A DNA stretch of 64,000 nucleotides from a virus, in the IMG/VR virus record IMGVR_UViG_3300043449_002688, positions 62,001-126,000 of that record, one strand, 5' to 3'. The position numbers were made by a program, and so were the translations under genes. Shown here piece after piece: positions 1 through 64,000 of this stretch (the first letter of the stretch is position 1; every line of letters starts with the position of its first letter). Under the pieces are notes generated by a model. It ran no database searches. It worked only from the letters and a program-made list of their open reading frames with translations, and was not told the DNA's origin.

Positions 1-1
1 T

Positions 2-334
2 TTGAAAAATCACACTCATTTTATTGGAATGTTTGTGTATCATGAAGATTCAGACAGAATCCATGTTTCCGCTTGCAGAGATTTTAAAACTGGGGATAGA
101 GCAGCAACTGTTGTTTCAGATGAAATTAACGATTTTGTATATAAGGCGAATCTTTTGTACGGCAACTCTCCGGTTCAATTGCCGTTAGGTTTTTCTCAAA
201 AAAACTTTAACGATGAACAGCCATCAAAGCCTGTAAAAACTTCTAAATGTGATTGCGGAGCTTTTGTTTTAGGTTATAAAGATTCAGACGATTATGCACA
301 TTCTAGATGGTGCAGTGCCTTAAATAAAGGCTAA
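2..334 (+). CDS. Small protein with C-terminal Cys/His cluster (5' end probably cut)
   Basis: The frame is open to the left window edge and begins here with a TTG, so the true start probably lies upstream. The C-terminal third contains CDCGAF followed by SDDYAHSRWC, a Cys/Cys/His/Cys arrangement that could bind one zinc ion. I do not recognise the family; short phage proteins ending in a CxC...H..C knuckle are common and usually unstudied. It converges with the minus-strand gene ending at 331, overlapping it by four bases. The reading frame is convincing; the function is unknown. Confidence 0.7.
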   Translation: MKNHTHFIGMFVYHEDSDRIHVSACRDFKTGDRAATVVSDEINDFVYKANLLYGNSPVQLPLGFSQKNFNDEQPSKPVKTSKCDCGAFVLGYKDSDDYAHSRWCSALNKG

Positions 335-606
335 AAAGTCCAGATGACCTTAACTGTAGGGTCATCTTTTGCTTTTACAACTAAAGAAAAATTATTGTTA
401 ATGCCAATAGAAGCTTCTTGAGCCACAGCAGCTCCAATAATTGGAGCTGCAATTTTTACTACGGCATAATCTATCTTCTTTTCAATTTTTCTTTTAGCTT
501 GTTCTAATTCTTGCACAAATTCAGGGTTATATGCATAGTATGCTGGCGTAACCTTTTCGCAAAGGCCATTAATACAAGCTGCAACAATACCTATTTCTAA
601 GATCAT
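331..606 (-). CDS. Hypothetical protein translationally coupled to the subtilase
   Basis: This 91-residue protein is unrecognised. It begins with a hydrophobic stretch (about residues 1-15), then a charged helical segment (about 30-45) rich in Glu and Lys, then a small-residue hydrophobic segment (IAAPIIGAAVA, about 52-62) and a short beta-like tail ending VKVIWTF. Its ATG overlaps the TGA stop of the upstream protease gene (ATGA), so the two are almost certainly co-translated. That pairing makes it a candidate partner of the protease (chaperone, inhibitor or substrate), but nothing in the sequence proves it. It does not look like the classical I9 propeptide, which would sit N-terminal to the protease. 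Confidence 0.7.
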   Translation of the reverse strand: MILEIGIVAACINGLCEKVTPAYYAYNPEFVQELEQAKRKIEKKIDYAVVKIAAPIIGAAVAQEASIGINNNFSLVVKAKDDPTVKVIWTF

Positions 607-1259
607 TTAGCTTTCCTTGTAAGAATAAATGCAGTTGCTTTTGCGGTAGACTGAGATGTTCCACTAAGAGTAACACCAAATCCAGTTTGATCTTCTCCAT
701 TCAAAGTAACATCCACAATCTTGCCTTTGTTGGAGGATTTATGATAAACCCCTGCTAACCCATTTCCTACAACTACAATTCGTTTGTCTAAGCAAGCTGG
801 ATAATAGTTGCATTTTTTATTTAAATCAAAAGACTCGTTGCCTGCTGCCACAACAATAATAGTTCCAGAATCTAATAGTTTTTTTAAAAGCTGATATTCT
901 TTTGCCCATATTACATTGCCACCAGCAGAAATATTTAAAATATCTGGTTTATCTTTTGCAATTTCAGCTAAAGCATTCATGTAAGATTTAAAATTCCCAT
1001 CTTTGCTTTTTTTAGAAAAACCTTTATAAATGTTTATACAATAATCTATTTTTTTTGGAGTATTTTCAATAATTAATCCAACAACATTTGTGCCATGTTC
1101 AGAATTTTCCCATAATTTTTCATTAGTAAAATTTTTTGTTTTGCAAATTTTTTTATTATGCATATGCTTAGAGCTAATTCCGCTGTCCAAAACAGCAACT
1201 TGAATTTTTGCAAAACAAACAACAGGCATTAAAACAAATAATGATATTGATTTAATCAT
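603..1259 (-). CDS. Secreted subtilisin-like serine protease (S8 family), compact
   Basis: A subtilase that would cleave peptide bonds with an Asp-His-Ser triad. All catalytic parts are visible: Asp in VAVLDSGI (about residue 25), His in EHGTNVVG (about 55), the oxyanion Asn in VVAAGNES (about 140) and Ser in SGTSQSTAKATA (about 200). The first 17 residues (Lys near the start, hydrophobic core, ending CFA) look like a Sec signal peptide, so it probably acts outside the cytoplasm. At 218 residues it is shorter than typical subtilases (about 270 for the mature domain) and has no propeptide between signal and catalytic domain, which is unusual. A good sigma70-like promoter lies directly upstream on the same strand. 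A virion or lysis role, or degradation of a host surface protein, is inference. Confidence 0.88.
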   Translation of the reverse strand: MIKSISLFVLMPVVCFAKIQVAVLDSGISSKHMHNKKICKTKNFTNEKLWENSEHGTNVVGLIIENTPKKIDYCINIYKGFSKKSKDGNFKSYMNALAEIAKDKPDILNISAGGNVIWAKEYQLLKKLLDSGTIIVVAAGNESFDLNKKCNYYPACLDKRIVVVGNGLAGVYHKSSNKGKIVDVTLNGEDQTGFGVTLSGTSQSTAKATAFILTRKAK

Positions 1260-1265
1260 ACTTAA

Positions 1266-1294
1266 AGAATACCACTTTGTTGACTTTAAATCAA
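1266..1294 (-). promoter_or_regulatory. Sigma70-like promoter for the subtilase gene
   Basis: On the minus strand TTGATT (1289-1294) and TATTCT (1266-1271) are 17 bases apart. The same two hexamers occur in the plus-strand promoters at 33615, 37648 and 38148. The start codon lies only six bases beyond the -10 box, so transcription would begin at or near the ATG and the message would be almost leaderless. That is either real or a sign that the match is fortuitous. Confidence 0.45.
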
Positions 1295-1310
1295 ATAAAT
1301 GGTCTAATAT
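1280..1310 (+). promoter_or_regulatory. Possible promoter for the plus-strand genes from 1338
   Basis: TTGACT at 1280-1285 and TAATAT at 1305-1310 are separated by 19 bases, longer than ideal. It lies in the divergent gap and overlaps the minus-strand promoter, so the two could compete. Confidence 0.35.
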
Positions 1311-1337
1311 TAATACAACCCAAGGAAGGAGGGTAAA

Positions 1338-1730
1338 ATGTTCTCATCAGAGCTGTCTGCAAAAGAGCTAAAAGATATAACTAATATTTTAGAAAACCTT
1401 AAAGCTATTGGAATTGTTAGCGATTATGATATAACAAAAGGAAGTGTTAGTATTTGCGACACTTTTTCGGCCATCAGAAGGATGGAACGGCATGCCTTTA
1501 ATGCCTTTAAATTAGCTTTTCCGGATTCTATTATTAGAAAAACTGCCATAGATTTTTATTTAGCAAGCTTAATGAACAATAATCTCAAAATGGGACTAGA
1601 TAAAAATTCTATTATTTTAAGCATGTTACTCTCTTTAGAAAAAGAGAATCAAAATCAGTTTAAAGATCTTTCCAAAATACTAGTTAAAGAGTTTTCTCAT
1701 TACAATTTTGAAAAAATAAAACTTCAATGA
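1338..1730 (+). CDS. Hypothetical helical protein
   Basis: A 130-residue protein, predominantly alpha-helical by composition, with no motif I recognise. A very strong ribosome binding site (AAGGAAGGAGGG) ends four bases before the ATG, which fixes the start. It is the first gene of a short plus-strand group that runs to the Fis-like gene. The central part contains a hydrophobic block (residues about 70-100) that could form a helical core. There is no signal peptide or transmembrane segment. It is probably cytoplasmic; the function is unknown. Confidence 0.75.
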   Translation: MFSSELSAKELKDITNILENLKAIGIVSDYDITKGSVSICDTFSAIRRMERHAFNAFKLAFPDSIIRKTAIDFYLASLMNNNLKMGLDKNSIILSMLLSLEKENQNQFKDLSKILVKEFSHYNFEKIKLQ

Positions 1731-1739
1731 ATTTTTTAC

Positions 1740-1768
1740 TTGTATTAAAATAAAAACAATGCTATCCT
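1740..1768 (+). promoter_or_regulatory. Sigma70-like promoter upstream of 1786
   Basis: TTGTAT (1740-1745) and TATCCT (1763-1768) are 17 bases apart, followed 10 bases later by a strong AAGGAGG ribosome binding site. Both hexamers deviate from consensus. Confidence 0.4.
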
Positions 1769-1785
1769 TATTTTAAGGAGGCATT

Positions 1786-2052
1786 ATGGCTAAAATTAAT
1801 GTTATTTCTGATTCGCTGGGAAATGAATTTTATCAAGCTACTGCTAATCATGAAACTTTCGGTAAACTAAATGAAGTAAAGTTTCAAAGCAAAAAAAGCA
1901 AAGAAATAATAGATTTTTTGGTTCAATATAATGTAGAAAAATGTGAAGCTGAAAGAGCAATCGATCTTCTTGACATTGAAGGTCATAATGCTGCTATTTT
2001 TGGAGTCCTTGGTACTCTTATTTTGACTAAATACGAAGGCCAATCCCAGTGA
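1786..2052 (+). CDS. Hypothetical protein
   Basis: 88 residues, preceded by AAGGAGG seven bases before the ATG. The N-terminal half is beta-rich (NVISDSLGNEFYQATANHETFGK) and the C-terminal half helical, ending in a hydrophobic run (AAIFGVLGTLIL, about 69-80). I recognise no family. The stop overlaps the GTG start of the next gene (GTGA), so the two are coupled. A membrane-associated role is possible because the next gene encodes a membrane protein, but this is weak inference. Confidence 0.7.
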   Translation: MAKINVISDSLGNEFYQATANHETFGKLNEVKFQSKKSKEIIDFLVQYNVEKCEAERAIDLLDIEGHNAAIFGVLGTLILTKYEGQSQ

Positions 2053-2240
2053 TTCAAAATAAGATGCTGTTTCTAAGCATTGGGTTGTTTGTTCTTTTAG
2101 CAGACTTTATGCTAACAATAGCAATATTAACTTTGCTTAAAACTCCTAATAATTTAATTATTCCAATTGCTATTTTTGGAAATATTGGCGCTATAATTTT
2201 ATTGTATCACAAAACAAAAAACGGAGGATCAAATGAATAA
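2049..2240 (+). CDS. Small two-helix membrane protein
   Basis: 63 residues with two clear hydrophobic segments (about 5-28 and 36-53) joined by a short polar loop (KTPNN) and ending in a basic tail (HKTKNGGSNE), which predicts both ends inside. The GTG start overlaps the stop of the previous gene; an in-frame ATG at 2064 is the alternative. It overlaps the Fis-like gene by eight bases. Small two-helix phage proteins include holins and superinfection-exclusion proteins, but position alone does not support either. Confidence 0.6.
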   Translation: MIQNKMLFLSIGLFVLLADFMLTIAILTLLKTPNNLIIPIAIFGNIGAIILLYHKTKNGGSNE

Positions 2241-2565
2241 ATTTATGGATTTTGACGAAGAAGAAGTGGTTTTGCCGGTAGGAAAAGCAATGAGCGCAGT
2301 AAGTGTAAATGCGGCAAAAGCAAATGATTTGGTAACAGAAAGCAAAAATGTAATGCCTACTGTTAAATCGCAAGATTTGGTTTCATTAGCTGAAATGGAA
2401 CGAATGCATATTATGAATGTATTAAATCATACAAATGGCAATAAATCAGAAGCTGCCAAAATTTTAGGTATTACGATTAAATCAGTTTATAATAAACTGC
2501 ATGAATATGAAAGCGCTGGGCATGCGCTTGGCGTTGCTGCTATTAATGCTAAATCAAGCAAATAA
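2233..2565 (+). CDS. Fis-family helix-turn-helix DNA-binding protein
   Basis: 110 residues. Residues about 50-93 match the Fis-type domain found at the C-terminus of NtrC-class activators: an acidic/hydrophobic helix (LAEMERMHIMNVLNHTNG) leads into NKSEAAKILGITIKSVYNKL, where the spacing of EAA..LG and S.Y.KL is typical of this helix-turn-helix. There is no AAA+ ATPase domain, so it should bind and perhaps bend DNA rather than activate sigma54 polymerase directly. The N-terminal 45 residues are low in structure and contain an acidic patch (DFDEEE). The start has a strong GGAGG. It is followed by a strong terminator. A role in phage gene regulation or nucleoid organisation is inferred. Confidence 0.85.
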   Translation: MNKFMDFDEEEVVLPVGKAMSAVSVNAAKANDLVTESKNVMPTVKSQDLVSLAEMERMHIMNVLNHTNGNKSEAAKILGITIKSVYNKLHEYESAGHALGVAAINAKSSK

Positions 2566-2575
2566 GTTTTAACAT

Positions 2576-2613
2576 AAAGCCTATACTAGCAAAAATAACG
2601 CAGTATAGGCTTT
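2576..2613. terminator. Bidirectional rho-independent terminator
   Basis: A 12-base stem (2576-2587 pairing with 2602-2613, AAAGCCTATACT and its complement) around a 14-base loop, with U-rich tracts on both sides. It lies between the convergent Fis-like gene and the tail fibre gene and can serve both strands. Confidence 0.85.
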
Positions 2614-2627
2614 TGCTTTTTAATCAA

Positions 2628-5321
2628 TTATTCTACAGGTCCAAGTCTTATCGCTACACCAGTTCTAGCATTTACAGTAAGAACGCCAGTAGTAACTTTT
2701 ACGTAAACTCTTAACTGTTCCGTTCCGTTAAAATCTATAGTCCCTAAAGTGTTTAACCCTAAAGTAAAGTTAGAAGCAACCGACTGAACAACCCTTTCTG
2801 TATTGGTTATAATTGTGCCATCTTTATATAAAGCTACATAGTTGAGAGAGTTGTTGTTTGTAGATGTCGCTGAACAATTAAAAAATACAGCGTATTTACC
2901 TGCGGCTGGAGTTACAACGAAATCGGTTATTTGCTGATAAGTATTTGTTGCAGTAGTTGCGAAAGCCGTTGTTGCGCTTGCATTATAGTTTGAGATACCA
3001 GCAGCTTGAGCAACTTCCACAGAAAAAGGAGAATACATACCTTTTTGAGTAGAGTTGTCTTGTAAAATCAAAGATGAAACAGATTCTGAACTTAAAATTC
3101 CAATTGTTGTTCCATCAAAATACTTTAAAGTAATTGGGCTTGGAGTTCTGTTATAAATTTCATAATTAGTTCCAATATCTAAAGTTGTTGAATCAGGAAA
3201 AACTACGCTAAAGTTTGCAGCAGTTCCAGTTAAAAAGTGAACGCTAGAAGAAGAATTGGATAAATTTAAAGTGCCGCTATTTGTTACCGTAGTAAATGTA
3301 GGAGTTGTAACCAAAATCTTTTTAACAGATTTATTTATACTTGTTATATTAAAGTTATTTAAATTTAAACTTCCAGACATTGAACGAGTACCGTCCAATT
3401 TTAAGAAAGTTAAATCTTCTGCAATTCTAGAACTTGCTTCTGCAGAAACTGCAGTAGCTAAGCTAGAATCAGCAGAAATTCTAGCAGATGTTTCACTTGA
3501 AATTTTTGAATCTAAACTTGAATCAGCAGAAATTCTTGAAGAAACTTCAGTCGAAACAGATGCAGAGATATCAGCTATAGAATAACCATTTATCGTATTA
3601 ACATTTGTAATATTGTTAGAGTTCATGTTTAAATGGCCGCCCATTGGACGAGTACCATCAATTAAAAGATACTGAGTGTGGTCGTCATTTCCTAGGCCAG
3701 AAAGGTTAGCATGATCTCCGTTAAATACTGAAGCTGAAACTTGCCTATCGGCTCCCCAACGAATATCTAAGACAGATTTCATTGCTGCTTTAGGTGTGTT
3801 GGTGTAAGCAGAAGAAGTTTCATAAAACAAAAGATATAAAAGCTTCATTTCTTGAGCAGGAAGATCGCCAAAGCTAATTTTATCCCATGTACCATTTGCT
3901 TTAGCATCATCTAAATCAGAAAACTCAGCTTGACCAAGCAAAGCTATTACTGGTTCCTCTACATTTGTTGTAGCAAAAATATAACTAACTAAATATTTTC
4001 CATCAGCAGAAGCATCTTCTAAAGACCAAACCCCTGCTGTATTTTTATTGTATTGCGCCCTAACAGTGCCTTGGGACATAGGAAATTCTGTAGCTGTAGC
4101 TCTTTTCCATTCTGAGCCAACTCTATAAACTACAGGAATATTTGCAATTGGACTTAAAATTTGTTGAAACGGAGCAGAAGGCGAGGCGCTATTAGTAATA
4201 TTTACGGTTATGTCTTCGTCTCTGATTTGCATATCCGTAAGAGCTATTTGTGTATCAGAATCCGCAGTCCCATCCCCAGCTATATCAAAAGTAATTGATG
4301 CGCCAGAGCTAATCTGAGTGCCGCGAGTTGTATGTAAATAAGAATGCGTTGTACCGTCCATAGTAATTCCATGACGTTCTTCTCCAAATGCCACAGCTTG
4401 ATTGTCAGTAGAATTCCAATGGATAAAAGCAGTATAAGCAACTCCTGTTAAAAGAGCTGGATTAAAGGTTGTATAATAATCTAAAGCTCCGCTTGTATTG
4501 ATATATAAAAAATAATTTCCAGAAATATCGGGGATTTGTTTGGTCAAAGTAGTGGTAATTGTTTGTTTTACCCCTGAAGTATATATATCAAAGCTAGTAA
4601 TTGCTGGAGCAATAGAAAAAGTTCTTGTACTTTCATCAAAAGAAATAATAGACTGAGTTCGATCTGCGTGTCCAGTAGGTTCTTTCATGTCAACAAGAAC
4701 CGTCTTGTCTACTTTTTGATTTATTTCAGATTCAAGGCTAGAATCTGCGGCAAGACGTACTGATTCTTCCGTAGAAATACGAGTAGTTAAGCTAGAATCA
4801 GCAGAAACTCTAGCAGATGTTTCAGTAGAAAGGTCTAAAGTTAAACTTGCATCAGCAGAAGCTCTAGCAGATGTTTCAGTAGAAATTTTAGTATCAAGTG
4901 AACTATCTGCAGATACTCGTGCAGATGTTTCAGAAGAAATTAAAATAGAAACACTTGAGTCAGAAAAAATACGACTAGATTCTTCTGTAGAAATACGAGT
5001 AGTTAAACTAGAGTCGGCAGAAATTCGTGTAGATTCTTCTGCAGAGATTGCAGAAGCTAACGAGCTGTCCGAAGAGATCCTAACGGATTCTTCTGCAGAA
5101 ATTGCCGTAGCTAAACTTTCATCTGAAGAAACTCGTGCAGATGTTTCAGACGAAAGATCCATGCTAGTTTGGCCATTCAAAGCATGCCATTCGCCATTTT
5201 CATATCCATAAAATTTATCCGTTGTTTCATCGTAATAAATTTCACCATTTTGAGGATTAGAAGGGGCAGAAGTTGGTTTTAGCACCAACGATTTTGATAT
5301 TTTAAAACTATTTTTGCTCAT
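2628..5321 (-). CDS. Tail fibre protein with Ser/Ala 18-residue repeats
   Basis: 897 residues, a probable trimeric fibre subunit. The N-terminus carries APSNPQNGEIYYDETTDKFY (about 18-37), a motif shared with the two neighbouring fibre genes and likely to be the attachment domain. Residues about 60-200 hold 18-residue repeats of the type ETSARVSADSSLDTKIS, with a short second block near 577-630. GTRPMGGHLNMNSNNI and GTRSMSGSLNLNNFNI resemble the fibre motif that precedes beta-structured shaft regions. The last 125 residues are beta-rich and look like a jelly-roll receptor-binding head (C1q/TNF-like by pattern only). The gene is headed by its own late-type element. Receptor binding is inferred. 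Confidence 0.85.
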   Translation of the reverse strand: MSKNSFKISKSLVLKPTSAPSNPQNGEIYYDETTDKFYGYENGEWHALNGQTSMDLSSETSARVSSDESLATAISAEESVRISSDSSLASAISAEESTRISADSSLTTRISTEESSRIFSDSSVSILISSETSARVSADSSLDTKISTETSARASADASLTLDLSTETSARVSADSSLTTRISTEESVRLAADSSLESEINQKVDKTVLVDMKEPTGHADRTQSIISFDESTRTFSIAPAITSFDIYTSGVKQTITTTLTKQIPDISGNYFLYINTSGALDYYTTFNPALLTGVAYTAFIHWNSTDNQAVAFGEERHGITMDGTTHSYLHTTRGTQISSGASITFDIAGDGTADSDTQIALTDMQIRDEDITVNITNSASPSAPFQQILSPIANIPVVYRVGSEWKRATATEFPMSQGTVRAQYNKNTAGVWSLEDASADGKYLVSYIFATTNVEEPVIALLGQAEFSDLDDAKANGTWDKISFGDLPAQEMKLLYLLFYETSSAYTNTPKAAMKSVLDIRWGADRQVSASVFNGDHANLSGLGNDDHTQYLLIDGTRPMGGHLNMNSNNITNVNTINGYSIADISASVSTEVSSRISADSSLDSKISSETSARISADSSLATAVSAEASSRIAEDLTFLKLDGTRSMSGSLNLNNFNITSINKSVKKILVTTPTFTTVTNSGTLNLSNSSSSVHFLTGTAANFSVVFPDSTTLDIGTNYEIYNRTPSPITLKYFDGTTIGILSSESVSSLILQDNSTQKGMYSPFSVEVAQAAGISNYNASATTAFATTATNTYQQITDFVVTPAAGKYAVFFNCSATSTNNNSLNYVALYKDGTIITNTERVVQSVASNFTLGLNTLGTIDFNGTEQLRVYVKVTTGVLTVNARTGVAIRLGPVE
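4725..5130 (-). repeat. Repeat block in fibre gene, 54-base units
   Basis: The gene segment encodes about eight degenerate 18-residue units. Bases 4869-4939 (71 bases) are identical to 7489-7559 in the next fibre gene, which points to recent recombination or gene conversion between the two. Confidence 0.85.
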
Positions 5322-5358
5322 ATAATTCCTTTTTCACTATCCAAAGGCTTTATTAAAA

Positions 5359-5370
5359 AAGATTAGGGTT
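5359..5370 (-). promoter_or_regulatory. Late-type promoter element (CCTAATCTT)
   Basis: Minus strand reads AACCCTAATCTT, 38 bases before the start of the fibre gene at 5321. It is preceded by TATTAAT and followed by a T-run. Confidence 0.65.
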
Positions 5371-5434
5371 ATTAATAATATAACACTGTTTTTTTGTAAA
5401 TTAAAGATACCGTAAAATAAATATAACAATAAAA

Positions 5435-5460
5435 AGGGCCTAAACTTTCGTTTAGACCCT
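5435..5460 (-). terminator. Terminator after the long fibre gene
   Basis: On the minus strand an 11-base stem with one G-T style mismatch closes a GAAA tetraloop and is followed by TTTTTATT. It lies 28 bases beyond the stop at 5488, so the long fibre gene and the following fibre gene are separate transcription units. Confidence 0.8.
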
Positions 5461-5487
5461 GGAAAAGCTTAATAATTTTTTATTTTA

Positions 5488-8400
5488 TTAAGCCAAGAAC
5501 TTTTTCACATCAGCTCGCATTGTAGCCGTAGTAGCGCCAGAAGTATATTTTACTTCTACGTTAGCTCCGTTAACCGCTGCAGTAAACGAAATTCCAAGAT
5601 CTGCACTATCGGCAAAGGTATCTACAACAGTAACGTCTGTACCGTTTGTAGCTACACGAAGAGTACCGATACGAACAGCACCAGCAGAATCTTTCATTTT
5701 GTAAGTAATTTCAACACCTTCTACGCTTGCATGTGCAAAAGTAAAGCTTGAAATAACTGCATTAGTTTGGCTGGCTGAAAGAGAAACACCATGAATGTAT
5801 TCTTCTTCAACAAAACCTGTTTTAGAGGCTTGCTTAGCCCGCTTAACAGAGTTTTGACCTGCCAACATAATGTCACTAGAAACGCCTTCGATATCGTTTC
5901 CGTTAACATCAAGATCTCCGCCAAGTTGAGGAGCCGCATCGTCAACGACAGCATTTAGCTTGCCATCCAACTGTTCTTGAACGTTTGAGTCAAGGCCAGT
6001 AAGGTAGCCAAGTTCAGTAGCCGTAACTGTAGAAGCAATTACTACTCCGCTTGCATCGCTAACAAGAGCTTTGCTGGCAGTAAGAGCTGCCATCTTAGAG
6101 AAGGCAATGCCTGCGCTAGCAGAAACTTGCGTATTAGTAATCCCACCATCAGCAACTTTAACACCCGTTCCTGATTTAGAAAGTGTAGAACCGTCAAGCT
6201 TTAAGCTAAGTTGAGCTGCAGAAGCTCCCGAATCGCTTGTACCATCAACAGTAAGATGTAAGCCTGAAGAAGTATAAAGATCGATACCAATTTCATCGGT
6301 AGGAAGTTCTTTAATACCTGCGCCAACCATTACGTTGAGAGTATTGCCATCCCACTGCAAGCCTGTACCTGCATTAGTAGCACCAGGACCACCAAATTCT
6401 ACCCACTCTGTTCCGTTGTAATCGTAAGAATGGCCAAAATGCGAAGAATTGTCATTATCAACATAAACCGCTTGGTTATTAACTGGAGCAGTAAAGCTGT
6501 AAACAATCGCACCGACTGTAGCATTAGTGATTTCTGCAATTTGATCGTCTTTACCAAGCAAACCACCTTGGGCAGCACCAATGTTAAGGTACATGCTGAC
6601 ACCAAAACGGTCGCCAATAGCTACTGGACGATCAAACAAATCTATCCAAGTAGATCCGCTCCAATAAAGAGCGTGTCCTGCTTTTCCAGACCAATCGCCT
6701 GTAGGAGAAACGCCGACAATGTAAACCGCTTTTGTAACAGGAATTCCAGGAGGAGTAGACAAGCTATCGTCATACAAGTTTGGATCTGCAATAGGTCGCA
6801 ACCAAACTGCACCACTAATCAATGCATCAACATAAGATTTGCGAACAGCATCGCCATCATTAACTGGAGCTGCTAGGTTGATAGGAAGATAACTTCCACC
6901 AAAATTTAAATCTCCAGTCATCGTGTCGCCAGCTTTGCTGACTTTAGTGCTAATATCAGAAGCTAAGCTTGCTTCAGCAGATTGAGCACGAGATGTTTCA
7001 GAAGAAACTTTAGTATCAAGTGAGCTATCAGCAGATACTCTTGCAGATGCCTCAGAAGAAATGCTAGTTGCCAGCGAAGACTCTGCAGCTTGAGCACGAG
7101 ATACTTCAGTAGAAAGGTCAGAAACTGTAGAAGAAATTGCAGAAGCTAATGAACTGTCAGCAGAAGTACGTACAGATACTTCAGTAGAAAGATCTCCAGC
7201 TACGTTAGCAATTGATCCAGCAAGTGAGCTATCAGCAGAAGTAAGTGCAGATACTTCAGTAGAAATTTTAGCATCTAAACTTGCATCAGCAGAAATTCTT
7301 GCAGAAGCTTCTGCAGAAACTGCAGCAGTTGCTTCAGTAGAAATTAAAGTAGCTAATGAACTTTCAGCAGATAAAGCACGAGATGTTTCAGTAGAAACTT
7401 TGCTATCTAAACTTGCATCAGCAGAGACTCTTGCAGATTCTTCTGAAGAAACGGCAGTAGTTAAACTAGACTCTGCAGCAGAAGCACGAGATGTTTCAGT
7501 AGAAATTTTAGTATCAAGTGAACTATCTGCAGATACTCGTGCAGATGTTTCAGAAGAAACGGCAGTAGTTAAACTAGACTCTGCAGCAGAAGCACGAGAC
7601 GTTTCAGCAGAAACTTTAGAATCTAAGCTTGCATCGGCAGATACTCTTGCAGAAGTTTCAGCAGAAGCCGCAGTAGCTAAGCTAGATTCCGCAGCAGAAG
7701 CACGAGATGTTTCAGTAGAAATTTTAGTATCAAGCGAGCTGTCTGCAGCGATTCGTGCAGATGCTTCAGAAGAAACAGAAGTAGAAACTAAAGTAGCAAG
7801 TGAGCTGTCTGCAGAAGCTCTAACGCTTTCTTCTGTAGAAATGCGAGTAGTTAAGCTAGAGTCAGCAGAAACTCGTGCAGATTCTTCTGCAGAGATCATA
7901 GTAGCTAAGCTTTCGTCTGCAAAAAGTCGTGTAGAAGCTTCAGAAGAAATTTCGCTTGAAAATTTTGTTTCCAAACTTTCATCAGCAAAAATACGATTAG
8001 AAGTTTCCGCAGAAAGTTTAGTACCTAAGCTTTCATCTGCAGAAATTCGTGCAGAGGCTTCAGCAGAAACTGCAGCAGTTGCTTCACTTGAAATAAGAGA
8101 AGCAAGAGAAGCTTCACCTGAAACTCGCGCAGATGCTTCAGCAGAAACTGCAGTAGCTAAGCTAGATTCTGCAGAAGAAGCACGAGATGTTTCAGTAGAA
8201 ATTTTGCTATCTAAACTTGAATCAGCAGAAACTCTAGTAGATGTTTCGCTTGAAACTTTAGAATCAAGTGAAGATTCCGCAGCAGATGCGCGAGAAGTTT
8301 CCGCAGAAATTTTAGTATCAAGTGAACTATCAGCAGCAATTCGTGCAGATGCTTCAGAAGAAATCTCACCACTTACATAGGCTTTAACAGCAGATACTGA

Positions 8401-8604
8401 TGGCGCTTTATCTGTTTCATTTCCAGATAAAGTATTTACAACGGTATTCAACCCAACTTCTTCAAATTGAGCGTTCGTAACATTGTACATGTAATACTTA
8501 GCTGTAACAGTGTTATAATAAATATAACCAGCCTGTGGATTAGAAGGGGCAGAAGCAAGTTTACCGATTTGCAACGCTCCCGAAATTTTGAAAATATTGT
8601 TCAT
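5488..8604 (-). CDS. Long tail fibre protein with about 26 Ser/Ala repeats
   Basis: 1038 residues. Residues 18-37 repeat the APSNPQAGYIYYN attachment motif. From about residue 78 to 551 the protein is a run of 18-residue repeats (SAETSRASAAESSLDSKV type) in which hydrophobic residues recur at fixed positions. Eighteen equals 7+11, which suits a right-handed or undistorted trimeric coiled coil. Then follow GDTMTGDLNF and AVRKSYVDAL (about 560-600), a fibre motif common before the shaft. The C-terminal 80 residues form a beta-rich domain shared with the fibres encoded at 8698 and 15713. A GAGGAGAT-like ribosome binding site precedes ATG. This is probably the longest side fibre. Confidence 0.87.
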   Translation of the reverse strand: MNNIFKISGALQIGKLASAPSNPQAGYIYYNTVTAKYYMYNVTNAQFEEVGLNTVVNTLSGNETDKAPSVSAVKAYVSGEISSEASARIAADSSLDTKISAETSRASAAESSLDSKVSSETSTRVSADSSLDSKISTETSRASSAESSLATAVSAEASARVSGEASLASLISSEATAAVSAEASARISADESLGTKLSAETSNRIFADESLETKFSSEISSEASTRLFADESLATMISAEESARVSADSSLTTRISTEESVRASADSSLATLVSTSVSSEASARIAADSSLDTKISTETSRASAAESSLATAASAETSARVSADASLDSKVSAETSRASAAESSLTTAVSSETSARVSADSSLDTKISTETSRASAAESSLTTAVSSEESARVSADASLDSKVSTETSRALSAESSLATLISTEATAAVSAEASARISADASLDAKISTEVSALTSADSSLAGSIANVAGDLSTEVSVRTSADSSLASAISSTVSDLSTEVSRAQAAESSLATSISSEASARVSADSSLDTKVSSETSRAQSAEASLASDISTKVSKAGDTMTGDLNFGGSYLPINLAAPVNDGDAVRKSYVDALISGAVWLRPIADPNLYDDSLSTPPGIPVTKAVYIVGVSPTGDWSGKAGHALYWSGSTWIDLFDRPVAIGDRFGVSMYLNIGAAQGGLLGKDDQIAEITNATVGAIVYSFTAPVNNQAVYVDNDNSSHFGHSYDYNGTEWVEFGGPGATNAGTGLQWDGNTLNVMVGAGIKELPTDEIGIDLYTSSGLHLTVDGTSDSGASAAQLSLKLDGSTLSKSGTGVKVADGGITNTQVSASAGIAFSKMAALTASKALVSDASGVVIASTVTATELGYLTGLDSNVQEQLDGKLNAVVDDAAPQLGGDLDVNGNDIEGVSSDIMLAGQNSVKRAKQASKTGFVEEEYIHGVSLSASQTNAVISSFTFAHASVEGVEITYKMKDSAGAVRIGTLRVATNGTDVTVVDTFADSADLGISFTAAVNGANVEVKYTSGATTATMRADVKKFLA
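6955..8380 (-). repeat. Tandem 54-base repeats encoding the fibre coiled coil
   Basis: About 26 degenerate tandem units of 54 bases, with some longer exact copies, for example the block beginning GAAGAAACGGCAGTAG near 7445 and again near 7553. The repetition leaves the opposite strand open as a long spurious frame. Unit number could change by recombination, altering fibre length. Confidence 0.9.
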
Positions 8605-8684
8605 TTCGATCTCCTTAGTTCAAAGCCAATAGGCTGTCTTTTTTAATTTACAAATTAAAATACAGATTAACTGTTTATGTTCAA

Positions 8685-8696
8685 TAGATTAGGGTT
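8685..8696 (-). promoter_or_regulatory. Late-type promoter element (CCTAATCTA variant)
   Basis: Minus strand reads AACCCTAATCTA, beginning two bases after the stop codon of the upstream fibre gene and 81 bases before the start at 8604. A small hairpin (AGCC-TATT-GGCT) lies in the leader. Confidence 0.6.
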
Positions 8697-8697
8697 A

Positions 8698-10527
8698 TTA
8701 AGACCATTTTCTGGCAGAAAATTTAAAAATTCCGTTTGCGCCAGTTAAAGTAGAAGTATAAACTATTTCTACGTTTAATCCGGAAACTTGAGCTTGAAAA
8801 TTTACGCCTGAAAAAGCTGTTTCGGTATAATCGTCGTTAAATCCGACATTTGTACCGTCATTTGTTATAAGAAAGCGTCCAACTCGATAAATACCGCTTT
8901 TTTGTAAAGAATATTCAACAATTACAAAGCGATGCAAAGATTTATTAAAAGAAATTAAACTTTGCCAAGAGCTTTGATCGTCATTAACTAATAAAGGCAA
9001 ACTTAAAACTTCATATTTTAAAAGCCCTAACCCAAGTTCTTTTTCGCCAGAATCCCAAGTTAAGTCAGCATCGCCAGCCAAAGCGTCTAAGTTATTGAAT
9101 TGTATAGAAGAATTTGGCCCTGAAGCACCTGTAGCTCCAGCTCCAATTGCGTTTTGAATTATGCTTGATTGAGTTATAGGCTCAATAGTTCCGCCAACAT
9201 TTGAAAGCAAAACTTGCCCTAACTGTATAGAATTAGGAGCATATGGCGCTTTTAAGGTTGTAGAATCGGCTGTAGCCGGAAGAATATTTAAAGTTAAAGG
9301 TATTTCATTATCTAAATTAGCTGCTCCTGGAACTAACGAAACTGAATACCATCTAGAAAAACCGTCTAAAATTAAAGTGTTAGGCGCAGTAAAGGTAGAA
9401 AGTAAAGTCACGCCTGAGTAATCAAAAATTTCGCCAGTATTCCAATTAATTTTAGCCCCATCAAAAGATACATCTAAGTTTTTGACAGACAAAGATCTTT
9501 GAGTTTGATCAATCGCAATTTTATTTGCTGGAGTAATAAAAGTAAATTCAGTAAAACCAGATGGAGTAAGAGCTTTTTCAGCTAAAATTCTAAGCTGTCC
9601 TTCTTTGTCTTTCCAATCCGTTGCCCCAATAATGGAAAGATTTTCTACCGAAATTCCTTCTCCTAAAGATTTAATTTGATTTTCAGACAATTTATCGCCA
9701 GTACAAAGAATAAGATCTGTGCCAGTATTTGTTGCAATAACAAAAGAATCTAAAGGAAGGCTAGTTTCAATTGGTACGTTTAGCGGCGTTAGAGTTTGAA
9801 TAGTGTTAGTTCTATTTAGAACAACGTAAAGAATTTCATTTGCGTCAATAGTATAGGCTGAAGCTTCAATTTTATTTGCCGCTAAAGGCAAACCAGGAAT
9901 GTTAACGTAAGAATCATTTTCAAAGATTAAATTATTGTTTTGATAAAAAACTTTTCCGTCGCCAACAAGTTTTAAATTAAAATTTTGATTATCGTATCCT
10001 CGAACAAAAGTATCTAAAGATCCTTTGTCTCCAGAAATTAACGGCAATCTGTTATTGATAATAACAGTAGTTCCAATACAGCGAGCTAAAATAAGTCTGT
10101 CTGAATTAAAAGTTAAAGCATTAATGTTAGAAATAGCAGGAGTTAAAGTAGTCGGAGTAGCCGTTCTGTTTACGTCTACATAAACTACTTCCCCATCTAA
10201 AAGAGTGAAAGTGTTTGGTTCAATTTTATTAGAAGTTTTAGGTAAGCCTGGAAGCTGTATATAGGCGTCTTGAGAAAAAGATAATTCACTTGCAGGATTA
10301 TTAAGAGTATTATCCCAAACCCCGCCTTCTGTTAATAGAGCATTTTTATCTTGAAAAGGTAAAGTTGATTCACCAATAACTGTCCAAGTTGGTGCTGAGT
10401 TAATGCAAAGTTTTAGTGCATTAATCGAAGTATTATAATAAATTTCGCCAACTTTTCCAGTAGCAGGATCTGCATTAAGCTTTGGGTAAAGCCTAATCAT
10501 TTCAAAATGTTTCGATGGGTTTGACAT
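8698..10527 (-). CDS. Tail fibre / receptor-binding protein
   Basis: 609 residues. The N-terminus has GKVGEIYYNTSINALKLC (about 24-41), related to the attachment motif of the two fibres downstream. The middle contains two copies of a beta-rich module, each with an LPGLP or NIPGLPLAANKIE signature followed by a VYVDVNRT or LYVVLNRT strand (about 85-165 and 205-285). The C-terminal 80 residues (VIVEYSLQK ... FSARKWS) match the terminal domain of the fibres at 5488 and 15713. No Ser/Ala repeats are present. It is likely a short fibre or a distal part of a fibre; host specificity is inferred from the module context. Confidence 0.8.
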   Translation of the reverse strand: MSNPSKHFEMIRLYPKLNADPATGKVGEIYYNTSINALKLCINSAPTWTVIGESTLPFQDKNALLTEGGVWDNTLNNPASELSFSQDAYIQLPGLPKTSNKIEPNTFTLLDGEVVYVDVNRTATPTTLTPAISNINALTFNSDRLILARCIGTTVIINNRLPLISGDKGSLDTFVRGYDNQNFNLKLVGDGKVFYQNNNLIFENDSYVNIPGLPLAANKIEASAYTIDANEILYVVLNRTNTIQTLTPLNVPIETSLPLDSFVIATNTGTDLILCTGDKLSENQIKSLGEGISVENLSIIGATDWKDKEGQLRILAEKALTPSGFTEFTFITPANKIAIDQTQRSLSVKNLDVSFDGAKINWNTGEIFDYSGVTLLSTFTAPNTLILDGFSRWYSVSLVPGAANLDNEIPLTLNILPATADSTTLKAPYAPNSIQLGQVLLSNVGGTIEPITQSSIIQNAIGAGATGASGPNSSIQFNNLDALAGDADLTWDSGEKELGLGLLKYEVLSLPLLVNDDQSSWQSLISFNKSLHRFVIVEYSLQKSGIYRVGRFLITNDGTNVGFNDDYTETAFSGVNFQAQVSGLNVEIVYTSTLTGANGIFKFSARKWS

Positions 10528-10553
10528 AATAGTTCCTATATTTAATTAGTTTT

Positions 10554-10565
10554 AAGATTAGGGTT
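10554..10565 (-). promoter_or_regulatory. Late-type promoter element
   Basis: Minus strand reads AACCCTAATCTT, 27 bases before the ATG at 10527, in the 45-base gap after the glycine-rich gene upstream. Confidence 0.65.
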
Positions 10566-10572
10566 AAACACA

Positions 10573-11712
10573 CTAATCATTTGTTGCTACTGTAATGGTT
10601 TTTGAGCCAGCAACTCCAGGGTTGCCATTTATGCCATCGAAGGCTGCCACTCCTCCATTAACATTGGCTCCTTTAATTCCTCCAATGCCGCCCTCTCCCC
10701 GATTTACTAAAATATTTGATAAAGATATAAATTGATAGCGAGTTTTGATTTCGATCTTCCCACCACTGCCGCCAGAGCCACCACCGCCGCCGCCGCCTCC
10801 GCCGCCAACGCCAACATTGCCAAATTTACCAGCATTACCGCCATTCCCGCCATTAAATCCATTTTGTCCTGAAAAATTAAAAATACCGTTACCAAAAACA
10901 ACTCTTGATTTAAGATACATAGCAAGCCCATGTTTTCCTCTCATTCCACCACCACCGCCGCCGCCCATACCAAGACCGCGATATGTTGGAAAATAATTCT
11001 CATAATTCCCAGGACCTGCACCCCCGCCGCTACCGCCGCCATCTCCACCTCGGCCTTTTATCATTCCAGTTATTATGCTTCCAGATGTAGTAAAGCTTAC
11101 GGATGTTCCATTAGCTCCAGCTCCTTTAGTAAAATTACCTGTACCTCCAGAAATATTACCGCCAGTATTAGAAGTAGTTGGATAACCATTTCCGTTATTA
11201 AAACCGCCATCTCCGTTAATACCGCCAGTAGTCGTATCGGAACCTTCTCCCCCGCCACCACCACCGCCGAATCCATTAGTTCCGGCTCCACCTGTACCAA
11301 CGAAAGCAATATTGTCTGTTCCACCTTTTCCTCCTGCTCCGCCCAATGGCTGAGCAATAGAGTAAGAAACAGTAAAATTCGGAGGATATAAGCTATTAGA
11401 AGGAAAAGCCGTTGTTTTAGACCAAGTTCCAGCCAAACTAACAGTTTGTTGTACTGCTAAGTCAGAAATTTGCCCAATCACAGTGCCTTCGTTTGTAAAT
11501 TTATCTCGACATCCAACAATTACAGGTGTCCTGTTATTTATATTACTTGGATCGTCTACCTTTAATGTTCCACCAGCATTTATAGTTATATTACGATAAT
11601 CGTAAATTGTACCTGGAGTTAAAAGTACAGTTTGCCCGCTATTAACAACTAAATCACCGCCTGTACCAAAAGGCCATCTTGTATTTTGAAAATTAGCAAA
11701 AGGAACCATCAT
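10573..11712 (-). CDS. Glycine-rich tail adhesin
   Basis: 379 residues. Residues about 15-75 contain a beta segment (GTIYDYRNITINAGGTLKV) and a conserved Cys. From about 125 to 330 there are many glycine runs (up to nine or more in a row) separated by short polar stretches. This resembles the polyglycine-II sandwich architecture known from the gp38-type adhesins of T-even-like phages such as S16, where glycine-rich helices pack side by side and loops bind receptor. The homology is architectural, not proven. The gene is the last of the five-gene unit headed by the element at 16381. Locally high GC follows from glycine codons. Confidence 0.75.
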   Translation of the reverse strand: MMVPFANFQNTRWPFGTGGDLVVNSGQTVLLTPGTIYDYRNITINAGGTLKVDDPSNINNRTPVIVGCRDKFTNEGTVIGQISDLAVQQTVSLAGTWSKTTAFPSNSLYPPNFTVSYSIAQPLGGAGGKGGTDNIAFVGTGGAGTNGFGGGGGGGEGSDTTTGGINGDGGFNNGNGYPTTSNTGGNISGGTGNFTKGAGANGTSVSFTTSGSIITGMIKGRGGDGGGSGGGAGPGNYENYFPTYRGLGMGGGGGGGMRGKHGLAMYLKSRVVFGNGIFNFSGQNGFNGGNGGNAGKFGNVGVGGGGGGGGGGSGGSGGKIEIKTRYQFISLSNILVNRGEGGIGGIKGANVNGGVAAFDGINGNPGVAGSKTITVATND

Positions 11713-11714
11713 AA

Positions 11715-12059
11715 TTATGCCATTCCATCTACTACAGTTACATAAGTTTTGTTGTTAATTCTAATAAAAGTATAAATATTTTCCTTACCAGAATTAATTG
11801 CATTAACATAATAAGCTGATACTAAAGTAGGAAAATCAACTGTTATTGTGCTAGCAGAAGTATTTTTGATAGCCAAAATAATCATTTGCCCTTCAATTAA
11901 ATTAGCAAAAGTATAAGTTTTATTGGCGTTAATTTCATTGTAAAAAATAGTATTAACGTCCCAGTCTATAACCGTTCCAGTCTCTAAGTTAGTTGGAACT
12001 TTATAAGCATTATTTACATCTCTGCCTAATGCATTTGTATCGCCAGCAATTTTTGGCAT
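11715..12059 (-). CDS. Small tail fibre-associated protein
   Basis: 114 residues, beta-rich. The pattern TVIDWDVNTIFYNEINANKT followed by FANLIEGQMIILAIKNTSASTITVDFP is the kind of strand-turn-strand module often found at the tips of phage fibres. AAGGAG lies before the start. It sits between the beta-helix fibre and the glycine-rich adhesin with tiny gaps, so it is probably co-expressed and may connect the two or cap one of them. It could also be an N-terminal adaptor for the adhesin. Confidence 0.7.
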   Translation of the reverse strand: MPKIAGDTNALGRDVNNAYKVPTNLETGTVIDWDVNTIFYNEINANKTYTFANLIEGQMIILAIKNTSASTITVDFPTLVSAYYVNAINSGKENIYTFIRINNKTYVTVVDGMA

Positions 12060-12068
12060 AAATACTCC

Positions 12069-15000
12069 TTAATCTTCAAATAAGCTGTCTACGTCAGCGT
12101 TATCAGTATAGCCATTAACATAATTAATGGCAGTTCTTTGCTGAGCCGTTAAAACGCCCTTAAACCAAGACTCATAAATACGGCAATTATTTGCTTCGAC
12201 TCTAATACCAGTAACATTTGCTGCCGAAATAAAGGTAGAACCATCAGCAAAAATAGAAGTAAATTTACTAAGTCCAGTTGTAGATTTATAGCTTATAAAT
12301 GCTCCACCTAAAAGTATATTTAAAGCATTTTCTAATACTGGATTGCCACTTCCAGCTTGAAAAGCAATAGCGCTTAAAGTTGATGCAATTTTATTTCCAT
12401 CAACTGCATTAATCATAAAAGAATTGTCGGCATTTGTATCGCTAGAAATTCTAGCCAAACGGTTTCTACCTGTTGCACCACCATAATTTGTAAATGCCCC
12501 GCCGACATAAATATTGTTGCTTGAATCAGCAGCAATAGTTCGAACAGAGCCATTAAATTTGTTATCATAAGTATTAACAGGCGTAAGAGAAATTAGATCT
12601 AAGGCAGTAAAGTAACTTCGAGTAGAAACTCCACCAAAGTTAGTAAAATCTCCGCCAATTAAAAGTTTATTATCAGCTATTTTCAAAGACCTAATTGTAT
12701 TATTAACTGCCCCCACTAATGAAGGTTGTTCTGTAGAAAAGGTTCCATCACTTTTAAGAGCCAACAGCTTGCTATTGTTGGCAGCTCTATAATTAGTAAA
12801 ATCTCCACCAATAAAAAGATCAGAGCTAGGACTAGTTGTTTTAGTTAAAATAGAAAAAATAGAATTATTAAAAGCGCCTTCGCTAGAAAAACTATAAGTT
12901 GTTGACAAAACAGAACCAATATTACCAGCATTAACATGAATAAAGCTTTGAGCCATCGAAGTAGTGATAGAAGAATTGGCCTGTATTCTTGTAGTAAAAA
13001 TAGTTCTTAAACTATTTCCTAAAATTAAATATCTTAATCCATTTGTATCGCTAATAATTAAATTATCGGTCGAAACATCTCTGCTAATTCTATCAGGAGA
13101 TGAAAAAGTAGCCGTTCCAAGTCCAGGAATATTATCTACCAAATTTCCATCTTGCCAAGAGCTTTGTCCATTGCCCGCCAACCAACCAGCAACTCCAGTT
13201 CCACTAGCAGGTACGGTTACTGTCCTAATCCGATTGTTAGTTTTGTCGGCTACATATAGAGTGCTTTCGTTTTGGCTTAAGCAAACATCGTAAGGGCCAT
13301 TAAATTGATAAATAGGGGCAGTAGAGCCTCCATTTGTATAACCAGAGGTACTCCCAGCAAGCAAACTAACTGTGCTAGTAGCTGCAGTAGCTCCAATTAA
13401 TATTCTTCTAATTCGATTATTAAATGTATCAGCAATATATAGCTTAGCATTTGCAGAATCTATACAAATTCCATAAGGTTCCTTAAAGGTAGCAACGTTC
13501 CCTGCTCCATCGGCATATACAACACTTCCAGTTCCTGCAATCAAACTAGTTGTTGTAGTTCCATCAGTTGGAACTTTTCTAATTCTATGGTTTGCTGTAT
13601 CAGCGACATATAAATTAGTGTTAGTTGAATCTATACAAATACCACTAGCAAAATTAAATCTTGCAGAAGAACCTATGCCTTCTTGATATGTAGGTGAATT
13701 TGTTACACCAGGTGCTCGTCCGGCCAAAGTAGAAACAACGCCGGAAGAAATAATTACCTTTCTAATAACACTATTTCCTGAATCGGCAACATATAAGTTA
13801 GTTCCGGTAGAATCTATACAAATGTCCCAAATATCGCCAAATCTTGCAGAAGATCCGGTAGCATTTATATAATCAATAGCTCCAATTTCTCCAGCTAAAA
13901 CAGAGCAGGTTCCATATTTTGTCATTTTTAAAATAGCATTTGGTGTTGCAATAAATAAAGATCCGTCTACCGGACTTCTAATTGCTTTTCTAATAGTGTT
14001 ATTTACAGTGCTAAAGCTATCGGGATATATATGAGTAAATCTTCCGCCGACATAAGCAGTTCCATCGCTCAATGTAGAAATTGCATTAATAATATTGCTA
14101 GGAGTAAGTTGTATGCCTGCTGCAGTAGTAGTTATAAATGGTTTTATTTTATAAGATACGCTAGCATTAAATGTGCTATTAGGAACACCTGTAGTAGAAA
14201 TTTTAATTAAATAATCTGATGCATTTATACCGTTATAATTAGTAAAATCTCCACCAACTAAAATATTATTTGTTGAGTCCAAAGCTAGTTTAGTAACTTG
14301 GCCATTTAATTTATTATCTACCGCATTTTGGCAAAATACTGTATCTAAAGTACCGTTTGCGTTAAATTTAACTAAAAAACTTCTTCCAATTGTGCCGTTG
14401 TAATCAGTAAAAGATCCGCCAACTACAACTGAACCATCTAATAAAGGCAAAATATCGTTTACTGTTCCATTTGCAAATTTATTACTAATAGAAGAATTAG
14501 CATTGTAAGTAGTCATTAAATCCACTGCAGGCCGATCTTCAGAATCAACAACATTTATAAACACGTTTCTGACTTTAGCTCGTTTACCTCCATTCATGTG
14601 AATAGCATTTCCAGTCCAATCAGATGCTGTAATAATAGAAAAATCTTTTAATTCTGCATTTTCTTGCAATTCAAAACTACCACCATTTAGCAAAGTTATG
14701 GCAGTTTTTTTGCCTCGACCTAAAATAGTAATATTTGGTCCTACAGTTATTTTTTCGTCAATATTAAAAGGTTGTGCAGGATCTTTCACTAAAAGAATAA
14801 CGCCGCCGCCAACTCCGTTTAGGTTTGCAATCGCAGTTTTTAATCCCAATTGGCTTTCAACGAAATATTCAGGAATAGGAGTAATGCCATCGGTTAATAC
14901 AGCGCCAAGAGGCGATTCAGTATTTGCAGGCCAAGTAATTCCATGTGGAATCCAATGAATACTAGAGCCGCTTCTGTAAGCCACAGGAATATAATAAGTA

Positions 15001-15524
15001 GTAGATGTACTGCCATTAACTGGACTTACCAACTGAGGCATTCCGCCAGTTGTTGAATTTATTTTTCTTAAAGTTTTACCGAAAACACTAGAATTGCCGC
15101 CTACGCCATTTTCAATAATTATATTGTTAGATGTTAAATTTGCTGGATCAATTTCTAAATAAATCAATTCATTATCGGCTAAACTAATTGAATTAAATTC
15201 CGTGGTAGTATTTGCAGTTCCACCAATCATTTGCAAAGAAATTTTTCTATGCGTAGCATGGTCTGTTTGAAGAATATCAACAACCATATTAATACCAACG
15301 CCTAATTTAATATTACCTAAAGCATCCCAATTAACTGAACCAGTAGATCTTAAAAAGAAATTTTGCCTTCTTAAAAGATCGGCAGTAACTTTTAAAAGCT
15401 GTTCTGTAACTCTAAGCGCTGAGTCGTGAATAGGGGAATCCAACAAAGGTGAGGGAGTATCCATAGAAATTTCAGAAAGCTTAGTGCTGCCAATATTTGT
15501 TGGAGTTGGATTTTTATAACTCAT
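12069..15524 (-). CDS. Large fibre protein: beta-helix interrupted by NHL propeller and delta-60 repeats
   Basis: 1151 residues. The N-terminal 230 residues look like a baseplate-binding and shaft region. Residues about 230-340 have the short strands of a pectate-lyase-like beta-helix (NITILGRG, ELKDFSIITA, KVRNVFINVV). About 350-490 and 870-1060 are delta-60 type repeats with the SVVVGGSFTDYNG signature. About 515-835 are NHL repeats of the form ICIDSTNTNLYVADTANHRIRKV, predicting a beta-propeller. The last 60 residues (GIRVEANNCRIYESWFKG) return to a beta-helix-like pattern, so the propeller part looks inserted into a helix. No catalytic residues of a depolymerase can be assigned. Receptor or glycan binding is inferred. 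Confidence 0.82.
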   Translation of the reverse strand: MSYKNPTPTNIGSTKLSEISMDTPSPLLDSPIHDSALRVTEQLLKVTADLLRRQNFFLRSTGSVNWDALGNIKLGVGINMVVDILQTDHATHRKISLQMIGGTANTTTEFNSISLADNELIYLEIDPANLTSNNIIIENGVGGNSSVFGKTLRKINSTTGGMPQLVSPVNGSTSTTYYIPVAYRSGSSIHWIPHGITWPANTESPLGAVLTDGITPIPEYFVESQLGLKTAIANLNGVGGGVILLVKDPAQPFNIDEKITVGPNITILGRGKKTAITLLNGGSFELQENAELKDFSIITASDWTGNAIHMNGGKRAKVRNVFINVVDSEDRPAVDLMTTYNANSSISNKFANGTVNDILPLLDGSVVVGGSFTDYNGTIGRSFLVKFNANGTLDTVFCQNAVDNKLNGQVTKLALDSTNNILVGGDFTNYNGINASDYLIKISTTGVPNSTFNASVSYKIKPFITTTAAGIQLTPSNIINAISTLSDGTAYVGGRFTHIYPDSFSTVNNTIRKAIRSPVDGSLFIATPNAILKMTKYGTCSVLAGEIGAIDYINATGSSARFGDIWDICIDSTGTNLYVADSGNSVIRKVIISSGVVSTLAGRAPGVTNSPTYQEGIGSSARFNFASGICIDSTNTNLYVADTANHRIRKVPTDGTTTTSLIAGTGSVVYADGAGNVATFKEPYGICIDSANAKLYIADTFNNRIRRILIGATAATSTVSLLAGSTSGYTNGGSTAPIYQFNGPYDVCLSQNESTLYVADKTNNRIRTVTVPASGTGVAGWLAGNGQSSWQDGNLVDNIPGLGTATFSSPDRISRDVSTDNLIISDTNGLRYLILGNSLRTIFTTRIQANSSITTSMAQSFIHVNAGNIGSVLSTTYSFSSEGAFNNSIFSILTKTTSPSSDLFIGGDFTNYRAANNSKLLALKSDGTFSTEQPSLVGAVNNTIRSLKIADNKLLIGGDFTNFGGVSTRSYFTALDLISLTPVNTYDNKFNGSVRTIAADSSNNIYVGGAFTNYGGATGRNRLARISSDTNADNSFMINAVDGNKIASTLSAIAFQAGSGNPVLENALNILLGGAFISYKSTTGLSKFTSIFADGSTFISAANVTGIRVEANNCRIYESWFKGVLTAQQRTAINYVNGYTDNADVDSLFED

Positions 15525-15709
15525 TATTCTTCCCTCTTACCACATTTACATTTTTTATTTTGACAAAAATTTAATTCTTTTTTAGGTTCAGTATTTAATA
15601 TTAAACTAGGAATTGAACGTAAAGCCTCTAGCTCTTTAATTCTTAAATCTTTTAATTCTAAAAGTTTTGTTAATTCAACTATTTGTTCTCTTAAAAGATG
15701 CTCATTCAT
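15524..15709 (-). CDS. Small coiled-coil protein with C-terminal Cys cluster
   Basis: 61 residues. Residues 3-32 form a Leu/Ile heptad pattern (LLREQIVELTKLLELKDLRIKELEAL) suited to a coiled coil. The end has CQNKKCKCGK, three cysteines in a CxxxxCxC spacing that might bind metal. The stop and the ATG of the following large fibre gene overlap, so the products are made together. A fibre assembly chaperone would fit this position and size, but no known family is recognised. Confidence 0.65.
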   Translation of the reverse strand: MNEHLLREQIVELTKLLELKDLRIKELEALRSIPSLILNTEPKKELNFCQNKKCKCGKREE

Positions 15710-15712
15710 AGA

Positions 15713-16360
15713 TTAACCCCATTTTTTTAGTAAATAAGTAAAGGTTATCAATTCGTTTTCTAAGTCAGAGGTATATTGCAGTTCTACTGTTCCAGCGTTA
15801 ATCACAGGAGTAATCCATACATTAACATCATTTCCAATTTCCATAAATTCATGGTCGTAACTTAACCCTAAGTTACCATCGTTTAATATATTCATACTTC
15901 CGGCTCTTTTACGAACTTCACCGCTACCTCTTTTTATTGTGTATTCTAATTTAGAATAATAAGAAGTGTTTCCGATAAAAGTTATTGCAGGCGTAGGGGT
16001 CGTTTGGCCATCTACTAGATTAACAGTTATAGTATTTTCTTTATAAGCTTCCCAGATTCCATTAATTCTTTGTAGAATATTTGAACTAATGCCATCAAAA
16101 GAAAGACAGATATCTCCGTCTTTTACGTTTTTATAAACAAGTTGCCAATTAGCATTTGTAATGGCAGGAACTGAATTAAAATTTGAAGTAACGCATCTCC
16201 AGATAGAATTAGAATATTCTACTGTTTTATCTGGGGTATAAGTTTCAGTTGAAGACCAACTTGAGACGTTTCCTGCTGAGGAAAACACAACTAAAGACCT
16301 TAAATGGTCGGGCAAAGCCCCTATCCCAAGCGATAAAGCTTCCGTTTTTTGTACAGCCAT
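15713..16360 (-). CDS. Fibre protein with CBM5/12-like carbohydrate-binding module
   Basis: 215 residues from the ATG at 16360, chosen because AGAGGG lies seven bases upstream; an in-frame start at 16378 would overlap that site. Residues about 33-75 show the pattern W..TETYTPDKTVEYSNSIWRC...W, the aromatic spacing of chitin-binding type 3 (CBM5/12-like) modules. The C-terminal 80 residues (LEYTIKR ... TYLLKKWG) match the terminal domain of two neighbouring fibres. It is first in a five-gene unit with the large beta-helix fibre. Likely a small glycan-binding fibre or adaptor. Confidence 0.75.
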   Translation of the reverse strand: MAVQKTEALSLGIGALPDHLRSLVVFSSAGNVSSWSSTETYTPDKTVEYSNSIWRCVTSNFNSVPAITNANWQLVYKNVKDGDICLSFDGISSNILQRINGIWEAYKENTITVNLVDGQTTPTPAITFIGNTSYYSKLEYTIKRGSGEVRKRAGSMNILNDGNLGLSYDHEFMEIGNDVNVWITPVINAGTVELQYTSDLENELITFTYLLKKWG

Positions 16361-16380
16361 AAATAACCCTCTATGCAAAA

Positions 16381-16392
16381 AAGATTAGGATT
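16381..16392 (-). promoter_or_regulatory. Late-type promoter element (AATCCTAATCTT variant)
   Basis: Minus strand reads AATCCTAATCTT, 21 bases before the ATG at 16360. Only the second half of the element is conserved here, which helps define CCTAATCTT as the core. Confidence 0.6.
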
Positions 16393-16414
16393 TCATATAA
16401 TTAATCGATTTTAT

Positions 16415-16443
16415 TTGAAATTATCAAAAAAATATTTTACAAT
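16415..16443 (+). promoter_or_regulatory. Sigma70-like promoter of the 16-22 kb accessory cluster
   Basis: TTGAAA (16415-16420) and TACAAT (16438-16443) are exactly 17 bases apart, a near-consensus match, 21 bases before the aldolase start. It is back to back with the late-type element on the other strand. Confidence 0.75.
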
Positions 16444-16463
16444 TTAATAAATACGGAGGAAGA

Positions 16464-17072
16464 ATGCTAACGGCAATTGGCGATGTAATGCGAAAATGTT
16501 ACGAAAAAGGCTGGATTACTACCAGAGATGGGAATGTAAGTCTGCGAAAAAAGGGAAGTAATTTCCTTTACATTACTCCATCCGGCGTAAGAAAAAATAA
16601 GATTGAAGTTGAAAATATTGTAAAAATAAAAATTGAAAACAACAAATTAGTTATACCTGACGGTAAAACTCCATCAGGCGAACTTCACATGCATTGGCTT
16701 TTACAGTCTGTAAATAATACACAAACCAGAGCAGTTTTGCATGTTCACGCCACAAATATCGTAGCGGCAATGTATGCGGGCTGGAGCTTAATGGAAATTG
16801 CTATGTTTTTTCCAGAAGTTAATAGATACACCAAAGTTGGACCAAATGTGCCTGCTTTACCTGCAACTTCAAAAGAATTAGGGGATGCTACTTTTCAAGC
16901 AATGACCCAATTTAATCCTACAGATTCAAGTATATCTATTACTTATGATATAGTTGGTCAGGCTTATCACGGCGTATGTGCGATAGCTAGACATCCTTGG
17001 GAAGCTTACGAACATGTAGAAAGATTAGATCATATTTGTGAAATAGTATTAAAAAGTGGAGTTAAGCCGTGA
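16464..17072 (+). CDS. Class II aldolase/adducin-family enzyme
   Basis: 202 residues, the usual length for the family that includes L-fuculose-phosphate aldolase, ribulose-5-phosphate 4-epimerase and methylthioribulose-1-phosphate dehydratase (MtnB). Visible features are the phosphate-binding N-terminal TRDGNVSLR and ITPSG, the acidic residue in SGELHMHW, the zinc ligands in LHVHATN (HxH), and a third His in YHGVCAIARHP. A helix with E.LDHICEI follows, as in the family. GGAGG precedes the ATG. Which reaction it performs cannot be decided; the SGELHMHW and HVHAT pattern leans to MtnB-like dehydratases. Enzymes of this kind are rare in phages, so it may alter sugar-phosphate or methionine-salvage metabolism of the host. 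Confidence 0.88.
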   Translation: MLTAIGDVMRKCYEKGWITTRDGNVSLRKKGSNFLYITPSGVRKNKIEVENIVKIKIENNKLVIPDGKTPSGELHMHWLLQSVNNTQTRAVLHVHATNIVAAMYAGWSLMEIAMFFPEVNRYTKVGPNVPALPATSKELGDATFQAMTQFNPTDSSISITYDIVGQAYHGVCAIARHPWEAYEHVERLDHICEIVLKSGVKP

Positions 17073-17542
17073 AAAAAGCCATTGGATTAAGCTTTGCTAT
17101 ACATTTAATGGTATTTTTATTTTTGGGATTAGAGTTCTCTAAAAAAGAATTACAGCAGCAAATTCCTGAAAATAATACAAAACCTGATTTGGTCGTCGAA
17201 GTAGTGGAAAAGCCTAAAAGCTCTGAATCGAAATCAGAAACAAATATTATCAGTAACGATGAAGTTCCTATTCCAAAAAAAGATTCTGAAGATAGTTCCT
17301 GCGATTCTTATTATGGCGGAATTGGTATTTCTCAAGACTATAGAACAGGAATGCTAACAGAAATTTTTAATGGTTATGCTGCCGAACGAGCTGGACTTTT
17401 AGTTGGAGATATAGTTAGGTCGGTTACAGGCGAAGAGATTCGCGGTGAAGTTGGAACTGTTTTAGAGTTAAAAGTCTACAGAAACGATCAAGTTTTTTCT
17501 TTAAGTTTGACAAGAGAAAAAATTTGCTATAACAATATCTAA
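17069..17542 (+). CDS. TonB-type membrane anchor fused to a PDZ domain
   Basis: 157 residues, GTG start overlapping the previous stop (GTGA). Residues about 7-24 are one transmembrane helix containing S-x-x-x-H (LSFAIH), the spacing of the Ser/His pair that lets TonB interact with ExbB/ExbD. A Pro/Lys/Glu-rich linker follows (about 30-85). Residues about 88-150 form a PDZ domain: GGIGIS, EIFNGYAAERAGLLVGDIVRSVTGEEI, then LELKVYRNDQVFSLSLTRE, as in CtpA/GspC-type PDZ domains. There is no TonB C-terminal domain. It probably sits in the inner membrane with the PDZ in the periplasm, binding a protein C-terminus. GspC-like organisation is an alternative reading. Confidence 0.82.
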   Translation: MKKAIGLSFAIHLMVFLFLGLEFSKKELQQQIPENNTKPDLVVEVVEKPKSSESKSETNIISNDEVPIPKKDSEDSSCDSYYGGIGISQDYRTGMLTEIFNGYAAERAGLLVGDIVRSVTGEEIRGEVGTVLELKVYRNDQVFSLSLTREKICYNNI

Positions 17543-17553
17543 AAGAGGATTTT

Positions 17554-17835
17554 ATGCATAAAAATGGGGATAGAGTAGAACTTTGCCAAACTATTGTTGG
17601 AAAATATAGTGATGGTAAATATAAAATTAGGCTTGGAACGAATGTTTTTGTTGATGCAGAAGAAAAAGATTTACTGCCTATTGTAAAGAAAAAAGGAACT
17701 GATTTAGCAAAACCAACAGCAATCATTACAGTTGGGGTAATGGGGCTGTTTAGCTCTTTATATTTTGAATCTTTTGAGCCTGTACTTATTTTTGCACTAA
17801 TAGTGTTATACATAGCGTCTATTTCTAAAAAATAG
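17554..17835 (+). CDS. Small membrane protein
   Basis: 93 residues. The N-terminal half (about 1-50) is soluble and beta-rich (GDRVELCQTIVGKYSDGKYKIRLG), resembling a small barrel such as an SH3- or KOW-like fold by pattern only. The C-terminal half has two hydrophobic stretches (about 54-68 and 74-89) and ends in a basic SKK. GAGG precedes the ATG. It follows the TonB/PDZ gene by 11 bases, so both could act at the inner membrane. No family recognised. Confidence 0.7.
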   Translation: MHKNGDRVELCQTIVGKYSDGKYKIRLGTNVFVDAEEKDLLPIVKKKGTDLAKPTAIITVGVMGLFSSLYFESFEPVLIFALIVLYIASISKK

Positions 17836-17860
17836 TTAATACCACGATTAAGGTAATTTA

Positions 17861-18088
17861 ATGAAGCGAAGCGAAATGGTCCAAGCAATTGCGAGTCAGA
17901 TTATTATTGTTTTAAATGACAATTTTGATGATATTAATGTAGATTGGCAAAAAGCTACAGATATGGCTGATCATATGCTTCGTAATTTAGAGCTGCAAAA
18001 AATCATTATACCTCCTCCTGTCCATTCTTTAACCGTTAACGGCATTTCTCTTAATGGAAAAAATATTTGGGAGCCTGAAGACCTCTAA
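17861..18088 (+). CDS. MKRSEM-family small protein
   Basis: 75 residues. It starts MKRSEM and ends NIWEPEDL, the two hallmarks of a family with at least six members here (also 18954, 34934, 35593, 35825 and 36249). Its last 25 residues, LTVNGISLNGKNIWEPED, closely match the member at 34934 (LTINGVSFIAKNIWEPED), although the middle differs. Unlike the 35 kb members it does not overlap its upstream gene. Function unknown; the protein is small, acidic, helical and presumably cytoplasmic. Confidence 0.75.
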   Translation: MKRSEMVQAIASQIIIVLNDNFDDINVDWQKATDMADHMLRNLELQKIIIPPPVHSLTVNGISLNGKNIWEPEDL

Positions 18089-18099
18089 AAGGAGGCTAT

Positions 18100-18957
18100 A
18101 TGCCTAAGCTTGAGCTTGTTAAAGATAGTGGGATTAAAACCGTCAATATGACTGGCGCTAACTGGAGCGAACTAATTGTCGAATCTTTTAAAAAAAGTGG
18201 TTTTGCAGTTATAACAAATCATGGCATTGATATGCAAAAGGTCAACGACCTTTATGATCAATGGAAAGTTTTCTTTGATTCTGATAAAAAATATGATAAA
18301 AAAACTGTTGATGGAGTTAAAGGATTTTTTCCTTTTAAAAGTGAAAATGCAAAAGGAAATCCAGTTAAAGATTTGAAAGAATTTTACCACGCTTTTTATC
18401 CTTTTAAAAATTTACCAGATGGCATTAGTGAATACTTAACTTTTAACGTAACAGAAGATTTACTTGGTATCGCAAGGCACATTTTATTTATTCTTCAACC
18501 TCATATACCAAAACATCTAGTTGATATTCAAAACGAACCTTTACATAAAATGGCTAGAGGTTCAAATAGCACTTTGCTTAGAATTCTACATTATCCGCCA
18601 GTAATTGAAATGGAAAAAGGAGCTGTTCGAGCCGCCGCCCATGAAGATATTAATTTAATTACTCTGCTTCCTTCTGCAACTCAACCAGGACTAGAGGTAT
18701 TAGATTTGGAAGGTAATTGGCATAAGGTGGAATGTGATCCTGGTTCAATTGTAATTAATGTCGGAGATATGCTGCAGGAAGCCAGCGGAGGGCTTTTTAA
18801 AAGCACAACTCACAGGGTAGTTAATCCAAGTTCAGAAAATATTTCTAGATATTCCATGCCGCTATTTGTCCATCCTAAGCCAAATTCTGTTTTAAGTAAA
18901 AAATATACTGCTGACCAATACCTCAATGAAAGACTAAAGGAAATTGGACTAAAATGA
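18100..18957 (+). CDS. 2-oxoglutarate/Fe(II)-dependent oxygenase, isopenicillin N synthase-like
   Basis: 285 residues with the two-part layout of the IPNS/plant dioxygenase superfamily. The N-terminal domain has VESFKKSGFAVITNHGID (about 28-45). The catalytic domain has the iron ligands His and Asp in AAAHEDINLITLL (about 184-196), the distal His in KSTTHRVVNP (about 240-249) and the 2-oxoglutarate-binding Arg in SRYSMPLF (about 256-263). All key residues are present, so it should be active. AAGGAGG precedes ATG. Its stop overlaps the start of another MKRSEM-type gene (ATGA). The substrate cannot be told; known superfamily members oxidise small molecules, while phage 2OG enzymes can also modify nucleotides or proteins. 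Confidence 0.9.
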   Translation: MPKLELVKDSGIKTVNMTGANWSELIVESFKKSGFAVITNHGIDMQKVNDLYDQWKVFFDSDKKYDKKTVDGVKGFFPFKSENAKGNPVKDLKEFYHAFYPFKNLPDGISEYLTFNVTEDLLGIARHILFILQPHIPKHLVDIQNEPLHKMARGSNSTLLRILHYPPVIEMEKGAVRAAAHEDINLITLLPSATQPGLEVLDLEGNWHKVECDPGSIVINVGDMLQEASGGLFKSTTHRVVNPSSENISRYSMPLFVHPKPNSVLSKKYTADQYLNERLKEIGLK

Positions 18958-19163
18958 AAAAAAGCGAAATGGTCAAAATCATTGAAAAAGTAATTAAAAG
19001 TAATGAATTTAGTGTAAGCAAAAAATTAGGTTTTATTAAAAAAAGATCGGATGTAGCTTTAGATATTTTAAAAGCTATAGAAGCTGCTGGAATGCTACCT
19101 CCGACTAAAGCTTTAACGAAAGATAATAAAGAAGTTCTTGTAGCCGTTTGGGAAAAAGAATAA
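18954..19163 (+). CDS. MKRSEM-family small protein (MKKSEM variant)
   Basis: 69 residues. It starts MKKSEM, has AAGMLPP near residue 45 and ends VAVWEKE, a shortened form of the family's W-E-x-E end. The Lys-rich middle (VSKKLGFIKKRSD) differs from the 35 kb members. It overlaps the oxygenase stop by ATGA and is thus coupled to it, the same kind of coupling the other members show. Role unknown. Confidence 0.75.
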   Translation: MKKSEMVKIIEKVIKSNEFSVSKKLGFIKKRSDVALDILKAIEAAGMLPPTKALTKDNKEVLVAVWEKE

Positions 19164-19171
19164 AGGATCAT

Positions 19172-19309
19172 ATGAATTTATTAAAATATTTAAGTGCTGT
19201 AGCTTTTACTGGAATTATTGCTTATTTTTTTGTTTTACTAGTTCTTGGTATTGGATGGAGTTTTTCTTATAGCTGCTTCTGTTTAAGGAGTTTAAATGAG
19301 CGTAATTAA
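19172..19309 (+). CDS. Single-helix membrane peptide
   Basis: 45 residues with a good ribosome binding site (AAAGGA) seven bases before the ATG. Residues about 5-33 form a long hydrophobic segment; a short Cys-containing basic tail follows (YSCFCLRSLNERN). It overlaps the next gene by 14 bases. Too short to assign; small phage membrane peptides often target host membrane functions. Confidence 0.55.
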   Translation: MNLLKYLSAVAFTGIIAYFFVLLVLGIGWSFSYSCFCLRSLNERN

Positions 19310-19499
19310 AAAACCAAAGCCCCTAAAACTTGTTAATCCTGCTTTTGGGGAAGGGCAAAAACTGTGCGTGAAACAATATGATACAGGCTATTACGTTTAT
19401 TTGAATTATCAAGAAATTCCTTTTAATGATTTGGATGCTGTGATAGACTGGTTAAACCAAGTACGGGAGTGGTCAAAGGCAGGGAAGCCTAATAATTAA
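19296..19499 (+). CDS. Hypothetical protein
   Basis: 67 residues, preceded by AAGGAG. Basic N-terminus (KKPKPLK), then YDTGYYVYLNYQEIPF and a helix DLDAVIDWLNQVREW. The strand-strand-helix arrangement suggests a small alpha/beta fold. Not recognised. Confidence 0.65.
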   Translation: MSVIKKPKPLKLVNPAFGEGQKLCVKQYDTGYYVYLNYQEIPFNDLDAVIDWLNQVREWSKAGKPNN

Positions 19500-19502
19500 C
19501 CT

Positions 19503-19523
19503 TAACCCTTGAAAGGGGTTTTT
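19503..19523 (+). terminator. Small hairpin overlapping the ribosome binding site of the lipoprotein gene
   Basis: AACCCT and AGGGGTT pair around a TGAA loop and are followed by TTT, directly before ATG. The GAAAGGGG ribosome binding site lies in the stem, so it may act as a weak terminator, a translation gate, or both. Confidence 0.4.
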
Positions 19524-20051
19524 ATGGTTAAAATTATTGTTATCCTCATTCTGAGCTTTTTGACTACATCTTGTGGCCAGCTTTTAAATCAAGATCCGCG
19601 AAGATTTACTTCACTTGATCCTACATTTAAACCTCAACTAGAAGTATTTGAATCTTTGTATGGCAGACCTGTTTACGATATTGCCATTGGGTTTGCAGAC
19701 CTTCAAGAGCCTAAAGTAGGTCTCTGTATTCAATGGTCTAGCGGCCATTGGGAAATTCATATTGATAAAAAATATTGGGCTAGAGCAACTCCAGAAGCAA
19801 GATTGGGACTTGTTTTGCATGAACTTGGCCATTGTGTCCTAAAAAGAGACCATGTTTCTAAGCGAAAATATTACGAAGGACAGCATGTACTTGGAGAAAT
19901 CCCAGTTAGCCTAATGTATCCTTATAATTTTTATTCTTATAGCTTTTCAGAACTTGAATCTTATTATCTAAAAGAATTGTTTAATCCATCAAGTTCTGGT
20001 AAATTTGAAGATAATGTTACTCAAAAAACTTATGAGTGCGATGAACATTAA
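19524..20051 (+). CDS. Lipoprotein with metzincin-like zinc protease motif
   Basis: 175 residues from the ATG at 19524, chosen for the AAAGGGG upstream. Residues 1-17 are a lipoprotein signal peptide ending in the lipobox LTTSC, so Cys17 would be lipidated after cleavage. Residues about 99-110 read HELGHCVLKRDH, an HExxHxxxxxxH zinc site as in metzincin proteases, preceded by a hydrophobic helix (RLGLVLHE). The required Met-turn residue may be the Met in SLMYPYN, about 25 residues on. At this size it is a minimal catalytic domain. It would act at the outer or inner membrane face. A role in modifying the host envelope or excluding other phages is inference. Confidence 0.82.
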   Translation: MVKIIVILILSFLTTSCGQLLNQDPRRFTSLDPTFKPQLEVFESLYGRPVYDIAIGFADLQEPKVGLCIQWSSGHWEIHIDKKYWARATPEARLGLVLHELGHCVLKRDHVSKRKYYEGQHVLGEIPVSLMYPYNFYSYSFSELESYYLKELFNPSSSGKFEDNVTQKTYECDEH

Positions 20052-20065
20052 TATAAGAGGGTAGA

Positions 20066-20320
20066 ATGAAACAACTGTTTTTAACCATAACCGCATTAAT
20101 TGTTTTTTATCTTTGGTCTTTAAATTCTATAATGAAAACAGCTACTATGACTATTAATTCTCAAAATTACACCATGATAGAAATTGCAAAAAATTCTTAT
20201 TCAGCAGGATGCTTAACAGAAAGGTTTCCGCAAGAAAGCAGAGAAAATCAGGTTATTCGTTGTAAAGTTTTTGCTAAACATTATTCAGATCAAATTAAAC
20301 AAATTATGGGAATGGAATAA
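20066..20320 (+). CDS. Small exported or membrane-anchored protein
   Basis: 84 residues. One N-terminal hydrophobic helix (about 3-22) acts as a signal anchor, followed by a soluble domain with two cysteines (SAGCLTERF and VIRCKVF) that could form a disulfide in the periplasm. GAGGG precedes the ATG. It lies directly after the lipoprotein gene and may be part of the same envelope-directed group. No family recognised. Confidence 0.7.
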   Translation: MKQLFLTITALIVFYLWSLNSIMKTATMTINSQNYTMIEIAKNSYSAGCLTERFPQESRENQVIRCKVFAKHYSDQIKQIMGME

Positions 20321-20321
20321 T

Positions 20322-20834
20322 ATGACTTTTAATGAATTCGCTCAACAATATCGCCCAGCGATGGTTAAGTTTGCAAACTCTTATAATCTTTCACAGTTTG
20401 AAAAAGATGAAGTTATTCAAAAAGGGCTAATTCATTTAATGTTTAATTGGCAAAAAGTTGATCTTAATAAAAATTTAAATGCATTATGCAAAACAGTAGT
20501 CATGCATCATGTAAAAATGGAAACAAGAGGTAGTCGGTCAAAATATTTTGATTCCCAGATTTATATTGACCAAGAATATGGCGAAGATGAATTAACTTTT
20601 GAAATCCCAACTGAAGCAACTCAAGAAGAAGACGTTGAATCTCAGCAGGTAAACAAAAACCTTAATAAGGCTTTAGGAAAAATGTCAAAAGACTACCCTG
20701 AGCATGTTACTGTTATTAGGCAAACTCTTGAAGGAAAACCTTTAGTTGATATTGCAAAAGACTTAAAAATGGAATATGATAAGACTAAAGATCTTTTAAG
20801 ATATGGCATAGTTGTTTTAAAAAAACAAAAATAA
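20322..20834 (+). CDS. RNA polymerase sigma-like factor (ECF-type layout)
   Basis: 170 residues from the ATG at 20322, two bases after the previous stop; a longer in-frame start at 20271 lies inside that gene. Residues about 1-65 resemble sigma region 2: FAQQYRPAMVKFANSYNLSQFEKDEVIQKGLIHLMFNWQKVD then LNALCKTVVMHHVKMETRG. After an acidic linker (about 80-108) comes a region-4-like part: LNKALGKMSKDYPEHVTVIRQTLEGKPLVDIAKDLKMEYDKTKDLLRYGI, where the second half fits a helix-turn-helix. The layout matches small ECF-like sigma factors of phages. It is a natural candidate to direct late transcription from the CCTAATCTT elements, by analogy with T4 gp55. Match is by pattern, not alignment. Confidence 0.72.
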   Translation: MTFNEFAQQYRPAMVKFANSYNLSQFEKDEVIQKGLIHLMFNWQKVDLNKNLNALCKTVVMHHVKMETRGSRSKYFDSQIYIDQEYGEDELTFEIPTEATQEEDVESQQVNKNLNKALGKMSKDYPEHVTVIRQTLEGKPLVDIAKDLKMEYDKTKDLLRYGIVVLKKQK

Positions 20835-20859
20835 CTAAGCTTTTTTTTGAATTTAGTGC

Positions 20860-20932
20860 TGGGTTGTAGCCAAGTTGGTAAGGCAGCACACTGTTAATGT
20901 GCCCACCGCAGGTTCGAATCCTGCCAGCCCAG
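20860..20932 (+). tRNA. tRNA-Asn (GTT)
   Basis: 73-base cloverleaf. Acceptor stem TGGGTTG pairs with CAGCCCA (one G-T), anticodon stem GCACA/TGTGC encloses CTGTTAA with anticodon GTT, and the T arm is GCAGG-TTCGAAT-CCTGC. The discriminator is G, as is usual for tRNA-Asn. CCA is not fully encoded (GCAG follows), so the tail must be added by a nucleotidyltransferase. Confidence 0.93.
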
Positions 20933-20966
20933 CAGTAAATTCACTGTTTTTAAAAGAAAGTTTAAT

Positions 20967-21344
20967 ATGCTTGTAAGAGCAAAAACTTTAGCACAAAAAA
21001 TCAGTCAAAAATCTGACCATCCTGCATTTAAAATGGGAGCTTGTGTTTATTACAAAAACCATATTTTATCGGCAGGGTTTAACAGCTCTAAGACTCACCC
21101 TTTAGTTAAACATTATTCCCCATACAAAACCCTTCATGCAGAAATGCATGCTATCATAAGAGCTGGCTTAAATAATGTAAAAGGTACAAGCATAGTCGTA
21201 TATCGTTCTTTAAAATCAGGACAAATGGCAATGGCAAGACCTTGCCCAATTTGTTTGAAAATAATGAAACAATATGGGATAATGAGTGTAACTTATACTA
21301 CAGAAAATGGATGGAAAACAGAGTTTGTTAACGAAATGGAATAA
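20967..21344 (+). CDS. Zinc-dependent nucleotide/cytidine deaminase family protein
   Basis: 125 residues. The deaminase signature is complete: zinc ligand and proton shuttle in LHAEMHAI (HAE, about 56-63) and the two zinc Cys in RPCPICLKI (PCxxC, about 91-99). The N-terminus MLVRAKTLAQKIS.KSDHPAFKMGACVYYKN and SAGFNSSKTHPL match the core beta strands of the cytidine/deoxycytidylate deaminase superfamily. In phages such enzymes usually supply dUMP for dTTP synthesis, but the loop lengths do not let me choose between dCMP deaminase, cytidine deaminase or a nucleic-acid editing member. It follows tRNA-Asn by 34 bases. Confidence 0.87.
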   Translation: MLVRAKTLAQKISQKSDHPAFKMGACVYYKNHILSAGFNSSKTHPLVKHYSPYKTLHAEMHAIIRAGLNNVKGTSIVVYRSLKSGQMAMARPCPICLKIMKQYGIMSVTYTTENGWKTEFVNEME

Positions 21345-21353
21345 GGAGTTTTT

Positions 21354-21722
21354 ATGAAAAAGAAACTGTCTCTAAAACATAAATGTCAAAAATTGGTTCT
21401 TGCACTTAAAGCAAAAGTTTACCAATGGACAGGGCTTTATCTAGCCCAAGAAGAAGAAAGACGAATGCTTCGTAGCTCATTTTTTTGGAAACAATTTAAT
21501 TCATTTCCTCCTAAAAATAATTTGACAGATAAAGAAAAACAAGATTTTGTAGTTGCTGTTTGGAAAGCCCACAGAGGATTCCATCAACTAAGCAAGCTTT
21601 ATGTTTTAGAAATCTTGGTACGAGCAAAAGCTAAGAAGCTTACCAAAAATGTTAATCATAAGCTTAGTAAACTTGTGCGTAAGGTTAGTAAATTGGTCAA
21701 GCAATTGGTGAGGAAAAAGTGA
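21354..21722 (+). CDS. Basic helical protein
   Basis: 122 residues, strongly basic with three Lys-rich segments: the start (KKKLSLKHKCQK), about 80-95 (RAKAKKLTKNVNHK) and the end (KLSKLVRKVSKLVKQLVRKK). The last 25 residues form a regular amphipathic pattern of Lys/Arg and Leu/Val every three to four residues, which suggests membrane or nucleic-acid binding. AAGGAG precedes ATG. It overlaps the next gene (GTGA). No family recognised. Confidence 0.65.
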   Translation: MKKKLSLKHKCQKLVLALKAKVYQWTGLYLAQEEERRMLRSSFFWKQFNSFPPKNNLTDKEKQDFVVAVWKAHRGFHQLSKLYVLEILVRAKAKKLTKNVNHKLSKLVRKVSKLVKQLVRKK

Positions 21723-21943
21723 AAAATAAAGTTCGGCCATTTGGTCATGTATTGCTTGATCTAGAAAAAATTATGCTTGAAATGACGGATCAGCATGACC
21801 TTCAATGGGGCGATATTTTAAATTTAGTTCGAGGATATTTAGAAGTTCATTGTCCGGAAGCTAGAGAAGAATATACTGCTGGTGGACATCCTGAATTTTA
21901 TTATGGGCCAGCTAAAAATGAGGTAAAAAATGACGTTGAATAA
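21719..21943 (+). CDS. Hypothetical protein
   Basis: 74 residues with a GTG start overlapping the previous stop. The sequence VRPFGHVLLDLEKIMLEMTDQHDLQWGDILNLVRGYLEVHCPEAREEY is helical with conserved-looking His and Trp, followed by TAGGHPEFYYGP. Phage proteins of this length with a 'D.HDLQ.GDIL..V..YL..HCP' pattern are familiar as conserved hypotheticals, but no function is known to me. It overlaps the next gene by 14 bases. Confidence 0.7.
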   Translation: MKNKVRPFGHVLLDLEKIMLEMTDQHDLQWGDILNLVRGYLEVHCPEAREEYTAGGHPEFYYGPAKNEVKNDVE

Positions 21944-22133
21944 AGCTAGAGCTATTTTTATTGGTTCAGTATTTACTGGCCTAATTTTAGGTGGAGTGTT
22001 AAGTAATTGGAGTTCTACCTACGCTTACGCTTACTTCTTTGGCGTTTTAAGCGGCACAGGTGGAAGTTTAGCTTATTTAATTTACATCATGGAAATGATG
22101 GATTCTAAAAGAAAATCATTAAATACAAAATAA
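21930..22133 (+). CDS. Two-helix membrane protein
   Basis: 67 residues with two hydrophobic segments (about 8-25 and 33-52) containing several Gly and Tyr, and a basic end (DSKRKSLNTK). GAGG precedes the ATG inside the previous gene. Last gene of the plus-strand accessory cluster, followed at once by a terminator. Function unknown. Confidence 0.65.
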   Translation: MTLNKARAIFIGSVFTGLILGGVLSNWSSTYAYAYFFGVLSGTGGSLAYLIYIMEMMDSKRKSLNTK

Positions 22134-22140
22134 AGAAAAC

Positions 22141-22175
22141 AAAACCCCAAAATCGTCCTGAAATTGGGGTTTTTG
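22141..22175. terminator. Bidirectional terminator between convergent units
   Basis: AAAACCCCAA and the complementary TTGGGGTTTT flank an imperfect inner stem and are bordered by A- and T-rich tracts, giving a usable terminator on both strands between the membrane protein gene and the 1583-residue structural gene. Confidence 0.85.
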
Positions 22176-22178
22176 TTT

Positions 22179-25100
22179 TTAAGATGGAGAGCCTATTGCT
22201 TGCCAGTCCATACCAATAGCCCATTCAACTGATGCGCTTGGTGCTCCGTAGACAGCTAAGACAACATTTGTGCCTTGGATACCAAAAGCTGCGGCGTAAT
22301 TATATCCATCGCCAGTGCAACCATTGATAACAGAAACCGGAGAACCTGCGGCATAAACAACTCCTCCAGTCATATAGAACGTCCCTTCCAGGACAAAACT
22401 AGATACTCCTAAAGTGCCATCACTGCGACGAGCAACAGCATTTATGCGAATTCGATAAGCTTGACCTTCTGCTAATGCAATAGCAGATCCAGTAATTATT
22501 GTGGCAGAATCGCCAATTACTGTCTGCGCAGCAGTAGCTCTTTTCCAAGCTGAATTTGGATAAGAAGAATGAGATTTAACGGCATCAAGACCAGACCAAA
22601 CTTCTTTTGGTTTATTAGTTTCTTTACCTATAACAAAGCCTTGGTCAGTCGAACCTTCATTGAAAATTCCGCCAATGCCGCTGCTACCATTAATTTCTAA
22701 AGAACCTCTAATAATCTCGGCAGTTTCACCTGTGCTTGCATTTGCAGCAGTAATTTGAACAGGTCTATTAGGTGAATTTAATATAGTAGCGCCAACATTG
22801 TAAGCTGATTGTAATGAAGCATCGCCTGCTTTTGCTGCAACTGCTGAACCGTAGCTAGATTGAACCCTAAACCTCATTCGAGTATTAGGCGGAAGAGTTC
22901 TAATTAATTTAATTTTAGCTTTTGGTCCACCAAAAGTTTCTCGATAATCAATTCCGGCATGTCTAATGCCATCGTTAACTATTACTAGAAGCTCTTCGCC
23001 CATAAGCTCAATTTCGCCGCTTTGCTTGTACGTAGAATGAGTAGGCCAAACTACATAGCCAGCGCCAAACACTTGAGTTCTTTTGTTCGGAGGCAAGACG
23101 AGTTCGGTGCCTGTAGTTGTACCGTTTCCACCAGGAATTTCTGGCGAAGAAACAGAGCTAACCGAACGAGACACTCCGCCAACAATTGCCCCTTGATAAA
23201 CGGTATCGCTAACTGCAAAAGTACCAAATATTATATGAATAATCGCTGAGTTAGACCCAAAATCTCCCCCAGGCATTTGTTCACTGCTTTCAGCAAAAAG
23301 ATCATTAGTATTATTAGTTCCATGTAAAACCCAAGCAAGAGCAGTAGGATTATTAATGTCAGTGCCTTTCCAAATATACTCGCCTGATTTAATTACTCCA
23401 GTTCCATTAAATGTTATTTGCTGCAAATAAACATTTTCATCATAAATAGGTCGGTTAAGCACAGTATCAACATAACCGACTTGACGATCTTCTTTTCTTA
23501 AAGCAAGGGTTAAATTATCTTGATCTTCAATAAATCTATTAACTCTTTCATAAGTTATAGAACTTCCAATATAAACGCCAACGCCAATAGGCTCGTTTAC
23601 AATTACAGTTCTAGTAGAAAGAACAGATTTGACCGTATAATAAACAAGATTTTCATCAATTAAAATATCATTTACTTGGAATCCTTTTTCTGGACCATCA
23701 GTAACGGTAATCATTCTAGTTTGAGAATGCAAAAAACTTACTGTTAACTCTTTTACAAATGCAGTTTCGCCGCTACCGCTTGTTGAATAATTTGGGACAG
23801 TAGATCCTTCATTAGCGGCACCAATGTAAGTTAAAATATTACTGTTAACCGTATCGCTAATTTGCCTTACTTCACCAGCTTCAATTTCTAGCCCTCTAAA
23901 ATATACTTTAGATTTATTTTGACTATCTCTACGAACAGCAATCCAATAAACATCTGCTGTTACATCTACCAAACTATGTTTTTTGACATAAAGCTTATCA
24001 TAAATGCCTTTGCAGTAAACTATTGGCCCAGACTTGGCAGGTCGAATAATATCATTAGGCGCTTGGCCATTTTCAAGCTCTAAAACTACCTGTGAAGTAG
24101 TAATGGTTTTAATGCGAAGCCATTTGCTTTCATCTTCATCTTGCCATTTAATCCAATCTCCAGGCTCTAACAAAACCTCATTCTTATCTGTCAAAGCAGT
24201 TGGTGTAGAGAAAATTTGGCCGCCGACAGTTGAATAAACAGCTCCGTTTGAGGCTAAAATATTTCTTTCAAGTTTAGCAAAAAGGACTTCACCATCTTGA
24301 AGATAAGCAGTACCTGTAGTATTAACATTAAAGCGATCTGCTAAAGGACTAACGTCAGGGTCTTCATTTATGCTAACCATTGTTGCAGATTGCGGAATAA
24401 CAAATCCAATTTCTCCAATAATTCCTTTAATTAGAATATCGCCTGTCCATTCAACCGGACCAGAATATGGATTATCTAAAAATCTAGAATATACCTGATT
24501 AATTCCTGTAGGGTTTTCGTAATCAGGTATAGGACCACCAAAGGCAGTGTTTACATCGCCCGCAGTTAATTTATAAATTTTATTTGTTAATGCTACAACA
24601 GTAACATTATCATAAGTTCTTATTAAAGGAGAAAGAGACGAGTTTCCATAAATTGTAATAACTTGTCCTTGTCCATTAATAACATTATGCTCAGTAAATG
24701 TTTCTATAATAACTTCTTTTAAAGTATGATCATAGGTAATTTCTTTAACCAAAACTGGATCTAAAACAGTTGCTGTAGCAATTATAGCATCAAAAGATAA
24801 AGAGCCAGATGCAGGATCTAAAGGCGGTAAAGTATCAGGACCAAGAACGTAAGTAAAATCTCCACCACCGATAATCAAACCTTTTACGTTTTCTGCATTA
24901 TAATCTGTTTGATTTGCACCAGAAACAGAAACAACCGTTTCAAATAAAATAGGCTCAATGCTTGCAGAATTTAAATTAATTACTAGGGGAGCATTGTTAG
25001 CAAGAGTTACAACAATTTCTCTTTGAGAAGTTATAAGATCAATCGTAAACATGCCGTTGAGTTCGTCTTCGGTAACTCCAGTTGCAGACAAGCCTTTTAT

Positions 25101-26930
25101 CATTACCATTTCGCTAAATGTAGCAGCAAGGCTTCCGTTTTGGGCTGGGTTACTTGAAATTTCAATTTCAGTAGTAGAGTTTATTTGAACTACAATTGCA
25201 TCAATATCAGCATTTTTAATCTTCATGCCAACTTTTAAAGTTGAAGTATCAGAAACAGTTACTACCCGACTGCTGGAAGTATAAGTTACAGCTAAGCTTT
25301 GAGGAGCAACAAAAACATGTTCTTTTGCTTCGATTTTTAATTGATTAGAAGAATATGGAACACAACTGCTAATAACGTAAAACGGAGAATGAGGCTCTCT
25401 TAAAGAACCGTCAAGACTTGCCGCAGCGCTTGTTGCAGAAGTTGTACCGCTAAGATAAAGTCCAGTAGCGAAAGTAAATTGTGTAATAACGCCGCCAACT
25501 TTAGCAACGCTAAGAACTTGATGAACGCCATTTGGAGCTTTTGAACCTGTAATAGCAAGGCCAGTTACTTCTACCCAATCCCCAACTTTATAAGGATGAG
25601 CAGTGCTTGTTGTTACAGTTACTAAACTGTAGAGATTAGTAGTTGCAGTAGATTTTATATCAAAAGTCCAAGAAGAAATAATTGTGCTATTTGAGCTGCT
25701 AAATGCTTTTCTTGAAAGTATTCCATATTTGTTTGGACTAAAATCAAAATTATCTAAAGTCCAATCGACCGCTAAAGGCTGATATACTCGTCTTACTTGA
25801 AGAGTTTCAGGATGAATAAAAGCAGCAGAAGTAAGGGAATTGATAACTAATTGAGAGTTATTATATGAAACAAGAGTAGCTTTAGTTCCAGAAGTTAATC
25901 CTTTAACATAAAGCTCACCAATTCTAATACTAGGATCAGCAACAACTGATTGGAATTTACCAGTGCTAGGAACGCTAGTTTCTAATATAAGGTTATAAGA
26001 AATTTCTCCAGCGCCAGTAAATACTGAGCCAGCAGTATCCCACCAAGTATTAAAACTATTTGGAGCATTTCCAGTAAACTTAGAATTTACATACCAGTAA
26101 TCTGAGCCATCAATTTCTTTAAATCGGCTCATTACTGCGTCCATCCATTGCTTAAAATTAGTGATAGCAAAATCACCATAATTAAACGCATCAGGAGATG
26201 CAGACATTCCAACTGTTAAAGGATTTGAATTAAGTGTACCATCAGTATTAACCCACTCTCTTCTTGGATTAATACCGTTTTGCGTATTATTATAGTTACC
26301 CCAATTAAAAGTATTTTGAGGATTAGGGTTAGAACCTCCGCTGCCTAAACGGAATAAAGAAGGGACAGCTTTTGTAGCCCATTCAAATTGATTTGCTCCG
26401 TTGATTTTAACAGTATAAAGAGGTAAGTTAGTTCCAAAACCATTTGAAGTAATTACAAAACGATAATCTAAAATTTTACCAATTGGTACTGATCTTTGAA
26501 ACTCTAATCCTTGCGAAGGAGACCAACCTGCTGTTTGATCTACTGTTGCGGTATCGGTAATGCGACGATAATCAAGGGCAACGTAGTTTACTACTCCAGG
26601 CTGAAAAGAACCGATAACTTTAGAGTTTGTTGCAGCATTTAAAACTTCTGAAGATAATCCTGGAGGGGTAATTAAGATAGTTCCTGATTCAGTAGCAGAA
26701 GAATGTAAAACAACTGAATCAGCTACCTTAATACTAATATTTTGAGCAGTAGTAACAACTTGAGGAATTATTAAATCAAACCCTCTAACTAGATAAGGTT
26801 GATTAATTCCAGTAAAAAGTCCTCTTAATAAAGAGTCAAAATCATATGAAGTTGCTGACTCAATTGATCTTAAATGGGGAATATCAAATCGCATTCCTGA
26901 ATAAGCGTTTAACCGTCTACCTACTGCCAT
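22179..26930 (-). CDS. Very large virion structural protein (DUF4815-like start), probable tail/baseplate fibre
   Basis: 1583 residues. The N-terminus, MAVGRRLNAYSGMRFDIPHLRSIESATSYDF (about 1-30) followed by LLRGLFTGINQPYLVRGFDL, is the type of start seen in large-phage virion proteins annotated with DUF4815. The body is beta-rich with many Ser/Thr/Val strands and repeated small modules (for example YSLVTVTTSTAHPYKVGDWVEVTGL near 450, a pattern also found in the gpJ-like protein at 42002). The C-terminal 130 residues (from about 1450) look like a globular receptor-binding tip. It is monocistronic, between a late-type element and a terminator. A baseplate-attached fibre or wedge extension is the best guess. 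Confidence 0.75.
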   Translation of the reverse strand: MAVGRRLNAYSGMRFDIPHLRSIESATSYDFDSLLRGLFTGINQPYLVRGFDLIIPQVVTTAQNISIKVADSVVLHSSATESGTILITPPGLSSEVLNAATNSKVIGSFQPGVVNYVALDYRRITDTATVDQTAGWSPSQGLEFQRSVPIGKILDYRFVITSNGFGTNLPLYTVKINGANQFEWATKAVPSLFRLGSGGSNPNPQNTFNWGNYNNTQNGINPRREWVNTDGTLNSNPLTVGMSASPDAFNYGDFAITNFKQWMDAVMSRFKEIDGSDYWYVNSKFTGNAPNSFNTWWDTAGSVFTGAGEISYNLILETSVPSTGKFQSVVADPSIRIGELYVKGLTSGTKATLVSYNNSQLVINSLTSAAFIHPETLQVRRVYQPLAVDWTLDNFDFSPNKYGILSRKAFSSSNSTIISSWTFDIKSTATTNLYSLVTVTTSTAHPYKVGDWVEVTGLAITGSKAPNGVHQVLSVAKVGGVITQFTFATGLYLSGTTSATSAAASLDGSLREPHSPFYVISSCVPYSSNQLKIEAKEHVFVAPQSLAVTYTSSSRVVTVSDTSTLKVGMKIKNADIDAIVVQINSTTEIEISSNPAQNGSLAATFSEMVMIKGLSATGVTEDELNGMFTIDLITSQREIVVTLANNAPLVINLNSASIEPILFETVVSVSGANQTDYNAENVKGLIIGGGDFTYVLGPDTLPPLDPASGSLSFDAIIATATVLDPVLVKEITYDHTLKEVIIETFTEHNVINGQGQVITIYGNSSLSPLIRTYDNVTVVALTNKIYKLTAGDVNTAFGGPIPDYENPTGINQVYSRFLDNPYSGPVEWTGDILIKGIIGEIGFVIPQSATMVSINEDPDVSPLADRFNVNTTGTAYLQDGEVLFAKLERNILASNGAVYSTVGGQIFSTPTALTDKNEVLLEPGDWIKWQDEDESKWLRIKTITTSQVVLELENGQAPNDIIRPAKSGPIVYCKGIYDKLYVKKHSLVDVTADVYWIAVRRDSQNKSKVYFRGLEIEAGEVRQISDTVNSNILTYIGAANEGSTVPNYSTSGSGETAFVKELTVSFLHSQTRMITVTDGPEKGFQVNDILIDENLVYYTVKSVLSTRTVIVNEPIGVGVYIGSSITYERVNRFIEDQDNLTLALRKEDRQVGYVDTVLNRPIYDENVYLQQITFNGTGVIKSGEYIWKGTDINNPTALAWVLHGTNNTNDLFAESSEQMPGGDFGSNSAIIHIIFGTFAVSDTVYQGAIVGGVSRSVSSVSSPEIPGGNGTTTGTELVLPPNKRTQVFGAGYVVWPTHSTYKQSGEIELMGEELLVIVNDGIRHAGIDYRETFGGPKAKIKLIRTLPPNTRMRFRVQSSYGSAVAAKAGDASLQSAYNVGATILNSPNRPVQITAANASTGETAEIIRGSLEINGSSGIGGIFNEGSTDQGFVIGKETNKPKEVWSGLDAVKSHSSYPNSAWKRATAAQTVIGDSATIITGSAIALAEGQAYRIRINAVARRSDGTLGVSSFVLEGTFYMTGGVVYAAGSPVSVINGCTGDGYNYAAAFGIQGTNVVLAVYGAPSASVEWAIGMDWQAIGSPS

Positions 26931-26957
26931 AACATCTCCAATTTATTGAATATCTTA

Positions 26958-26969
26958 AAGATTAGGGTT
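26958..26969 (-). promoter_or_regulatory. Late-type promoter element
   Basis: Minus strand reads AACCCTAATCTT, 28 bases before the ATG at 26930 and directly after the stop of the gene ending at 26971. Confidence 0.65.
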
Positions 26970-26970
26970 A

Positions 26971-27426
26971 TTATATTGTTAATCCAGGAGTAACTAAAAT
27001 TCCATCAAAATTAAGATTTACTTGAACTATACCTTTTGCCGCAATATTTAAGCTGTACGATCCAACTTTACAATATTCGCAAGAAACTACCAAATTTGAA
27101 GTATCTCTATCGTAAATATCAAAAGCTAAATATTTAGACGCGGCCATTAAATTTTCTCCAGCCCCACCTTGTCTCATAGGGACCAAACCTAATGATTCAG
27201 GAGTTGTTCCTTTAGGCAAATATATAGTTAAATTGCCTCGAACCTGCGAAGGTCCGGCAGATTGGGCTATTTCTGCAGGCAACGGACTATCTACTGTATA
27301 AATAGCTTTTTGTCCTTGAGTAACAGTATAAGAAAAAGAAGAAGCATACCCGATAACTTTGCTGTTCCCATCTTCATACCTAACTTTAAGTAAAAGACTT
27401 GCTGCTGTATGCAATAAAGATTTCAT
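26971..27426 (-). CDS. Tail-tube-like structural protein
   Basis: 151 residues, almost all beta strand by pattern. The segment SSFSYTVTQGQKAIYTVDSPLPAEIAQSAGP followed by VRGNLTIYLPKGTTPESLGL is typical of tail-tube-like virion barrels of large phages (a strand pair, a long loop naming the transferred antigen 'P.E...GP..V.G.L', then a further strand). The C-terminus has VNLNFDGILVTPG. It lies between a small helical gene and the DUF4815-like gene in a baseplate context, so it could be a tube initiator or baseplate-tube junction protein rather than the main tube. Assignment is tentative. Confidence 0.6.
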   Translation of the reverse strand: MKSLLHTAASLLLKVRYEDGNSKVIGYASSFSYTVTQGQKAIYTVDSPLPAEIAQSAGPSQVRGNLTIYLPKGTTPESLGLVPMRQGGAGENLMAASKYLAFDIYDRDTSNLVVSCEYCKVGSYSLNIAAKGIVQVNLNFDGILVTPGLTI

Positions 27427-27666
27427 TTATGTATTTCCTGTAATATTTGCAAAATAAAAAACTTTAAAATCTTTTATGCCATATTTTTTAGCAGAATAAT
27501 TAATCATTTTCATTTTAGTTAAAAACCTTAAATGGATGCTGCTGGTCTCTTTTTGTTTCCAACTTTTATCTTCTACTAAATAAATATCTTGAAGAACTTC
27601 TAAATAATCATATAAAGTTTTTTCAACCATTAAATTGGCTTGAATTTGCATTTCTTTAGTAGACAT
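27427..27666 (-). CDS. Small structural or chaperone protein
   Basis: 79 residues, helical, with a Lys-rich middle (EDKSWKQKETSSIHLRFLTKMKM). It abuts the tail-tube-like gene (stop and start adjacent) and overlaps the stop of the large gene upstream by one base, so it is translated as part of that operon. No family recognised; a chaperone for one of the flanking virion proteins would fit. Confidence 0.65.
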   Translation of the reverse strand: MSTKEMQIQANLMVEKTLYDYLEVLQDIYLVEDKSWKQKETSSIHLRFLTKMKMINYSAKKYGIKDFKVFYFANITGNT

Positions 27667-29900
27667 TAGCTTTCACCCCAAATATTAACTTTATCGCTTA
27701 CTGGAGGATTATCAATATCAGAACCTAATCCCATATTGCCAAGATTTTTATCAGAAGGATAAATTATAATTATCTCTAAGCGAATCCCAACCGCAACAAT
27801 AGAGCGAATTAATTCTTCCGCAAAAATTCTACCATCTGCGGTTCCAGTTAAATATACTCCATAATCAGTCCCATCTTCTTGAGGCTGGTAAGCTTTTGAA
27901 TCGCTTAAAACAGTTACATCTGATAAAGAATCGTGACTATATTTAAAAGAATATGAAGGATCAAGAACTAAAGTTGTAAGAGCGTTTTCTATAACAGGAA
28001 TACAAGTGCCAGAAGTTTCATAAGCAGTTGCAGAAGGAAATTTTGTAAATGTAAAAACATTGGTAGAAGGAGTTCCAATAACAGTCCAACTTCCGTTGAA
28101 GTTAACGGTGTTTGAAATTAAAATATTTTCTCCGGCAATAGCGCCATGAGAGCCTATTGTGGTGACAGTAACAGTATTTCCTACTTGAGAAATAGTTGAA
28201 ATATCTACAGGCGTTAAATTAGAAATACTTTGCGCATTTAAATATGTTACTGGACCTTCTTGAGTTTCTTTATTTAAATCAAAAAGCAAATATCCTCCTT
28301 CCGAAGGAAAATTTCCTTCTGCTAAAAGAGTAGTTTTAATTTGCCCACCTATAATTTTTTCCCTAATTGTACCGTAAAAACTAGTTAAAGTATAAGGCGC
28401 TGCAGGATCTATAATATAAGGTCCAGGAAAAGGAGTATCAGGATTATCTTCCGGCATGTTAGCGACATTTACAGAAACTATTTCGTCTGAAATAATTCTA
28501 TTCCATTGATCAACAACTCCGGTTAGTCCATGCGGCTCAAGGCAAACTACAGTGGTGTACCCATTTTCTCTAAAAATATAATCAATAGGAGTTGAGTTTA
28601 AAGTTCCACCAAAACCCGCTGCATCGCTACCGTTTTGTTTATAACGAACAACTCTATCATTTACGATTTGTATTTTATTTTCAATTTCAGTTGTAGAACC
28701 CCAACTTCCATTAAATTCACCTTTACCGTACAAAAAATGTAAATGGGAAGCTCCAATCAAAGCTCGCTTAACAACTTTAGTTGTTGCTGGCATATAAACT
28801 TTTAATAATTTTGAGGTAGGTTCCCAAGCTAATGCATATCTGGCCTGAGAATAAGGAGTATTTTTTCTTGGTAAAAAGAATTTTAAATCATCAAAACTGC
28901 TTTGAGTTACTCTAAATCTATAATCGTTTGATTCAGGAGGGTCTATATCGGGAGCTGAAGATTTCAGCGCAGTAAAATCTGGTATTTCTATCTCAAAATA
29001 TCCTGCATTACTGGCTACTGTACTTAAAGGTGGAAATCCTGATGTAGAAGGTGGAGCAATTTTTGTAACTTCAAAAGTCCCTTCAATGCCATAGCTTTGA
29101 AAACCTTGGCCATAAATCATAACATTATCGCCAACAAAAGCTTGATCTAACTTAGGTTTTGGTCCAGATATCCAACGAAATCTATAAGTCGAACCTACGT
29201 TTCGAGTAATTTCCCAAACTGTAGTATTGCCTTCTTCTAAAAAAGTATCTCTTATGATAGGGAATTCTAATTGATTTTGAATTCTGCCGCCAAGAATTTG
29301 TATATAAGAATATGGGCCTTTGGCTCCGCCATAAATGCGAACATATTCTAATCCTGATTCTGGGTCAATAATAACTTCTGCGTACCCATTTAACCCAAAG
29401 CTTCTGATAAAGTTAGTAATAACATTTGCCAATTCTGGGGCAGTTGCCTGTTGAATGTTTTCAAATTCTGCTTCAGAAATAACTAATGTGAGGATTTGAT
29501 CATTTTCTAATGCAAAAGTTAAATCATCTCCATCAGCTAATTGATATGGACCTGCAATACTAGAAGTGCAATGCGCTCTAACGGCTTCATCTCCGTAAAA
29601 AGTGCTTAAAATTGCATGAATTGATTCGGTAATTTGTTTTTGGGCGTTTACTTGTATGCCCATTTGCTTAAAGGCTAGATCTTCCATCCCAAGCTCTGGT
29701 GGTCTAACAATACCAAGAGCTGACATGTTTTTATCTAAATAAACGCCAGAAGAGGCAGTTATAGTTAATTGGTCGTTAACGGCAATGGAAAGCTGTTCTT
29801 GTTTTTCAGCTTCATCAGCAAGAGCGCCAAGAATAGCATCGAAATTTTCCCCTTGAATAAAGGGGCTAATAAACTGTCTAAGAAACGCCTTTTTGTCCAT
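27666..29900 (-). CDS. Baseplate-wedge-like structural protein
   Basis: 744 residues. The N-terminal 80 residues (FDAILGALADEAEKQEQLSIAVNDQLTITASSGVYLDKNMSALGIVRPPE) have the form of gpJ/gp6-type baseplate proteins, where a helix is followed by 'G..LD..A...GI.R', and they parallel residues 45-90 of the gpJ-like protein at 42002. The rest is beta-rich with repeated structural modules, one of which (about 590-650) resembles the NTVTVTTIGSHGAIAGENILIS-type module found in the other two giant structural proteins. It heads a three-gene operon. The ATG has no clear ribosome binding site and lies only nine bases past the late-type element. Confidence 0.68.
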   Translation of the reverse strand: MDKKAFLRQFISPFIQGENFDAILGALADEAEKQEQLSIAVNDQLTITASSGVYLDKNMSALGIVRPPELGMEDLAFKQMGIQVNAQKQITESIHAILSTFYGDEAVRAHCTSSIAGPYQLADGDDLTFALENDQILTLVISEAEFENIQQATAPELANVITNFIRSFGLNGYAEVIIDPESGLEYVRIYGGAKGPYSYIQILGGRIQNQLEFPIIRDTFLEEGNTTVWEITRNVGSTYRFRWISGPKPKLDQAFVGDNVMIYGQGFQSYGIEGTFEVTKIAPPSTSGFPPLSTVASNAGYFEIEIPDFTALKSSAPDIDPPESNDYRFRVTQSSFDDLKFFLPRKNTPYSQARYALAWEPTSKLLKVYMPATTKVVKRALIGASHLHFLYGKGEFNGSWGSTTEIENKIQIVNDRVVRYKQNGSDAAGFGGTLNSTPIDYIFRENGYTTVVCLEPHGLTGVVDQWNRIISDEIVSVNVANMPEDNPDTPFPGPYIIDPAAPYTLTSFYGTIREKIIGGQIKTTLLAEGNFPSEGGYLLFDLNKETQEGPVTYLNAQSISNLTPVDISTISQVGNTVTVTTIGSHGAIAGENILISNTVNFNGSWTVIGTPSTNVFTFTKFPSATAYETSGTCIPVIENALTTLVLDPSYSFKYSHDSLSDVTVLSDSKAYQPQEDGTDYGVYLTGTADGRIFAEELIRSIVAVGIRLEIIIIYPSDKNLGNMGLGSDIDNPPVSDKVNIWGES

Positions 29901-29909
29901 TATTTCAAT

Positions 29910-29920
29910 AAGATTAGGCT
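29910..29920 (-). promoter_or_regulatory. Late-type promoter element (AGCCTAATCTT variant)
   Basis: Minus strand reads AGCCTAATCTT, ending only nine bases before the ATG at 29900. A transcript starting past this element would be nearly leaderless, so either the geometry differs here or translation starts differently. Confidence 0.5.
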
Positions 29921-29921
29921 A

Positions 29922-30143
29922 TTAAAATCTAACCTTTGCAGCTAGTTTGGCAAAATAAACTCGTGCTTCTAAAGAGAATTTAGAGTCTACAGCAAGCAGA
30001 ATTAAAGCCTTGTCTAGGCTTAAGTTATGTTTATGCCTGTAAGCTTCAACTACAGCCCTCAAGTTCTTTTCCATTTCTAAGCCAATTTCACCGAATTTTG
30101 TTATTTTTTGCTGCTCCACTACGGGACACTGTAATTTGTTCAT
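29922..30143 (-). CDS. Hypothetical helical protein
   Basis: 73 residues, helical, ending RVYFAKLAAKVRF. Contains EKNLRAVVEAYRHKHNLSLDKALILLAVDS. The ATG overlaps the TGA of the preceding small gene (ATGA). Third of three overlapping small genes whose products are probably co-translated. No family recognised. Confidence 0.65.
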   Translation of the reverse strand: MNKLQCPVVEQQKITKFGEIGLEMEKNLRAVVEAYRHKHNLSLDKALILLAVDSKFSLEARVYFAKLAAKVRF

Positions 30144-30280
30144 TCTTCTTCCACCTTAATATACCCAATTTCTTCAGAAATCATAACAATTTTAAGTAAT
30201 TCCGACTCTTGCTCGACTAAAGAAGAAATAACTTCATTGCCAACTGAAGTAATTAAAAGCTCGACTTGCTCTTTAGTCAT
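30140..30280 (-). CDS. Small acidic protein
   Basis: 46 residues: starts MTKEQVELLITSVGNEV and ends GYIKVEEE. It overlaps both neighbours by ATGA, with the start inside the stop of the upstream gene and the stop inside the start of the next. That tight coupling is the main evidence that it is real. Acidic amphipathic helix; function unknown. Confidence 0.6.
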   Translation of the reverse strand: MTKEQVELLITSVGNEVISSLVEQESELLKIVMISEEIGYIKVEEE

Positions 30281-30513
30281 GTATTTTCCTTTGCTTGGTT
30301 TAATTTTTCTTCTAAGTCTTTAACAATTTTTCTTAATTGGACAATTTCTTCAATTAGAGCACAATATAAATGGGCGTCATTATCGACCAAATTTGTATAT
30401 CTTGTAACCGTTACTTGAAATGTGCTATCTTTAGCTAAGATAACTTCATCGAAAAAATTTGGTTTTGCAGGAACAACAAAAGTGGTTTTATTTTCTGTTT
30501 TTGGATCTTCCAC
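30277..30513 (-). CDS. Hypothetical protein with C-terminal coiled coil
   Basis: 78 residues. The N-terminal half is polar with a beta-like stretch (FQVTVTRYTNLVDNDAHLYCALIEE); the last 25 residues (IVQLRKIVKDLEEKLNQAKENT) are a heptad coiled coil. First of three ATGA-overlapping genes. A trimeric or dimeric assembly factor for the downstream virion genes is possible; not recognised. Confidence 0.65.
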   Translation of the reverse strand: MEDPKTENKTTFVVPAKPNFFDEVILAKDSTFQVTVTRYTNLVDNDAHLYCALIEEIVQLRKIVKDLEEKLNQAKENT

Positions 30514-30606
30514 AATTACCTCAAAAAGTTAAAAACGTAGGGAACAAGTTTGTTAGAATTCCGTCTTTTTAAATTAACCTGTCCCCTACATTTTTGTTAA
30601 TTGTAA

Positions 30607-30780
30607 TTAATTTAAAAGAAAAGCCAATTTCATCATTACAGCTATAAATACTGGGGAAGTAAAGGCTATTATTGCTGATGAGACAACAAAATTTGCAATA
30701 TCTGTTTCTGGCTCAGAAATATATTCATTACCTTCTTTGTCCACAAAAATATAGTCTTCTTTGCAGTATTCTTTAAACAT
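30607..30780 (-). CDS. Small membrane-anchored protein
   Basis: 57 residues, preceded on the minus strand by AGAAAGG seven bases before the ATG. Residues 1-27 are soluble, acidic and Cys-containing (MFKEYCKEDYIFVDKEGNEY), and residues about 30-56 form one or two hydrophobic helices ending FLLN. It lies between the candidate structured RNA and the small-gene operon. A 10-base imperfect inverted repeat at about 30540-30593 follows its stop and may end transcription. Function unknown. Confidence 0.6.
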   Translation of the reverse strand: MFKEYCKEDYIFVDKEGNEYISEPETDIANFVVSSAIIAFTSPVFIAVMMKLAFLLN

Positions 30781-30855
30781 AAAAACCTTTCTGTTTAAAA
30801 GGTACTTATTTAGTGTAGCTTATATTTTTATAAAAACAACAAAAAATAAATAAAA

Positions 30856-31320
30856 GCGCGGCAAATAACGGTTAACGGTCCTTTTACTCTTATATGGGTT
30901 GAAGGTTCACCAAATTTTACGTTACTGCCGCAAAAATAATATTAACAAAAGTGTGGTAGGCAGGGCGCGATTCCTGCTCTAATCGTCATTAGTCAACCGC
31001 ATCGGAACGTCTCCGAGTCTAGGTTAGCGTGTCTCCAGTGGCGGTTCAATTTATTGTTTATAACTGGCTGCCGCCCCAGTCACCACAGCTTTCCACGCCG
31101 CTACCACAAAATAATATTAGCTAAAGCGAGACCAGCCAGACGCGACCCTGGCTACGAGCGTACTGAGGTTCAACAGCTACCAGGGACGTATCCCATGCAA
31201 GTGATTACCCTCGTCTTCGGCTCCGAGTATTGTCTTCTCTCTGCGTGTCCCAGAGTGAGCAGCTAACGCATCTCCTGACGAATTCTGTTCACCACTCAGC
31301 GACTTCACGCCTTGGTCTCA
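30856..31320 (-). ncRNA. Candidate large structured non-coding RNA, about 460 nt
   Basis: A 550-base gap between minus-strand genes whose base composition is clearly GC-richer than its surroundings and full of inverted repeats. Helices visible (plus coordinates): 30858-30863/30926-30931 extended by 30866-30870/30920-30924; 30960-30964/30973-30977; 30995-31000/31041-31046 enclosing 31002-31006/31012-31016; 31063-31067/31076-31080; 31134-31139/31148-31153; 31183-31186/31191-31194; 31243-31247/31306-31310 enclosing 31253-31257/31293-31297. GTGGTA at 30953 can also pair with TACCAC at 31102. On the minus strand the last helix is followed by GCTTTTATTTATTTTTT, a terminator-like end, which favours minus-strand transcription, as for both flanking genes. 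Size, phage origin and complexity recall the ROOL and GOLLD RNA classes, but I could not verify membership. Confidence 0.72.
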
Positions 31321-31331
31321 AGAATAAACTA

Positions 31332-32294
31332 TCACAATCTGCTACCATTTTCAAGAGCAGTATTACTACTAACTTGAACAACAACAGCTTTTTCTCTAAA
31401 TTCTCTAATATTGCTTGCGCCTACATAAGTAAAAGCACTTCGAATTCCGCCTTCAATGTCTTGCATTACATCTTTAACAGTAGAGGTAACTTTAACATGC
31501 CCAGAAACACCTTCTGCCGTTCTCCAGTCAGCCAATTTATTTTGAACAGCATAAGATTCTTGGGAAGCACTGCCCCTATATGTTTTATGTCCATTGATAT
31601 TAGGTGCAGCAGATTCTTCTGTTTGGGCAAGCATTTTGCCTACCATTACAGCTTCAGCTCCTGCGGCTAAAGCCTTTACTACATCGCCTGCAGACTTGAT
31701 TCCGCCATCAGCAATAACGTAATGCACTTTAGCGCATTCTTTTACGGCACTAAATTGCGGCATCCCTACGCCAGTTTTAATTCTAGTAGTACAAGCCGCT
31801 CCAGGACCAATTCCAACCTTAAAAGCAGTAATGTTATACCCTTTGCTGCGTTTCAAAAATTCTTCTACGGAAGAAGCGGTAGCAAAATTGCCTACAATTA
31901 ATTCTACGTCATAACGATCTAATAGCCATTTTGCTTGATCTACAACCTGTTGTTGTGCCCCATGAGCTACATCAATAATAAAACGATAAGCTCCACTAAC
32001 TGCTAAAGCAGCGGCTCGCTCTCGCTCTAATTCTCCCATACCGATTGATACCCAAGTTTCTTTAGGAGAGTTTTTATATAAATTTATGTTTTCTTTAATA
32101 TCGGCAAAACGATGAAGGCAGCCCACACCTCCGGCATTTGTCATAGCATGAGCCATATTAGGTCCAGTAACAGAATCCATATTGGCTGAGATTACTGGTA
32201 TTTTTAAACCAAAACTACTAACGTCTACATCTTTTCTTGAGTTTATTTCTGAAAACTGTGGCAAAATTAGAACATCATCATAGGTCAAAAGCAT
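31332..32294 (-). CDS. IMP dehydrogenase/GMP reductase family enzyme
   Basis: 320 residues forming one TIM barrel without CBS domains, which matches GMP reductase (about 340) better than IMP dehydrogenase (about 490). Visible signatures: LTYDDVLILPQ at the start, SANMDSVTG, AGGVGCLHRF, the catalytic-loop GIGPGAACTTR with the active-site Cys (about residue 165), VIADGGIKSAGDVVKALAAGAEAVMVG for phosphate binding, and YRGSASQES. GMP reductase turns GMP into IMP with NADPH; IMP dehydrogenase does the opposite oxidation step toward XMP. The lack of CBS domains is not decisive because minimal IMPDHs exist. GGAG precedes ATG. It likely adjusts purine pools during infection. It follows the glycosyltransferase gene by 51 bases. 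Confidence 0.9.
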   Translation of the reverse strand: MLLTYDDVLILPQFSEINSRKDVDVSSFGLKIPVISANMDSVTGPNMAHAMTNAGGVGCLHRFADIKENINLYKNSPKETWVSIGMGELERERAAALAVSGAYRFIIDVAHGAQQQVVDQAKWLLDRYDVELIVGNFATASSVEEFLKRSKGYNITAFKVGIGPGAACTTRIKTGVGMPQFSAVKECAKVHYVIADGGIKSAGDVVKALAAGAEAVMVGKMLAQTEESAAPNINGHKTYRGSASQESYAVQNKLADWRTAEGVSGHVKVTSTVKDVMQDIEGGIRSAFTYVGASNIREFREKAVVVQVSSNTALENGSRL

Positions 32295-32345
32295 TGAAGC
32301 TCCAATGAGGTTAGGTTTGGTTAAAAAGTCAAAGAACTGTTTTTA

Positions 32346-33500
32346 TTATTTCACTGAGGTCATTGCATTTTCAATCAAAACTTCATACTTGGAAATATTT
32401 TCAGGATTGTTTATCATATATCTGTAAGCAAATTCTCGTGACTTCTTAAGATACTTTTCATTTGGATGCTCAACGCTATCAAAATGCTTAGCAATATAAT
32501 TTATATGCTCTACAGCAATAACGGAATTGTTTTCTGGATAATACCAGCCTAAATCTTTCATCATAGGGCTGTTGTGAACTACAGGCCAGCCAAGCCAAGC
32601 AGCATCAAGATAAAGATAATTTAATTCGCAACCATTTTGATGGCAAAGTAAAATATCTACGTGTTTATACAGTGACCAAACAACTGGATATCGTGCTTCG
32701 AATGTCATCTTTTTGGCTTTATAAATATCTAGCCCAATAGCAAAGTTAATTAGGTCTTTTTTCTTTTTAACTTCTGCTGCACCAAATACTTTCATGTCGC
32801 CAACTGATTCAGGATATTTTCTGTATAATAATTCCGCAGTAATGATAGGAACTGAGCAAGTTTTAACCATATTTAGGTTGGGCTCCATAGTTGCTATTTT
32901 CTTTGCTTGAACCCCATTTGGCGCATAAACTCCATTGTAATCTGAGTTTTCTTTTTTTAAGACTTCAACGTGATGTTGGATAAACCTTGGGTCCCAGATA
33001 TATGGTCCTTCTAAAACTGGACAATCAAACATTGCTTCAAAAAAGTAACGATCTCGATCATAAAAATGGCCGCTCATCCAAATAGCGCTCAAATGAGGGT
33101 TTCTTGAATAAATCCCACTAGTAGGAAGATTAAATAACATAACCTCGTTAAACATATTAAGTTCTGCTCCAAGAACTTGCTTAACGATTTTTTTACCTTT
33201 GCTTTTAAAGTGAGCATATTCATCTAAATGTAAACTGCCATGACAAACTACAATTAGATCGCACTTTTCTTCAATCTCTTCTAATGGAATTATGTAATCA
33301 GCGTAAGGCTCCCAAGACGTATTTTTAAAACTTTCTTTTGTTACGTTGGGATGGGCATTGATGATATATGCATTGTTGACGTTTTTACATTTAGAATACA
33401 TTTCTCTAAGCAAAATAACATTTTGCCTAATGCCATTGCTAAATAACGAATCTTCTTTAGGGTTTTTAATAATTATTGTAATGCCAACATTATATTTCAT
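32346..33500 (-). CDS. DUF2827-type glycosyltransferase
   Basis: 384 residues. Motifs that I associate with DUF2827 (GT-B-like) proteins are in order: SLFSNGIRQNVILL near residue 19-32, CDLIVVCHGSLH, a VLEGPYIWDPRFIQHHVEVL segment near 160-178, and near the C-terminus AWLGWPVVHNSPMMKDLGWYYPEN, where the VHN..M...G.YY pattern corresponds to the donor-binding region. These proteins are thought to transfer sugars; the acceptor here could be phage DNA, virion protein or host surface glycan, and none can be chosen. GGCGG-like sequence precedes the ATG and a sigma70-like promoter lies upstream. Likely transcribed with the downstream IMPDH/GMPR-like gene. Confidence 0.85.
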   Translation of the reverse strand: MKYNVGITIIIKNPKEDSLFSNGIRQNVILLREMYSKCKNVNNAYIINAHPNVTKESFKNTSWEPYADYIIPLEEIEEKCDLIVVCHGSLHLDEYAHFKSKGKKIVKQVLGAELNMFNEVMLFNLPTSGIYSRNPHLSAIWMSGHFYDRDRYFFEAMFDCPVLEGPYIWDPRFIQHHVEVLKKENSDYNGVYAPNGVQAKKIATMEPNLNMVKTCSVPIITAELLYRKYPESVGDMKVFGAAEVKKKKDLINFAIGLDIYKAKKMTFEARYPVVWSLYKHVDILLCHQNGCELNYLYLDAAWLGWPVVHNSPMMKDLGWYYPENNSVIAVEHINYIAKHFDSVEHPNEKYLKKSREFAYRYMINNPENISKYEVLIENAMTSVK

Positions 33501-33532
33501 TTTGCCGCCTTAGATTGTGTTTATTTATAATT

Positions 33533-33561
33533 AATATACTTGCAAAAAGACTTAAAATCAA
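33533..33561 (-). promoter_or_regulatory. Sigma70-like promoter for the enzyme pair
   Basis: On the minus strand TTGATT (33556-33561) and TATATT (33533-33538) have a 17-base spacer, 33 bases before the glycosyltransferase ATG. There is no CCTAATCTT element here, so these metabolic genes appear to be early or middle although they are on the late strand. Confidence 0.65.
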
Positions 33562-33614
33562 GTTTAATTGTCTTTAATGAGAATATCTAAAATTGATACA
33601 TTTGTAAAAAATAC

Positions 33615-33642
33615 TTGATTATTTTTGTTAGTATGATATTCT
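33615..33642 (+). promoter_or_regulatory. Promoter of the 33-37 kb small-gene cluster
   Basis: TTGATT (33615-33620) and TATTCT (33637-33642) with a 16-base spacer, inside a block AAAAAATACTTGATTATTTTT shared with the promoters at 37643 and 38143. It is 28 bases before the first start codon. Confidence 0.7.
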
Positions 33643-33670
33643 ATGTTTGTACCTAACCAAAGGAGCTTTT

Positions 33671-33907
33671 ATGTTTAAGGCAATGGAAGATCTAATTGAA
33701 GAAGGTAAAACTGTTGATTTGCGCCTTCGCCCTTCTTATCGTCTTGGTTTCCTTAAAGGTGCAACTATGGTTACAAAAATTCAGCTTGAAACTCTTATGG
33801 AGAAAATCCAAAGAGGTGACAGCAAAGAAAGCCTTGAAAGATATGTGACTTCTATTTTGGCTGATTTGGCTAGGACTGAAGAAGCTGTAGAAAAAATGGG
33901 TTCTTAA
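33671..33907 (+). CDS. Hypothetical protein
   Basis: 78 residues. The ATG at 33671 is chosen because AAAGGAG lies eight bases upstream; the frame is open further but without a ribosome site. The N-terminal half is amphipathic (MEDLIEEGKTVDLRLRPSYRLGFLKG) and the C-terminal half an acidic helix (LERYVTSILADLARTEEAVEKM). First gene after the cluster promoter, so probably expressed early and strongly. Not recognised. Confidence 0.7.
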   Translation: MFKAMEDLIEEGKTVDLRLRPSYRLGFLKGATMVTKIQLETLMEKIQRGDSKESLERYVTSILADLARTEEAVEKMGS

Positions 33908-33919
33908 AAAGGAGCATGT

Positions 33920-34117
33920 ATGTCACGTATAAAATGTGCCGTATGCAATAAAAACCCAGTTAAAACTAAAATTTCTAAGCACTGGAAAACAAATAAGATT
34001 ATTAAACTTTACGAAGCTACTTGCAATGGCTCTGATTGCGTTAACCAGTATAACGAAGTTTTAGCCGAGCTTTCTTTTCAAGAAGTATATTTTAGTTCGG
34101 AGTCTAACAATGGATAA
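33920..34117 (+). CDS. Small zinc-ribbon protein
   Basis: 65 residues with two Cys pairs, CAVCNKNP (about 6-13) and TCNGSDC (about 34-40), about 28 residues apart, as expected for one zinc ribbon. The intervening part is basic (KTKISKHWKTNKIIK), compatible with nucleic-acid binding. AAAGGAG precedes the ATG. It overlaps the next gene by eight bases. Role unknown; small zinc ribbons in phages often bind host RNA polymerase or nucleases. Confidence 0.7.
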   Translation: MSRIKCAVCNKNPVKTKISKHWKTNKIIKLYEATCNGSDCVNQYNEVLAELSFQEVYFSSESNNG

Positions 34118-34358
34118 CTGCCCTAATTGCAAGTCTAGCTGGATTGGTGAGCCAATTCCTGAAGTCCTTCGTCAGCATTACGGCGATGAAACTCATTGGC
34201 GCAGAGAAATAAACATTGACGGTGGCTACATGGGCATTTATGATGGAATAGTCGCAGTTATATGCCCAGACTGCAAAGAAGAATTTCCCCGAAACGATAG
34301 TTCTTGGGCGTTAGAAATGTTTAAGAAGTACCAAGAGGCTGTAAATGAGAGTAAATAA
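34110..34358 (+). CDS. Small zinc-ribbon protein with split Cys pairs
   Basis: 82 residues. Cys pairs are at the start (CPNCKSSWIG) and near residue 52 (VICPDCKEEFPR), separated by an insert containing Trp/Arg and a GGYMGIYDG turn. This C-x2-C...C-x2-C frame suggests a rubredoxin-like knuckle pair. It overlaps the genes on both sides. Second zinc-ribbon gene in a row. Confidence 0.7.
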   Translation: MDNCPNCKSSWIGEPIPEVLRQHYGDETHWRREINIDGGYMGIYDGIVAVICPDCKEEFPRNDSSWALEMFKKYQEAVNESK

Positions 34359-34947
34359 AGAAATAATCTCAAAATTAGGTCCATGTAAAAATAGGTTCGA
34401 TAATTATTTAGAATATTACTCTGACTTTGATGGAACCTTACAAGAATTTATTTTGCTAGATAAAATTACTCATAAAGACAAAATTTGGGTAATTACAAAG
34501 CTTTTTGATGACAAGCAAAAAAGTAAATGGGCTATTAAATGTGCTTTTAGCGTTTTATATATATACGAAAAGAGTTTTCCGTCTGACGATAGACCAAGAA
34601 AAGCTATAGAAGCCGCACAGGAATGCCTAAGTAATCCTGCTGCTCGTGCTGCTGCTTATGCTGCTGCTGATGATGCTGCTCGTGCTGCTGCTTATGCTGC
34701 TCGTGCTGCTGCTTATGCTGCTGCTTATGCTGCTTATGCTGCTGCTTATGCTGCTGATGATGATGTTACTCGTGCTGCTCGTGCTGCTGTTGATGCTGCT
34801 CGTGCTGCTGCTTATGCTGCTGCTGATGATGCTGCTCGTGCTGCTGCTTATGCTGCTGATGATGATGTTACTCGTGCTGCTGCTTATGATACGCAAAAAC
34901 AACTTAATTTAAAGTTTGCTATCGAGGTCTTAAATGAAACGAAGTGA
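34345..34947 (+). CDS. Imm5-like phage protein with long Ala-rich repeat tail
   Basis: 200 residues. The N-terminal 95 residues include IWVITKLFDDKQKSKWAIKCAFSVLYIYEKSFPSDDRPRKAIEAAQECL, a segment I know from phage proteins annotated with an Imm5-type immunity domain that end in AAYAA repeats. From about residue 99 to 182 the protein is a degenerate repeat of Ala with Tyr, Arg and Asp (AAAYAA, AADDAAR, DDDVTR). It resumes QKQLNLKFAIEVLNETK. It would form one long helix or stacked helices. The last four residues, NETK, arise because its 3' end is also the start of the next gene. Whether it protects the phage against a toxin is inference. Confidence 0.75.
   Translation: MRVNKEIISKLGPCKNRFDNYLEYYSDFDGTLQEFILLDKITHKDKIWVITKLFDDKQKSKWAIKCAFSVLYIYEKSFPSDDRPRKAIEAAQECLSNPAARAAAYAAADDAARAAAYAARAAAYAAAYAAYAAAYAADDDVTRAARAAVDAARAAAYAAADDAARAAAYAADDDVTRAAAYDTQKQLNLKFAIEVLNETK
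34639..34890 (+). repeat. Triplet-rich repeat (GCT with TAT, CGT, GAT)
   Basis: A 252-base stretch made almost entirely of GCT codons interspersed with TAT, CGT, GAT and GTT. Two larger copies of a unit containing GATGATGATGTTACTCGT lie about 105 bases apart. It is prone to slippage and keeps three frames open, which explains apparent ORFs on other frames. Confidence 0.9.
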
Positions 34948-35167
34948 AATGATTGACCATATTGTCGCTGAGATGGTAGATGCTGAAGCCAATAGAAAAT
35001 ATAGCAACGAAGCAGGCGAAGCTTATTTTAAGCGTAGAGCGGTTAGCTTACTAGATATGATTGAAGGGTTCGGTATGCTGCCTCCAGAGGTTCCGACTCT
35101 GACTATCAATGGCGTCTCTTTTATAGCTAAAAATATTTGGGAGCCTGAAGATGAAAGCACTAAATGA
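34934..35167 (+). CDS. MKRSEM-family small protein
   Basis: 77 residues: MKRSEMIDHIVAEMVDAEAN at the start, a helix, EGFGMLPP near residue 50, a beta-like TINGVSFIAKNIWEPEDE and an STK end. The first 26 residues are nearly identical to the member at 35593, DNA included (about 60 bases with few changes), which indicates a recent duplication. Its ATG lies in the 14-base overlap ATGAAACGAAGTGA with the Ala-repeat gene. It overlaps the next gene by 17 bases. Confidence 0.82.
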   Translation: MKRSEMIDHIVAEMVDAEANRKYSNEAGEAYFKRRAVSLLDMIEGFGMLPPEVPTLTINGVSFIAKNIWEPEDESTK

Positions 35168-35606
35168 AGCATTGAATGAACTATCTTGGCAATTAAAAAA
35201 AATTTCGCCATCTTTTAGTCAGGAAATTGATAGGTGTTTAACTGATTGGGCAGAAAAGAATTTTGATGTAATGTCTATCACTACGCATTTAAGCCAAGAA
35301 ATGGAGAATAGCGCTGCTGATCCCAGTTCTTTAAAAGCGCATTTATTGCAAAAAGCTCTATACGAGTCTGCAATTCAAATTGGTGCCAAATACGGTTTTG
35401 GGCAAGAAGAAGTAAAAATGCCTTGGAATCATTTAAGTAGGTCTACCGACTATTATGCTACATGGAAAGTAAATCCACATCAATATTCAAAAGAATTGTC
35501 TTTATCATTTGTTGTTTTGAAAAGACATCCTACATCATGGGGTTCTAATGAAAGCACAAGTGATTGGGTTAAAAAAATAGTAGGGGCTAAAAATGAAACG
35601 AAGTGA
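35151..35606 (+). CDS. Hypothetical protein inserted between MKRSEM cassettes
   Basis: 151 residues. Helical N-terminal part (LNEALNELSWQLKKISPSFSQEIDRCL) and a C-terminal half with MPWNHLSRSTDYYATWKVNPHQYSKELSLSFVVLKRHP, which looks alpha/beta. It belongs to no family I know and is unlike the MKRSEM proteins except that it also ends NETK*, a direct result of the shared overlap with the next gene's start. It starts inside the previous gene. Confidence 0.75.
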   Translation: MKALNEALNELSWQLKKISPSFSQEIDRCLTDWAEKNFDVMSITTHLSQEMENSAADPSSLKAHLLQKALYESAIQIGAKYGFGQEEVKMPWNHLSRSTDYYATWKVNPHQYSKELSLSFVVLKRHPTSWGSNESTSDWVKKIVGAKNETK

Positions 35607-35838
35607 AATGATTGAGCATATTGCCGCTGAGATGGTAGATGCTGAAGCCAATAGAAAATATAGCAACGAACCCAAGCAAGATTATTATTTACGTAAAGCT
35701 ACCGGACTATTAGATATGATTCAGGGATTTGGTATGCTGCCTCCAACTGTAGATGGAATTATTGAAGTTGAAAAGACTAATGATGAGGGCCTAGCCTTAA
35801 AGCTTTGGAGTTGGGAGCCTGAAGATGAAACGAAGTGA
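35593..35838 (+). CDS. MKRSEM-family small protein
   Basis: 81 residues. MKRSEMIEHIAAEMVDAEAN start, IQGFGMLPPTVDG in the middle, LWSWEPEDETK end. The N-terminal third is a near copy of the member at 34934, while the last part is new, so the hallmark ends are kept and the linker between them varies. Overlaps its upstream and downstream genes by the same 14 bases. Confidence 0.82.
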   Translation: MKRSEMIEHIAAEMVDAEANRKYSNEPKQDYYLRKATGLLDMIQGFGMLPPTVDGIIEVEKTNDEGLALKLWSWEPEDETK

Positions 35839-36262
35839 GATGGTTACATATCTTCATAATTTATTAAATACGTTTGAAAATTGCAGTCTAGATCGAGCAG
35901 CAGTAGATGAAATCCTAGAAGGATTAGAGAGCATGGGCATGCAACTAGTTGAGCAGTTAGAAGTAGTCCCTTGGGAGCCTGAAGAAGGCTGGGATATATA
36001 CTTACAAAAACAAGACGAAAAAGCCGAAGCTCGTGACTTCCATATCGCACCTAGACTGAATCCTTATAAAAACACCTATGATTATGAAATGACTACTCCC
36101 ATGATAATAGCTAATAGGTATTTATGGGGAGAATCTATTAAAGATCTTGCTAACGCATATAATGTGCCTCGTGAACGAATTAGGCAAATAATAGCAAAAG
36201 AACGGCGTAGATATCAAAATTGGAAAAAAAGCCAACAAGGGTCTGAAGATGAAACGAAGTGA
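35825..36262 (+). CDS. MKRSEM-family protein fused to a sigma-region-4-like helix-turn-helix
   Basis: 145 residues. The first 57 are family-like (MKRSEMVTYLHNLL ... GLESMGMQLVEQ ... VPWEPEE). After a charged linker, residues about 95-135 read TTPMIIANRYLWGESIKDLANAYNVPRERIRQIIAKERRRYQNW; the part from SIKDLANAYNVPRERIRQI has the form of sigma region 4.2, where 'I..IA..~.vs~eRIRQI..~A' contacts the -35 box. The end is again SEDETK. So a DNA-binding domain has been built into a family cassette. It is a possible regulator; the fusion is seen, the role inferred. Confidence 0.82.
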   Translation: MKRSEMVTYLHNLLNTFENCSLDRAAVDEILEGLESMGMQLVEQLEVVPWEPEEGWDIYLQKQDEKAEARDFHIAPRLNPYKNTYDYEMTTPMIIANRYLWGESIKDLANAYNVPRERIRQIIAKERRRYQNWKKSQQGSEDETK

Positions 36263-36515
36263 AGTAGTAAAACAATTAACCGAACGATTTGAGCAAATGG
36301 ATTTGAATATTACTCCAGGCGTACTGGCAGAAATCGCTATGAGGATTGTTGAAGATGCAGGCATGCAACCTCCAAACATTACACTAAAAGAAATGTTCCC
36401 CGACTCGCCATTGCTTACAGCAGAAAATCATTATTATGGTGTTTGGGAAGAAGAAGATCTAAGCAGCTATCCTTCAATGACTGAAGATATCGACGACGTT
36501 CCTTTAAAAGGATAA
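36249..36515 (+). CDS. MKRSEM-family small protein (divergent)
   Basis: 88 residues, starting MKRSEVVKQL, with EDAGMQPPNITL near residue 40 and GVWEEEDLSSYPS near 68, all recognisable family landmarks although the identity outside them is low. It ends DIDDVPLKG beyond the W-E-x-E-D motif, the only member with a tail not fused to another gene. Last member of the overlapping run. Confidence 0.75.
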   Translation: MKRSEVVKQLTERFEQMDLNITPGVLAEIAMRIVEDAGMQPPNITLKEMFPDSPLLTAENHYYGVWEEEDLSSYPSMTEDIDDVPLKG

Positions 36516-36517
36516 TT

Positions 36518-36736
36518 ATGAACAAACGTGAGCAAATTTTACTTGATTATGTTATTCAAAAAAGCTACACTGATCCAGAAGCTCAAGAAGTTTTAAATCA
36601 ATATGATGCTGAAAGAACAGGGCAAGAGTACAGCTCTGTAGCTTTAGTTAATTCCCTTATTAGAGATGGAAACATCAAGCTTGCTGAGCGAATTTTACAG
36701 TGTATGACTGGCGGAGATTATAAATATGAAACTTAA
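36518..36736 (+). CDS. Hypothetical protein
   Basis: 72 residues, starting two bases after the previous stop with AAAGGAT upstream. All helical: REQILLDYVIQKSYTDPEAQEVLNQYDAERTG then VALVNSLIRDGNIKLAERILQCM. The pattern suggests a small helical repeat or dimer. Overlaps the next gene by 11 bases. Not recognised. Confidence 0.65.
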   Translation: MNKREQILLDYVIQKSYTDPEAQEVLNQYDAERTGQEYSSVALVNSLIRDGNIKLAERILQCMTGGDYKYET

Positions 36737-36938
36737 AGAGCAATTAGAACTACAAAAAGACATCGAAGTTCCTTGGCATGTTTTTAGGTTTTTTGATGGT
36801 AATACAAAAAAGATTGTTTTGGCTGGAGATCAAGCAAGTTTATCTTCAGAAGGCGATTTTGGCAGCTTACAAGAGCTACAAAAAGCCGTACAATGGTATG
36901 TAGAGCAACTGGGCGGTAAAGTTAAGTGGGATAAATAA
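36726..36938 (+). CDS. Hypothetical protein
   Basis: 70 residues. Contains PWHVFRFFDGNTKKIVLAGDQASLSSEGDFGSLQELQKAVQWYVEQLGG, a strand-turn-strand followed by a helix. The end KVKWDK is basic. It closes the overlapping run that begins at 34110. Not recognised. Confidence 0.65.
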   Translation: MKLKEQLELQKDIEVPWHVFRFFDGNTKKIVLAGDQASLSSEGDFGSLQELQKAVQWYVEQLGGKVKWDK

Positions 36939-37013
36939 TCCAAGCTAAACATCTAATATTAATAGTTTATTCTATATTGGAATATGGAATAAGAACAGAG
37001 TGTGGTAATTAAT

Positions 37014-37262
37014 ATGGAAAGCGTACTTTGGCTATTTACAGGTACATTCTATTCTGGAGTATTGTTAACTGTAGGCTTGTTTGTATATAAGATTATTAAA
37101 AATCAACCTTCTAAAAAGCTGTTTATTAATTTCTTAAAAATCTTAGGGATTGGGTTTGTTGCTTCTATGTTTCCTTGGCTTTTGTTTGGATTACTAGGGT
37201 TCCCTTCTGTTTTAGTAGCGAGTATAGCTGTTACCTTTGTCTTTCAAAAAGAACTTTCGTGA
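37014..37262 (+). CDS. Membrane protein with three hydrophobic segments
   Basis: 82 residues from the ATG at 37014; a GTG at 37002 is an in-frame alternative and neither has a strong ribosome binding site. Hydrophobic stretches at about 5-27, 41-60 and 62-77, with a basic loop between the first two (KNQPSKK). Few charged residues otherwise. Integral inner-membrane protein of unknown role, followed by another small membrane peptide. Confidence 0.6.
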   Translation: MESVLWLFTGTFYSGVLLTVGLFVYKIIKNQPSKKLFINFLKILGIGFVASMFPWLLFGLLGFPSVLVASIAVTFVFQKELS

Positions 37263-37268
37263 GGCTTT

Positions 37269-37367
37269 ATGGAGCTTTTAATTGTTAGCCCTGTAATTCT
37301 TTTCTGTACTTTAGTTTTAGCAGTTGGCTTTTTAAAGTTAACTGAACATTTCGATTCCGAAGATTAA
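37269..37367 (+). CDS. Single-helix membrane peptide
   Basis: 32 residues: MELLIVSPVILFCTLVLAVGFL then LTEHFDSED. One transmembrane helix with an acidic C-terminus. GAGG lies four bases before the ATG. It follows the membrane protein gene by six bases. Too short to assign. Confidence 0.5.
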   Translation: MELLIVSPVILFCTLVLAVGFLKLTEHFDSED

Positions 37368-37392
37368 TCTTTTAAAAATTAAAGGCAATAAA

Positions 37393-37617
37393 ATGAAAAC
37401 AAAGTTTTATGCAAAAGATACAAGTAACGGCGATTTTTTTCCAGAACCTAAATTAATCCAAGCCGATATGGGCATTCTTATTGAGTATGGAAACAAAAAA
37501 TTTACTATTCAAGAAGATAATTTCGGCAGGCTCATTCTAACGTCTGTCGGTTCAGGATTAGGTTTGGTTTTAACGCCCAGAAGCTGGAATTCTGTTGTTA
37601 TAAGTTCTGAAGATTAA
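37393..37617 (+). CDS. Small beta-rich protein
   Basis: 74 residues with several short strands (KLIQADMGILIEYGNKKFTIQEDNFGRLILTSVGSGLGLVLTPRSWNSVVI) and the short acidic end SSED. The pattern suggests a small barrel, perhaps a nucleic-acid-binding fold, but no motif supports it. Its last bases overlap the start of the 86-base direct repeat. Confidence 0.6.
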   Translation: MKTKFYAKDTSNGDFFPEPKLIQADMGILIEYGNKKFTIQEDNFGRLILTSVGSGLGLVLTPRSWNSVVISSED

Positions 37618-37702
37618 ATCTCAAAACAATACATATATAAAAAATACTTGATTATTTTTATAGTCATGGTATTCTGTATTTGTAAGTAGGTAATTAACTG
37701 AA
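37617..37702 (+). repeat. 86-base direct repeat, copy 1, containing a promoter
   Basis: Matches 38117-38202 at 85 of 86 positions (one difference at 37687/38187), exactly 500 bases apart. It carries TTGATT (37648-37653), a 16-base spacer and TATTCT (37670-37675), the same hexamers and spacing as at 33615. Probably a duplicated early promoter. Confidence 0.88.
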
Positions 37703-37732
37703 ACTAGACATTTTTATTTGATGTGGTGATTA

Positions 37733-37906
37733 GTGGAGATTTATTTTGGCATCGGTTTTGGGGTTTGGCTGGGTTTATTCTCTTACCGACTTAAAAGAGA
37801 CAAGTTTAAGTATATTATGTACCATGTAACCCCTATAAGTTTTTTGAGGGGTTTTATAGGTGCGGTTTTATTTTGGCCCATTTGCATATTTTTAATCCAG
37901 GAGTGA
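37733..37906 (+). CDS. Possible small membrane protein
   Basis: 57 residues from a GTG at 37733 with a weak ribosome binding site. Two hydrophobic stretches (IYFGIGFGVWLGLFSY and FIGAVLFWPICIFLI) separated by a basic loop (RLKRDKFKYIM). It lies in the 500-base segment bounded by the two promoter repeats. A hairpin AACCCCT/AGGGGTT with trailing TTATA (37828-37853) falls inside the frame and could instead be a terminator, which lowers confidence. Confidence 0.4.
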   Translation: MEIYFGIGFGVWLGLFSYRLKRDKFKYIMYHVTPISFLRGFIGAVLFWPICIFLIQE

Positions 37907-38151
37907 TTAGAAAAAATATCCAGCGTCCTCCCTGTCCGTTTAATGATTTTGGTAAAAATCGTAATCCAGAAAATGATATGATCGAAAGTTCTGGTGGTCT
38001 TTGTGGCGTTAAGCCTGGACTTAAAAGCATTGGTTGGGATTTTGAAAATCATATTGACAATTCAAAATTTGAAGTTACTTGCCCTAAATGCAAGAAGAAG
38101 CTCGAAAAGTTAGTTGAATCTCAAAACAATACATATATAAAAAATACTTGA
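37903..38151 (+). CDS. Small zinc-knuckle protein
   Basis: About 82 residues if translation starts at GTG 37903 (AGGAG directly before it, overlapping the stop of the previous frame); TTG at 37873 is an in-frame alternative. The C-terminal part has CPKCKKKLEKL (a CxxC) and upstream there are two further Cys (RPPCPFN and GGLCGV), enough for a zinc site. The last 12 residues are encoded by repeat copy 2, so the gene end and a promoter overlap. Confidence 0.5.
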   Translation: MIRKNIQRPPCPFNDFGKNRNPENDMIESSGGLCGVKPGLKSIGWDFENHIDNSKFEVTCPKCKKKLEKLVESQNNTYIKNT

Positions 38152-38202
38152 TTATTTTTATAGTCATGGTATTCTGTATTTGTAAGCAGGTAATTAACTG
38201 AA
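38117..38202 (+). repeat. 86-base direct repeat, copy 2, containing a promoter
   Basis: Second copy of the element at 37617. Its promoter hexamers are at 38148-38153 and 38170-38175. It is followed by GGAGG and the small gene at 38213, which it probably transcribes. Confidence 0.88.
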
Positions 38203-38212
38203 GGAGGACCCA

Positions 38213-38371
38213 ATGATCAAAGTAACTTATAAAAGCAATTATAAAGTTAAAGAAGGTCGTAAGTGGGTCGAAAAAACTTCTCAGTGGGATGAAGTGATTA
38301 AAACTGAAGCCGACGCTAGATTGCGAGCTTTGGCCCTTAACTGGCAAATCGTTAAGGTGGAGTCTGTATGA
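38213..38371 (+). CDS. Small basic protein
   Basis: 52 residues with a very strong ribosome binding site (AAGGAGG) seven bases upstream, which makes this short frame convincing. Starts MIKVTYKSNYKVKEGRKWVEK, then TSQWDEVIKTEADARLRALALNWQIVKVE. Strand-strand-helix-strand pattern. Its stop overlaps the next ATG (ATGA). Not recognised; directly behind a duplicated promoter, it is likely one of the more highly expressed early genes. Confidence 0.7.
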   Translation: MIKVTYKSNYKVKEGRKWVEKTSQWDEVIKTEADARLRALALNWQIVKVESV

Positions 38372-38634
38372 AAAATTTAGCACAAATGATGCAAAGAGTT
38401 TTTCAAATTAAAAAGGGCGATATTTTAACTAAAGGCGACCTTTATATAATGAATCAAGCAACTGATCAAATTTTGTCCGAATATGATACCTTAAATCCTG
38501 ATTCTTTTGATGATTCACAAAAATTAGACGAATATGATTATTTTTTGGATTATTGTGAAGAAAGTCTAACTGATAGCCTAAAAAAGGCTAGGATTAGAGA
38601 GAGTGGTTTAAAGCTCGTAGTCAATAATTCTTAA
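38368..38634 (+). CDS. Acidic helical protein
   Basis: 88 residues, mostly helical, with acidic clusters (LNPDSFDDSQKLDEYDYFLDYCEESL). Begins MKNLAQMMQRVFQIKKGD. Coupled to the previous gene by ATGA. Acidic early phage proteins sometimes mimic DNA, but the charge is not dense enough to claim that. Not recognised. Confidence 0.65.
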   Translation: MKNLAQMMQRVFQIKKGDILTKGDLYIMNQATDQILSEYDTLNPDSFDDSQKLDEYDYFLDYCEESLTDSLKKARIRESGLKLVVNNS

Positions 38635-38663
38635 AAAACAATTTTGTCGAATTTGGATATCAT

Positions 38664-38819
38664 ATGAAAAAACAAATTGATAAAAAAGTCAGAGCAAAAG
38701 CTTTAAAGGATTTGACTAAAAACGGCAAAAACCGTTATATGATTGCGCAATTAGACCGTCTCATGTCAGACAAAGAGACCCTAGAAATCCTCAACGCTTT
38801 ATTTGCTGCGACAAATTAA
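38664..38819 (+). CDS. Small basic protein
   Basis: 51 residues starting MKKQIDKKVRAKALKDLTKNGKNRYMI and ending EILNALFAATN. Two helices, the first strongly basic. Ribosome binding site is weak (TTGGAT). It precedes tRNA-Met by 37 bases. Not recognised. Confidence 0.55.
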   Translation: MKKQIDKKVRAKALKDLTKNGKNRYMIAQLDRLMSDKETLEILNALFAATN

Positions 38820-38856
38820 TATTGCTTTTTTAATTAAACTTTGACAGAATACACAT

Positions 38857-38933
38857 GGACACTTAGCTTAGCTGGTGAAAGCATCCCGCTCATAACGGGA
38901 GGATCGTAGGTTCGAGTCCTACAGTGTCCACCA
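38857..38933 (+). tRNA. tRNA with CAT anticodon (Met, or Ile after lysidine modification)
   Basis: 77 bases including an encoded CCA. Acceptor GGACACT pairs with AGTGTCC, anticodon stem TCCCG/CGGGA encloses CTCATAA, and the T arm is GTAGG-TTCGAGT-CCTAC. A CAT anticodon can mean elongator Met, initiator Met or Ile2. The first acceptor pair is G-C, so it is not a typical bacterial initiator, which lacks pair 1-72. Confidence 0.93.
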
Positions 38934-38951
38934 TTTTTCGCTGGAGTTTTT

Positions 38952-39032
38952 ATGCTCTTACTTATGACTTATTTCGTTGCTATCCATACTGCCGCAGTCG
39001 TAATTGATTTGTGTAACAAATCGTTAAATTAA
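38952..39032 (+). CDS. Tiny membrane peptide
   Basis: 26 residues: MLLLMTYFVAIHTAAVVIDL followed by CNKSLN. GGAG lies eight bases before ATG. One hydrophobic helix. Very short, so it may not be real; the 167 bases that follow (39033-39199) hold no gene I can support. Confidence 0.4.
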   Translation: MLLLMTYFVAIHTAAVVIDLCNKSLN

Positions 39033-39199
39033 AGAGTTATAGCGCCTCAATTTGAGACATGGAGTTTAAGGATCTTTGCTTTTAAGCCAAAATATAGATC
39101 GAAACTCTAGTTTTAGGTCTATTTTTAAAGAAAATGGAGCGGTCTCTTTAGAAAAGAGCTAATATATAGACTAGTAACAAATGATATTTAGGAGATATT

Positions 39200-39415
39200 A
39201 TGGCAATGGGTATATTAAAATATAAACTGCCGGAAGAAAAATCAGAATTTGAATTGGCTCAAGCTGCCGGAGGTCTTTATTCAGATATTTATACCTTTGA
39301 ACAGTGGCTTCGTTCAGTATGGAAATATTCAGACAAAAAAGAGCTTACAGTTCAAGAAATTCGTGATAAATTTTACGAAGTAATGCAAACGTATCAAAAC
39401 ATAGAAGAAGATTAA
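39200..39415 (+). CDS. Hypothetical protein
   Basis: 71 residues, starting MAMGILKYKLPEEKSEFELAQ, with a good AGGAG site. Contains GGLYSDIYTFEQWLRSVWKYSDKKELTVQEIRDKFYEVM. The pattern 'KYKLPEE..EF..A..G..~~..~~~f~~~LR...KY' is familiar from small conserved phage proteins near the early region, without known function. Helical, acidic, cytoplasmic. Confidence 0.72.
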   Translation: MAMGILKYKLPEEKSEFELAQAAGGLYSDIYTFEQWLRSVWKYSDKKELTVQEIRDKFYEVMQTYQNIEED

Positions 39416-39426
39416 AAGGTGTTGAT

Positions 39427-39486
39427 ATGAACGGTGTATTGGTGTTATTATTAGTAGTGTTAATCCTCATCTCTCTATCTGACTAA
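39427..39486 (+). CDS. Possible 19-residue hydrophobic peptide
   Basis: MNGVLVLLLVVLILISLSD with AAGGTG nine bases upstream. Resembles small single-helix membrane peptides. The main support is that it fits exactly between two genes; the length is too short for certainty. Confidence 0.35.
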   Translation: MNGVLVLLLVVLILISLSD

Positions 39487-39496
39487 GGTGGTAAGT

Positions 39497-39721
39497 ATGA
39501 AGCAAGGTTGGGTTCTTATTAATTGGACTGGCAATCGTTGGGTTACTAATGGGCCAAAAGTTTATGAGGACTTAAACGAAGCTAAATACGAAGCTAAGCA
39601 AGCTGAATTGCCGTACACAAGAACTCTACATATTACTTGGTTAGATTGCCTGGAAGAATGGCCTGAACCTGACTTTTTCCAAAAACTAGAAAAAGAAAGA
39701 TTAATCAATGAAAAAGAATAA
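39497..39721 (+). CDS. Hypothetical protein
   Basis: 74 residues from the ATG at 39497 (AAGGTGG upstream). Trp-rich N-terminus (QGWVLINWTGNRWVTNGP) followed by a helix (YEDLNEAKYEAKQAELPY) and HITWLDCLEEWPEPDFF. Alpha/beta pattern. Overlaps the next gene by 14 bases. Not recognised. Confidence 0.68.
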   Translation: MKQGWVLINWTGNRWVTNGPKVYEDLNEAKYEAKQAELPYTRTLHITWLDCLEEWPEPDFFQKLEKERLINEKE

Positions 39722-39881
39722 TGTTTATTACATGTCTGCTTTTATTAGCCAAACTCGTGAAATGGCAGTAAAACATTCCTCTCTTTTGAAAAACATAAAA
39801 GACTATGCTGAGACTGGCGAAAACAAATATTTGGATAAATCTAAAATGCGCAAACCTAATGGGTCTTTACCTAAGCGCTAA
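39708..39881 (+). CDS. Small basic protein
   Basis: 57 residues: MKKNNVYYMSAFISQTREMAVKHSSLLKNIKDY then a Lys-rich tail with KMRKPNGSLPKR. AGAAAG lies upstream inside the previous gene. It ends just before a terminator-like hairpin, which supports it as the last gene of its unit. Not recognised. Confidence 0.55.
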   Translation: MKKNNVYYMSAFISQTREMAVKHSSLLKNIKDYAETGENKYLDKSKMRKPNGSLPKR

Positions 39882-39888
39882 TATTTAT

Positions 39889-39907
39889 CTTACGCAAATG
39901 CCGTAAG
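39889..39907 (+). terminator. Terminator-like hairpin (with an alternative fold)
   Basis: CTTACG pairs with CGTAAG around a seven-base loop, followed by ATTTT. The right arm can instead form TAAGATT/AATCTTA with downstream bases, so two folds compete. It separates the small-gene run from the next promoter. Confidence 0.5.
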
Positions 39908-40002
39908 ATTTTACGCAATCTTAATAAAACAATTTAATTTACAATCCCTTGCAGATGGATTTGCGAGGGTTGTACCCTTTTGATACGTTCATAAAAATAT
40001 AT

Positions 40003-40031
40003 TTGCAAAAGTTACACAGCAATCATATACT
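40003..40031 (+). promoter_or_regulatory. Strong sigma70-like promoter
   Basis: TTGCAA (40003-40008), 17-base spacer, TATACT (40026-40031), then AGGAGG and the ATG at 40060. Among the best consensus matches in the window. Confidence 0.8.
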
Positions 40032-40059
40032 GATTATGCACTAACCAAAAGGAGGAATT

Positions 40060-40341
40060 ATGCGTATCGCTCTAGACAATAATTGCCCAAGCTGTGTAAT
40101 TAAAAAACTAGAAAAAAATGGCCACACTGTAGTTTTATATGCTAGACATGAAATGGATGAAGATTGGGTAAGTACAGCTCTTTCTCTTGGCGCAGATCTA
40201 TTTATATCAAATGATCTAGATATCGTTAATATGCTTGATCGTTGGAATGAATCAGCAGCTTTCATTGAGTTGCCTCAACGAGTATCTGGCTACAGACTTT
40301 CAGAATGGATTGTCAAACAAGTAAAACTTTTGGCTGCATAA
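40060..40341 (+). CDS. Stand-alone PIN-like (DUF5615-type) protein
   Basis: 93 residues. Starts MRIALDNNCP, then KKLEKNGHTVVLYARHEMDEDWVSTALSLGADLFISNDLDIVNMLDRW. This follows the DUF5615/Mut7-C pattern: an acidic residue after the first strand (LDNN), an acidic pair in the second helix (DEDW), and the SNDLDI motif that ends the third strand. Members have a PIN-like nuclease fold and are often toxins in toxin-antitoxin pairs. Here no antitoxin partner is adjacent, and it has its own strong promoter, so it may be an early phage nuclease or host-takeover factor. The fold is likely; the activity is inferred. Confidence 0.78.
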   Translation: MRIALDNNCPSCVIKKLEKNGHTVVLYARHEMDEDWVSTALSLGADLFISNDLDIVNMLDRWNESAAFIELPQRVSGYRLSEWIVKQVKLLAA

Positions 40342-40436
40342 TAATTGTCTTGTTTTGATATAATTGTAAAAATATAATTGTTTTTGAAATAAAAGTATAA
40401 TAATATAAATAAAGAACACAAACAGAGGAGTTTAGA

Positions 40437-41387
40437 ATGGCACATGAAGTAGAAAATATGATGTACGTTGGTTCACGCCCTTGGCATGGTCTTGGCCGCG
40501 CTTTCGAGGTTCCACCTACGTTAGAAGAGGCTATCATTGCTGCTGGACTCAACTGGAATGTCGGTCTGAGAAAGTTACAGACTGTAGACACTATGGAAGC
40601 TGTTTCAGCTATGGCGACTTACCGAGAGACCGATAACCGTATCCTTGGGGTAGTAGGCCCTAATTATCGCCCGCTGCAGAACTCAGAAGCTTTTGATTTC
40701 TTCCGTCCGTTTATTGATGCTAACGAAGCTTCAATTGAGACTGCAGGCTCTTTGCGTGATGGTCAACGAGTGTTTGTTTTAGCTAAAATTAACCGTGACC
40801 CAATGGTTGTAAAAGGTAATGACGTAGTAGACAAATACGTTCTACTTTCTAACTCACATGATGGCACTTTGGCCGTTAGAGTTGGGTTTACGCCAATCCG
40901 AGTAGTTTGCAATAATACTTTGACTTTGGCTCATAACGACAAAGCATCAAGACTACTTCGCGTCAAGCATAGTGGTAATTTGGTACAAAACTTGGAAAAA
41001 ATCCAAGAAGTAATGAACTTGGCTAACGCTGAGTTTGAAGCTACTGCAGAACAGTACAGAGTTTTGGCTTCTAAGCAAATTAGCTCGCAAGATCTGGAAA
41101 AGTACGTTAAAATCGTATTTGCCCAGAAAAAGACTCTGGAAGAAAAGTCTGTAGAAGAAATTAATTCACGAGTTATTAGCAGCGTACTTCCTTTGTTTGA
41201 GCAAGGTCGTGGAAACGACATGCAAGAGATTAAAGGCACTTACTGGGCTGCGTACAATGCAGTAAATGAATACCTTCAATATGAGCGTGGAGAAACAGAG
41301 CAAAGCCGATTTGACAGCTTGTGGTTTGGTTCTTCTGCACAGTTGAACAAAAAAGCTTTGGAAACAGCTTTGATAATGGCTGCTTAA
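40437..41387 (+). CDS. DUF932 (phage/plasmid-like TIGR03299) protein
   Basis: 316 residues, matching the family length. Typical blocks are MMYVGSRPWHGLGRAF (about 9-24), TYRETDNRILGVVGPNYRPLQNSEAFDFF, and RVGFTPIRVVCNNTLTLA near the middle. Found in many phages and plasmids, and thought to act early in DNA metabolism, but no activity is proven. GAGGAG is eight bases upstream. TATAAT at about 40388 lacks a good -35. It ends with a terminator. This is the only large conserved protein in the plus-strand small-gene region. Confidence 0.9.
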   Translation: MAHEVENMMYVGSRPWHGLGRAFEVPPTLEEAIIAAGLNWNVGLRKLQTVDTMEAVSAMATYRETDNRILGVVGPNYRPLQNSEAFDFFRPFIDANEASIETAGSLRDGQRVFVLAKINRDPMVVKGNDVVDKYVLLSNSHDGTLAVRVGFTPIRVVCNNTLTLAHNDKASRLLRVKHSGNLVQNLEKIQEVMNLANAEFEATAEQYRVLASKQISSQDLEKYVKIVFAQKKTLEEKSVEEINSRVISSVLPLFEQGRGNDMQEIKGTYWAAYNAVNEYLQYERGETEQSRFDSLWFGSSAQLNKKALETALIMAA

Positions 41388-41420
41388 TTAATTGATTTTT
41401 AAAATGTGATGGATTACACT

Positions 41421-41441
41421 AAACCCATGGATGGGTTTTTA
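41421..41441 (+). terminator. Terminator after the DUF932 gene
   Basis: AAACCCA/TGGGTTT hairpin with a short loop and a T-run, 34 bases after the stop codon. It lies within the 5' extension of the next reading frame, which is one reason to start that gene at 41460. Confidence 0.7.
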
Positions 41442-41459
41442 ATTAATGAGGTAAAAAAA

Positions 41460-41651
41460 ATGAGCGATAAGGTTCCAGATTTTAATCCAGAAGATGCAGT
41501 TGAACTAAGCGAACAGGAATCGGCTGCATTTGGAAATTTAGTTAAACAAATGGATGAAGCTATGAAAGCTGGCGATGATGAGCTTTTGGTATCATTGAGA
41601 GGTCAAATGGACGAGTTCTTCAAGCAAGTTTCTGAAAGCAGAACAAAGTAA
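41460..41651 (+). CDS. Small acidic protein
   Basis: 63 residues from the ATG at 41460 with GAGG nine bases upstream; a longer frame from 41406 runs through a terminator and is unlikely. Sequence MSDKVPDFNPEDAVELSEQESAAFGNLV then AMKAGDDELLVSLRGQMDEFFKQ. Its C-terminal half resembles that of the next gene (AMEAAENGNEELLLAMEDELEELLE), so the two may be diverged paralogues. Function unknown. Confidence 0.65.
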   Translation: MSDKVPDFNPEDAVELSEQESAAFGNLVKQMDEAMKAGDDELLVSLRGQMDEFFKQVSESRTK

Positions 41652-41697
41652 TATGGCTAAACGCGCCTTTGAAGTTTCTTCTGTTTTCGGAGTTTTC

Positions 41698-41892
41698 ATG
41701 GGGAAAGTTATTTCATTGGATGAGTTTAAACGCCTCAAGGAACGAGGCGAATCTATTCAGAAGCTACTAAAAATAGCCATGGAAGCGGCGGAGAACGGTA
41801 ACGAAGAGCTACTTTTGGCCATGGAAGATGAGCTAGAAGAATTATTAGAATTAGAATTAGAATTAAATTTAATTAAAGACAAGGATGAATAA
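41698..41892 (+). CDS. Small acidic coiled-coil protein
   Basis: 64 residues from the ATG at 41698, preferred over 41653 because GGAG lies eight bases upstream and the protein then starts MGKVISLDEFKRLKERGE, a familiar small-protein start. The C-terminal half is a Glu/Leu-rich helix (LLLAMEDELEELLELELELNL) that would form a coiled coil. Followed by a strong terminator. Confidence 0.62.
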   Translation: MGKVISLDEFKRLKERGESIQKLLKIAMEAAENGNEELLLAMEDELEELLELELELNLIKDKDE

Positions 41893-41968
41893 CAGGGAGC
41901 AAGGAAGCTCCCGTTGTAAGCATTTAGCAGGACGCTATTTTGAGCAGGACGCTCAGTGCTTATGGTTC

Positions 41969-41997
41969 CCCAGCTCCGTAAAAAGAGCTGGGTTTTT
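41969..41997 (+). terminator. Strong terminator ending the plus-strand region
   Basis: CCCAGCTC (41969-41976) pairs with GAGCTGGG (41985-41992), followed by TTTTTATTTTT. Upstream, a second hairpin GGGAGC/GCTCCC and two copies of GCAGGACGCT (about 41929 and 41945) add structure to the tail of the transcript. Confidence 0.9.
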
Positions 41998-42001
41998 ATT
42001 T

Positions 42002-45000
42002 TTAATTTGAAATTAAACTAACTGTAATATCTGCTGTAGGGTCAACAATGTAAGCTTTTTCAAATGCAGCAACTGGTATTAGATCATTTGCAGAAGAGTA
42101 GGACGGAGAAGTTACAGCTACTGCTACAACGCCAGGAATATAGTTGGCTGCAGATACCATTTCGCTGATAGAAACAGATTGACCTACTCCAAGAGCATTA
42201 ACATAACCAGCAATTGCAGCTTTTACGTTTTCTCTAATTTCAGAGAAAGGTACTCCAGTTTTAACTCGAACTGTAAATGCAGCAGTAATTCTACGAACAA
42301 TTGCTTGTTTAATATCAATGTCAGTACCTGCTGCCCTAACACCAGGATAAGTTAATGGATCTGATGAATCGCCATAAATAATACGGTTAAGCTCTTTAAC
42401 AAGACCTTGATAATAAATATAAGAATCTATACCAAAATTAAGCGATTGATTAAATCCAAGCTTTCCAGATACAGACAATGTTGCACCTAAAGAAGCACTG
42501 ACTTTATCCATCAGTTCTGGGGTATTAAAAAGAACTGTAGCTTGAGAAGCATTGGTCGGTCCAACTGCAAAGACTTTTTTGTATAAAGTTATCGGATCTT
42601 TTTCTTCTACATTTACATTTAAATATTCTCCGCCCAATGCAGCAGAAATGCTTTGGTTGAAAGTAGGAGATATGTAAATTCTACTAGGAGTTGGGAATGG
42701 AGTGTTATTATCTGCAGGTCCCAATACTGTATATCTGCCATAGTTTTGTGGACTCAAAATGTTTGTAGCAATATTTAAAACATCTCCTGGCATAACTGAA
42801 TCGTATGAATAAAAATTGATATTGTTTACGTCGCCAACTTGAGCAATTTCTTCTACGCCATTGTCGTTTTTAATCCAGAAGGCATTTCCAAACACTCGAA
42901 CAACTTGGAAAGTTCCTAGATTGCCTTTGTTGAATTCGCGCTTTTCCCAATAAGTGCTATTTGCAGCATCAGGAAGATTGCCAATATTTCCGTTAACGAG
43001 AGAAGCATAGATAGTTCCAGCATAGAAAACTCTTTGATCAACTGCATAAGTAGTAGAATTAGACCAATCAGTTGTAGCGTTTTCTTCTGAAATTCTTACC
43101 CAATCACCTTCTTTTACTCCGCCAGCTAGCAAACCAAGAGAACTTCCAGCGATTGGAATATAAGCCATGAAGTCGCCATGTTTTTCTATCTTAAACTTAA
43201 CAGTAGTATTTAGAGTAATAGTGCGTTTAGTCTGGAAAGTACCAGGACCAGTGATATCGACCCATCCTCCGGCGTTATTTAAAGAAAGGGTTGTTGTGGT
43301 GTCAAACCCAAGAGATTTGTTTTGTCGAACTGTATTTTTTATAGTTACCCATTGATTAGGCAACAAACCTTTTTTAGTTTCAAAAGGTACTTGTATTGCA
43401 CCAAGTTTATTGTTAACTTTTCGGCCTGAGCCTGAAGTAGCGATTTCAACTCTATTAGAAGTTCCACCAGCAATTTGAATGCTGCCAGTTGTACCAAATG
43501 TTTTAGTAGAAATCTGTAATTGCTTTCCGTATTTTGAAAGATTAATATTAGCTACATTTGAAAGACCAGTAACTGATAGTTTATTCCAAAACCTAACAAG
43601 TTGTTCAGATGTAACTGCTACAAGTCTAATTTCTTCGCCAATTTCAGGCTCTGTTACCCAAGATTTTTTAACCTGGAACATTGGGTCATATTGAGCGGCA
43701 GCAAGGTTAGTAGTTTTGATCGAGTTTTCGCCATCGCTCATCATTAAATATTTAGTTGAACCGATTACAGTTCCAACAATAGTATTCGTAGAACTGCTCG
43801 TAGCAATTATTGAAGATTGAGTCTCTATAATGTTTTTAGCTAAAGCAGGGTCATAATAAGAATCTATAACCACATAGCTGCCACTATAAGATTGATAAGA
43901 AGGTGTGGCTATTGTTATCTTAATATCTGCTCCTTTTGGAAGCAGAGTATTTGTTGCAAATCTTACAAATCTAGAGCTAGATCTAATGTAGAGATTTGTA
44001 ACCGTAGTGCTTATGTATCCGCTAGAAAGTAATATATCTTCAGTAGAAAGATCTATTATATCTTCTGTCGTTCCATCAGGGCCGATTTCTGCCAAAGCTC
44101 TATTTGGTAAATAAGTTGCTACATAATCTACTATATCTTGAGCTGTAGTGTTACATGAACCAAACTGTAGGTTTTCGTCAGCTTGCCCGCCTAAACATCT
44201 AGCTAGATAACCTTGATCTACACATTCACCGTAAGTACCTCCAGTAGCCGAAGCATTTCCACCAACTGGGTAAGTAAATGTAAACATGCTTGAGTTGTAA
44301 GTATTTACTGTAAAAGTTCCATTCAAAGATTCAACAGTAGTTTGCCAGTAAGCAGTTGCAGAACTTGGTATGTTGTTTGTGTTGCTTGCCTGTAATGAGA
44401 TATAAGTTTGGCCTAAATATTCAACTAAATCATTAACTCCATAAGTTGTAGCACTACTCCAATCCGCCAAATCACTATTACTAATACGAACAATATCTCC
44501 AACTAATAGACCTACAGTTGAAGCTGTATTAACTGTAACAGTATTACCTACTTTAGTAATAGAAGTAATATTTGTTAGCGCAGAAGGTGCTTTAGATTGG
44601 AAGTCTACTCGTCCAGTGTTAATGCTTCCAGCAGTAGATCCAGGTTTAATGTACTGAAATTGATTTGTTCCCAAAACTCTATAAACTGCAGTTAATCCAT
44701 TATAAGGAGTGCCTGCATTTGAGACTAAAATAACATTTCCTTCGCTTAAATTATGGGCCGTAGAAGTTGTAATAGTTACAAGATTGTTGGAATGAACACC
44801 GTAAGTAATGTTACTTCCAATTCCTAAACTAGGAGCTTTAACTGTGAACTTAGTTGAGTTTACTATACTGTCAATAGCATAAGTTCCATTAATTGGGCTA
44901 TTAATTCCATCAGAAAGTACAGTGCCTGCTAAGCCAATTCTTTGTCCTTTTATAGCATTGTGAGCAGCAGTTGTTTCTACAGTAATAACCCCATTTTTAT

Positions 45001-48000
45001 TTTCTAAGCTAGTAAAGTATAATTTATCAGAAACATAATCGCCAGTTGGAACTTCAACAGTAAATGAAGTTGGGGTAACATTTGTAACTTTACCTGTAAT
45101 ATTTTTATTAGCAGCTAAGAAATCCGTTGTTCCGATATTAACGACATCGCCTACATGAACTTCTGCTGCGCCAACGTCAAATCCAGTGAATGTACCTACT
45201 TCATAAGTAAAGGTAAGAATATCTTTTGCTCCGCTAGTAGTTTTTTCTATAGTAAAGGCTGTAGTATTATCCCAATTTGGAAGTCTTGGCTCTACGATTG
45301 GTAATGTAATGGCTAAATCAATTACTTCTGAAGCAGTAAGAGTATGAGTAAGTCCGGTTACATCGTTTGATTTAGGGTAAATAAAGCCTACTCGCATTTT
45401 ATTGCCAGAAGGACCAAAGTCTGCTGCCTTCATCTTCAAGCTAAAAGTATCTCCTGTAAGATTTACATTTGCTTGTCTAAATACTTTAAAGTTATCAAAA
45501 ACAAATCCATTAAAAGAAGATGGACTGTTTAAGGGTAAGTTTGATTCTAAGTCTGTTGCTGAAAAATCTTGTTGCGTAGGAGCTGAATTACCTGATACTA
45601 AAAGTTTACGTGAAACTGGTAAAGTATAAGTTTTAACTTGAGCGTCTTGATCGGCAACAACTAAAGAAGAATCTTCAGAATCAAATTTATAAGAAGACCT
45701 TAAGAAATACCTGTCAGAACTTTGTATATATGATCTTTTAGCAAAATTAGGTAAATTACTGTTATATGTACTAGGAACCAAATTTGGATTTAAATATGAA
45801 GGTGGTAAATAATTCAAATAATTATTAGCATCGTTATATTCAACTGCAAAAATCCTTTCATTTTTATTGCTTTCAGGAATAATAGTTTCAGTTGTAGTAT
45901 TATTTTTTGGAACTATTTCCAAGAAGTCTGCTTCATCTCCACCTAAATTTTTGTAATTAGAAACAGTAATAGTTGTTCCGTCAATTCCAGTCCCAAGCGT
46001 ACCATATGTAAATGACGGAAACCCAACTTCAGAATCTGTTTTTGCCACAAATCCGTAATGTGATGGGATGTTTTTTCTAGCCACATTTAATGGTAAGTTC
46101 AATGCTTGTCCGCCTTGATCCATTGCTGCTATAAAAATTTCACCATTTGAATCTAAACTTATTGTAGAAAATCTAATTTTAGAGCCAATGATTTCTGCAT
46201 CTACTCCAGATAGCTGTATTTTTGTTTCATTAATAAAATCAACTAATGACCCTGGAGTAAAGTTAAGCTCTTGCATAGGGGCAGAAGATCTAATGATAGC
46301 TATTCGGTTTGTATTAACAGTAACAGAGCCAGAAATTGGGCGAGAAACTGCACCGTCATCAACAATAATTTGACCTAATGAAGCTTCTTCTATTCTCCAG
46401 AATCCTTGAAAATTTTTTAAAACAGTTGGATCATCTGGATTAGCCCAAACTAATAACCAATCATTTTTTTCTGCTAGATCAAATCCTTCAGGAGAACCGC
46501 CCAATGATTCAGAATTAATAGTAAGTTTTGTTCCTGATTTACTAAAAGTAAGAGTAGAATTTATATTTAATTTATTTGGAATATTTACACTATCGCCATC
46601 CATCAAAAACCATATTCTACCATAAGAAGAAATACCATTTAAAGGTGCGCTAGTTACATTTCCTCTTGCGTATTGAGACCCAGCAGTAATTTTGTCTTTT
46701 GGTTCTAATGGAATAGTAAATCCGATTTGCCCAGTTTGTTTGTTAAGAGTAAAATCTGATTGTTGGCCTGTTGAGCTTAAATCTGCTTCAGCATTAAAGA
46801 TTTGAGGTAAGAGTGTTCCGCCTGTAAAAAGTAAAGAAGCTTCACTGCTAACTCCTCTGGCAGAAGTAAATGCCAATCTCTCACCTACTATTGTTGTAAT
46901 AACCCCAGGCATTTTAGCGTTAAATACTTTAGCCCAAGTTTCCAGAGAAGTTGTTGATGAAACAGAAGCTTGTGGATCAATTTTTTGAAAATCTACGTTA
47001 TTAAATGTAACTGTAATTTCTTCTGTATTATCTACAATATAAGAAAGAGTTACACCGGCTGAAATACCTACTAACCAATCTGATTTTAAATTAGTATAAA
47101 TTCTAGCAACTTTGCCATCTTGGAATAAAGGTATGTCATTTTTATAAAGTCTGATTGTTAAAATTTCTTCTTTTGGAAAATTAAAGATGTCGTTAGCATC
47201 TTCGCCTTGTGTATAATCTACAACTTTAATTGAGTTAACGTCTCTGTCTCTTGGATAAAGTGCTAGGCTAGTTCCACCATTTAATGTAGCAGCGTTAAAG
47301 TTTAGTGAAGTATTTCCATTAATACTGGACATAACTTCAAAACAAGTTGCAGAACTTGGTACTGTAAAGTCTGCAATATTAAAATTATGCACAGTTTGAA
47401 CGCCGTTTATTTCTACTGCTAAAGAAGGTGAGTTTTCTAAATTATAAGGACCTGGAGTATAATTTTGTACAGTAGCTTGAGCGATTGGTTTTTGTCGAAG
47501 CTGAACTTCTATTTCTCCACCTACAGCTTCATCTACTACCGTTTCAAATTTTGAACCAACAAAATTAGGCTCGTATCCAGTTCCGTCATCAAATATTAAT
47601 GCTGCTGTAGAATCAGGATATTCAATTACTTTTGCTGAAGCGACTTTTTTTAGCTCATCTTTAGCGATTACTCCAATTGAATAATATTCAATTGCAGAAA
47701 TAATGCCTTTTGCTTTTGCTTGTTCATAGCTTTTAATTCTAGCTCTAATATCGTCATCAGTATCAGCATCTTTACCGTTAATAAATGCATTTTCGTTAAA
47801 AATAGAAGCAGAGAAAGACATTCCAACAGCTTCTTTAATTGCACCGCGAGGTACATTCCCTGATGTTCCTGGTTGTTCACATTTTACAGGAACATTCGTT
47901 ATGGTAGTTTCTCCATCAATGATTGTAACTTTTGTAGTTGTTTTAAATACAGAAGGACTACCATTAACATCAGGTGCAGTTCTAACAGAAGCTCCTACAT

Positions 48001-48577
48001 TAATAATTCTATTTCCGCCTTGAGCTAAAACTACAGCCTCTCCAATATTATGAAATTTAGTAGTAGGAGAAGTTGGGGCAAGGTTAATAGACCAGAAAGC
48101 GCCGCCTGATTCAGGTTGTGCGCTTATGTAATCTAAAGGACCTTCAGAGTTAGCTGTTCCGCGTCCTATGTAAATTTTTCCAGTAGGACTAAAAGTAGAT
48201 GCATCAGAAACGTATATAACAGATGAGCCAGCAATTGGAGCTGGTTGACCTGAATAAACTCTAGTGCTTCTTTTTTGAAAAGATGTATCTGTAATAGTTA
48301 CTTGGCCAGTAGCTGCAGTTGCGGCAAAAATTGGCACTTTTTTATCAGAAGCCAATCTTTGTAAAGCTTCACCACTAGCTCGATCTACTGAAAGAGCATC
48401 GATCATCCCAATCATGTCTGCCGAAGCCTTGAACATATTTTGAGAAATTGCTTCTATAAGCTGAGCAAGAACTGAACTTTGGTTAAGGTCAATATCTTTT
48501 CTAAGTCTCGCAAGAATTCCGTCAATTAAATCGCCTGCAATTTGTTCTTTAGACCGTAGCTGTGGAATTTCAGACAT
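42002..48577 (-). CDS. Giant gpJ/gp6-like baseplate wedge protein with inserted binding modules
   Basis: 2191 residues against 300-660 for gpJ/gp6 homologues. Residues 1-110 have the baseplate J start (IAGDLIDGILARLRKDIDLNQSSVLAQLIEAISQ ... DALSVDRASGEALQRLA). Residues about 200-340 hold the conserved core (CEQPGTSGNVPRGAI, NGKDADTDDDIRARI). The C-terminal 110 residues (VRRITAAFTVRVKTG ... NALGVGQSVSISEMVSAANYIPGVVAVAV) are the J-type end. About 1700 residues between are insertions: many beta modules of the form TVTTSTAHNLSEGNVI and two CBM5/12-like modules (DWSSATTYGVNDLVEYLGQTY near 1376 and DWSNSTTYAVDQRVFYAGTIY near 1836). It may carry glycan-binding decorations on the wedge. Confidence 0.85.
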   Translation of the reverse strand: MSEIPQLRSKEQIAGDLIDGILARLRKDIDLNQSSVLAQLIEAISQNMFKASADMIGMIDALSVDRASGEALQRLASDKKVPIFAATAATGQVTITDTSFQKRSTRVYSGQPAPIAGSSVIYVSDASTFSPTGKIYIGRGTANSEGPLDYISAQPESGGAFWSINLAPTSPTTKFHNIGEAVVLAQGGNRIINVGASVRTAPDVNGSPSVFKTTTKVTIIDGETTITNVPVKCEQPGTSGNVPRGAIKEAVGMSFSASIFNENAFINGKDADTDDDIRARIKSYEQAKAKGIISAIEYYSIGVIAKDELKKVASAKVIEYPDSTAALIFDDGTGYEPNFVGSKFETVVDEAVGGEIEVQLRQKPIAQATVQNYTPGPYNLENSPSLAVEINGVQTVHNFNIADFTVPSSATCFEVMSSINGNTSLNFNAATLNGGTSLALYPRDRDVNSIKVVDYTQGEDANDIFNFPKEEILTIRLYKNDIPLFQDGKVARIYTNLKSDWLVGISAGVTLSYIVDNTEEITVTFNNVDFQKIDPQASVSSTTSLETWAKVFNAKMPGVITTIVGERLAFTSARGVSSEASLLFTGGTLLPQIFNAEADLSSTGQQSDFTLNKQTGQIGFTIPLEPKDKITAGSQYARGNVTSAPLNGISSYGRIWFLMDGDSVNIPNKLNINSTLTFSKSGTKLTINSESLGGSPEGFDLAEKNDWLLVWANPDDPTVLKNFQGFWRIEEASLGQIIVDDGAVSRPISGSVTVNTNRIAIIRSSAPMQELNFTPGSLVDFINETKIQLSGVDAEIIGSKIRFSTISLDSNGEIFIAAMDQGGQALNLPLNVARKNIPSHYGFVAKTDSEVGFPSFTYGTLGTGIDGTTITVSNYKNLGGDEADFLEIVPKNNTTTETIIPESNKNERIFAVEYNDANNYLNYLPPSYLNPNLVPSTYNSNLPNFAKRSYIQSSDRYFLRSSYKFDSEDSSLVVADQDAQVKTYTLPVSRKLLVSGNSAPTQQDFSATDLESNLPLNSPSSFNGFVFDNFKVFRQANVNLTGDTFSLKMKAADFGPSGNKMRVGFIYPKSNDVTGLTHTLTASEVIDLAITLPIVEPRLPNWDNTTAFTIEKTTSGAKDILTFTYEVGTFTGFDVGAAEVHVGDVVNIGTTDFLAANKNITGKVTNVTPTSFTVEVPTGDYVSDKLYFTSLENKNGVITVETTAAHNAIKGQRIGLAGTVLSDGINSPINGTYAIDSIVNSTKFTVKAPSLGIGSNITYGVHSNNLVTITTSTAHNLSEGNVILVSNAGTPYNGLTAVYRVLGTNQFQYIKPGSTAGSINTGRVDFQSKAPSALTNITSITKVGNTVTVNTASTVGLLVGDIVRISNSDLADWSSATTYGVNDLVEYLGQTYISLQASNTNNIPSSATAYWQTTVESLNGTFTVNTYNSSMFTFTYPVGGNASATGGTYGECVDQGYLARCLGGQADENLQFGSCNTTAQDIVDYVATYLPNRALAEIGPDGTTEDIIDLSTEDILLSSGYISTTVTNLYIRSSSRFVRFATNTLLPKGADIKITIATPSYQSYSGSYVVIDSYYDPALAKNIIETQSSIIATSSSTNTIVGTVIGSTKYLMMSDGENSIKTTNLAAAQYDPMFQVKKSWVTEPEIGEEIRLVAVTSEQLVRFWNKLSVTGLSNVANINLSKYGKQLQISTKTFGTTGSIQIAGGTSNRVEIATSGSGRKVNNKLGAIQVPFETKKGLLPNQWVTIKNTVRQNKSLGFDTTTTLSLNNAGGWVDITGPGTFQTKRTITLNTTVKFKIEKHGDFMAYIPIAGSSLGLLAGGVKEGDWVRISEENATTDWSNSTTYAVDQRVFYAGTIYASLVNGNIGNLPDAANSTYWEKREFNKGNLGTFQVVRVFGNAFWIKNDNGVEEIAQVGDVNNINFYSYDSVMPGDVLNIATNILSPQNYGRYTVLGPADNNTPFPTPSRIYISPTFNQSISAALGGEYLNVNVEEKDPITLYKKVFAVGPTNASQATVLFNTPELMDKVSASLGATLSVSGKLGFNQSLNFGIDSYIYYQGLVKELNRIIYGDSSDPLTYPGVRAAGTDIDIKQAIVRRITAAFTVRVKTGVPFSEIRENVKAAIAGYVNALGVGQSVSISEMVSAANYIPGVVAVAVTSPSYSSANDLIPVAAFEKAYIVDPTADITVSLISN

Positions 48578-48612
48578 AAGCCTCTCGTTTTAATTTAGTG
48601 TGGAATACTAAA

Positions 48613-48624
48613 AAGATTAGGTTT
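48613..48624 (-). promoter_or_regulatory. Late-type promoter element (AAACCTAATCTT variant)
   Basis: Minus strand reads AAACCTAATCTT, 36 bases before the ATG at 48577. The stop codon TAA of the upstream wedge gene is the TAA inside CCTAATC, so the element and the gene end share bases. Confidence 0.65.
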
Positions 48625-51600
48625 TATTTTTTTTTGAAGTAACAGTAATTCTTGGTAATTCTGCCGAAATTGGCAATCTTATATCAGTATTTGTAATATT
48701 TAATAAACTGTTAATTGTAATAGCAGGACCGCTTTTTTGAATTTCTACCGCTACCAATCCTGCAAATCTAGGATCATTCTTAAAGCTTTCGTTTATTGAA
48801 TCAGCTATAGATTGAGCTTTAACTTCTGAAGTATTTTGTCCAATAAGATCTGGAATACCAAAATTAGGATCTTGCAATAAAGAATTTGAATTAGTTTTAA
48901 GAATCATGGTTGCTGCTTGAACTATATTCGTTAATCCTGCTGCGTATTTTATATCTCCTCCGCCAGTAAGAATTAAATCACCTTCGCTATTTAACAAAAA
49001 ATCTATTTTTGCTATTTTTGCTAAATTGTTTAAATCTTTTAATTCTGGGGTTATTTTATAAATAGGCTCTTGATCGGGAGGAAGATTAGATGGCATTGCT
49101 ATTATCATGTCTGAATTAACAGTATGGGGCTGATAAATTCTTATATAAGCATTATCTGACGGTTTGTAAGAGGTTATTGGAGTAAAATTGCCCGCTTCAA
49201 AAGTTATAAAAGTTTGAGCAGTATTAATTATATCGATTGATTTAATTTTTCTTATGCTTATCGTAGAAGTATTTGACCCAATTTTAACTATTTGTCCTAC
49301 ATAAAGCTTTTCCCCAGAAGGTATAGAGATAGTATCTCCACTAAATGAGGCTAAAATTTTAACTTTTTTTCCTTCTTCATCTACGTATGGAGCTTTTAAT
49401 TGATTTAATGCTGCTATTTCAATCCATTTTTCAGGATCTCCCAAATATTGGGTAGCTAATTGCTCTAAAGTTGCATTATAAGGAAAAGGAACATAAATTT
49501 TTGAAGTATATTCGCCTGAAAAAGTTAAACCTTCATTAGTAGCAAGATCTTTGTAATATGTATAATAATCTTCTTTATATTCTGAATTAGCAGAATCCAT
49601 TAATTGAACAAAAGAATTTAATTGCATTATAATATTATTAAAATAGGAAAGCAGTTCAATGTCATTGGTTGATAATTTTTTCTTTACCAAAGGAGTTGAA
49701 ACTAGATTAACCCTGTTATAAGTTTTAGAAGCTCCACCCAATGCAGCAGAAATATAAGCGGCAAAGTTAGATGATTGTTTGATTAGGTTAATAAGATCTT
49801 CAGTTGTTTTATCTTTTGCGGCCTCAATTGCTTTAGTTATAGAAGCTCTTTGCTCGTCCGTAAGAGGCAATTCATCTATATTAATTTCTTCTAATAACGC
49901 TGCATTTGCAGTGGGGTCATCAAATATTTTTGATAAAGGGTCTGCTGTTTCCTGCTCTTTGCTTTCTTTTGGCACATTAGTAGGCTTATTTGATTCCTCG
50001 GCTTCCGCAGATTGATTTGCGCTAGCTTGTGCATTAGCTTCGTCGGTTTTTCCATTATCACTTGGAATACTTTCCCCAGTTTTAGTTTTAGCTTTGGGTA
50101 TTTTTACTGTAAATAATATAGGATTTGTAATTTTTTCTTTTAATCCACTATTGTAATATCCTTTAATTCTTAAATAATAAACACCGTTATCTTCTAATTG
50201 ATTGTCGGGGATTTCACTTTCGTTTATATTTTCCCAACCATTAATAGTTCCTTTATAAGTTGCAAAAAAACCAGTTGTTGTTTTTTTTCTCCAGTAGCTA
50301 TTAAATTGAATATTTTTTGAAATTTCAACATAAAAAAAATTAAAAGCACCTATTGCAGACCATTTAAAAGTTGGAGTTAAGCTTTCAACAATACTATTAG
50401 GAATAGTTATACTTACTGAATTTGTTTTATCCGCTTCAAGTTCTGCAATAGTTTCTGTACTGTAGCTAAGTCTAGTTCCTATAGGCTTAGCTTTAGGGTT
50501 ATTTTTAACATACTTATCCAATATTGAAGAATTTTGATTTATATATTTGCCAATTGGATCTGAAAGATCTTTAATAATACTTTCTTTAAAATCTCCTACA
50601 GAAAGTGCTACACCGGCTATATCTTTCATAAGAAGTAAAACTTCGCCTATAGGATTAATAAAAGTTTGCTTAATATCAGATCTTATTCCAGAAAGAATTT
50701 GTAATGAAGAAGATATTGCTCTACGGGCTTGGCTTATTCCAGCGATAATATTAGAAAGCTTATTTTTGTCAGTTGTAACAGACGATAAACGAGGTTTTAC
50801 AAAAATATCTCCTGTTAATGGCGCTCGTCTCCAAGCTGTCAATTCAATACTATAGTTGTATTCTAAAGATCCTGCTACTTTTTGAATAGAATAGCTGTTT
50901 AATGTACAATAATATTTTTCACGATCTTTTTTCATCCAAAAAGTTAAACGCCATTTATTGTTTTTGCTTTCTTTTTTTGCCGATATGTAAAAATCAAGAA
51001 ATCTTTTTAGATCATGAACAGTTGCAAATCCTGTTGATTTTAAAACTTCAGCATTTGCAGTAAACTTTCTAGTTAAAGGAGAGTTATAAAGATTTTGTTG
51101 TGGTCCCCCCTCCTCAAAAGCTGCAAACTTTTTAAATTGATTTACGGTATTCCCAGCAGCTTTTATAGTATTTTTAAAAGCATATTCTAAAATTGGAAAA
51201 TCAGAACTATTAGTGCTAGAAGAGCTTTTTAAAATCGGCCAAACCCCTGTAGTTCCGCTAATGCTAATTTTTCTTAAAGGAGCACCATTATGTGTTTCTA
51301 CAATACCTTTCATGGTAACTTCTGTTAAAGTTGCGGTAGGGGTTTGAATGCTGATTGCTGATGGATTTATAGGAAATGTATAAATTGCTGGAATCTTTTC
51401 TATTTGAACAGTAGAGCCGTTTTGTTCAATCTGAAAACCATAACCATAGTCTGCATTAAAATCGTTTAAATCTAATTTAGCATAATTAAAAAAGTATGCT
51501 GCGTCAGAAAATCCATTATAATTAGGTCCAGTAACTATGCCAGTAAATGAATCTTCAAGAGGATTTTTTCCATATATAATGCCGTCTTTTTTGCTGATTG

Positions 51601-51652
51601 CATTTGCGCCAGTCGGAATTTGTGGTGGTATTCTTGAAATATCGATTGCCAT
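48617..51652 (-). CDS. Baseplate wedge protein fusing a LysM-like gp53 part to a gp25-like end
   Basis: 1011 residues. The N-terminal 300 residues are beta-rich with many aromatic residues (about 90-150 resembles the first domain of LysM-tailed baseplate proteins). Residues about 430-545 look like an Ig/fibronectin-type domain (FKWSAIGAFNFFYVEISKN ... NGVYYLRIKGYY). A disordered acidic linker follows (about 550-600). Residues about 727-790 are LysM-like: TLEQLATQYLGDPEKWIEIAALNQLKAPYV and IPSGEKLYVGQIVKI. Residues about 910-990 match gp25/gpW-type proteins (ILKTNSNSLLQDPNFGIPDLIG then a helix and INSLLNI). In T4 gp53 and gp25 are separate wedge proteins; here they appear as one. Confidence 0.75.
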   Translation of the reverse strand: MAIDISRIPPQIPTGANAISKKDGIIYGKNPLEDSFTGIVTGPNYNGFSDAAYFFNYAKLDLNDFNADYGYGFQIEQNGSTVQIEKIPAIYTFPINPSAISIQTPTATLTEVTMKGIVETHNGAPLRKISISGTTGVWPILKSSSSTNSSDFPILEYAFKNTIKAAGNTVNQFKKFAAFEEGGPQQNLYNSPLTRKFTANAEVLKSTGFATVHDLKRFLDFYISAKKESKNNKWRLTFWMKKDREKYYCTLNSYSIQKVAGSLEYNYSIELTAWRRAPLTGDIFVKPRLSSVTTDKNKLSNIIAGISQARRAISSSLQILSGIRSDIKQTFINPIGEVLLLMKDIAGVALSVGDFKESIIKDLSDPIGKYINQNSSILDKYVKNNPKAKPIGTRLSYSTETIAELEADKTNSVSITIPNSIVESLTPTFKWSAIGAFNFFYVEISKNIQFNSYWRKKTTTGFFATYKGTINGWENINESEIPDNQLEDNGVYYLRIKGYYNSGLKEKITNPILFTVKIPKAKTKTGESIPSDNGKTDEANAQASANQSAEAEESNKPTNVPKESKEQETADPLSKIFDDPTANAALLEEINIDELPLTDEQRASITKAIEAAKDKTTEDLINLIKQSSNFAAYISAALGGASKTYNRVNLVSTPLVKKKLSTNDIELLSYFNNIIMQLNSFVQLMDSANSEYKEDYYTYYKDLATNEGLTFSGEYTSKIYVPFPYNATLEQLATQYLGDPEKWIEIAALNQLKAPYVDEEGKKVKILASFSGDTISIPSGEKLYVGQIVKIGSNTSTISIRKIKSIDIINTAQTFITFEAGNFTPITSYKPSDNAYIRIYQPHTVNSDMIIAMPSNLPPDQEPIYKITPELKDLNNLAKIAKIDFLLNSEGDLILTGGGDIKYAAGLTNIVQAATMILKTNSNSLLQDPNFGIPDLIGQNTSEVKAQSIADSINESFKNDPRFAGLVAVEIQKSGPAITINSLLNITNTDIRLPISAELPRITVTSKKNKT

Positions 51653-51705
51653 AATAATCTAAATCCTACAAACCCTTAAATACTTTAATTAATTGTTTAA
51701 TTCAT

Positions 51706-51717
51706 AAGATTAGGGTT
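51706..51717 (-). promoter_or_regulatory. Late-type promoter element
   Basis: Minus strand reads AACCCTAATCTT, 54 bases before the ATG at 51652. Its first bases overlap the stop codon of the upstream gene ending at 51716. Confidence 0.65.
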
Positions 51718-52273
51718 ATACTGGGATAAGGCATTTGCATAAATCAAAAACTGCCTCCCCTAAAGCTAAAGAAAGCGAATTCATGGCTGCGGCTGGCAAT
51801 CCCAAGCTTGCTCCAGCGCTTATAATAATACCTTTTATAGATCCTAAACTGGGTAATTTAGGAGAAAGGCCAATTATTGAATTGATTATTTCTGTAAATA
51901 TTTTAAAAGGTATCATTGCAAAAAGTTCCAACATTTTCGGTATAGCAACTGGATTAAAATTTAAAATATTAGGAGTATTTAATGGACCAATTTTACCTAG
52001 ACTTACAGGGCCAACTGCTAAATTAGGAATAATCGCTGGAATTGCTAAAGTAGAAAGAAATGGTTTTAAAAACAAATCAAAGCTTGGTAAAGATGGTAGG
52101 TTTTCTGGGTTTGGAGGTAAAAAACTTAGAACGTAGCTAGCTCCAGCAGAAATAGACATAAAAAGACCGGCACATAAACTTGGTAATCCTGGTTCAGATA
52201 TTGAAGGAAAGGTAAAAGTAGGATTCATTTTTACTGTTATTTTGGAAACAAAACCATCTAAAGTACAATTCAT
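51716..52273 (-). CDS. Hydrophobic Pro/Leu/Ile-rich virion protein
   Basis: 185 residues, very rich in Leu, Ile, Pro, Gly and Ala, with four Cys. It contains several potential membrane-like stretches (AGLFMSISAGASYVLSFL, ELFAMIPFKIFTEIINSIIGL) but also regular prolines, which argues against simple helices. It lies between the spike gene and the LysM/gp25-like gene in the baseplate operon, so a structural role at the tail tip is likely. The start is two bases before the spike stop. I know no family; similar Pro/Leu/Ile-rich proteins of unknown function occur beside spike genes of large phages. Confidence 0.7.
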   Translation of the reverse strand: MNCTLDGFVSKITVKMNPTFTFPSISEPGLPSLCAGLFMSISAGASYVLSFLPPNPENLPSLPSFDLFLKPFLSTLAIPAIIPNLAVGPVSLGKIGPLNTPNILNFNPVAIPKMLELFAMIPFKIFTEIINSIIGLSPKLPSLGSIKGIIISAGASLGLPAAAMNSLSLALGEAVFDLCKCLIPV

Positions 52274-52275
52274 AT

Positions 52276-53016
52276 TTACTCCGTTTTAACTTTTTTGCTC
52301 AAAGCAGAATTTGGCATTGGTGTCATCGGTGGAGACGTAGGTGCTCCTAGATTACCAATGTGTGTATGGCTATCAAAAATAGCCTTAAAGCTTTCTCCTT
52401 TAACTAAAGATTCTGCCGCTGCTTTTCCTAATTTAATGGAAGATCCTTCTATATTTGTATTACCTTTTGCAGTTATATTACAATTGCCATTGATTGTAAT
52501 ATTTGTATCGCCGCTAACATTTACTGTCCATTTATTTGCATTTATTGTTATACTCTTAGCTTCTTTATCTAAAACTATGTTATCTCCCGTAGAGTCATCT
52601 ATTACTATCTTATTAGTATTAACTTGAAAATTTGGCCCAGAATCCGATTTTACAGAATAATTAAAATTTTTATCAATACCAAATTCTACTTTGTTAAATC
52701 TAGTTAAAAGATATTTTCCTTTACTAGAATCTTGAGATTTAGGGTAAAATCTTCCTCCTCCCATAATTACGCCCATGTTTGGGTCTCCTTTTGGGAAAAG
52801 CACGAATACATTTGTATTAACTGATAGAATTGCATCGGTATAATCATCTGCAGTAGCAAATTCATCTATACGGATTGCTCTGCAAGGCATTTGAGCATAG
52901 CTATCTCCAGTTATTAAAACTTCATATTCAGTTTGGTATTTAGTTCGGTTATTAACATGATTTATTGGAAAAACTTTGGTTATTTTACCAAAATAAAATT
53001 CATTCATTCTTACCAT
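52276..53016 (-). CDS. Baseplate spike protein (gp5/gpV-like)
   Basis: 246 residues. Residues about 5-85 fit an OB-fold (FYFGKITKVFPINHVNNRTKYQTEYEVLI ... ANVFVLFPKGDPNMGVIMGGGRFYP), as in gpV/gp5. Residues about 135-205 carry short strand repeats (NIVLDKEAKSITINANKWTVNVSGDTNITINGNCNITAKGNTNIEG), which form the triple-stranded beta-helix of the spike. The C-terminus DSHTHIGNLGAPTSPPMTPMPNS contains the HxH and PTSPP pattern typical of spike tips that bind iron. AAAGGAA precedes the ATG. The tip should pierce the outer membrane, again pointing to a Gram-negative host. There is no lysozyme domain as in T4 gp5. Confidence 0.88.
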   Translation of the reverse strand: MVRMNEFYFGKITKVFPINHVNNRTKYQTEYEVLITGDSYAQMPCRAIRIDEFATADDYTDAILSVNTNVFVLFPKGDPNMGVIMGGGRFYPKSQDSSKGKYLLTRFNKVEFGIDKNFNYSVKSDSGPNFQVNTNKIVIDDSTGDNIVLDKEAKSITINANKWTVNVSGDTNITINGNCNITAKGNTNIEGSSIKLGKAAAESLVKGESFKAIFDSHTHIGNLGAPTSPPMTPMPNSALSKKVKTE

Positions 53017-53028
53017 AAGTTATTCCTT

Positions 53029-55131
53029 TTACTTTTTCTTATCGGTATTTGGGATTTTTTCACCAAAATCATCTCTATCTTTGGCTTCCCCAGTATTTTG
53101 AACGTCTGTTCTACCTTTTAGGTCATAAATTGCATTTACAGAATCTGTAAATTGGCCAAAATTTCTTGGATATTGAGGTTGATCGTTTGGAGATTTTAAT
53201 GACCTTGCTAATATACCATTTTCTACTTCTAAAGTGGTAATAAAACTTTTTATTCCATTAGCATTTAAAGACGCTTGATGGTTGACTCCAGTAATATGAA
53301 AAACGATACCATTAAATTCAATATTATCACCTTCGCATATAGGTTCTTGAATCCCCATTAAAGTTATTGTTCCAGAAGGTTTTAAGTGACCATTAAATAG
53401 CCAATCAGCTCTCATTCTTGCAAAAACATTAGAAAGTGAACCAGTTTCACCAATTCTTATGTCATAAAGAGTTTCTTTAACATCAGCTCTTAATCCGCTT
53501 CTAGCTATATCTGATTCATCAGCAACAAAATTTTTATTAAAATATTGGGCTTGTTTAAACGTTTCTTGGTCCCAAATTTGTCCTACTGAATATTCTACAG
53601 ATGAAGCTCTTCCCCAAACTTGCACAAAATTTACTCGCCTATTTTCGTCTAATACAAAACTAAAAGATATAATTTTTTCGTCAGGTACAGTCCATCTAGG
53701 TAAATTACAATAAAAAGCTCTTTGCTTTAAAGGCAATCCAGCCCTAACTTCTTCTTCTTGCAATTGTTGTTTTTTTTCTGATTGTTCAATTAATTTTTTA
53801 TTTTTTTCTCGGTTTTCATCTAATTTTTTCTTTAAGGCATCAACATCTGGGCTTTTTTCTGTTCCTTTTGGCAAAGACTTAAGCGAAAAGGTAGTGGCTT
53901 TTCCATCTAATTTGTTATACATTCCAGTTCCAAAAGGCTTTTCTCTAACTATTAATGTAGGAACAATTTCATTAAATTTATTAACTCGTAAACAAGTGTA
54001 CATTTCATTTACGACATCATTCAAAAATGAAGACATAATTTGCCATAAACTTCTGTTGTCCCAAATTGGTGGAATTTGCAAAGGAACAGAGCCTTTTGTA
54101 GAAAAAGGCGTTTTAAAAAAAACACTTGTTCTTCCTAAATTTGCAGAATCTGAATCTAAATTAGGAAAAAGAGACCGATGAAGCTCTTTATTTGTTTGGT
54201 AGGTTTGTAAACCAAGAATTACATTGTACATTTGCCACAGCTTGGTTTTATTTGGTCTTTTTAATATTTTAGCTACTTCTTTTGGAACTCCTATTGCATC
54301 GCTGAAGCTGCCGCTTAATCCTTGGATAACATTCACTACAGAATCTTCTTTATCTACTCCCATTATCAAAATAAACATTAAAGCTATCATTTCTTCTGGA
54401 GCGACTGCACCAGAACTTTTTGCTATACCTAAAAATTTATCAGCTATATTAGTCATAGCCTTTTCCATTCCATTTTTACCTTCTTGCTTAGAGTCAATTC
54501 CTAAAGATCTTAAATTTTGCTGGGTTAAAGCTTGAGAGCCTTCAGCTTTATTATCCGGATTTCCTCCAGTCATTAGTTCTTGTGCAATATAAGTATAATA
54601 AACGGAATTAGCCATTTCTAAGAAAGCTTGACAAGAAACGTTTTGAGTTATGCTTATAACGCCATTTGATTGAACAGAAATAGCACTTCCTAATCCAATT
54701 ACTCTACCAACAAATTTTAACCCAGAGTTATAATGATTTGCAGACAACTTTTCATCATTTCTAACACTTTTGGCTAAAGTATAAACAATGTTCATTATAT
54801 CGACCGATTCTTGCCTTGAATTAACCATCCAAACAAAAACCCAATCGCCAGGAGAAACAGCATTTTGATACCAAACCTCTCCAGTTCTCATGGTTAGATT
54901 ACAAGTTTTCGCAAAAGAAGATTTTTTATTGCTTATTGTAAGATTTATGCAATCGTTTTCTACGACCAAAAGTTTTTCAGTTGTTTTAAAAGCTTCACTG
55001 CTTTTACCAGAATACATAGCGCAAGGTTCTTCGAATCTTACAAAACAAACAATCCAATGCGGATTACGATTTACAACAGAAATCTCTCTATCTGAATTTT
55101 CTGAAGGTATGTTAATTTCTGGTCCGTTCAT
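53029..55131 (-). CDS. Baseplate hub protein (gp27/gpD-like)
   Basis: 700 residues, larger than gp27 (about 390). N-terminal part: LTISNKKSSFAKTCNLTMRTGEVWYQNAVSPGDWVFVWMV then LKFVGRVIGLGSAISV (about 65-165), with the 'v.pGD.v.v' and 'fvG~v' patterns of late-control-D hub proteins. About 190-330 is a helical insertion. The C-terminal 130 residues (SLSNVFARMRADWLFNGHLKPSGTITLMGIQEPICEGDNIEFNGIVFHITGVNHQAS) match the last domain of hub proteins, where 'G...i..Gd.i...g....I..v.H' forms the ring platform for the spike. A Lys/Glu-rich coiled coil sits near 440-480. Adjacent to the spike gene, as in related phages. Confidence 0.82.
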   Translation of the reverse strand: MNGPEINIPSENSDREISVVNRNPHWIVCFVRFEEPCAMYSGKSSEAFKTTEKLLVVENDCINLTISNKKSSFAKTCNLTMRTGEVWYQNAVSPGDWVFVWMVNSRQESVDIMNIVYTLAKSVRNDEKLSANHYNSGLKFVGRVIGLGSAISVQSNGVISITQNVSCQAFLEMANSVYYTYIAQELMTGGNPDNKAEGSQALTQQNLRSLGIDSKQEGKNGMEKAMTNIADKFLGIAKSSGAVAPEEMIALMFILIMGVDKEDSVVNVIQGLSGSFSDAIGVPKEVAKILKRPNKTKLWQMYNVILGLQTYQTNKELHRSLFPNLDSDSANLGRTSVFFKTPFSTKGSVPLQIPPIWDNRSLWQIMSSFLNDVVNEMYTCLRVNKFNEIVPTLIVREKPFGTGMYNKLDGKATTFSLKSLPKGTEKSPDVDALKKKLDENREKNKKLIEQSEKKQQLQEEEVRAGLPLKQRAFYCNLPRWTVPDEKIISFSFVLDENRRVNFVQVWGRASSVEYSVGQIWDQETFKQAQYFNKNFVADESDIARSGLRADVKETLYDIRIGETGSLSNVFARMRADWLFNGHLKPSGTITLMGIQEPICEGDNIEFNGIVFHITGVNHQASLNANGIKSFITTLEVENGILARSLKSPNDQPQYPRNFGQFTDSVNAIYDLKGRTDVQNTGEAKDRDDFGEKIPNTDKKK

Positions 55132-55139
55132 TTTATGCC

Positions 55140-57557
55140 TTATTGTTTTTTGCCTGTTGAATTATTTGTCGTATTATCTTGTGGAGGGTTAAGAACAGGG
55201 CTAACAGTAGTAGGAGAGACATTGGGGAAAAAAGTATTTTGTAAAGCATTTTGTACGCCTTCAATAAGACCTGTGCTTTTTTTAGAATTAAATAAAAAGC
55301 CACCTGCAGAAGCGATTTGGTCGCTCATATTTCTAAATCCATCTACAGTTGCCTGCCTAATAATATTTGCAACAGAAGCTCCTTGTTCATTTGCTAATTT
55401 TTGCATGACAGCTTCTATATCTGCCGAAATCTGCGCTCTAAGGCCAGATTTTTCATCTTCTACCGAGATACCACCTTGAACTTTCGTGGTATCTATTTTA
55501 GTTTCTTTTTGACTCATAAACTCTTGATAAGCTTTATCTGCTGTCATATTACCAAGAAATACATCTGCGGCCAATTTTTTATTTCTCGTTAGTAACCAAG
55601 TTTTTGGGTCTAATTTAGCTTTTTTAAGTTGCTCCCAAGCTTCTGATCCTTCTTTGATTCCTGTAGTTTCGCCGATTGCTTGATTTTCAGCTTGAGTTGC
55701 TTCATCTAAAATAGCATCTACATCAACTCCTTCTGCTACCATTTCTTTAATACTGTTTCTTACATCTTTATTATTTAATCCTTGCTCAATTAATGCGGTT
55801 TGAACAAAAGGACTAGTTATACCCATTTTTGATAAAGCCATTTTTAATAAAGTATTAGTTATACCGCCAGATCTTGTTTGTCTTTCTCTAAATACGTTTG
55901 AAAGGTCTACGGCAGTTGTTGCTGCTACTTGTGAAGGAAGATTTGCTCCAATTGCAGATGCTATATTTGCTGCTCCAGCTCCGGTATAAGAAACGCTTGT
56001 TTGACCAAATCCTTGTTGTAAGGCTAATTGAGAAGCGTAATCAGCTAAAATTTGTCTTCCTGGCATTGATTCTTGTGAAGAAAATCCTGCTCTTGCAGCT
56101 AAATCCTTATAACTTTCTATTGCAAAATATTCACCAGCTTTTCCGCCTCCCAAAGCGGCAGCAGTTCTTGCTAATTGAGATTTAGCTGCTTCAGAAGACA
56201 TACCGTATCTTTCAGAAAAAACCCCAAATGTAGCGTCTCGCATTTCTCTTATTCCATATTGCCCAAGCCTATTCCTCATATCAGCCAAATCTGACATATC
56301 TGCAACTTTTTGCTGCATTAAGTTTGCAGTATTAATGTGAGTCTGATCTATGCCAAACATTCTTTGCAAATTACCATGCAATGAACTTTCTTGATCTAAA
56401 TTTCTTCCAGCTTGACCTAAAGTAATATCATAAAGTTGTTTATCTTTTTCAGCTAATTGTGAAATTCTTTTAGCATAAGCTTCTTGTTGACTGATGGGCT
56501 TAGCAGACATATATCCATATGTGCCTCCAACAGCCACACCAGCCGCAATAAGAGGTAAAGCTACTCCGCCAGTAGCTACTGTAGCTAATCCAGCTACCCC
56601 TAGTTTAGCAAGAAGTGCGGCAGTTCCTACTACTCCTGCTACACTTGCTCCACCTAATAAACCGCTTATTGTTGCTTGAAATCCTCTACTGCTCAATGTG
56701 CTTTCTGCTCTATCTGCCATTAATCCAGAAGGAGAAGATGCCTCTCTTGCTTCTACGCCCAAACCAGCTCTTCTTAAAATTGCATTTGTGTAATCTCCTT
56801 GAATTGCTGCAGCAGTATATTGTTGTACAGCTCTTTGAGCCAATAACTGATTGGCTGGCTGGAGAGATCTTTCGTAAGATTCCATTCCATAATAAGCTCC
56901 AGGAAGTTGTATGCCTGTTTTGAGAGCAGAAGCTGTGGAAGCCATTAAAGCCCCAGCTAGGCCAAATCCTGCAACATTTGTCATAGCACCTAATTGAGCA
57001 CCAGGACCACCAAATTTACTTAGAAAATTAATAGCATTTTGGTTAAAAAAAGGTGATTGTTGCCAAATTTGATTTTGAGCTTTTACTAAATCAACTGTAG
57101 CTGCAATATTTTGAGATTTTAATTTATTAAGATTGTTGGCCCAAACGGTTTGGTTTGCAATGTCTTCTTTTGTTAAAGAATCTTTTCTTCTGTTTTCAAA
57201 TTCGCCTAATTTTTTTTGAAGCTGATCTATCTGAGTTTCATTAGTTTTAATAAAAGATTCTAAATCTTTAGACTTATCTTTATAAGCGTCTAGAATTTTC
57301 ATTCTAGTCTCGCTTGTAGCCTTATAAGCTTTAGTCGAAATATCGTCAAAAAGTTTAGATACGCCGCCTAAACCTGATTGCTGTTTTGCTAAATATTGAA
57401 GGGAGGTTTCAAAATCTTTTAAAGAGCGGTTTAACGCATCAAATGCTGTTCCACCAGATTCACCAAGTCCTTTTGTTTTAGCCTCTATTTTAGATAGAAC
57501 TTCAAGGAGCTTTTCTCCTCCTTCTATCTTGGCTTCAAAAGTTAACTTACTGTTCAT
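55140..57557 (-). CDS. Tape measure protein
   Basis: 805 residues. Starts with MNSKLTFEAKIEGGEKLLEVLSKIEAKTKGLGE, a common tape-measure start, then coiled coil (about 80-170), a Gly/Ala-rich hydrophobic region (about 190-360: GFGLAGALMAS, ISGLLGGASVAGVVGTAALLAKLGVAGLATVATGG) that could insert into the host membrane, then long helical stretches to the C-terminus. At about 1.5 angstrom per residue it predicts a tail near 120 nm, in the myovirus range. It follows the two chaperone-like genes, its classical position. No lytic transglycosylase or peptidase domain is visible. Confidence 0.85.
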   Translation of the reverse strand: MNSKLTFEAKIEGGEKLLEVLSKIEAKTKGLGESGGTAFDALNRSLKDFETSLQYLAKQQSGLGGVSKLFDDISTKAYKATSETRMKILDAYKDKSKDLESFIKTNETQIDQLQKKLGEFENRRKDSLTKEDIANQTVWANNLNKLKSQNIAATVDLVKAQNQIWQQSPFFNQNAINFLSKFGGPGAQLGAMTNVAGFGLAGALMASTASALKTGIQLPGAYYGMESYERSLQPANQLLAQRAVQQYTAAAIQGDYTNAILRRAGLGVEAREASSPSGLMADRAESTLSSRGFQATISGLLGGASVAGVVGTAALLAKLGVAGLATVATGGVALPLIAAGVAVGGTYGYMSAKPISQQEAYAKRISQLAEKDKQLYDITLGQAGRNLDQESSLHGNLQRMFGIDQTHINTANLMQQKVADMSDLADMRNRLGQYGIREMRDATFGVFSERYGMSSEAAKSQLARTAAALGGGKAGEYFAIESYKDLAARAGFSSQESMPGRQILADYASQLALQQGFGQTSVSYTGAGAANIASAIGANLPSQVAATTAVDLSNVFRERQTRSGGITNTLLKMALSKMGITSPFVQTALIEQGLNNKDVRNSIKEMVAEGVDVDAILDEATQAENQAIGETTGIKEGSEAWEQLKKAKLDPKTWLLTRNKKLAADVFLGNMTADKAYQEFMSQKETKIDTTKVQGGISVEDEKSGLRAQISADIEAVMQKLANEQGASVANIIRQATVDGFRNMSDQIASAGGFLFNSKKSTGLIEGVQNALQNTFFPNVSPTTVSPVLNPPQDNTTNNSTGKKQ

Positions 57558-57559
57558 CT

Positions 57560-58057
57560 TTAATCCTCATCAAAAGTCGGAGGCGGATCGTCAAACTCTA
57601 CAAATTCTTTATCTTTTGCATTATCTGTTTTATTAAGATTAGGCTCTTGATTGTTTTTTAAGTTAGCGTTTTTATTTTCTTTTTCTTCAAATTGCTTGTT
57701 AAGCTTTTCTATTTCTTTTTCATACCATTCATCATCTTCTTTTTCTCGTTGAGATTTTTCCATTTCAGCTTCTAATGGATTGGTTTTAAATCTAACCAAA
57801 GACTCTATTTCCTCTTGGATAGCCTTTTGAGCATTTTCTTCTGAAGAATTGATTAATTTATAAAAAACATCATCATAATATGTCTTTAAGACTACTTCAG
57901 GTGGCATTTCTTCTACTTGAAGTAATGGTGTATAAAAATTACGAGAATACCATCTACAAATATTTGAATACCAAGATTTAAAGCCGTTTTCAACGGCTTC
58001 ATTTAGGCTTAAAGTTTTAATATTACTAATGTTTTCAAAATTAAATAGTTTACTCAT
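57560..58057 (-). CDS. Tail assembly chaperone-like protein, second frame
   Basis: 165 residues from the ATG at 58057, which overlaps the end of the previous gene in another frame. The N-terminal 85 residues are helical (LSLNEAVENGFKSWYSNICRWYSRNFYTPLLQVEEMPPEVVLKTYYDDVFYKL), the C-terminal 80 are highly charged, disordered and Lys/Asn/Glu-rich (ENKNANLKNNQEPNLNK). This matches the T part of gpG/gpGT chaperone pairs that load the tape measure. The frame is open upstream through the overlap (to 58078), so a frameshift fusion with the previous gene is possible. A late-type element copy lies inside at 57635. Confidence 0.65.
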   Translation of the reverse strand: MSKLFNFENISNIKTLSLNEAVENGFKSWYSNICRWYSRNFYTPLLQVEEMPPEVVLKTYYDDVFYKLINSSEENAQKAIQEEIESLVRFKTNPLEAEMEKSQREKEDDEWYEKEIEKLNKQFEEKENKNANLKNNQEPNLNKTDNAKDKEFVEFDDPPPTFDED

Positions 58058-58442
58058 TTTTTGAAACTTTTTTAGCAAGCGTTTTAACGGCTTTGTCAGC
58101 TTCTTCTTTTAAAGACTGAGATCTTTCTTGTTCTTTTTGCATAGTTAATTCAAATACTTCTGCGATTACATTAGTATCTTCAAGATCTAATCCGTTATCA
58201 GAATCTGTCCAAAATTTAGGAGCTTCCAAGATTCTTACATAAAGCTGCCCAAAAAGATAAGCTTCCCCCTGTACGGTGGGAGTTGCTGCCTGTGCGTTTG
58301 CTCCGAGAATCATTCGGCGGCGTTCATCTGCTGTAAAATAATCTCTGCGAGAAATGACTGTTTTTACCAAAAATTTTCCAGTATAAACTCGACCTGTATT
58401 TTCGCCAACCGTATTGATAGTAAAAGTAGCTGTGGTTTCCAT
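58050..58442 (-). CDS. Tail assembly chaperone-like protein, first frame
   Basis: 130 residues. Residues about 1-35 are a strand-rich start (ATFTINTVGENTGRVYTGKFLVKTVISRRDYFTADERRRMILGANAQAATP), then APKFWTDSDNGLDLEDTNVIAEVFELTM and a Lys/Glu-rich helix to the end. The core 'fwt.s..G.dl.D.nvi.evy~..~~~~~e~' is typical of small proteins just before tape measure genes in large myoviruses. It begins the baseplate operon and has its own late-type element 83 bases upstream. It ends VSKNE* at a run of six A's. Confidence 0.72.
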   Translation of the reverse strand: METTATFTINTVGENTGRVYTGKFLVKTVISRRDYFTADERRRMILGANAQAATPTVQGEAYLFGQLYVRILEAPKFWTDSDNGLDLEDTNVIAEVFELTMQKEQERSQSLKEEADKAVKTLAKKVSKNE

Positions 58443-58524
58443 TATATTCTCCTAAAAGTAAATTAAAATGGCAAAAATACCATTTTGATACTTATTTTAA
58501 CACTATTTTTTTTGGATTACAAGC

Positions 58525-58536
58525 AAGATTAGGCTT
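58525..58536 (-). promoter_or_regulatory. Late-type promoter element (AAGCCTAATCTT variant)
   Basis: Minus strand reads AAGCCTAATCTT, 83 bases before the ATG at 58442, heading a seven-gene unit down to 51716. It overlaps the plus-strand -35 box at 58535. Confidence 0.6.
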
Positions 58537-58563
58537 GTTTTTAAAAAAATATAATGCTAAAAT
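58535..58563 (+). promoter_or_regulatory. Sigma70-like promoter of the exonuclease unit
   Basis: TTGTTT (58535-58540), 17-base spacer, TAAAAT (58558-58563), with TGC before the -10 as an extended -10. It is divergent from, and shares bases with, the late-type element, so early and late transcription may exclude each other here. Confidence 0.55.
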
Positions 58564-58593
58564 AAAGCGTAACTCATTAATAAAAGGCAAATT

Positions 58594-59031
58594 ATGCAAG
58601 AAAATCAAACATATCATGTTCTTGGTTTAACTTCCAGAGAACAAGTCGCTTTAAGGGCGCTTCTTTTTAATTCTTTTGCAGGTTGGATAGATAAAACCAT
58701 TAGAGAAGTGGTTGATTCTACTGAAGAAAATGCTCAAAATAAAGCTTCTTATACTTATAAATTATTTTGTAAATATAACGACATTATTGATTTGTTAATT
58801 AGCGAAGATTCTTTAGGAAAGGCTAAGCCTACTTTTTTGCTTATTACAGCAGATACAATGAAACTTTTAAATATTGCAATACGAGCATTTGATGAAAAGA
58901 ACAACTTAATGGGTCCTAAAAAAACTCAGCAAGTTAAGCTCTGCTTTATGGATTTATCTAAAAAAATTTTGCAATCCTCACAATATCTATACACAAAAGC
59001 TGAAATAGATTTGGTTAAACGAGAAAAATAA
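58594..59031 (+). CDS. Hypothetical helical protein
   Basis: 145 residues. Mostly helical, with EQVALRALLFNSFAGWIDKTIREVVDSTEENAQNKASYTYKLFCKYNDIIDLLI and a Lys-rich end (YTKAEIDLVKREK). A weak ribosome site (AAAGGC) lies ten bases upstream. It abuts the exonuclease gene by a one-base overlap (TAATG), so it may be a partner of the nuclease. Not recognised. Confidence 0.7.
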   Translation: MQENQTYHVLGLTSREQVALRALLFNSFAGWIDKTIREVVDSTEENAQNKASYTYKLFCKYNDIIDLLISEDSLGKAKPTFLLITADTMKLLNIAIRAFDEKNNLMGPKKTQQVKLCFMDLSKKILQSSQYLYTKAEIDLVKREK

Positions 59032-59927
59032 TGAAAAAACTTTTAATAATTGATGTAAGTAATTTATTTTATAGATGTTTTTACGGATCAACTCCATTGA
59101 TTACATCTAAAGGCATACCAGTTCAAGCTTTGCATGGATTTGTTCGAGGTATGAATTCTTTAATTAAAGAACGTGCTCCAGATTACATAGCTTTAGCCAT
59201 GGAAGGGTCTGGCCCGTCTTTTAGGAAAGCTATAGAGCCTCTTTATAAGGCAAATAGATCTGAACTACCTAACGAATTAAAAGGACAGCTTAAGTTGCTT
59301 CCGGACCTTATCGAAGCTTTAGGGTTTAAGTCTTATCGCTATCCTGGATTTGAAGCTGACGATGTAATTGGTACTTTAGTTATTGAAGCAAGAAGAAAGT
59401 TTCCTGATATTGAAGTAGAAATTGTATCTTCTGATAAAGACTTTTCGCAATTAGTAGATGAAAAAGCTAATATTTTTGATTTAGCAAAAAATTTAACATT
59501 AGGTGTAAAAGAAATTCATAATAAATATGGTATTTGGCCGGAACAGTTTGTTGATTATTTGGCTATTGTCGGAGATACTTCTGATAATATTAAAGGAGTT
59601 CAGGGTATTGGACCAAAAGGAGCTTTAAAGCTTTTGCAGCAGTTTAAAACACTAGAAGGAATATACGTTAACTTATCTTCTATTAAAACTTCTATGCAGG
59701 TAAAACTTCTTCAATCTAAAGACGAGGTTTTTAAAGCTAAAAAGCTAGCTAAAATTAACACAGAAGTTCCTTTAACTTTAGATTTAAACGAAGTTGAATA
59801 TCAGGGTCCCATAGAGCCTAAATTACGTAAAATGTTCAGAGAGCTTGAATTTAAAGATTTAGAAATTTCAATGTTAGGACCAGGAGTACAAATTCTAGGT
59901 GGAATTGAAATAGGAGTAAGATCATGA
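59031..59927 (+). CDS. 5'-3' exonuclease / flap endonuclease (PolI N-terminal-like)
   Basis: 298 residues, the length of stand-alone PolA 5'-nuclease domains and phage homologues. Motifs in order: metal-binding Asp in LLIIDVSNLFYRCF (about residue 7), KANRSELP (the arch region), PGFEADDVIGTL (about 107-118, acidic cluster), EIVSSDKDFSQLVDE (about 129-143), the acidic pair in IVGDTSDNIKGVQGIGPKGALKLL (about 180-203, including the helix-three-turn-helix that grips the duplex). All catalytic acids are present. It removes RNA primers and flaps during replication, like T4 RNase H and T5 exonuclease. It overlaps both neighbours. Confidence 0.93.
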   Translation: MKKLLIIDVSNLFYRCFYGSTPLITSKGIPVQALHGFVRGMNSLIKERAPDYIALAMEGSGPSFRKAIEPLYKANRSELPNELKGQLKLLPDLIEALGFKSYRYPGFEADDVIGTLVIEARRKFPDIEVEIVSSDKDFSQLVDEKANIFDLAKNLTLGVKEIHNKYGIWPEQFVDYLAIVGDTSDNIKGVQGIGPKGALKLLQQFKTLEGIYVNLSSIKTSMQVKLLQSKDEVFKAKKLAKINTEVPLTLDLNEVEYQGPIEPKLRKMFRELEFKDLEISMLGPGVQILGGIEIGVRS

Positions 59928-60412
59928 AGCAAATTTTGATTAAAGAAACAAATACTATTGATAAGATGGCTGGAACAAAATTTTCTCTTTTAATTAGCAA
60001 AAATATTTGCCCTAATTTAATTTTTAATGCAAAAAATATAACTAAAATTGAAATTCCTTTAGATTTAAAAGTTTTAGCTGGAGGCGAAGATTGGTCTCTT
60101 GTTTTTAACATTACTCCCATTCTTGCTGAAAATGGAATTGCTTTGCTTTCTGCTGAAAAAACTAAAGATAAAGTAAATGCCGTTTTTATGAATCTTACAG
60201 ATACAGATATTTCTTTAGAAGAAGGATTGCCTATTGTTGAAGTTACTCTAGCTCAATTAGTTTCTTTTAGACAAATTAAAGAAATGTCTAAGGTTGGAAA
60301 TGGATCTGCAGTGGCTATTTTTGATGCAGATGGAATCGCTAAAATTCAAACAGTAAAAGAAGAAAGAAGATCTGAAGCTCAGGCTAAAAAGACAAAAAAG
60401 AAGAAAGATTAA
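59924..60412 (+). CDS. Beta-rich protein, possibly dUTPase-like fold
   Basis: 162 residues. Contains LKVLAGGEDWSLVFNITPILAENGIALLSAEKTKDKVNAVFMNLTDTDISLEEGLPIVEVTLAQLV, in which 'v.N.tD.~i.~~.G..I~~~.~.ql' recalls the strand order of dUTPase-like trimers. The conserved catalytic Asp and the Gly/Ser-rich tail motif are not recognisable, so it may be a structural relative without that activity. The end is Lys-rich (QAKKTKKKKD). It overlaps the exonuclease stop by ATGA, and its own stop overlaps that of the convergent membrane protein gene. Confidence 0.65.
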   Translation: MKQILIKETNTIDKMAGTKFSLLISKNICPNLIFNAKNITKIEIPLDLKVLAGGEDWSLVFNITPILAENGIALLSAEKTKDKVNAVFMNLTDTDISLEEGLPIVEVTLAQLVSFRQIKEMSKVGNGSAVAIFDADGIAKIQTVKEERRSEAQAKKTKKKKD

Positions 60413-60717
60413 TCTTCATCTTTTGAATTAAGTTCTATAGATTTGTCTTCTAAAGAAATTTTTGCGTTATCTAGTTTTCTTATCCTATAAAACACATAAG
60501 AAAGAACCCAAAATAGCATGGCAAAAGAAGTTGGTATTACCGATTGCGGCTTATAATGAAGCCATAACACAGAAGCTACTGTTATATAAAGCGCAATATA
60601 ATATGTAAGTAGGGTTACAGAAGGTTTTTTGTTTACCGGGTCATGAGCAAAAGGAAATTTTAATCCTTTCTCACATGCTTCGTCAATCCATTGTGCAATT
60701 TTGTAAAAAAAATTCAT
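60409..60717 (-). CDS. Membrane protein, candidate holin component
   Basis: 102 residues. About 1-30 are soluble and aromatic (FFYKIAQWIDEACEKGLKFPFAHDPVNKKPS), then two transmembrane helices (about 36-55 and 62-80) and a charged C-terminus (KISLEDKSIELNSKDED). It starts by TAATG overlap with the upstream gene, which encodes a coiled-coil membrane protein. Two small adjacent membrane proteins late in the genome strand suggest a lysis or membrane cassette, but no endolysin is seen in the window. Confidence 0.6.
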   Translation of the reverse strand: MNFFYKIAQWIDEACEKGLKFPFAHDPVNKKPSVTLLTYYIALYITVASVLWLHYKPQSVIPTSFAMLFWVLSYVFYRIRKLDNAKISLEDKSIELNSKDED

Positions 60718-61145
60718 TACATAATACCAAAAAATTTAACTAAGGCAGCGACACTTAGTATTGCTGCCGAAATTGCTCCAATCCATTTAATAAAAACACC
60801 AGTTGTTTGTATCCATTTGATTGGTTTTTCTGCAATATCTAAACGCTGAGACCATTCTTTTTCTCTTAGCGCGTTTTCTTCTCTTATTAGTTGGTTTTGT
60901 GTTTTAAGCTCTTGAACGCCTTGAATATGAACTTTTAATTGATGATTGTATTCAGATAGTCTCTCATTAACTTCTGTTAACGCAAAATTAATTTGATCTT
61001 GTTGTTTTGTATAAATACTGAGAATTGCTTTTTGGGTAGCTAATTCCTCTTTTACTTCTGTTAAAGCTAGCGTTTGAGAATCTTGCTTTTCGTGAAGTAA
61101 ATCTAAAGATCGACCGACTTTTCCGTTTTGCTCTGAATTGCTCAT
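60717..61145 (-). CDS. Coiled-coil protein with C-terminal membrane anchor
   Basis: 142 residues from the ATG at 61145; the frame extends to a TTG at 61172, but GGGG lies closer to the ATG. Residues about 12-95 form a long heptad coiled coil (LDLLHEKQDSQTLALTEVKEELATQK ... LKVHIQGVQELKTQNQLIREENALREKEW). Residues about 112-140 are one hydrophobic helix (WIGAISAAILSVAALVKFFGIM). The layout resembles XhlA-type cell-lysis proteins and spanin-like partners. Transcribed from a late-type element with the next membrane gene. Confidence 0.65.
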   Translation of the reverse strand: MSNSEQNGKVGRSLDLLHEKQDSQTLALTEVKEELATQKAILSIYTKQQDQINFALTEVNERLSEYNHQLKVHIQGVQELKTQNQLIREENALREKEWSQRLDIAEKPIKWIQTTGVFIKWIGAISAAILSVAALVKFFGIM

Positions 61146-61185
61146 AAAACCCCAAAACCTTAATGATAACAAAGACGTGTTATAT

Positions 61186-61197
61186 AAGATTAGGAAA
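61186..61197 (-). promoter_or_regulatory. Late-type promoter element (TTTCCTAATCTT variant)
   Basis: Minus strand reads TTTCCTAATCTT, 41 bases before the ATG at 61145. With the 16381 site it shows that the upstream AAC of the consensus is dispensable. Confidence 0.6.
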
Positions 61198-61250
61198 TGT
61201 TTTTAAAAAACAATAATATAAACCAAAAAGTGCTTAAAATATTAGAATTA

Positions 61251-62948
61251 TTAAACTATTTCACGCCATTGAAGGCTTACAGCTACGTTAGCAGTAGCAT
61301 TTGCTTGCGAAGAAAGGGTTCTAGCTAAAACTACATAAACTTCTGAATCTGTAGAATCCATGTTTTGGTATATGATATTTTTGACAGCGGAAGAAAGCGA
61401 AGTTGCAGAAGCTGATGTTGTAGAGTTTTGACTGGTTCCTGCTGTAATAAATCCAGTAGATAGAGGATCTAAAACAACAGGAAGAAGGCTTGTAGCATTT
61501 AAACAGTATTCGGTAGCGCTTACATTTGGCTCTGTAGAAGTCCAAACGAGACCACCTGGGGCAGTAGTTGCAAGATAGCTTGCATTAGGTATTTTAACTA
61601 TTACATATTCTATGCTGGTAACTTCTGCATAAATAGAAGAATTAATAATTTTTACTCCAATTCTGTTTGGAAGCCCATTATAAGTATTGCTAAGTCTAAC
61701 GGCCAAAACGGGCAAATAAGTGCGGCCTGGAGTTAATGTAGTTCTTATTCCAGTTGAAGCAGAAAAGTCTTTTCCTGCCTCGATATATCCACCTTCACTT
61801 ATAACCGTAGAGCATATTTGTTCCATTTTACCGCCAGCAGTTTCTCCTGTATTAAAAATTTCACATCTGACAGGTAGATTTGGATTGCTTAAATATGGAG
61901 TTTCCAAAACATTTGAATGATAATATTCATGAGCTACAATTACTTGTCCATTGTGAACAAAACCGCATCGAACTCTACCAACTCCTAACCATTGAAAGTC
62001 AATATAAATAAGTTGCGTTTTGCTAGTATTAATATTGAATTTACTAGGGCCAGTCCCATCACATCTATCTATATTCCAATTTTGTTGAGGAACCCTTCTT
62101 AAATAAGAACCTATGTTAGCTTCGCTTGGAGTGCCGCCTATCTTAGATCTAATGACAAAATTAAGTTGACCGTTATCGGTTTTATTTGAAGTGTTTGAGC
62201 CAACTTGTTCAAAATAAATTCCATTATTATTATCAAAATATCCAGTTCTTTTTGTTACATTTTTTTCAGCATATCCAAAACAAATAGAAGAATAAATTAA
62301 TTGAGATTTCCCAGGCTGATATGGATGATATGCTTTGGTTTGATGTTGAACCGAGGAAGCAGGGTTACTGCTTGTTGTTAAAGTTACTGAAGCATTATTG
62401 GCAGTTGTTGTTGCTGTTCCGCCATTTAAGGTTTTTACATTATGATCTGTATCGTCGTATATATGTTTGTAATCGCCAAGAGAAAATACTTCTGAAATTC
62501 TAGTTCTTCCAAAGGCATCGTCATTTGATGGTTTTGAAATTATTGGAAAAAAATTATTAGAATTATAATATCTTCCAAATTCATCTACAAGAACATTTCT
62601 TAAAGCAACAGTAGGTTCTTCATCGTAAACTGCACGAATTATAAGTTCAGAACCCATCTTATTGCGTTCTTGTTCGTACATTTCTAAAGAACCGCCATCA
62701 TATTCTGTTGGGTTTTCTAGTCGATTAAATTGAGGGTCTATTAAGCCAATTTGCAGTTGAGTGTCCGATAAAACTCTTTTAATTACATAATTTTTTGCTA
62801 CAATTCCAGTTTTCTTTAAAGTAACAATTTGCCTAACTTTAAGCCCAACTGTAGAAGTTACAGTTATAATATGATTAGAAACAAAAATAGGAGCAAGCAA
62901 TATAGTTGGCCACTTGCTTTCTAATACAGAATACAAAGTTGACTGCAT
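61251..62948 (-). CDS. Virion structural protein (DAFGRxRISE type)
   Basis: 565 residues, beta-rich. N-terminal 100 residues look like a module of the TVTSTVGLKVRQIVTLKK type seen in other large structural proteins here. Residues about 140-160 read SNDDAFGRTRISEVFSLGDYKHIYDD, a motif family of 'DAFGRLRVSEPFTL' sequences that marks a set of phage virion proteins (fibre, capsid or neck). The remainder is a large beta sandwich with one conserved region QNWNIDRCDGTGPS. AGGAGCGAGC before the ATG is a good ribosome site. Its position next to lysis-like and delta-60 genes suggests a decoration or fibre protein. The exact location in the virion is unknown. Confidence 0.72.
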   Translation of the reverse strand: MQSTLYSVLESKWPTILLAPIFVSNHIITVTSTVGLKVRQIVTLKKTGIVAKNYVIKRVLSDTQLQIGLIDPQFNRLENPTEYDGGSLEMYEQERNKMGSELIIRAVYDEEPTVALRNVLVDEFGRYYNSNNFFPIISKPSNDDAFGRTRISEVFSLGDYKHIYDDTDHNVKTLNGGTATTTANNASVTLTTSSNPASSVQHQTKAYHPYQPGKSQLIYSSICFGYAEKNVTKRTGYFDNNNGIYFEQVGSNTSNKTDNGQLNFVIRSKIGGTPSEANIGSYLRRVPQQNWNIDRCDGTGPSKFNINTSKTQLIYIDFQWLGVGRVRCGFVHNGQVIVAHEYYHSNVLETPYLSNPNLPVRCEIFNTGETAGGKMEQICSTVISEGGYIEAGKDFSASTGIRTTLTPGRTYLPVLAVRLSNTYNGLPNRIGVKIINSSIYAEVTSIEYVIVKIPNASYLATTAPGGLVWTSTEPNVSATEYCLNATSLLPVVLDPLSTGFITAGTSQNSTTSASATSLSSAVKNIIYQNMDSTDSEVYVVLARTLSSQANATANVAVSLQWREIV

Positions 62949-62969
62949 TGCTCGCTCCTTTTAACTTGA

Positions 62970-64000
62970 TTATGCTATAGCATTATCTTTAACTGCTATA
63001 AATCTTTGATAAATAGTGTTATACATAGAGAACGTTCCACCAATGCAAACTTTTCCATCATTTTTTACAAGCACAGCATTAACTATACCGATAATTTTTC
63101 CGCCATCAACTATAGCAGTCATGAATGTAGAATCAAGCACACCAGAACTGTTAACTTTAATTAAACAGTTTCTATTAGTTGCGCCTGGATATCCTGTAAA
63201 TCCTCCACCAACGTAAATAACATTATCTGAATCAAGAACTATAGAGTTAACAGCTCCATTAACAATCTTACTTCCATCAACTGCATTGGTCATAAACGTA
63301 GTGTCAAGATTTCCAGAGCTATCAGCTTTAATTAAGCGACTTCTTCCAACTGTACCGCCATAAGTAATAAAATCTCCTCCAATGTAAACGTTGTTGTTTG
63401 AGTCTGCAATAATCGCATAGACGATATTGCTAAACTTTGTGCCATCAACTGCATTGGTCATAAATGTAGTATCAAGTACACCAGAGCTATTAACTTTAAT
63501 TAAACGATTTCTTCCTGATGTACCAGCATAAGAAGTAAATGCTCCTCCAATGTAAACATTGTTGTTTAAATCTTTAGCAATTGCAAAAACCGTACTACTA
63601 AATTTTGTGCCATCGACTGCATTAGTCATAAATGTAGTATCAAGCACACCGGAGCTATTAACTTTAATTAAACGATTTCTTCCTGATGTATTGTTATAAT
63701 TAGTAAAAGCTCCACCAATGTAAATATTGTCATTTGAGTCAATTGCTATTGCTCGAATAGTGCTGCTAAATTTATTTCCATCAACTGCATTAGTCATGAA
63801 TGTAGAATCAAGCACACCAGAGCTATTAACTTTAATTAAATAGTTTCTAAAATTTGTTCCACCATAAGTAATAAAATCTCCACCAATGTAAACATTGTTG
63901 TTTGAATCAATAGCAATAGAATAAATTTGATTATTAAATTTACTTCCATCAACTGCATTAGCCATGAATGTAGCATCAAGCACACCAGAACTATTAACTT
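62970..64000 (-). CDS. Delta-60 repeat protein, 5' end beyond the window
   Basis: The frame runs off the right edge, so only the C-terminal 343 residues are visible. They consist of six near-identical units of about 56 residues (168 bases), each with NNVYIGGDFITYGGT..RNRLIKVNSSGVLDTTFMTNAVDGTKF. This is the delta-60 repeat (TIGR02608-like), predicted to form a beta-propeller or beta-rich rod. The same repeat appears inside the fibre at 12069 (DGSVVVGGSFTDYNG, NSFMINAVDGNKI), so the two share ancestry. It lies 22 bases upstream of the structural gene at 62948. A fibre or adhesin role is likely. Confidence 0.8.
   Translation of the reverse strand, partial: VNSSGVLDATFMANAVDGSKFNNQIYSIAIDSNNNVYIGGDFITYGGTNFRNYLIKVNSSGVLDSTFMTNAVDGNKFSSTIRAIAIDSNDNIYIGGAFTNYNNTSGRNRLIKVNSSGVLDTTFMTNAVDGTKFSSTVFAIAKDLNNNVYIGGAFTSYAGTSGRNRLIKVNSSGVLDTTFMTNAVDGTKFSNIVYAIIADSNNNVYIGGDFITYGGTVGRSRLIKADSSGNLDTTFMTNAVDGSKIVNGAVNSIVLDSDNVIYVGGGFTGYPGATNRNCLIKVNSSGVLDSTFMTAIVDGGKIIGIVNAVLVKNDGKVCIGGTFSMYNTIYQRFIAVKDNAIA

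What the first reader, a model, noticed from the sequence alone, without database searches (positions are those of the whole stretch)
30856..31320. GC-rich, multi-hairpin stretch: candidate large phage non-coding RNA
In a densely coded AT-rich genome this 550-base gap has no gene that fits its neighbours, yet has clearly higher GC and at least eight nested or adjacent helices. One long-range pairing (30953-30958 with 31102-31107) could close a multi-branch junction. The minus strand ends in a hairpin plus U-rich tract. Large ornate RNAs (ROOL, GOLLD) occur in phages; this may belong to such a class or be new.
Basis: partly seen in the sequence, partly recalled or inferred. Interest (0 to 1): 0.88.

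Follow-up and report, generated by a model that had tools for sequence, protein, structure and literature searches.

The report
Tandem members of unnamed phage RNA
The GC-rich stretch encodes, on its minus strand, two neighbouring copies of a small, intricately folded non-coding RNA that recurs in dozens of otherwise unrelated phages, matches no catalogued RNA family, and has an unknown job.

Summary
The gap between the guaC-like gene and a 57-codon ORF is GC-rich (about 52% against 35%), non-coding and structured. It is not one large ornate RNA. On the MINUS strand it carries two tandem units of one compact RNA family, C (31319-31128) and B (31107-30953), followed by a hairpin with a U-rich tail (30931-30840).

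Motif scans and a covariance model found about 50 further units in more than 40 IMG/VR contigs, plus three bacterial genome assemblies. All share a 7-bp closing helix, a 5-bp hairpin with loop AGUMGCGN directly abutting it, and a near-invariant core GGCGUGGRAAGCUGUGG...CCACUGGAGACACGC. Covariation is overwhelming: 217 doubly changed cells against 56 in shuffles, 97% paired, and unsupervised mutual information ranks the P1/P2 pairs on top. A non-Watson-Crick covariation suggests a tertiary contact. Rfam 15 has no match; ROOL, GOLLD and OLE are excluded.

Neighbouring genes share no theme and no partner protein recurs, so a trans-acting RNA is most likely. The 7+5-bp layout copies a tRNA acceptor/T-arm stack, but tRNA-like processing or decoy action is only inferred.

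The parts
30953..31107 (-). Unit B (type 1), one complete RNA unit, 155 nt
   Evidence: R1 member and part of its training set, 105 bits; homologue in the syntenic place in phage G007 (L100:2656-2856)
31128..31319 (-). Unit C (type 2), second tandem unit, 192 nt, not used to build R1
   Evidence: cmsearch R1 E 6e-5; homologue in G007 L100:2400-2637, and its J3/2 module also in L231
31101..31107 (-). P1 of unit B, 5' strand; pairs with 30953-30959 (7 bp)
   Evidence: all seven P1 positions show double-sided compensatory change across the family
30953..30959 (-). P1 of unit B, 3' strand
31094..31098 (-). P3 of unit B, 5' strand (GCGTG); pairs with 31027-31031
   Evidence: near-invariant helix, 99.6% of cells paired
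31083..31086 (-). P4 of unit B, 5' strand (GTGG); pairs with 31038-31041. The conserved internal loop GAAAGCT / TGGAGA lies between P3 and P4
30960..30977 (-). P2 of unit B: 5-bp hairpin with 8-nt loop AATCGCGC (family consensus AGTMGCGN), abutting P1 with no spacer
   Evidence: P2 pairs covary in all five positions
31313..31319 (-). P1 of unit C, 5' strand; pairs with 31128-31134 (GAGACCA/TGGTCTC)
   Evidence: same 7-bp geometry, different sequence from unit B
31135..31152 (-). P2 of unit C: GCCAG GGTCGCGT CTGGC
30840..30931 (-). Hairpin A: GCGGCAG-TAACG...CGTTA-TTGCCGC followed by GCTTTTATTTATTTTTTG; terminator-like 3' end of the array, not a member of the R1 family
   Evidence: sequence; no R1 match; not present in G007, where the units run straight into a ribosome-binding site
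31332..32294 (-). IMPDH/GMP reductase-like gene directly upstream (12 nt) on the same strand; context, not part of the RNA
   Evidence: PF00478 E 9e-74
30607..30780 (-). 57-codon ORF downstream on the same strand; context

Best explanation
The region encodes two tandem members (C and B, minus strand) of an undescribed class of phage structured RNA that acts in trans. SHOWN by comparison: each unit folds on itself. A 7-bp P1 closes it. A 5-bp P2 hairpin with loop AGUMGCGN abuts P1 with no spacer. A 2-nt linker leads to P3 and P4, which flank an invariant internal loop. The internal loop and the base next to P2 covary without Watson-Crick pairing, which implies they touch. Two segments, the P4 apical loop and the P3-P2 joining region, vary freely in length and content. 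INFERRED: units are transcribed with the surrounding operon, cut into separate stable RNAs, and bind a host factor through the invariant core. The 7+5-bp stack repeats the acceptor/T-arm geometry of tRNA, so the likeliest partner is part of the host tRNA or RNA-processing or translation machinery, or a tRNA-targeting defence nuclease. The unit would serve as mimic or decoy, and the variable segments would set paralogue-specific details. Probabilities: real structured RNA family 0.97; trans-acting rather than cis 0.7; tRNA-like mimic or decoy 0.3.
For: Family: exact-core scans hit 44 viral loci, most of them real; R1 found 53 matches in 52 loci and 43 of 49 whole records matched at E<=0.01. The scan pattern did not constrain P1 or P2, yet both covary: 17 of 22 pairs with double changes, 217 cells against 56 in shuffles, score 0.529 against 0.144. 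Unsupervised APC-corrected mutual information puts P1/P2 pairs in the first nine ranks. Tertiary covariation A/A versus G/(U,G), Fisher p 6e-8. Strand: G-U exceeds A-C 30 to 9; nearest neighbours are co-directional 31:14 upstream and 38:8 downstream. Trans action: neighbours are unrelated (GroEL, DnaB-type helicase, RusA, PA14, aminotransferase, metallophosphoesterase), no linked protein recurs, and several phages carry tandem units. tRNA-like layout: 7 bp, 2 nt, stem, then 5 bp with no spacer, without insertions at those joints in the alignment.
Against: No expression data. The P2 loop is not a T-loop (TTCRANY), and no CCA follows P1. The 7+5 geometry may be coincidence. The strand counts were made on an alignment fitted to a model of that strand, so the G-U excess leans that way; the neighbour orientation is independent. 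The invariant core would suit a ligand-binding or catalytic RNA equally well.
Confidence: 0.5

Rival explanations
1. A cis-acting leader (riboswitch-like): the conserved core binds a ligand or protein and controls the gene downstream on the same transcript.
For: Units are co-directional with the downstream gene in 38 of 46 cases. In G007 unit B ends directly before an AGGAGG ribosome-binding site. A conserved core with variable arms is riboswitch-like. Tandem units occur in riboswitches (general knowledge).
Against: Downstream genes have no common function, distances run from a few to hundreds of bases, some downstream neighbours are on the other strand, and no alternative terminator or anti-SD helix is conserved.
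Confidence: 0.2
2. A self-processing ribozyme: the invariant internal loop and AGUMGCGN loop form an active site that cuts the transcript at the edge of P1.
For: About 30 near-invariant core nucleotides around a junction, a predicted tertiary contact, spread through phages, and tandem units.
Against: Bases flanking P1 are not conserved apart from A/T richness, whereas small self-cleaving ribozymes conserve the cleavage site; no Rfam ribozyme matches.
Confidence: 0.13
3. A guide or scaffold RNA for a nuclease (omega-RNA or CRISPR-like), with the variable segments as guides.
For: Constant core plus two freely variable segments; several copies per phage.
Against: No recurrent neighbouring protein and no nuclease linked to the units; variable segments lie inside the fold rather than at an end.
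Confidence: 0.05
4. One large ornate RNA of the ROOL/GOLLD kind.
For: Length of about 470 nt, high GC, phage setting.
Against: Rfam finds no ROOL, GOLLD or OLE even at E 10; relatives carry single units of 94-278 nt, each closed by its own P1.
Confidence: 0.02
5. No RNA: GC-rich chance hairpins, or a mobile DNA repeat.
For: Folding energy of the minus strand is no better than shuffles.
Against: The covariation; P1 differs in sequence between copies while pairing is kept, unlike the conserved ends of a mobile repeat.
Confidence: 0.01

Closest known systems
tRNA (acceptor/T-arm half)
   Same: 7-bp closing helix, 5-bp hairpin abutting its 3' strand without spacer, 2-nt linker, then a stem starting at position 10
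   Different: 8-nt loop AGUMGCGN instead of a T-loop, no CCA, large variable joining region, P3/P4 with a conserved internal loop; Rfam tRNA and ARAGORN do not call it
tmRNA / YrlA-type tRNA-mimicking bacterial RNAs
   Same: stable RNA built around a tRNA-like end (from general knowledge of those families)
   Different: no Rfam or ARAGORN match for the units, no tag reading frame shown, and no Ro/TROVE partner in 28 records
ROOL, GOLLD, OLE (ornate large RNAs)
   Same: large or phage-associated structured RNAs of unknown function, rich in junctions (PMC12286853)
   Different: no Rfam match at E 10; unit size 94-278 nt; tandem independent units
T4 stable RNAs C and D (RNA species 1 and 2 of the tRNA cluster; from memory, a lead only)
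   Same: small stable phage RNAs of unknown function; two of our loci also sit near a tRNA-Met gene
   Different: no sequence relation was tested or claimed

Membership tests
ROOL / GOLLD / OLE / HEARO / raiA and all other Rfam 15 families | covariance-model score at or above the gathering threshold | tested here: not met
   window and 11 member loci: only tRNAs; permissive E<=10 scan of the region and of two strong units, and E<=5 of the G007 loci: only chance-level hits
tRNA | 7-bp acceptor stem stacked on a 5-bp arm | tested here: met
   geometry constant in the alignments
tRNA | T-loop consensus TTCRANY in that arm | tested here: not met
   loop is AGUMGCGN in nearly all units
tRNA | recognised by ARAGORN or Rfam tRNA; 3' CCA | tested here: not met
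Y RNA / YrlA | Ro60/TROVE partner protein in the genome | tested here: not met
   0 of 28 records; many records are fragments
Small self-cleaving ribozyme | conserved cleavage-site flank | tested here: not met
   only A/T-rich flanks
Small self-cleaving ribozyme | self-cleavage activity | not testable with these tools
   needs in vitro transcription
Riboswitch / cis leader | functionally coherent downstream genes | tested here: not met
   10 downstream neighbours: unrelated functions
The family described here (model R1) | 7-bp P1, 5-bp P2 with AGUMGCGN loop, invariant P3/P4 core | tested here: met
   window units B (105 bits, in the training set) and C (33 bits, E 6e-5, not in the training set)

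The most novel reading that the evidence does not exclude
A new, widespread class of phage RNA that mimics the acceptor/T-arm end of tRNA, is cut out of polycistronic messages by host tRNA-processing enzymes, and acts in trans as a decoy or modulator of the host translation machinery or of tRNA-targeting defences, with paralogues diversified in tandem.
Probability: 0.25. Interest if true: 0.95.

Novelty: categorically new. Interest (0 to 1): 0.83.

Why it matters
New structured RNA classes with covariation this strong are rare. This one recurs in phages of very different genome size and GC content and in an apparent prophage of a cultured bacterium (Cerasicoccus frondis NBRC 105381, which gives it a tractable host), yet Rfam 15 and the open literature searched here do not describe it. 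Its invariant core and tRNA-like outline point to a specific molecular partner that can now be sought. 'Categorically new' refers to the RNA family. Phage non-coding RNAs of unknown function as such are known, and preprints and subscription papers were not searchable.

Tried and rejected
Close relatives by guaC-like protein, by baseplate-like protein and by plain blastn in cultured phages and plasmids gave nothing useful; the terminase gave the relatives. The AT-rich repeat motif AAAATAATATTANCNAAAGNGNG found only one streptococcal-type promoter-like locus in 13 copies, a false lead, although the motif occurs just twice in this genome, both times here. Folding energy as evidence was rejected. 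A plus-strand reading, at first favoured by the fold z-score and A-rich spacers, was rejected by G-U pairs and neighbour orientation. T-arm-like hairpins as a general feature: only 5 of 54 units (shuffle mean 0.56), so not part of the definition. A Ro-protein partner: absent. Myxococcus phage Mx1, the nearest cultured relative by terminase, has no unit. Of 29 genome-contig core hits only two were real by covariance model. No cultured phage record shows a unit at blastn sensitivity.

Full report
WHAT IS THERE. The window is bases 62001-126000 of a 154,801-base IMG/VR virus record. Between an IMPDH/GMP-reductase-like gene (31332-32294, minus) and a 57-codon ORF (30607-30780, minus) lies a non-coding stretch whose GC is 0.48-0.53 against 0.35 for the window. 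Rfam 15 gives only two tRNAs in the whole window, and nothing relevant in this stretch even at E 10. Folding energy is uninformative (minus z 0.09, plus z -1.69), so the case rests on comparison.

FINDING RELATIVES. An internal direct repeat (30933-30970 and 31108-31145, 71% identity) first suggested tandem units; its A-rich core AAAATAATATTA occurs nowhere else in the pieces of the genome read. The terminase protein brought 34 related viral contigs. One of them (G007) carries the RNA in the same place, upstream of the homologue of the gene at 27666-29900, and a second copy 22 kb away. Comparing these copies exposed a core, GCGTGTCTCCAGTGG...CCAC in plus-strand letters. A scan of IMG/VR for it found 44 stretches, most of them real, and a second pattern added more.

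ANATOMY. In RNA orientation (window minus strand) each unit reads: P1a (7 nt), 2 nt, GCGUG (P3), GRAAGCU, GUGG (P4), variable loop, CCAC, UGGAGA, CACGC, a joining region of tens to about 160 nt, P2 (5 bp) with loop AGUMGCGN, then P1b directly. Window unit B is 31107-30953 and unit C 31319-31128, 20 nt apart. Hairpin A (30931-30858) with a U-rich tail follows and is not a family member.

COVARIATION. The scan patterns fixed parts of P3/P4 only, so P1 and P2 are independent tests. On 48 distinct sequences, 97.3% of cells pair (shuffles 76.5%), 17 pairs have double changes (11.0), 217 cells are doubly changed (56.3), and the score is 0.529 (0.144); sliding the partners by 1-3 columns destroys it. 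Mutual information computed without any structure ranks P1/P2 pairs in the first nine places. The tenth is a non-Watson-Crick pair of columns: the R of GCGUGGRAAGC and the base just 5' of P2. A goes with A (25), G with U or G (17), five exceptions, p 6e-8. That is best read as a tertiary contact. The p-value ignores shared ancestry, though the units come from diverse phages.

STRAND. G-U pairs outnumber A-C 30 to 9 in the minus-strand reading (that alignment was fitted to a minus-strand model). Independently, the nearest ORFs of at least 75 codons lie on the RNA strand 31:14 upstream and 38:8 downstream.

SPREAD. With covariance model R1, 43 of 49 whole records had a match, several with two units, tandem or dispersed. 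These are phages of very different GC, with records from 10 to 177 kb. In bacterial genome assemblies there are three: a Dependentiae MAG contig that looks like a phage, Cerasicoccus frondis NBRC 105381 (RecT- and exonuclease-like genes downstream, so apparently a prophage), and one further genome of the same class. Absence from cultured phages is at blastn sensitivity only.

MODULARITY. Unit C and its G007 homologue carry a conserved joining-region module (AGAGAGAAGACAATACTCGG...GAGGGTAATC...GTTGAACCTCAGTA). Locus L231 has the same module joined to a type-1 core, so modules recombine. Within this module GAGC/GCTC in C and G007 becomes GTGC/GCAC in L231, a compensatory change.

HOW IT MAY WORK. 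Upstream and downstream genes share no theme and no protein family is linked to the units, which argues for action in trans and against both a dedicated partner and a riboswitch. The 7-bp helix with a spacer-less 5-bp hairpin and a 2-nt linker repeats the acceptor/T-arm geometry that RNase P and T-box RNAs measure on tRNA (PMC4919913, abstract; the 7+5-bp detail is general knowledge). Two units lie near a tRNA-Met gene on the same strand. But the loop is not a T-loop and there is no CCA, so the units are not tRNAs, and the mimic or decoy idea is an inference at about 0.3.

NOVELTY. No Rfam family matches members, and no open-access paper holds the core sequence. The family is therefore new as far as could be tested; preprints and subscription papers were not searchable.

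Noticed in passing
L131:2597-2841, L114:11338-11477, L117:2935-3130, L134:2575-2780, L142:8809-9016: Five of 54 units contain a T-arm-like hairpin (5-bp stem, TTCRANY-type loop) in a variable segment; shuffles give 0.56 on average and reverse complements none. Possible recombination with tRNA genes.
   Followed up: partly
window 20860-20933; L119, L120, L123, L131, L139, L141: tRNA-Asn (GUU) genes recur in contigs that carry the RNA units.
   Followed up: no
L017:14100-14418: The distant relative G001 has a permuted tmRNA call with tag ANDNDASFGTFALAA next to a tRNA-Arg.
   Followed up: no
L022:8886-10841 (G000 about 48.9-50.8 kb): Reading frame begins with an intein-like C-terminal half ending in VTHNC, near a frame that may be a PHP/DNA polymerase: probable intein.
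   Followed up: no
L024:14168-14956: ORF with a GIY-YIG-like N-terminus (MIIYILTNLINNKIYVGQT...), probable homing endonuclease between structural genes.
   Followed up: no
window 34345-34947: Protein with a long low-complexity Ala/Asp/Arg/Tyr repeat (AAAYAADDAARAA).
   Followed up: no
L241:1819-1892: A weak but well-formed unit lies 130 bases from a host tRNA-Gln in a genome of the same class as Cerasicoccus; possibly a prophage attachment site.
   Followed up: no
window 31332-32294: Phage-encoded IMPDH/GMP reductase-like gene directly upstream of the units; not linked to the units in other phages.
   Followed up: partly

Follow-up and report, generated by a model that had tools for sequence, protein, structure and literature searches.

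The window, 64,000 nucleotides long, spans positions 62001-126000 of G000, an IMG/VR phage record of 154.8 kb. It contains a non-coding island with a G+C content of about 50%, against about 33% genome-wide, between a gene of the IMP dehydrogenase/GMP reductase family and a small ORF. Comparison of this phage with a related one (G007) establishes that the island carries two tandem RNA modules on the minus strand, each running from the 5' strand of a closing stem (P1) to its 3' strand (P1') and enclosing a conserved domain (P2), a variable insert and a hairpin (P3). From upstream to downstream, the features are:

31332..32294, minus strand: upstream gene, IMP dehydrogenase/GMP reductase family (PF00478, E 8.6e-74)
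31127..31320, minus strand: module 1 (W1), P1 to P1', TGAGACC(A)...(T)GGTCTCG; descriptor match, with a syntenic orthologue (A1) in G007
31243..31311, minus strand: conserved P2 domain of W1, GGCGUGAAGUCGCUG...UGGGACACGC, with a variant internal loop common to A1
31153..31242, minus strand: accessory insert of W1, AGAGAGAAGACAAUACUCGG...GAGGGUAAUC...UUGAACCUCAGUA, conserved in A1 and in contig L158
31135..31152, minus strand: P3 of W1, GCCAG-GGUCGCGU-CUGGC
31109..31126, minus strand: U-rich linker after W1, with UAAUAUUAUUUU, part of a 12-base repeat
30952..31108, minus strand: module 2 (W2), P1 TGTGGTAG...CTACCACA; descriptor match and match to covariance model R1
31027..31099, minus strand: conserved P2 domain of W2, GGCGUGGAAAGCUGUGG...CCACUGGAGACACGC (P2a 31098-31094/31031-31027; P2b 31086-31083/31041-31038)
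30960..30977, minus strand: P3 of W2, GCAGG-AAUCGCGC-CCUGC
30932..30951, minus strand: U-rich linker after W2, with the second copy of the 12-base repeat
30858..30931, minus strand: third stem domain, terminator-like: a 13-bp stem GCGGCAGUAACG...CGUUAUUUGCCGC and then a U-rich run
30607..30780, minus strand: downstream ORF of 57 aa

For most of the large G000 proteins tested, a family match is absent. Elsewhere in the window, positions 34345-34947 encode an Ala/Asp/Tyr-rich repeat protein, open in several frames, with an Imm5-like Pfam match. At G000:45973-50841 (L013:5973-10841), DNA polymerase III alpha occurs in two ORFs that match consecutive parts of the profile and are separated by a 382-aa ORF with a zinc-finger-like domain; insertion of a homing endonuclease or an intron is a possible cause of the split.

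The order of parts is the same in each module: P1; the conserved domain CGGCGUGGAAAGCU...UGGAGACACGC, which forms stems P2a and P2b; the variable insert; and P3, which abuts P1' with no base in between. A single base, usually C, separates P1 from P2, whose 5' half is GGCGUGGAAAGCU and whose 3' half is UGGAGACACGC, the two being connected by a variable loop that carries helix P2b. The internal loop of P2, GGAAAGCU/UGGAGA, is near-invariant, and the loop of P3 reads AGU(A/C)GCGN (AGUMGCGN). The insert spans 29-126 nt (median 76.5), giving module lengths of 131-238 nt across the family and of about 155-195 nt in the window. Both the family and the predicted fold of each module, a multi-way (three-way) junction closed by P1, can be regarded as firm on comparative grounds. 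A covariance model built on the P2 domain alone (R1) recovers W1 with 28.8 bits (G000:93242-93312) and W2 with 56.7 bits (E 3.1e-12), the sequences of both being in its training set.

The original prediction, made on the plus strand, had described the locus as an internal duplication under selection for structure, and comparison of homologues upholds the duplication, the conserved loop and the selection. Its 12-base repeat AAAATAATATTA is present at 30933-30944 and 31108-31119, and is followed after 15 bases in each copy by a hairpin with an 8-base loop: hairpin 1, GCAGG-GCGCGATT-CCTGC, at 30960-30977, and hairpin 2, AGCCAG-ACGCGACC-CTGGCT, at 31134-31153. The loop core CGCGA is identical in the two and the stems have changed on both sides, in a compensatory manner. 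An exact 12-base repeat arises in 1 of 2000 dinucleotide shuffles of 30927-31153, as does a pair of 8-base-loop hairpins with a common 5-base loop core. The repeat unit proves larger than had been described: what had been read on the plus strand as two copies is, in each module, the stretch formed by P3, P1' and the linker, and the duplicated units are the whole modules, 31320-31127 and 31108-30952 on the minus strand. Hairpins 2 and 1 are thus P3 of W1 and of W2, respectively. The third proposed hairpin (31063-31080) exists, within the P2 loop of W2, but is not seen in the G007 orthologue of this module (A2). The GCCGC element said to precede both copies is a superficial likeness, belonging near 30926 to the terminator-like stem and near 31097 to P1 and the conserved GGC of W2. 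Folding energy is unremarkable (z -1.0 on the minus strand, -1.9 on the plus strand), so that the case rests on comparison; the terminator-like domain at 30858-30931 folds with -22.4 kcal/mol (z -2.0) and is absent from G007.

Relatives of the window's phage were not found with the proteins adjacent to the RNA as queries; its terminase, however, retrieved 34 related contigs, the closest cultivated phage being Myxococcus phage Mx1, at 34% identity. One further candidate relative of 162 kb (L002/G001) was unrelated and was set aside. Among the related records, blastn of the RNA yields one clear homologue, G007 (E 1.7e-23), located upstream of the G007 homologue of a 744-aa protein encoded in the window, and a second site elsewhere in G007; this phage thus carries a tandem pair at the same syntenic place as the window and a third copy apart from it. 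In the orthologous pairs W1/A1 and W2/A2, P1 is kept exactly, and the loops and the insert have diverged; the W1 insert retains a 38-base block identical to A1, and an exact-pattern scan finds this insert only in L158 and G007. Against named phages, blastn gives nothing convincing for the RNA or its individual modules, BLAST being weak for such short cores. In another relative, G029, the homologue of the 744-aa protein is preceded by a phage tmRNA gene (L095:3620-4049, tag DNEYEFQAAA), in the place held by the tandem RNA in G000 and G007. Just ahead of the same homologue, a structured intercistronic stretch, GAGACC...GGUCUC (L095:3280-3400), is missed by R1; it is possibly a remote relative of module 1.

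The family was delineated with a pattern for the P2 core alone, GGCRTGGARAGC...GAGACACGC, P1 and P3 lying outside it. In IMG/VR this pattern yields 36 stretches, and P1 and P3 are present in all 36 (L182 having been completed from its record, with P1 imperfect in L177 and the P3 loop imperfect in L153). The same pattern in 85,000 bacterial and archaeal genomes yields 25 stretches, with P1 and P3 in just one, which sits on a 4-kb contig; the family is thus in essence restricted to phages. A second pattern, with P2a unconstrained, adds further contigs with altered P2a, for a total of at least 38. In 38 aligned modules, standard pairs make up 95.5% of 798 pair cells, against 29-45% with the partners slid; covariation scores 0.635, where shuffles give 0.174; and every pair of P1, P2b and P3 has changes on both sides. 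As P1 and P3 helped to choose some of the extra modules, the figure free of this bias is the 36 of 36. In the first set P2a is invariant; elsewhere it takes compensatory forms (ACGUG/CACGU, GUGUG/CACAC, AUGUG/CAUAU, AUAUG/CAUAU). In L320, L321 and L323 it varies while the P3 loop stays constant; a pseudoknot between the two was therefore rejected as lacking covariation support. T-arm-like hairpins (GGGUUCGAUUCCC, GUUCGAAUCC, GGGGUGCAAAUCCC) occur in the variable parts of the L163 module at 5719 (reverse complement), of L164 and of G063b.

The perfect inverted repeats of P1, up to 14 bp long, would also suit conservation acting on the DNA, in the form of a cruciform used in replication or packaging. 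However, G-U cells outnumber A-C cells by 23 to 9, which favours a minus-strand RNA over a DNA structure, and the occurrence of two or three dispersed copies per genome, mostly codirectional with the neighboring genes, also counts against a cruciform, which we hold to be extremely improbable.

Copy number varies: some homologues are single-copy, and many phages carry two or three copies. With R1, at least two are found in G000, G007, G034, G038, G042, G046, G048, G057, G058 and G063, several of them in tandem. The P3 loop is kept in every member, so that single-copy homologues devoid of a conserved loop were not encountered. P1, which in the family at large ranks with the most variable parts, is the same in both modules of some tandem pairs (L163, L176, G038). 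Among 32 carrier records, 6 have a relative of the window's terminase, 9 others have a match over the cut-off to a different terminase family, Terminase_6N, and none has both; among the relatives with the window's type of terminase, R1 does not detect the RNA in most. The mutually exclusive terminases and the lack of detection in most relatives indicate that the RNA is accessory and common to unrelated phages. The family spans at least 38 phage sequences and at least two unrelated phage lineages. Comparison of the sequences establishes the helices, the favoured strand, the tandem or multi-copy layout and the spread over unrelated phages.

The genomic surroundings bear on whether the RNA acts in cis. 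For about 18 of the 53 modules, the next gene begins 14-32 nt downstream and has a Shine-Dalgarno-like site, which counts against a free-standing RNA in that it also fits a leader, that is, a riboswitch or attenuator in which a ligand or factor would stabilise P1, so that P1 and the U-tract terminate transcription or hide the Shine-Dalgarno site of the next gene, with tandem copies sharpening the response. The U-rich tract and Shine-Dalgarno site right after P1' in about a third of the modules, the tandem arrangement, reminiscent of tandem riboswitches such as that for glycine (two homologous modules in series, at some loci ahead of a gene), and the small invariant core, which resembles a ligand pocket, all speak for such a leader. 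However, the closely following genes differ (chaperonin, aminotransferase, RecA-like, helicase, proteins of unknown function) and have no family, function or pathway in common, where genes regulated by a riboswitch should share one; a place in the 5' region of a gene, found for about a third, is not general, as at about 10 of 35 loci the downstream gene is convergent or a codirectional one is missing; no Rfam riboswitch matches the modules; and the window lacks a start with a Shine-Dalgarno site within 75 nt of W2. A leader is thus unlikely. Among the genes flanking the RNA loci, no recurring family was found; judged by this and by the exclusive terminase types, the RNA probably stands free and is not a riboswitch.

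The modules often fit tightly between codirectional genes, P1 beginning 8-17 nt past a stop codon, as would be expected of an intercistronic mRNA element whose compact fold blocks exonucleases or directs processing within an operon. For such an element, however, the invariant 8-base loop and the internal loop would be needless, and some loci have their own promoter at P1 and no codirectional gene beyond; we consider it distinctly unlikely. These promoters are sigma-70-like and would place the transcript start at P1 (G048b, TTGACA-17-TATACT-6; L159; L323a), the enrichment being modest overall (5.0 against 5.6 mismatches); at the other end, the 10 bases after P1' contain on average 4.8 T, against 3.4 in the flank. 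A tRNA-Met gene adjoins the tandem in G007, and a tRNA follows the module at 12-14 nt in L171 and L172, such proximity being limited to a minority of loci. Promoters, U-tracts, the tRNA and tmRNA context and the varied downstream genes speak more for a stable RNA that stands on its own than for a riboswitch. The tRNA and tmRNA genes of phages are alike in occupying the same locus in relatives and in being short stable RNAs between genes; they differ in structure, the modules giving no match with ARAGORN or Rfam.

A cmscan against Rfam 15, at the gathering threshold and at E up to 10, finds no match for the window region and for 18 and 11 member loci (about 25), the loose threshold yielding only scattered chance matches; the models for GOLLD, ROOL, group I and II introns and known small ribozymes do not match the modules, and a literature search with the sequence returned unrelated text only. 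Judged against Rfam 15, the family appears undescribed; extensive sets of predicted structured RNAs of viruses have been published, and it may already figure in one of them.

Nearest in kind, not in membership, are GOLLD and ROOL. GOLLD is a large structured phage RNA, often near tRNA islands, with one conserved and one variable part, and many of its members exceed 800 nt; ROOL is a structured RNA of phages and prophages, also near tRNA islands, whose partner is not known; both assemble through loops, and GOLLD is bound by ribosomes in pull-downs (PMC12286853). The present family shares with GOLLD its occurrence in phages and the combination of a conserved and a variable part; it differs in consisting of modules of 130-240 nt, often in tandem, and from ROOL in its smaller size, its other fold, its tandem modules and its near absence from bacterial genomes (1 of 25 pattern matches). 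Homo-oligomers or cages like those of GOLLD and ROOL, in which P3 loops form symmetric kissing contacts, would accord with the loop-mediated assembly of these RNAs near tRNA islands (PMC12286853), with the tandem copies and with the CGCG palindrome in 25 of 54 loops, and kissing through this palindrome had been put forward for testing in the original prediction. However, the palindrome is not kept across homologues: position M of the loop is A in 29 of 54 modules and C in 25, the loops fall into 19 types, and about a quarter, including both orthologous copies in G007, lack any 4-base palindrome. Kissing is thus not a general feature, and, with modules of 131-238 nt, far below the more than 800 nt of many GOLLD members (PMC12286853), cages seem very improbable. 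The invariant internal and hairpin loops and the patchy, many-copy presence might instead be those of a ribozyme, or of a mobile RNA element with P1 as its terminal inverted repeat; this we judge highly improbable, as no Rfam ribozyme or intron matches, and as the lack of a recurring neighbour family means that no nuclease, transposase or reverse transcriptase is shared.

A protein partner was sought across the carriers, and none was identified. dUTPase and ribonucleotide reductase were rejected, both being common in phages. A 125-aa coiled-coil/zinc-ribbon protein with a weak OrfB_IS605 match (L263:17784-18161 and relatives) occurs in 8 of 11 RNA carriers and in none of 5 non-carriers; as it is missing from G007, it is not convincing. 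Bacterial Y RNAs, bound by Ro/TROVE proteins, are likewise small structured RNAs with a closing terminal stem; they differ in that the TROVE protein does not co-occur with the present family, and a link was rejected, as this protein is absent from G000, G007 and G014. TROVE (Ro60-like) proteins are encoded in Myxococcus phage Mx1 (56915-58564) and in G013, G015 and G016, relatives in which the RNA is undetected.

These considerations suggest, with a probability of about one half, that the locus encodes tandem modules of an undescribed structured phage RNA that is free-standing, acts in trans and probably binds a conserved host component. At the level of molecular function, we infer that this RNA would either have a transcript of its own or be processed out of that of an operon, and that it would persist as a stable RNA, like those of the tRNA and tmRNA genes at this position in related phages. 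A single binding surface would probably be built from the P3 loop and the internal loop of P2, since both are unpaired and near-invariant and the stack of P1 on P3 brings them together. The component bound would most likely belong to the translation or RNA-handling machinery; translation is the best guess because of the tRNA and tmRNA neighborhood and the binding of GOLLD by ribosomes (PMC12286853). Extra copies would raise the dose of the RNA.

Structured RNAs that recur in unrelated phages with a near-invariant core, and are almost missing from host genomes, are of a rare kind. GOLLD and ROOL are the best-known examples, and their function has not been assigned; being smaller, modular and easily made in vitro, the family described here offers a tractable route to the role of such phage RNAs. 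With its consensus, regions of phage genomes that are now blank can be annotated directly. More tentatively, it may constitute a new phage-restricted, multi-copy, trans-acting class of RNA, whose junction would expose one conserved surface to machinery universal among hosts, such as the ribosome or a defence nuclease; unrelated phages would then use it to take over the host or to shield themselves.
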